From Actinomycetota bacterium (lineage in GTDB: Bacteria; Acidobacteriota; Blastocatellia; Chloracidobacteriales; Chloracidobacteriaceae): a stretch of 11,106 nt of DNA. Each line of letters starts with the position of its first letter. Position 1 is the first letter of the stretch. Under the pieces are notes generated by a model that was not told the origin of the DNA, ran no database searches, and saw only the letters and a list, made by a program, of their open reading frames with translations. The stretch covers positions 1 through 11,106 of the forward strand of contig JAAFHI010000045.1 of NCBI GenBank assembly GCA_013298335.1, read 5' to 3'. The position numbers were made by a program, and so were the translations under genes. Below are positions 1 through 11,106 of this stretch, one piece after another.

Positions 1-1
1 C

Positions 2-1624
2 GACCGGGCCCTGAAGGAAGGCGATCTCGCGGTGTTCCGCATCCGGAAGATGGTCCCGCCGCCGGACCTCCCCGCGCCGGCTTCGGACAACGGAAAGAAA
101 CCCGCCGCCGACACCACGACCGACACGCCGAAGAAGCCGAAGCCAAAGAAACCCGAAACCGACACGACCGGCACCGACGAAACGAAGCCGGCGGCCCCGA
201 AGAAACCAAAACCGGCGGCCAAGCCCAGCCCCGACCAGCCCGAAGCGTCACCCAAAAAGGCGCTGCGTGGCGGGATCCGGACCCGGAACATCGCCGGGAA
301 GACGCCCGCCCAGACGGCTCCGGCGGGCGACCCGTACCTTCTGGAAGTCGAACTTCAGCAGGTCCCGGAAATCGCCGGCGCGCTGCTCTGCCTCGACGCC
401 CGGACCGGCGAAGTCAAGGCGATGGTCGGCGGCTACGACTTCTCGGTTTCGAAGTTCAACAACGCCACCCAGGCCAACCGCCAGACCGGTTCGTGCTTCA
501 AGCCGTTCATCTACACGGCGGCGCTCGAAAACGGCTGGACGCCCGATGACACCATCGTGGACGGCCCGCTCCAGATCGGAAACTGGACGCCCCACAACTA
601 CGACAACAGTTTCGGCGGCGGCATGCCCCTCCGGACGGCGCTCGCGAAATCCCGCAACATCCCGGCGGTCAAGCTTTTACAGGATGTCGGCATCCGGCGC
701 GGCTCGGAAATGGTCAAACGCTTCGGCATCTCCAACCCGATGGCCCCCTACCTGCCGTCGGCGCTCGGCGCGACCGAAGTGCCGCTCATCGAGATGGTGT
801 CGGCCTATTCGGTCTTCCCGAATCAGGGCATGCGCCGCAAGCCGCACTACATCCGGCGGATTCTGAACTACAACGGCCAGACCGTTTTCGACTGGGAGAA
901 GGACGAGGAACAACGCGAGTTCCGGGTCATCTCGCCCTACATCGCGAGCGAAATGGTCGACATGATGCGCGGCGTGGTCGAAGGCGGAACGGCGACGGCC
1001 ATCCGGGGCGTCGCGGAAGGCGAACTCAACAAGCGCCCCACCGGCGGCAAGACCGGCACGGTCAACGACTTCACCGACGCCTGGTTCATCGGCTTCACGC
1101 CGACGGTCGTCTGCGGCACCTGGATCGGCTATCAGGGCGAAAAGAAATCGCTCGGCAACGGCGAAACCGGCGGCCATGCGGCGCTTCCCTTCTGGATCGA
1201 TTTCATGAAGGTCTACATGAAGGGCAAGCCGATCGAGAAATTCGGCGACGTACCCGCGCCCGACAAGGAACTCAAGGACCTTCAGGCGCAGCGTGACCGG
1301 ACGGAGCAGCGTGAAATCGAGAGCAACGCCGCGACGCTGACGCAGGATACCGAAGCCGGTTCGGCCAAAAAGGCCGTCAAGGGCGGTACTGACGAAAGCA
1401 CCGGCACGGGCGAAGACGGCAAACCGAAGAAACGCGAACGGACGCTGATGGAGGAATCCCTCGGCAAGACCGCCGACGACGGCACGCAGAACGCCAAGCG
1501 CGCCGGAAAGAAATCCTCCGAAAACACCAACGGCGACACGGGCAAACCCAACCGCAAACCCAAAACGCCCGGCGTCATCACCGATACGCCTCCGAAGAAG
1601 CCCACGAAGCCGGATGGCAACTGA
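2..1624 (+). CDS. Class A penicillin-binding protein (PBP1A-type), C-terminal transpeptidase part, 5' truncated by window edge
   Basis: The frame is open from base 2, so the start lies upstream; GTG at 32 is only an internal codon. The glycosyltransferase half is outside the window. The first residues (LKEGDLAVFRI) resemble the end of the OB-like domain of PBP1A, which is followed in E. coli almost directly by the transpeptidase strand seen here as VPEIAGALLCLDARTGEV. The three penicillin-binding motifs are present: SCFK with the acylated serine at 491-493, SRN at 650-658 and KTGT from 1049. The domain crosslinks peptidoglycan stem peptides outside the inner membrane. Two features are unusual. 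About 90 Lys/Pro/Thr-rich residues (roughly 60-340) separate the OB-like end from the transpeptidase, and about 120 similar hydrophilic residues form the tail after about 1260. The stop lies 6 bp before repeat block 1. Family assignment is firm; mrcA or ponA would be the usual symbols. Confidence 0.95.
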   Translation, partial: DRALKEGDLAVFRIRKMVPPPDLPAPASDNGKKPAADTTTDTPKKPKPKKPETDTTGTDETKPAAPKKPKPAAKPSPDQPEASPKKALRGGIRTRNIAGKTPAQTAPAGDPYLLEVELQQVPEIAGALLCLDARTGEVKAMVGGYDFSVSKFNNATQANRQTGSCFKPFIYTAALENGWTPDDTIVDGPLQIGNWTPHNYDNSFGGGMPLRTALAKSRNIPAVKLLQDVGIRRGSEMVKRFGISNPMAPYLPSALGATEVPLIEMVSAYSVFPNQGMRRKPHYIRRILNYNGQTVFDWEKDEEQREFRVISPYIASEMVDMMRGVVEGGTATAIRGVAEGELNKRPTGGKTGTVNDFTDAWFIGFTPTVVCGTWIGYQGEKKSLGNGETGGHAALPFWIDFMKVYMKGKPIEKFGDVPAPDKELKDLQAQRDRTEQREIESNAATLTQDTEAGSAKKAVKGGTDESTGTGEDGKPKKRERTLMEESLGKTADDGTQNAKRAGKKSSENTNGDTGKPNRKPKTPGVITDTPPKKPTKPDGN

Positions 1625-1630
1625 CCCAAA

Positions 1631-1800
1631 GGTGTCGGGTTTCGGGTGTCAGGTTTCAGGAAAAGCAAATGTTGAGTTTTGAATTTTGAATTTTGAGTTT
1701 ATCGGCTTGCCTTCCGGCGATTCGCCGTTCCATTCAAAATTCATAACTCAAAATTCAAAACTGGTTTTTACCTGAAACCCGACACCCGACACCCGACACC
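1631..1800. repeat. Nested inverted repeat built from 7-nt words (repeat block 1)
   Basis: The outer arms are 1631-1660 and 1771-1800, 30 nt each; one matches the reverse complement of the other at 28 of 30 positions. They are made of the word GTGTCGG in 7-nt period. The inner arms are AT-rich (TTTTGAA words, also period 7) around 1671-1699 and 1732-1762, with a perfect 15-bp match between 1675-1689 and 1748-1762. The apex holds a short perfect hairpin, CGGCGA-T-TCGCCG (1715-1727). The whole 170 bp can fold into one long imperfect stem. It starts 6 bp after the stop of the PBP gene, so it could act in transcription termination or mRNA 3'-end protection, but no clear T-tract follows. Confidence 0.85.
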
Positions 1801-1803
1801 TTT

Positions 1804-1828
1804 TCCTGACCCCTGATCCCTACTCCCC
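1804..1828. repeat. Degenerate 7-nt repeats abutting the ftsY start codon
   Basis: Three degenerate units, CTGACCC (1806-1812), CTGATCC (1813-1819) and CTACTCC (1820-1826), plus CC run straight into the ATG at 1829. They continue block 1 with a different word. Because they occupy the ribosome-binding position, no purine-rich Shine-Dalgarno sequence is present before ftsY. Confidence 0.7.
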
Positions 1829-3112
1829 ATGCTTTTCTGGAAACGTAAAAAAGACGATTCGCCCGCCGGACGCGCGGGTTTGACCACGCTGTTCGGCAAC
1901 GAAGCCATTCCGACCGCGCAGGCCCCGGCTGAAGTCGCGCCGGAAATTCCCGCTCCACCGGTTCCCGAAGCGGTCGTTCCGCTTCAGGTCGTGCCGGAAG
2001 CCCCGCTCCCGGCGGCGCCCGCGCCACTGCCAACGGTGGCGGAAGAGGAAAAACCGAAAACCGGCTTTCTCAAACGGCTGTTCGGACGCGGCGGCGAAGG
2101 GGAACCGGAAGCCGAACCGACGCCGGTACCCGCGCCCGCGCCGCAACCGGTCAGTGAAGAAAAGGAAAAGGAACGCTTCTTCCTGCGGATGAAGAAGGCG
2201 GTCCAGCGGACCCGCCAGAACCTCGTCGGACGGATGGATACGCTGTTCCGCGGCAAAAAGACCATCAGCCCGGAAATTCTGGAGGAACTCGAAGAAATCC
2301 TCATCGGGTCGGACATCGGCGTCCAGACCGCGCTCGATCTGGTCGAGAAAATCCGCCAGCAGGTCAACCGCAAGCTCATCAATGACACCGACGAACTCAA
2401 AAAACTGCTTCGTTCGGAACTGCTCGCGATTCTCACCGCGCCCGCCAAGTCGATTTCTGGACGCGCCGTCCGCAGCGAAACCGACATTCCGCTCGACATC
2501 CGGCCCTACGTGATGATGATGGTCGGCGTCAACGGGGTCGGGAAAACAACCACCATCGCCAAACTCGCCAACCTCATCAAGCGCGAAGGCAACGACGTGA
2601 TGGTCTGCGCGGCGGACACCTTCCGCGCCGCCGCCGCCGATCAACTCACGGTCTGGGCCGACCGGCTCGACATTCCGGTCATTCAGCAGAAGCCGGGAAC
2701 CGACCCGGCGGCGGTCGTCTACGATGCGTTGCAGGCCGCCAAGGCCCGCAACACCGACGTGGTGATCGTCGACACCGCCGGACGCCTGCACAATAAAATC
2801 AATCTGATGAACGAGTTGGAGAAAATGTCGCGCATCGCGGGTCGCGAGGTGCCGCAGGCCCCGCACGAAGTTCTACTCGTGCTCGATGCCGCGACCGGCC
2901 AGAACGGTCTCGAACAGGCGCGCCAGTTCACCAAGACCGTCCCGGTGACGGGTATCGTCCTGACCAAACTCGACGGCACGGCCAAGGGTGGCATCGTGGT
3001 CGCCATCGCCCGCGAACTGGGCGTCCCGATCCGCTACGTCGGAACCGGCGAGCAGATCGACGATCTGACCGTTTTCTCGCCCGAGGAATTCGTCAACAGC
3101 CTTTTTGAGTAG
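1829..3112 (+). CDS. ftsY: Signal recognition particle receptor FtsY
   Basis: FtsY is the membrane-associated GTPase that docks SRP-ribosome complexes at the SecYEG translocon. The 427-aa protein has a Pro/Ala/Glu-rich A region (about 1-115), a helical N domain (about 120-205) and a complete SRP-type G domain: P-loop GVNGVGKT (233-240), DTFRAAA (263-269), DTAGR (315-319), TKLD (379-382), and the closing GTGEQ (405-409) followed by [12 protein letters not shown], typical of FtsY. Two short basic-aromatic segments, LFWKRKK at 2-8 and GFLKRLFGR at 79-87, could each touch the membrane. ATG at 1829 is chosen because the N-terminus resembles other FtsY starts and the next methionine (121) would remove the whole A region. 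No Shine-Dalgarno sequence precedes it; degenerate repeats abut the start. The stop TAG at 3110-3112 overlaps the first unit of repeat block 2. Confidence 0.97.
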
Positions 3113-3318
3113 TGGTCAGTAGTCAGTAGTCAGTAGTCAGTAGTCAGTGGTCAGTGGTCAGTGGTCAGTGGTCAGTGGTCAGTGGCCGGTTTTACTGACT
3201 ACTGATGCGAATCAAGGGTTCAAACACCGCTAAACCCTTTATTTGCAACGACCAATTTCTTAAACCCTTGATTCGCACCACTGACTACTGACTACTGACT
3301 ACTGACTACTGACTACTG
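3107..3318. repeat. RGTCAGT/ACTGACT 7-nt tandem arrays in inverted orientation (repeat block 2)
   Basis: The left array runs 3114-3183 as ten uninterrupted heptamers: one GGTCAGT, four AGTCAGT, then five GGTCAGT. It is preceded by a degenerate GAGTAGT (3107-3113) that contains the ftsY stop codon, and followed by a degenerate GGCCGGT. The right array (3280-3314, plus a partial unit to 3318) is five copies of ACTGACT, the reverse complement of AGTCAGT, so the arrays can pair as a long hairpin. One further ACTGACT and a partial unit (3194-3205) lie just left of the central element in the same orientation as the right array. There are no unique spacers, so this is not CRISPR. Confidence 0.92.
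3207..3276. repeat. 70-bp AT-rich palindromic element inside the heptamer array
   Basis: Perfect 14-bp terminal inverted repeats, GCGAATCAAGGGTT (3207-3220) and its reverse complement (3263-3276), enclose 42 bp. A third related copy at 3232-3247, in the same orientation as the right arm, can pair with the left arm instead, giving two mutually exclusive hairpins. ACTGACT-type units lie on both sides in the same orientation, as if the element had been inserted into an existing array. It encodes nothing. It resembles a very small MITE- or REP-like element, but no clear target duplication can be assigned. Confidence 0.65.
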
Positions 3319-3340
3319 GATTTCGATGGAGTTTTTGCTG

Positions 3341-3835
3341 ATGACGCCACAATTTCCGCCACCCGACCGCCCGACCGACATCTACGGCGCGGCCATGCCG
3401 AACCAGCTGTTTTCAATCGAACCCGACCCGGAACTTCTGGAACAGATTCACTCCAGTGCAAACTGGTTCTACTGGATTGGCGGCCTCTCGCTTATCAACT
3501 CGATCATCACCCATGCTGGCGGTCGCTTCGGGTTCTTCTTCGGACTTGCCGTTTGCCAGGTGGCGGATGCCGTCCTCCAGCATATCGAGTCGATTGGAAC
3601 GGTGGTGGCCATTGCCTTTGACGTACTCATCGCGGCTCTGTTCTGCCTGTTCGGCTGGCTCGCGAACAAACGGATGCAGTGGGTGTTCTGGGTCGGGATG
3701 TTGTTTTACACGGCGGATGGACTCATTTCCCTGCTTGCACAGGATTACATCGGCCTTGTCGTCCATGGGATTGCCCTCTTTTTCATCTTCAAAGGTGTCC
3801 TGGCACTTCAGGCCCTGCGACGAATGAGCGCCTGA
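3341..3835 (+). CDS. Small polytopic membrane protein of unknown function
   Basis: The 164-aa protein has a polar Pro-rich N-terminus (1-40) and then four or five hydrophobic segments at about 42-57, 62-78, 85-106, 113-133 and 138-157. The positive cluster NKRMQW (about 109-114) lies between two of them and a basic ALRRMSA ends the protein, suggesting a cytoplasmic C-terminus. Glycine- and aromatic-rich stretches such as GGRFGFFFGLAVCQ resemble uncharacterised bacterial membrane proteins; no enzymatic motif is visible. ATG at 3341 is preferred because GGAG (3328-3331) lies 9 nt upstream. An in-frame ATG at 3326 would add five residues but sits against the repeat array without a ribosome-binding site. 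Codon third positions look somewhat more AT-rich than in the neighbouring genes. It is probably its own transcription unit, converging on the minus-strand gene ending at 3949. Confidence 0.8.
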   Translation: MTPQFPPPDRPTDIYGAAMPNQLFSIEPDPELLEQIHSSANWFYWIGGLSLINSIITHAGGRFGFFFGLAVCQVADAVLQHIESIGTVVAIAFDVLIAALFCLFGWLANKRMQWVFWVGMLFYTADGLISLLAQDYIGLVVHGIALFFIFKGVLALQALRRMSA

Positions 3836-3883
3836 GGTCGATTACCCGGTTCGTTTCTGTTCAGCCGCTGTGACCAAGAGAAA

Positions 3884-3921
3884 AGCCCACGTCCTCGCCA
3901 AAAGCGCTCCGGACGCGGGCT
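3884..3921 (-). terminator. Intrinsic terminator between convergent genes
   Basis: The arms 3884-3894 and 3911-3921 form an 11-bp stem. Read on the minus strand the one non-Watson-Crick pair is G-U and the stem is followed by TTTTCTCTT, so it is a good terminator for the minus-strand gene ending at 3949. On the plus strand the same position is an A-C mismatch and the stem is followed by the T-rich ATTTCCTTT, so it may also work weakly for the membrane protein gene ending at 3835. Confidence 0.8.
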
Positions 3922-3948
3922 ATTTCCTTTGTCAGTCTGAAAACCGTT

Positions 3949-5877
3949 CTAAATGGCCTCGCCGCAGTGGGGGCAGATGACGTCGAGACTGCTGACGGTT
4001 TCGTAACAGTGGGGGCAGAAGGCGGTCGTGGTCGCGCCCACCGGCGCTTCCGGGAAATCGGGCGCGAGGAACGAACCGGAGAGCGGCGTTCCCCCGGAAG
4101 GAGTGAATGTACTCGCCGGACTGGCCTTCCCTTCGATCTGCGCGGCGATTCCCACCACCGGGACAACTTCATTTTCGCCGGTCACGCTGTCGCCGGGGAC
4201 GTCGGCTTCGTCAAACATCTCGGACATGTCGGATGGCGGAATGATCGAGACGTTCGAAAGGTCCTGAGTGACCGATTCGGGCAGTTCGACTTCATCCACC
4301 TCGTACAACCCCTCGATCTGGACCGAGGCGTTACTGGTATCGAAATGAATCGAGACCCCCTCCGAGAGATCGGGCGCGGGCATTTCCGCTGTGATGTGCT
4401 GCGGGACGGCGAAATCCATCTCGTCCACCGGCGGCGCGGGCAGCGGGGCGAACATATTGCGCGACGGATACGGGTCGGTGAACGGCGCGGGCGCGGGTTT
4501 ACCCGATTCATCCTCGAAATACGAGGCATAGAAACCGCTCGCCACGACCGAATAGGAGTCGGCGAGCGAGTCGGACGAGGGCCGCGCATCGGCCACGACT
4601 TCGGGGATGGGTTCCGGGGAAACCGCCGGTGGAACGACCGGTTCCGGGCCGGAATCTTCCGCTGATTCGGATGGCGCTTCGGATGCCGCGACCGGTTCTT
4701 CCGCGCCGCCCGAGGAAAAATCCACCGCGACGTCCATTGTCGGAATCAGTGGGGCCGAGCCGGACTCGTCCGGCGGAGACGGTTCTTCCGCCGCCCGCGC
4801 TTCGGCAGGTTCGCCAGGTTCGCCAGGTTCGCAAGTGGCAACGAGCGGGGTCGTGACGAAGCGTTCCGGGTCGGCGAGGTCATCCGCCGGCGTTTCCACC
4901 GCGAGCGCCGCAACCCGCGCGGCATCCGCCGCTTCGGCTGCTTCGGCCTCTTCCGCCGCCATTTCGGAGGCAACGTCGGAGAAGTCCCCTTCCCAGCGCG
5001 CCGGGGCAGCCGCTTCGACGACCGGCGGCGGCAGGTCGGCGACATAGGACGCCGGGGGGATGGACGTGTCCTGAGCCAGTTCGCCGGAGGGCGGCGCGTA
5101 CCATTCGTTGTCCGGCGGGGTCGAAAACCAGTCGTTGGTGGTCGGCTGCGGGACGATTTCCACCGAATCGGGTACCACGACCGGGCCGAGTTCATCGAGA
5201 TTGTCCAGAATGTCGTCGAGCGTGTCGGTCAGTTCGCGGTCGAATTCATCGGTCGGTGGGCCCTCGGGCCGGCGGTCGAAGCGATATTCGGGCGGCAGCG
5301 ACTGTTCGTAATCAGGAGTCGTCGAAACGTCATCCGCGTCGGGGTCTCCGACGGGCGGCTTGGCGGCGCGCAGTTCCGCCGGAACGACCATTTCCATCGA
5401 ATTCATCGGCGGAGGAAGTTCGACGTTGTCGGAAACCGGGATTTCCGGCTCGAAGGCTGCCATTTCCTCTTCGCCGAGCGAAAACGACCCGGTATCCGGA
5501 CCGCCGAGTCCGTACTTCTTCCAGAGCCGGTTGAAGGTATCGAGCAGGGCGAAGGGGTCGAGCGGCTTCGCCATGACCTCGTCGGCCCCGGCGTGCAGCG
5601 CCTCTTCCCGGTTAAACGGCTCGAAGTCGTTGTAAATAATCAGGATCGGCGCTTTGTAGTTGAGCGTGTTGCGGATGTACTTGCAGGCTTCATACCCCGT
5701 CTGGCCCGGCATGAGAAAGTCGAGCACGATGAATTCGGGGTACATCTCCTTGGCCCGCCGGGTGGCGAGATCGCCGTTTCCGACCGCGACTACTTCAAAC
5801 CCCTGGGTTTGCAGGAAAACCTGCAAATCGCGGCGGGTCGGAACATGGTCGTCGGCGATAAGAATCCTGCGGGTCAT
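3949..5877 (-). CDS. Response regulator: receiver domain, long acidic disordered region, C-terminal zinc ribbon
   Basis: The 642-aa protein begins with a CheY-like receiver domain (about 1-122): acidic pair D9-D10, phospho-acceptor D53 in VLDFLMP, and K104 in AKPL. The position normally held by the switch Thr/Ser is Tyr82 (ILIIYND), so output coupling may differ from classical regulators. Residues about 125-615 are acidic, Pro/Ala/Ser-rich and probably disordered, with an Ala-Glu helical stretch and a GEP-GEP repeat. The last 22 residues form a four-cysteine zinc ribbon (C621, C624, C635, C638; two CPHC motifs). No DNA-binding, kinase or enzymatic domain is visible, so it probably acts through protein contacts. 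The ATG at 5875-5877 is supported by AGGT 6 nt upstream and by an immediate receiver start (MTRRILIADD). It lies downstream of the other response-regulator gene on the same strand and ends before a terminator. Confidence 0.85.
   Translation of the reverse strand: MTRRILIADDHVPTRRDLQVFLQTQGFEVVAVGNGDLATRRAKEMYPEFIVLDFLMPGQTGYEACKYIRNTLNYKAPILIIYNDFEPFNREEALHAGADEVMAKPLDPFALLDTFNRLWKKYGLGGPDTGSFSLGEEEMAAFEPEIPVSDNVELPPPMNSMEMVVPAELRAAKPPVGDPDADDVSTTPDYEQSLPPEYRFDRRPEGPPTDEFDRELTDTLDDILDNLDELGPVVVPDSVEIVPQPTTNDWFSTPPDNEWYAPPSGELAQDTSIPPASYVADLPPPVVEAAAPARWEGDFSDVASEMAAEEAEAAEAADAARVAALAVETPADDLADPERFVTTPLVATCEPGEPGEPAEARAAEEPSPPDESGSAPLIPTMDVAVDFSSGGAEEPVAASEAPSESAEDSGPEPVVPPAVSPEPIPEVVADARPSSDSLADSYSVVASGFYASYFEDESGKPAPAPFTDPYPSRNMFAPLPAPPVDEMDFAVPQHITAEMPAPDLSEGVSIHFDTSNASVQIEGLYEVDEVELPESVTQDLSNVSIIPPSDMSEMFDEADVPGDSVTGENEVVPVVGIAAQIEGKASPASTFTPSGGTPLSGSFLAPDFPEAPVGATTTAFCPHCYETVSSLDVICPHCGEAI
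4806..4832. repeat. In-frame 9-nt tandem repeat within the receiver/zinc-ribbon gene
   Basis: Three perfect copies of CAGGTTCGC encode, on the minus strand, the GEP-GEP-AE stretch of the acidic linker. Because the period is a multiple of three, copy number can change without breaking the frame. Confidence 0.85.
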
Positions 5878-5895
5878 GGGCTGACCTGTTTACAA

Positions 5896-6124
5896 TCACA
5901 GTCCTCTGGCGATGGGCTTGACGCGCCGGTCTTCGACCGTGATGGAAACTGCGATGCGCCGGCGGTTGAACGGGGTCTTCCTGTTTCCTGCCTGCGCAAC
6001 ATTCGGTGAAACCGGGTAAACGGAAAACGTCCAGCGCGTCGTTGCACTGGCGCCTGACGGTGACGAGGGCGTCAATGGGTGACGCGCAAGTGTTCTTCCC
6101 TGGCTGGATCACGGAAGGTCATAC
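5896..6124 (-). pseudogene. Decayed copy of the C-terminal domain of the adjacent DUF4388 protein
   Basis: This stretch aligns along its length with the 3' end of the intact gene beside it (about 6127-6362). In the minus-strand translations, MTFRDPAREEHL (from 6122) matches VTFSDPAREEHL; LVTVRRQCNDALDVF matches VVTAKRLCGEALDDF; and RIAVSITVEDRRVKPIARGL, ending at a TGA at 5896-5898, matches the last 20 residues of the intact protein. The three pieces lie in three reading frames and a TGA at 6072-6074 interrupts the first, so the copy cannot make the domain. The segment is about 7 nt shorter than its intact counterpart. It starts right after the intact gene's stop, so it is either a tandem partial duplication or the remains of a full second gene. 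Only the C-terminal domain is recognisable. Confidence 0.85.
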
Positions 6125-6126
6125 GC

Positions 6127-8319
6127 CTAGAGCCCCTTGGCGATGAACTTGACGCGACCGCTTTCAACGGTGACGGAAAAGGCGATGTGCGTGCAGTTCA
6201 ACTGGGCCTTAATCTTGGTGGCCTGCTCGCACAGAATGCGGTGAAACCGGACAAAGGTGAAGTCGTCGAGCGCCTCGCCGCACAGGCGTTTGGCGGTGAC
6301 GACGGCATCGTAGAGCTGCCGCGCGAGGTGTTCTTCCCGCGCCGGGTCGCTGAAGGTCACCCGATATTCGTTTCCGCCCGAGAAATCCGGTCCGGGGATG
6401 GCCGCCACCGGGGGCGAAACGCCACCCATCGGGGGCTGGGCCGCGAGCGGCGCGGTCGGCGGGTTCAGCGGACTGGTCCCGAGCGGGCTGGCGCCGTAAC
6501 CGGACGGGGCCGGCGGCGACAACGGCGAGGTGGCGGATCCTCCACCGTAGGGGTTCGCGTAGGGACTCGTGTAGGGCGCGGCCGGCGGCGGATACTGGGG
6601 TGTCAGCGGCGGCGGGGTGGCCGACGGCGGATAGATCGGCGGCGGTTGTTGATATGACGGCGGCGCGTATCCTCCGCCATAGGACGGGGGCGGCGGTTGC
6701 AACGGCTGACTGTAGCTTGGCGGCGGCGGATACTGGGGAGGCTGCGGGGGTGTCGGCGGCGGATAGGCCGGGTACACGGGCTGGACGGGCAGCGGATGGG
6801 AAACCTGGGACGACATCCCCGGATACCGCTGGCCGCCGTTCGGCGCGAACGCCTCGCGCGCCTGGGACGACCAGAGCGTCGCGAGCATCCGGAGCAGGTC
6901 GAGGTCATCTAGACACTGGTCGATACACTCGCCGACGATCCGCTTGCCGTCCACGAGCGAAACGATGCGGCGCACATGCTCCTGCGTCGAACCGGCGAAC
7001 CACGTCACGTCGAAGTCGGGCGGGAAGGCCGCCGGAAGGTGGCGGGGCGGCAGCGTCGCGAGCAGGGCCTGTTCCTCGTCGTAGCGGTGGAGGGCTTCGA
7101 GAATCAGTTCCGCCGCCCGCATCTGAATCCGGTTTTCGCGGGTCACCGGCTGCTGGGTGAAGGAATAGCTCCCTTCCGACCAGTTGATCATCCGGATGAT
7201 GGCGCTCAGTCCGGTGCTCTGCCCGCATTCGGCGTCGAAGGCCGCGCCGTCCTTGAAATGAATGGCCCCGGCTTCCTGGCGCGGGGTGACGATCTTGAGC
7301 ACGCCGTCCTTGCGCTCGCGCTCCATCTGGTTGAGCAGGTCGGTAACGCTCGTCTGCGACAACTGGCCGGAAATCCGGGTCAGGGTCGGCGTCCGCCGCA
7401 GGATGCGCTTCACCTTGAGCGGGATCTCCTTCACGCTGAAGGGCTTCCCCCAGTAGTCCTCGACGCCCTGTTCGAGCGCCGACACCTTTTCGTCCTCCTG
7501 CGCGCGCGAGGACAGGCAGACAAACGGAATTTTCGAAAGGTTCGGGTCCTGCTGCAACGCGGCGAACAACTGGCTGCCGTCCATTTTCGGCATCATCAGG
7601 TCGGAGATGACGAGCGCCGGGTTGTTGACGCGGGCGATGTCGAGCGCTTCGAGGCCGTTGGCGGCGGTCACGATCTGGCAGCCGAGCGGCTTGATGATCT
7701 TTTCGAGAATCATCAGGACGTGGGGTTCGTCATCCACGAGCAGCACCAGCCGGTCGGAAAAATCGTCGCCTTTCTGCCCGGTCGTGCCATCCTCGTTGAC
7801 CCAGGTCGCCTTCGCTCCCTGCATCCACTTGTCGTTGCGCTCCTGGATCATCTCCCGCAGTTCCTTGCGGTAGTCGGCGTCTTTTTCGCCGAAGCCGGGG
7901 AGCATCTTCAGGAAACCGGCGGCGGCGTCCTGCTGCTGGTCGTTGAGGTAGAGGCTGATGACCTGTCGGGAGTATTCGTAGGCTTTGTCGAACTGGCGGG
8001 TGTCGAAGTAGATGTTGACGATCTGCTTGAGAATGGTCGCCCGCTGGGTGCTGTCCACCAGCTTTTCGATCTTGCGATAGAACGCGAGGGCGAGTTCGTG
8101 CTGCTTGGTCGTGCGGTAGAGGTCGGCGAGCTGGAGGAAGTGCGCGACCGCGGCTTCGACGTTGCCGGCTTCCTGATACTTTTCCCCAAGCTGGCGCAGC
8201 GCCTCGTGGTTGCCGGGGTTTTCCTTGACCATTTGCGCCAATTGCTCGATTTCCCGACCAAGTTTCATTTGGTCGAGCTGACTGGCAACCTGGCGGCGAA
8301 CGTTCTTGAAAAGTTCCAT
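6127..8319 (-). CDS. TPR - receiver - DUF4388 (PATAN) protein with Pro/Tyr-rich linker and small conserved C-terminal domain
   Basis: The 730-aa cytoplasmic protein has five parts. Residues about 20-165 are TPR-like helices (LRQLGEKYQEAGNVEAAVAH, then ELALAFYRKIEKL). A receiver domain (190-308) has D196-D197, phospho-acceptor D240 (VISDLMMP), S270 at the switch position and K292. A DUF4388/PATAN region (about 313-415, FKDGAAFDAECG) is followed by a helical region to about 490. A Pro/Tyr/Gly-rich linker (about 507-648) carries repeated PPPSY-like motifs. The final domain (650-730), with KRLCGEALDDFTFVRFHRIL and a strand pair ending VKFIAKGL, resembles the C-terminal domain named after Myxococcus MXAN_5187; that match is from memory. 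DUF4388 proteins are linked to two-component signalling and motility or polarity in some bacteria; the role here is unknown. The ATG at 8317-8319 follows GGTGA about 6 nt upstream. A sigma70-like promoter lies about 120 bp upstream. Confidence 0.88.
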   Translation of the reverse strand: MELFKNVRRQVASQLDQMKLGREIEQLAQMVKENPGNHEALRQLGEKYQEAGNVEAAVAHFLQLADLYRTTKQHELALAFYRKIEKLVDSTQRATILKQIVNIYFDTRQFDKAYEYSRQVISLYLNDQQQDAAAGFLKMLPGFGEKDADYRKELREMIQERNDKWMQGAKATWVNEDGTTGQKGDDFSDRLVLLVDDEPHVLMILEKIIKPLGCQIVTAANGLEALDIARVNNPALVISDLMMPKMDGSQLFAALQQDPNLSKIPFVCLSSRAQEDEKVSALEQGVEDYWGKPFSVKEIPLKVKRILRRTPTLTRISGQLSQTSVTDLLNQMERERKDGVLKIVTPRQEAGAIHFKDGAAFDAECGQSTGLSAIIRMINWSEGSYSFTQQPVTRENRIQMRAAELILEALHRYDEEQALLATLPPRHLPAAFPPDFDVTWFAGSTQEHVRRIVSLVDGKRIVGECIDQCLDDLDLLRMLATLWSSQAREAFAPNGGQRYPGMSSQVSHPLPVQPVYPAYPPPTPPQPPQYPPPPSYSQPLQPPPPSYGGGYAPPSYQQPPPIYPPSATPPPLTPQYPPPAAPYTSPYANPYGGGSATSPLSPPAPSGYGASPLGTSPLNPPTAPLAAQPPMGGVSPPVAAIPGPDFSGGNEYRVTFSDPAREEHLARQLYDAVVTAKRLCGEALDDFTFVRFHRILCEQATKIKAQLNCTHIAFSVTVESGRVKFIAKGL

Positions 8320-8441
8320 GCCTCTTCACCCAACGAACGGAACGAACTTCGCGATGACATCGTTCGAATCGGCAGCGTAGGCCCAAGCAACGAGCGGGTC
8401 GAGCGAAACCCCGTAACGGAAATGGCTGCGGTTGAACGGCG

Positions 8442-8470
8442 AGTGTAGGTTAAGTCTCCCCCGGAATCAA
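8442..8470 (-). promoter_or_regulatory. Sigma70-like promoter for the minus-strand response-regulator genes
   Basis: Read on the minus strand, TTGATT (8465-8470) and TACACT (8442-8447) are separated by exactly 17 nt. Each matches four of six consensus bases. Transcription would start near 8435, giving a leader of about 115 nt before the ATG at 8319. The positions are seen directly; activity is inferred. Confidence 0.5.
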
Positions 8471-8547
8471 CGACGGGCGGACGGGCATCATCCCGAAAAG
8501 GCGGGGCGTTCCGCAAGACTTTTCTGTTTTTTCCATTGTCCCCCACG

Positions 8548-8577
8548 TTGACGATAAGGAGAAGCGAAATCTACACT
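8548..8577 (+). promoter_or_regulatory. Sigma70-like promoter for the PEGA protein-kinase gene pair
   Basis: TTGACG (8548-8553, five of six consensus bases) and TACACT (8572-8577) are 18 nt apart. Transcription would start near 8584, about 50 nt before the ATG at 8633. The -10 hexamer is identical to that of the divergent minus-strand promoter. The rest of the 8320-8632 gap shows no gene. Confidence 0.5.
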
Positions 8578-8632
8578 TGCGGATTCGTGAACCGGTTTCG
8601 CCGCGCGATTTTTCACAACCTGAAAACATCCC

Positions 8633-10012
8633 ATGACCCCAACGCTGACCACACCGACCAAAACGATCGACCGCCCAACCGCGGCGTGGCGGTCGCGCGC
8701 GTGGCAAACGTGGGTTGTCGTCCTGAGCGGCGTCGGGCTTTCGGTCGGGTTCGTCTGGGGGGGCGTGCTGCTCTATCTGCGCCGGACGCCGCCGATGGGA
8801 ACCGTCACCGTGGTGACCAATCCGCTCGGCGCGACAGTCTTTCTCGACGGACGCGGGGTCGGGGTCTCGCCCTGCACGCTGGAACATGTCGTCGTCGGCA
8901 CGCACACAATCCGGGCCTCGAAAGAGGGCTACCTGCTGCTCGAACGGATCGTCTACGTCGATTCGGGGCAGTCGCTCGACGTGACCGGGCTGGTCCTTCA
9001 GCCGATTAAAACCGAAACGCCGAAAAAATCCGCCCCCGACGAGGCCCCGACCGAACGCATCGCCGAATTTCTGCGCCGTTCCGAGGAAGCCTTCGCGCGC
9101 GGCGACTTCCTCGCGCCGGAAAACGACAACGCCCTTTACTACGCCGATGCCGTCCTGCTCATCCAGCCCGACAACGCCCCGGCGCTGAACATGCGGACGC
9201 TCGTCCGCGACGCGCTCTCCAGACAGGCCGAAGTCGCCATCAGCCGCGGCGACCTCGCGACCGCCCAGAACACCTACGGCGCGCTCGCCAGCCGCTTTCC
9301 CGACGAACCCGGTGGCGAGGCGGGCGTGACGAAAGTCGGCGAACTGCTCGAAAACCGGCAGGATCAGGTCGAACAACTGCTCGCGAACGCCGAACGGGCG
9401 TTCAACGCCGGAAGGTACGTGGAGCCGCGACTGGCCAGCGTCTACTACTACACCGCGCAGGTGCTCGCCATTGACCGGACCAACGCCGACGCCCTCGCGC
9501 TGCGCGGCAAACTGCGGCGCGTGCTCAGGATTCAGGTCGAAAACCAGGCGGCCGAAAACGACCCGGAAGCGACGCTGGCCGAATACCGCAAGCTCGTCCG
9601 CCTCTTCCCCGAGGATCGCCAGTTTGCCCAGCGGCTGCGCGACTTTCCCCGGCCCGAGCCAACGTCAAAGGGGTCCGCGACCCGCGCCCGCGCCTTCTCC
9701 GCGCCCGCGCGCCTGGAATCCGGCGCCACCGACGGCGAAAGCGAACCGGATTCATCCATCTTTCCCGGAACGCTCTCGATTTCGCCGACCGGATTGCGCT
9801 TTGCGGCCCGCGAAGGCGGCCGGAGCTTCACCGCTCCCATCGCCCGCGTGACGGCGGTCCGGGCATCCGGCACGACCCTGACCGTCATCATCGACGGCAC
9901 CGAATATCGCTTCACCTGCGCTTCCGCAGCCGAGTTCGCGCGCATCCACCGCGTCTTGCGGGCCGCCGATCCCGCCCCGACCGAATCTGAACCATCCGCT
10001 CCGAAAGAATGA
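8633..10012 (+). CDS. Membrane-anchored PEGA-domain protein with two-fold TPR-like repeat and PH-like C-terminus
   Basis: The 459-aa protein has a short basic N-terminus, one transmembrane helix (about 26-48) and a PEGA domain (about 56-125: GTVTVVTNPLGATVFLDGRG, then GTHTIRASKEGY). Residues 147-226 and 249-328 are two diverged copies of a helical TPR-like module, aligned at EEAFARGDF/ERAFNAGRY, ALYYADAVLLI/VYYYTAQVLAI and RFPDEP/LFPEDR. The end (about 376-442) alternates short strands and finishes with a helix (LSISPTGLRF, FTAPIARVTAVR, EYRFTCASAAEFARIHRVL), resembling a PH or GRAM-like fold; that is inference. PEGA domains are common in envelope proteins; here the domain would follow the membrane helix, probably outside the cytoplasm. 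ATG at 8633 has no strong Shine-Dalgarno but directly precedes the membrane anchor. The stop overlaps the next gene's start by 4 bp (ATGA), implying translational coupling. Confidence 0.8.
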   Translation: MTPTLTTPTKTIDRPTAAWRSRAWQTWVVVLSGVGLSVGFVWGGVLLYLRRTPPMGTVTVVTNPLGATVFLDGRGVGVSPCTLEHVVVGTHTIRASKEGYLLLERIVYVDSGQSLDVTGLVLQPIKTETPKKSAPDEAPTERIAEFLRRSEEAFARGDFLAPENDNALYYADAVLLIQPDNAPALNMRTLVRDALSRQAEVAISRGDLATAQNTYGALASRFPDEPGGEAGVTKVGELLENRQDQVEQLLANAERAFNAGRYVEPRLASVYYYTAQVLAIDRTNADALALRGKLRRVLRIQVENQAAENDPEATLAEYRKLVRLFPEDRQFAQRLRDFPRPEPTSKGSATRARAFSAPARLESGATDGESEPDSSIFPGTLSISPTGLRFAAREGGRSFTAPIARVTAVRASGTTLTVIIDGTEYRFTCASAAEFARIHRVLRAADPAPTESEPSAPKE

Positions 10013-11031
10013 CTTCCCAGCTCACCAAATCGCCCGCCGAACGCCTCACCGGCTTCGTTTCGAAACAGTTTCCCGGTCGCACCGTCCGCATCGAAGCCCT
10101 TCCGGGCGACGCCTCGACGCGGGCCTACTTCCGGCTTTTCGCCGACGGCGAAACCTACATCGCGGCGACCTACGCCGAAGCCTTCGCCGAAGCCGACTTT
10201 CCCTATCTCGACGTGACCGAACTCTTCGCGGAAGCGGGCATCGCGGTGCCGCGCGTGGTCGCGGCGGACGGCGCGGCGGGCGTCGTCCTTCAGGAAGACC
10301 TCGGCGACCGCCGGTTGCAGGATGCCCTCACGACCATGACGCCCGAGGAACGGACGGCGGCCTACGAGGCGGCGGTGGACCTCATCGTCGAATTCCAGAA
10401 GGCGACCCCGCTCGCCGAACGCCGCGACTCGATTGCGTGGCGGCTGGCCTTCGACGACGAAAAGCTGTTCTGGGAAATGAACTACTTTTTCCGGAACTAC
10501 TGCGTACGCTACCGCAAGCTCGACATCACCCCCGAGTACGAAGCGGTCATCCTCGGCGAACTCTTCGCGCTGTCGCACCGGCTGGCGAACGTCCGGCGGG
10601 TCGTCTGCCACCGCGACTACCACGCGCGGAATCTGATGTGCCAGGGAAATACGCTCCGGGTCATCGACCATCAGGACGCCCGGATGGGCCCCGCGAGCTA
10701 CGACATCGTCTCGCTCGTCGGCGATCCCTACGCCGCGCTCGACCCCGACTTTCAGGCCGCGCTGGTGGACCGCTTCTGGAACGCCCATCTTGCCGCCTTC
10801 GGGACGACCTACTACGCCGACCGCGCCGCCTTCGACGCGGAATACCACCTCATGATGATCCAGCGGATGATCAAGGCGGTCGGGACCTACGCGTTTCAGG
10901 CGGCGGTCCGCAACAATCCGGTCTACGTCGGCTACATCCCGCACGCCTTCGCCGCCGTCGCGAAATCCCTTGCCCTCGTCGCCGACCTGCCGGAAACAAC
11001 CACGCTGGTGACGGAGAGTCTAGGAGTCTAG
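10009..11031 (+). CDS. AmgK-like sugar kinase (aminoglycoside phosphotransferase family)
   Basis: The 340-aa protein matches the APH/choline-kinase fold. An N-lobe motif LPGDASTRAYFRL (31-43) resembles the start of AmgK proteins. The catalytic loop is HRDYHARNLM (H201, D203, N208), and the metal-binding segment is IDHQDARMGPASYDIVSL (D220). AmgK phosphorylates N-acetylmuramate and N-acetylglucosamine at the anomeric carbon in a peptidoglycan recycling route, commonly next to the nucleotidyltransferase MurU; any such partner would lie beyond the right edge. As in other AmgK-type proteins there is no obvious N-lobe lysine. The start is the ATG of the 4-bp overlap with the PEGA gene, so the two are probably co-translated. 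The last codons and the stop TAG (11029-11031) are made of repeat block 3, so the C-terminal SLGV may be repeat-derived. The specific substrate is inferred. Confidence 0.82.
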   Translation: MTSQLTKSPAERLTGFVSKQFPGRTVRIEALPGDASTRAYFRLFADGETYIAATYAEAFAEADFPYLDVTELFAEAGIAVPRVVAADGAAGVVLQEDLGDRRLQDALTTMTPEERTAAYEAAVDLIVEFQKATPLAERRDSIAWRLAFDDEKLFWEMNYFFRNYCVRYRKLDITPEYEAVILGELFALSHRLANVRRVVCHRDYHARNLMCQGNTLRVIDHQDARMGPASYDIVSLVGDPYAALDPDFQAALVDRFWNAHLAAFGTTYYADRAAFDAEYHLMMIQRMIKAVGTYAFQAAVRNNPVYVGYIPHAFAAVAKSLALVADLPETTTLVTESLGV

Positions 11032-11106
11032 GAGTCTGGGGAGTCTGGGGAGTCTGGGGAGTCTGGGGAGTCTGGGGAGTCTGGGGAGTCTGGGGAGTCT
11101 GGGGAG
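11017..11106. repeat. 8/9-nt tandem array overlapping the kinase stop codon, cut by the window edge (repeat block 3)
   Basis: Two copies of AGTCTAGG (11017-11032) are followed by eight perfect copies of AGTCTGGGG (11033-11104) and the start of a ninth unit. The array begins inside the kinase gene and supplies its stop codon. Its full length and any inverted partner lie past the right edge. Confidence 0.95.

Follow-up and report, generated by a model that had tools for sequence, protein, structure and literature searches.

Repeat arrays of many word families abut stop codons in a genome of the Chloracidobacteriaceae

Intergenic elements built from 7–9 nt repeats lie almost invariably at stop codons in the genome to which the DNA analysed here belongs. 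Among the elements located between codirectional genes, 32 out of 33 began at most 10 nt from the stop, compared to 15.2 under a null of uniform placement within intergenes and 21 in the highest of 5,000 runs. The anchoring held more weakly in G003, a genome of the same family, in which 44 out of 70 codirectional elements had such a gap (null 18.2, top of 5,000 runs 29) and 26 lay away from the stop. The three repeat blocks of the window, meaning the whole 11,106-nt stretch analysed, prove little by themselves; tentatively, we regard them as part of a genome-wide set of intergenic elements made of 7–9 nt words.

Both genomes were sampled by contigs. Of the 116 contigs sampled, 30 read as N; these were removed before gaps and densities were counted. 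Blocks at contig ends (9 in the own genome of the window, 8 in G003) were excluded from the gap tests. The window itself is part of the own sample, where it accounts for 2 of the 33 codirectional elements (both stop-anchored), and the word lexicon was derived from the same sample as the tested elements. Since genes were predicted with a home-made codon-usage caller, their starts are less sure than their stops. Word families were assigned by simple expressions, with at least one row (L046 565) mis-sorted, and four contigs (L047–L050) were fetched for the AGT pattern outside the sample.

The window corresponds to one entire contig (C797). Its three blocks start at 1628, 3111 and 11017, and, as the preliminary description had correctly pointed out, each lies at the end of a plus-strand gene. 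Block 1 is anchored by the stop codon (ending at 1624) of an open-ended ORF that represents the 3' part of a PBP1A-like penicillin-binding protein gene (2..1624, plus strand; Pfam Transpeptidase PF00905, E 3.9e-37; best NCBIfam match TIGR02074, with a score under the family cut-off). Three nucleotides past this stop, a left arm of GGTGTCG-type heptamers begins (1628..1664, plus strand, G-rich on the coding strand), whose reverse complement forms the right arm (1767..1803, minus strand; 92% complementarity), and nested between them lies an inner hairpin of TTTTGAA heptamers (1675..1762; arms 1675–1700 and 1737–1762, 88% complementary). Next to the right arm, 8 nt short of the following start, lies a word from another family (1803..1820; minus-strand sequence GGGATCAGGGGTCAGGAA), an 18-mer that recurs in elements of three other sampled contigs. 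The gene that follows is ftsY, coding for the SRP receptor (1829..3112, plus strand; TIGR00064, 358 bits, cut-off 260.7). Block 2 begins within its TAG stop codon (3110–3112) and consists of a left array (AGTRGTC)n (3111..3185, plus strand, found by Tandem Repeats Finder, TRF), an inner hairpin (3203..3280; arms 3203–3223 and 3260–3280, 90% complementary) and a right array (ACTACTG)n, the reverse complement of the left one (3277..3318, minus strand), with 98% complementarity between 3117–3158 and 3277–3318. Both blocks are inverted pairs with a nested inner pair, a structure that the preliminary description had missed, and they occupy whole intergenes, block 1 together with the adjoining word at 1803–1820. 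Block 2 stops 7 nt before a small-protein gene (3326..3835, plus strand, ORF call) for which no Pfam or NCBIfam match was found at E 0.001.

Block 3 (AGTCTAGG followed by (GGAGTCTGG)n; 11017..11106, plus strand; supported by TRF and shuffles) is truncated by the contig end and begins inside an APH/AmgK-like kinase gene (10009..11031, plus strand; PF01636, E 2.9e-23, and homologues), whose final four residues (SLGV) and TAG stop codon (11029–11031) it encodes. The earlier claim that the TAG belongs to a repeat unit in blocks 2 and 3 hence holds for the latter and in part for the former, where the first unit contains AG. An 86%-identical APH homologue, P0002, has the C-terminus GSLES, which could also be spelled by an AGTCTGG-type array, and this protein end may likewise be repeat-encoded. 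For each of six stretches of the window (1631–1660 among them), none out of 10,000 shuffles matched the observed 7- or 9-nt self-similarity. The two minus-strand genes of the window have no TRF array at their 3' ends, as described. Gene bodies, which had likewise been described as free of repeats, contain no 7-nt array according to TRF but do contain other units, namely a 9-nt unit with 3.6 copies at 4801–4832 within a minus-strand gene and further in-gene repeats with units of 6, 9, 12 and 23 nt. No Rfam family reached its gathering threshold in the window.

Across the samples, 7–9 nt arrays were predominantly intergenic (47 versus 6 within genes in the own genome, 113 versus 3 in G003), with a period of 7 in 37 of the 47 own intergenic arrays. 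Anchoring was also seen where there was room to lie elsewhere: with at least 60 nt to spare, 16 of 17 own elements lay at the stop (1.5 expected) and none at the start, the G003 values being 22 of 46 at the stop (3.8 expected) and 5 at the start. In convergent intergenes, all 10 own elements abutted a stop (null 7.3, p 0.002), as did 6 out of 7 in G003, a value that was not significant (null 4.9, p 0.14). Counting arrays only, independently of the lexicon, gave stop gaps of at most 10 nt in 21/34 own and 21/64 G003 cases (null 8.8 and 8.9; reached in 0 of 2,000 runs for either genome). Start gaps of at most 10 nt were found for 13/33 own elements (null 15.2) and 15/70 in G003 (null 18.1), so that the start-proximal placement typical of TAACTGA repeats is not seen here. 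Own arrays started between positions −14 and +10 relative to the stop. The excess at stops, whose absence would by the preliminary description have refuted its rule, is present across the genome sample, and it did not disappear when the strip before the next start was left out: excluding 20 nt, the null for the own elements was 15.9 (highest 23) compared to the observed 32; excluding 50 nt, arrays-only counts were 11/14 versus 2.7 (own) and 14/38 versus 4.9 (G003); and excluding 100 nt, they were 6/9 versus 2.9 and 10/28 versus 3.3. Promoter avoidance as the sole cause was rejected on these results. Divergent intergenes were avoided in the own genome (1/51), while no such depletion was seen in G003 (10/25 versus 70/166, p 1.0).

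The elements also have a polarity. Stop-side arrays were G-rich on the coding strand in 27/31 own and 40/47 G003 cases, and start-side arrays were C-rich on the sense strand in 9/10 and 21/24. In complete elements, a G-rich array is followed, after a loop, by its inverted complement; some elements are nested or stacked. An inverted 11-mer partner was present within the same intergene in 13/27 own cases, compared to 5.6% in other array-bearing intergenes, and in 18/64 G003 cases, compared to 10%. Blocks lacking an inverted repeat (9/27 own, 30/59 G003) were anchored too: 8 of the 9 own ones lay within 4 nt of the stop, and in G003 the gap was at most 10 nt for 12/30 unpaired and 9/29 paired blocks. 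Ordered series of variant units recurred, unchanged in order, at unlinked loci, and low-periodicity 18-mers shared by elements of at least three contigs numbered 30 in the own genome and 96 in G003 (raw counts, both strands).

One word family showed a preference among stop codons. AGTCAGT-family elements followed TAG in 6/8 own cases (background 72/402, p 7e-4) and in 7/8 on other own contigs chosen for that word, one of them probably being the antisense of a start; for 8 of 15 distinct own AGT arrays, an ORF on the same strand stopped no more than 60 nt 5' of the array. This link to TAG was not seen in G003 (1/8). For 16 distinct AGT arrays from 12 other genomes (L231–L248), such a stop was found in 9 (6 TAG, 3 TAA), a count that is uninformative because some of these stops are the array's own TAG or belong to antisense frames. 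At ftsY loci, we counted 15 period-7 arrays in a mostly Bacteroidota set (L060–L130; 705,922 bases); the loci of named Acidobacteriota (L051–L059; 79,108 bases) held a single array of period 9 and no period-7 array.

The explanation that we would put first, even though we stop short of calling it probable, is that the blocks are dispersed REP-like elements whose mode of spread puts them at stops. Copies would spread to new sites and be placed directly at the stop, sometimes extending into the final codons so that the stop codon itself comes from the repeat, through a process that might recognise, or whose products might survive only at, the junction between coding sequence and 3'UTR. Slippage could afterwards lengthen or shorten the arms. 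In the transcript, the elements would make up the start of the 3'UTR, form a very stable predicted hairpin and might work in the manner of REP/BIME. We count in favour of such spread the stop gaps, the polarity, the inverted partners, the anchoring of unpaired blocks, the shared 18-mers, the repeat-encoded end of the APH gene and the TAG preference, all given above. Anchoring is also tighter than for ordinary 3' hairpins in intergenes free of arrays, where 14/63 (own) and 11/36 (G003) started before +10. Against it we count the G003 elements away from the stop, the undepleted divergent intergenes, the non-significant convergent test and the missing TAG link of that genome, as well as the GSLES end of P0002. 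According to the parts of Di Nocera et al. 2013 (PMC3733652) that describe their location, REP/BIME are palindromic, usually follow coding regions in codirectional or convergent intergenes, and are plausibly transcribed into hairpins. The present elements share the palindromic structure and the position downstream of genes, although not all blocks are paired. They differ in having arms made of 7–9 nt tandem arrays of many words, with no tagged 20–40 bp unit seen, and in that Y1 genes are not flanked by them. A search for a mobilising enzyme found none, which also counts against such spread: Y1 (RAYT-type) transposases are present, but 7-nt arrays lay within about 1.5 kb of only 2 of 14 Y1 loci, with a 9-nt array at one more. 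The 7-nt array densities predict about 9 of 14 (an arithmetic estimate); flanking of RAYT genes by arrays was not seen at these loci. AGT-pattern arrays occurred in 0/8 genomes without and 13/31 with Y1 matches (39 genomes including the own; p 0.035), a comparison that is confounded with genome size and concerns a single word. In a bolder version, which we consider unlikely, a mechanism indifferent to the word would put heptamer-array hairpins at stop codons and set their orientation, with the stop/3'UTR junction itself and no motif as the target, for example through RNA or DNA ends tied to translation termination; the arrays would then be a class of mobile 3'-end caps common to several phyla that keep their site as their words change.

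The main rival of REP-like spread is selection for a 3'-end RNA hairpin, which we judge possible but less probable. Here, the arrays would be enlarged versions of the post-stop hairpins of the clade that prevent readthrough or shield the 3' end of the mRNA, with the word drifting freely. Consistent with this, blocks 1 and 2 of the window are predicted to fold strongly (block 1, −101.3 kcal/mol, z −12.4; block 2, −129.2 kcal/mol, z −14.4; z versus shuffles). In the ordinary 3' hairpins of array-free genes, the left arm was richer in G in 42, in C in 18 and tied in 3 own cases (28, 2 and 6 in G003); G-rich left arms are common to ordinary hairpins and therefore fit a functional reading. The ftsY 3' end carries a hairpin of another word, AGGACTG, in genome G001, while in G003 and G004 it has plain hairpins that immediately follow the stop codon, and the APH 3' end carries a different heptamer array in G003. 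However, no array was found at the APH end of G004 or the ftsY end of G009, between a third (own) and half (G003) of the blocks are unpaired yet anchored, own arrays are placed more tightly than ordinary hairpins, and inverted repeats are frequent in array-free intergenes as well (33/99 own, 35/77 G003). Among five reciprocal-best pairs of orthologous 3' ends in the two samples, four had no array on either side and one had an array on both, a set too small to weigh. The share of hairpins followed by at least 4 T within 8 nt was similar for arrays (6/18 own, 12/29 G003) and ordinary hairpins (21/63 and 9/36), a likeness in favour of the rival. Mean T content after array hairpins was 3.17 (own) and 2.83 (G003), compared to 2.23 and 2.22 expected; such weak T-tracts speak against the rival and, together with the anchoring of unpaired arrays, led us to reject intrinsic termination as a full explanation. 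With respect to known repeats, the transcript analyses in PMC4692102 report that G4-type repeats coincide with transcript starts or ends more often than control repeats do, but that a regulatory role could not be identified. Of the two causes offered in the preliminary description, targeted insertion and a 3'-end function, both still stand, with termination the poorly supported part for want of a consistent T-tract.

Passive tolerance is doubtful and is weakened by the present data. It would have slippage-grown repeats arise or insert anywhere and be purged from genes, promoters and ribosome-binding sites, so that the stop side remains, which agrees with the avoidance of genes in both genomes and of divergent intergenes in the own one; nevertheless, anchoring persists with room to spare, in own convergent intergenes and with start strips excluded, and tolerance alone leaves the polarity unexplained. 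It is very improbable that the elements act as sense-strand G-quadruplexes, a role that has been discussed for GGGNATC repeats: words such as GGGTGTC and GGGATCA contain spaced G3 runs, and location and strand match those given for GGGNATC repeats in the distribution data of PMC4692102, but a four-run G3 motif occurred in the first 90 nt of only 2/42 own and 8/51 G003 stop-anchored elements (two-G type motifs in 21/42 and 22/51), and words such as GAATTGA lack any GG. We therefore rejected a G3-type G4 for most elements.

Cyanobacterial STRRs and long simple sequence repeats (LSSRs) resemble the present arrays in unit length and intergenic location. They are not known for stop anchoring or polarity. 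LSSRs of like unit length and intergenic position are also cited by MacGregor 2015 (PMC4679880), whose sections on TAACTGA repeats in Beggiatoaceae, cyanobacteria and Bacteroidetes place the BOGUAY copies mostly just 5' of starts, with one indirect repeat versus 169 direct sets. The present elements likewise are dispersed intergenic heptamers of patchy phylogeny, with mixed words in some genomes, but they lie at stops and are often inverted. The passages of PMC12699852 on short tandem repeats report that 6–9 bp units are enriched in prokaryotic phyla and that repeats were measured around prokaryotic translation ends, and they give no bacterial stop result. Our literature search returned no stop-anchored heptamer rule in Acidobacteriota among titles and abstract openings, and nothing on intergenic tandem repeats in Chloracidobacterium.

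A close precedent is the GGGNATC/GGGGAYT heptamer arrays that Rehm et al. 2015 (PMC4692102) described in Xanthomonas and Nostoc. As far as the parts of that study on repeat location go, these are mostly intergenic, G-rich on the sense strand within 50 bp of stops and antisense within 50 bp upstream of ORFs, with few in divergent intergenes, some overlapping the stop codon, and inverted pairs numbering 70 in Xcc, 75 in Xac and few in Nostoc; distances are binned by 0–50 bp, and in Xanthomonas the nearest 5' ORF is on average 28 nt away. Our elements agree in being intergenic heptamers, in strand on both sides, in inverted pairing and in stop overlap. They depart from this precedent in their many word families per genome, the rarity of G3-type G4 motifs, an anchor resolved to 10 nt and their occurrence in Acidobacteriota, and the GGGNATC/GGGGAYT consensus with its G4-forming potential is not characteristic of them. 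The stop rule is hence partly known, since a similar one was reported for a single word in those two genera, and the view that stop anchoring is no standard description is only partly right: it does not hold for GGGNATC-type heptamers, for which PMC4692102 gives the same preference and strand. New here are the many word families within one genome, the near-invariant anchoring, the rarity of G3-type G4 motifs (2/42) and a gene in which the repeat codes for the last four residues and the stop.

Heptamer arrays are common repeats of bacterial genomes that have so far lacked an explanation. The rule found here, a position within about 10 nt of the stop on a fixed strand, holds for unrelated words and therefore argues against a G4 or a single binding motif as the general reason. 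Two testable reasons remain, a spreading process that senses gene ends or a common RNA role at the 3' end, and either of them, if true, would be informative on how bacterial 3'UTRs are made.

The window, all of contig C797 in a draft genome of 5.11 Mb and 1093 contigs, carries genes for a PBP1A-like protein, FtsY, a small protein of no known family, a PEGA protein and an APH/AmgK-like kinase; its minus strand encodes two response-regulator proteins. The named FtsY relatives with the top scores are from Blastocatellia or other Acidobacteriota (53–65% identity). The three short-repeat blocks listed in the preliminary description, at the ends of the PBP1A-like, ftsY and APH-like genes, all proved real in a tandem-repeat scan and against shuffles. 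Blocks 1 and 2 each form an inverted pair that fills its intergene and holds a second, inner hairpin; their RNA folds (-101.3 and -129.2 kcal/mol, respectively) were equalled in 0 of 200 shuffles. Block 3 starts inside the APH-like gene, whose final four residues (SLGV) and TAG stop are repeat-encoded. A 99% identical homologue (P0001) has the same C-terminal end, while an 86% identical one (P0002) ends in MKEVGSLES; as an AGTCTGG-type array could spell GSLES, judging from the protein sequence, this gene end may be an array too. Between the two minus-strand genes, the stretch at 5878–6126 contains a worn copy of the upstream response-regulator/TPR gene's 3' part (72% identical over a 222-nt alignment).

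We sampled the window's own genome (C1–C16 plus every ninth contig from C20 to C911, 116 contigs; 86 contigs and 475,618 bases once 30 all-N contigs were dropped) and G003, an 8.4-Mb genome of the same family (first 20 contigs, at most 20 kb each; 360,275 bases, 51% GC). Genes were called by codon usage, which makes stop positions sure and start positions less so. Arrays of 7–9 nt words were intergenic in 47 cases and within genes in 6 in the own genome, and in 113 and 3 cases in G003, where array density in the sampled stretches (L249–L268) was about three times higher. A stricter scan of the own sample returned 33 arrays, 26 of them with period 7; shuffled contigs gave one array (period 6), leaving aside 30 period-5 matches due to the N contigs. 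Contigs tend to break at arrays, the window's own end included: one lay within 150 nt of 9 of 172 sampled own contig ends vs 3.6 expected.

The proposal that repeat blocks are anchored at stops was borne out in both samples, more weakly in G003 (paired figures give the own genome first). For arrays alone, the gap to the flanking stop was at most 10 nt in 21/34 and 21/64 cases, against nulls of 8.8 and 8.9 (matched in 0 of 2,000 runs); for starts, the counts were 3/20 and 10/64 (nulls 3.7 and 7.5). Because an arrays-only scan misses worn arms, each element was extended with 10-mers from all arrays and with inverted arms, a method whose chance rate within genes was 0.65 and 1.25 matches per kb. 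Among extended elements in codirectional intergenes, 32/33 in the own genome began between -14 and +10 of the stop, the sole exception lying at 94; in G003, 44/70 had a stop gap of at most 10 nt. Where at least 60 nt of the intergene was free, 16/17 and 22/46 were at the stop (expected 1.5 and 3.8), and 0 and 5 at the start. In convergent intergenes, elements abutted a stop in 10/10 (null 7.3, p 0.002) and 6/7 cases (null 4.9, p 0.14). Elements occupied 33/257 codirectional, 10/56 convergent and 1/51 divergent own intergenes (p 0.025 and 0.009 vs divergent); no divergent depletion was seen in G003 (70/166, 7/24 and 10/25).

Placement was accompanied by a strand polarity. Arrays no further than 50 nt from a stop were G-rich on the coding strand in 27/31 and 40/47 cases, and those equally close to a start were C-rich on that strand in 9/10 and 21/24. 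An inverted 11-mer partner within the same intergene was found for 13/27 and 18/64 blocks, over a background of 5.6% and 10% from other array-bearing intergenes; by a looser measure, 18/27 and 29/59 blocks held an inverted repeat, vs 33/99 and 35/77 array-free intergenes. Unpaired own blocks are as tightly anchored as paired ones, with a stop gap of at most 4 nt in 8/9 blocks lacking an inverted repeat and at most 10 nt in 12/18 having one (G003, at most 10 nt: 12/30 and 9/29). Read by eye, three intergenes (L192 2500–2833, L215 3088–3396, L200 1965–2294) seemingly hold two or three tandem copies, which take in the element plus the gene's last codons, or a whole element unit.

The words themselves are diverse. 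Own stop-side families, sorted by simple expressions and with soft edges, include AGTCAGT, GGTGTCG, GGATCAGG, AAGGATGA, GAATTGA, GAATGCGG, GAGTCTTGG and, in one case, GGAGACAA; the leading words of G003 differ (GGGTTCA, GGGGTTC, AGTGGTT) under the same polarity rule. Low-periodicity 18-mers in elements on at least three contigs numbered 30 and 96, raw counts without a null that include both strands, so that distinct ones are about half; one, GGGATCAGGGGTCAGGAA, lies on four own contigs, the window among them. That unlinked loci have ordered variant units in common suggests copying, not slippage arising independently from site to site. The stop preceding an AGTCAGT element was TAG in 6/8 own cases (background 72/402, p 7e-4) and in 1/8 in G003. 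G3-type G4 motifs occurred in 2/42 and 8/51 elements.

A search of 39 genomes, including the own one, found pattern AGTNGTCAGTNGTCAGT in 13; it was commonest in G003 (630+496) and gave zero matches in G001 and the seven genomes of g3. This genus of the same family, three of whose members have 3.7 Mb in two contigs, is probably Chloracidobacterium, going by the names that homologues of the APH-like protein bear. The pattern undercounts arrays, since G001, from another genus, carries an inverted pair of AGGACTG heptamers 9 nt past the ftsY TAG (L289). The ftsY stop is followed by ordinary hairpins in G003 and G004. In G004 and G009 (L287, L288), ftsY lies directly opposite the response-regulator gene, as identified by eye, and no array is present, so block 2 and the small familyless gene (window 3113–3835) look like later additions. 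The APH-like gene has an AGTGGTK array 4 nt downstream in G003 and no array at its 3' end in G004. These two gene ends (ftsY, APH-like) that bear words other than the window's are suggestive only, because 66/214 gene ends in the G003 sample carry an element.

For one class of G-rich words, Rehm et al. 2015 (PMC4692102) already report a rule of the same direction, along with inverted pairs and repeats overlapping the stop; the TAACTGA repeats described in MacGregor 2015 (PMC4679880) are mostly start-proximal, and a 3' preference is shared with REPs (PMC3733652). As far as our literature searches show, what is new is the 10-nt resolution, a single genome's many words (most of them non-G4), the phylum and the repeat-encoded gene end.

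For these elements, the position and polarity, the frequent occurrence as inverted pairs, the diversity of words and the sharing of ordered units are demonstrated, and selection for a 3'-end RNA hairpin would share most predictions with placement at stops by the mode of spread. Ordinary hairpins were found in 63/170 and 36/102 array-free 3' regions (shuffles 15.3 and 5.7), mostly starting 0–40 nt past the stop, with a left arm that was G-rich in 42, C-rich in 18 and tied in 3 own cases (28, 2 and 6 in G003; 10, 6 and 3 for own hairpins starting by +12) and a following T-tract in 21/63 and 9/36. Arrays thus match them in polarity and T-content, but lie nearer the stop. This closeness, the fact that unpaired arrays are anchored as well, the repeat-encoded end of the APH-like gene and the own-genome link of AGTCAGT elements to TAG slightly favour placement by the mode of spread over an RNA role. 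For the mobilising agent, RAYT transposases are an obvious candidate: AGT-pattern arrays occurred in 13/31 genomes with RAYT-type matches and 0/8 without, a contrast confounded with genome size, and at the Y1 loci checked the RAYT genes were not flanked by arrays. Under placement by spread, copies of the elements would move to new sites, the process itself would set each at a stop, arrays would grow through slippage, and the elements would be transcribed.
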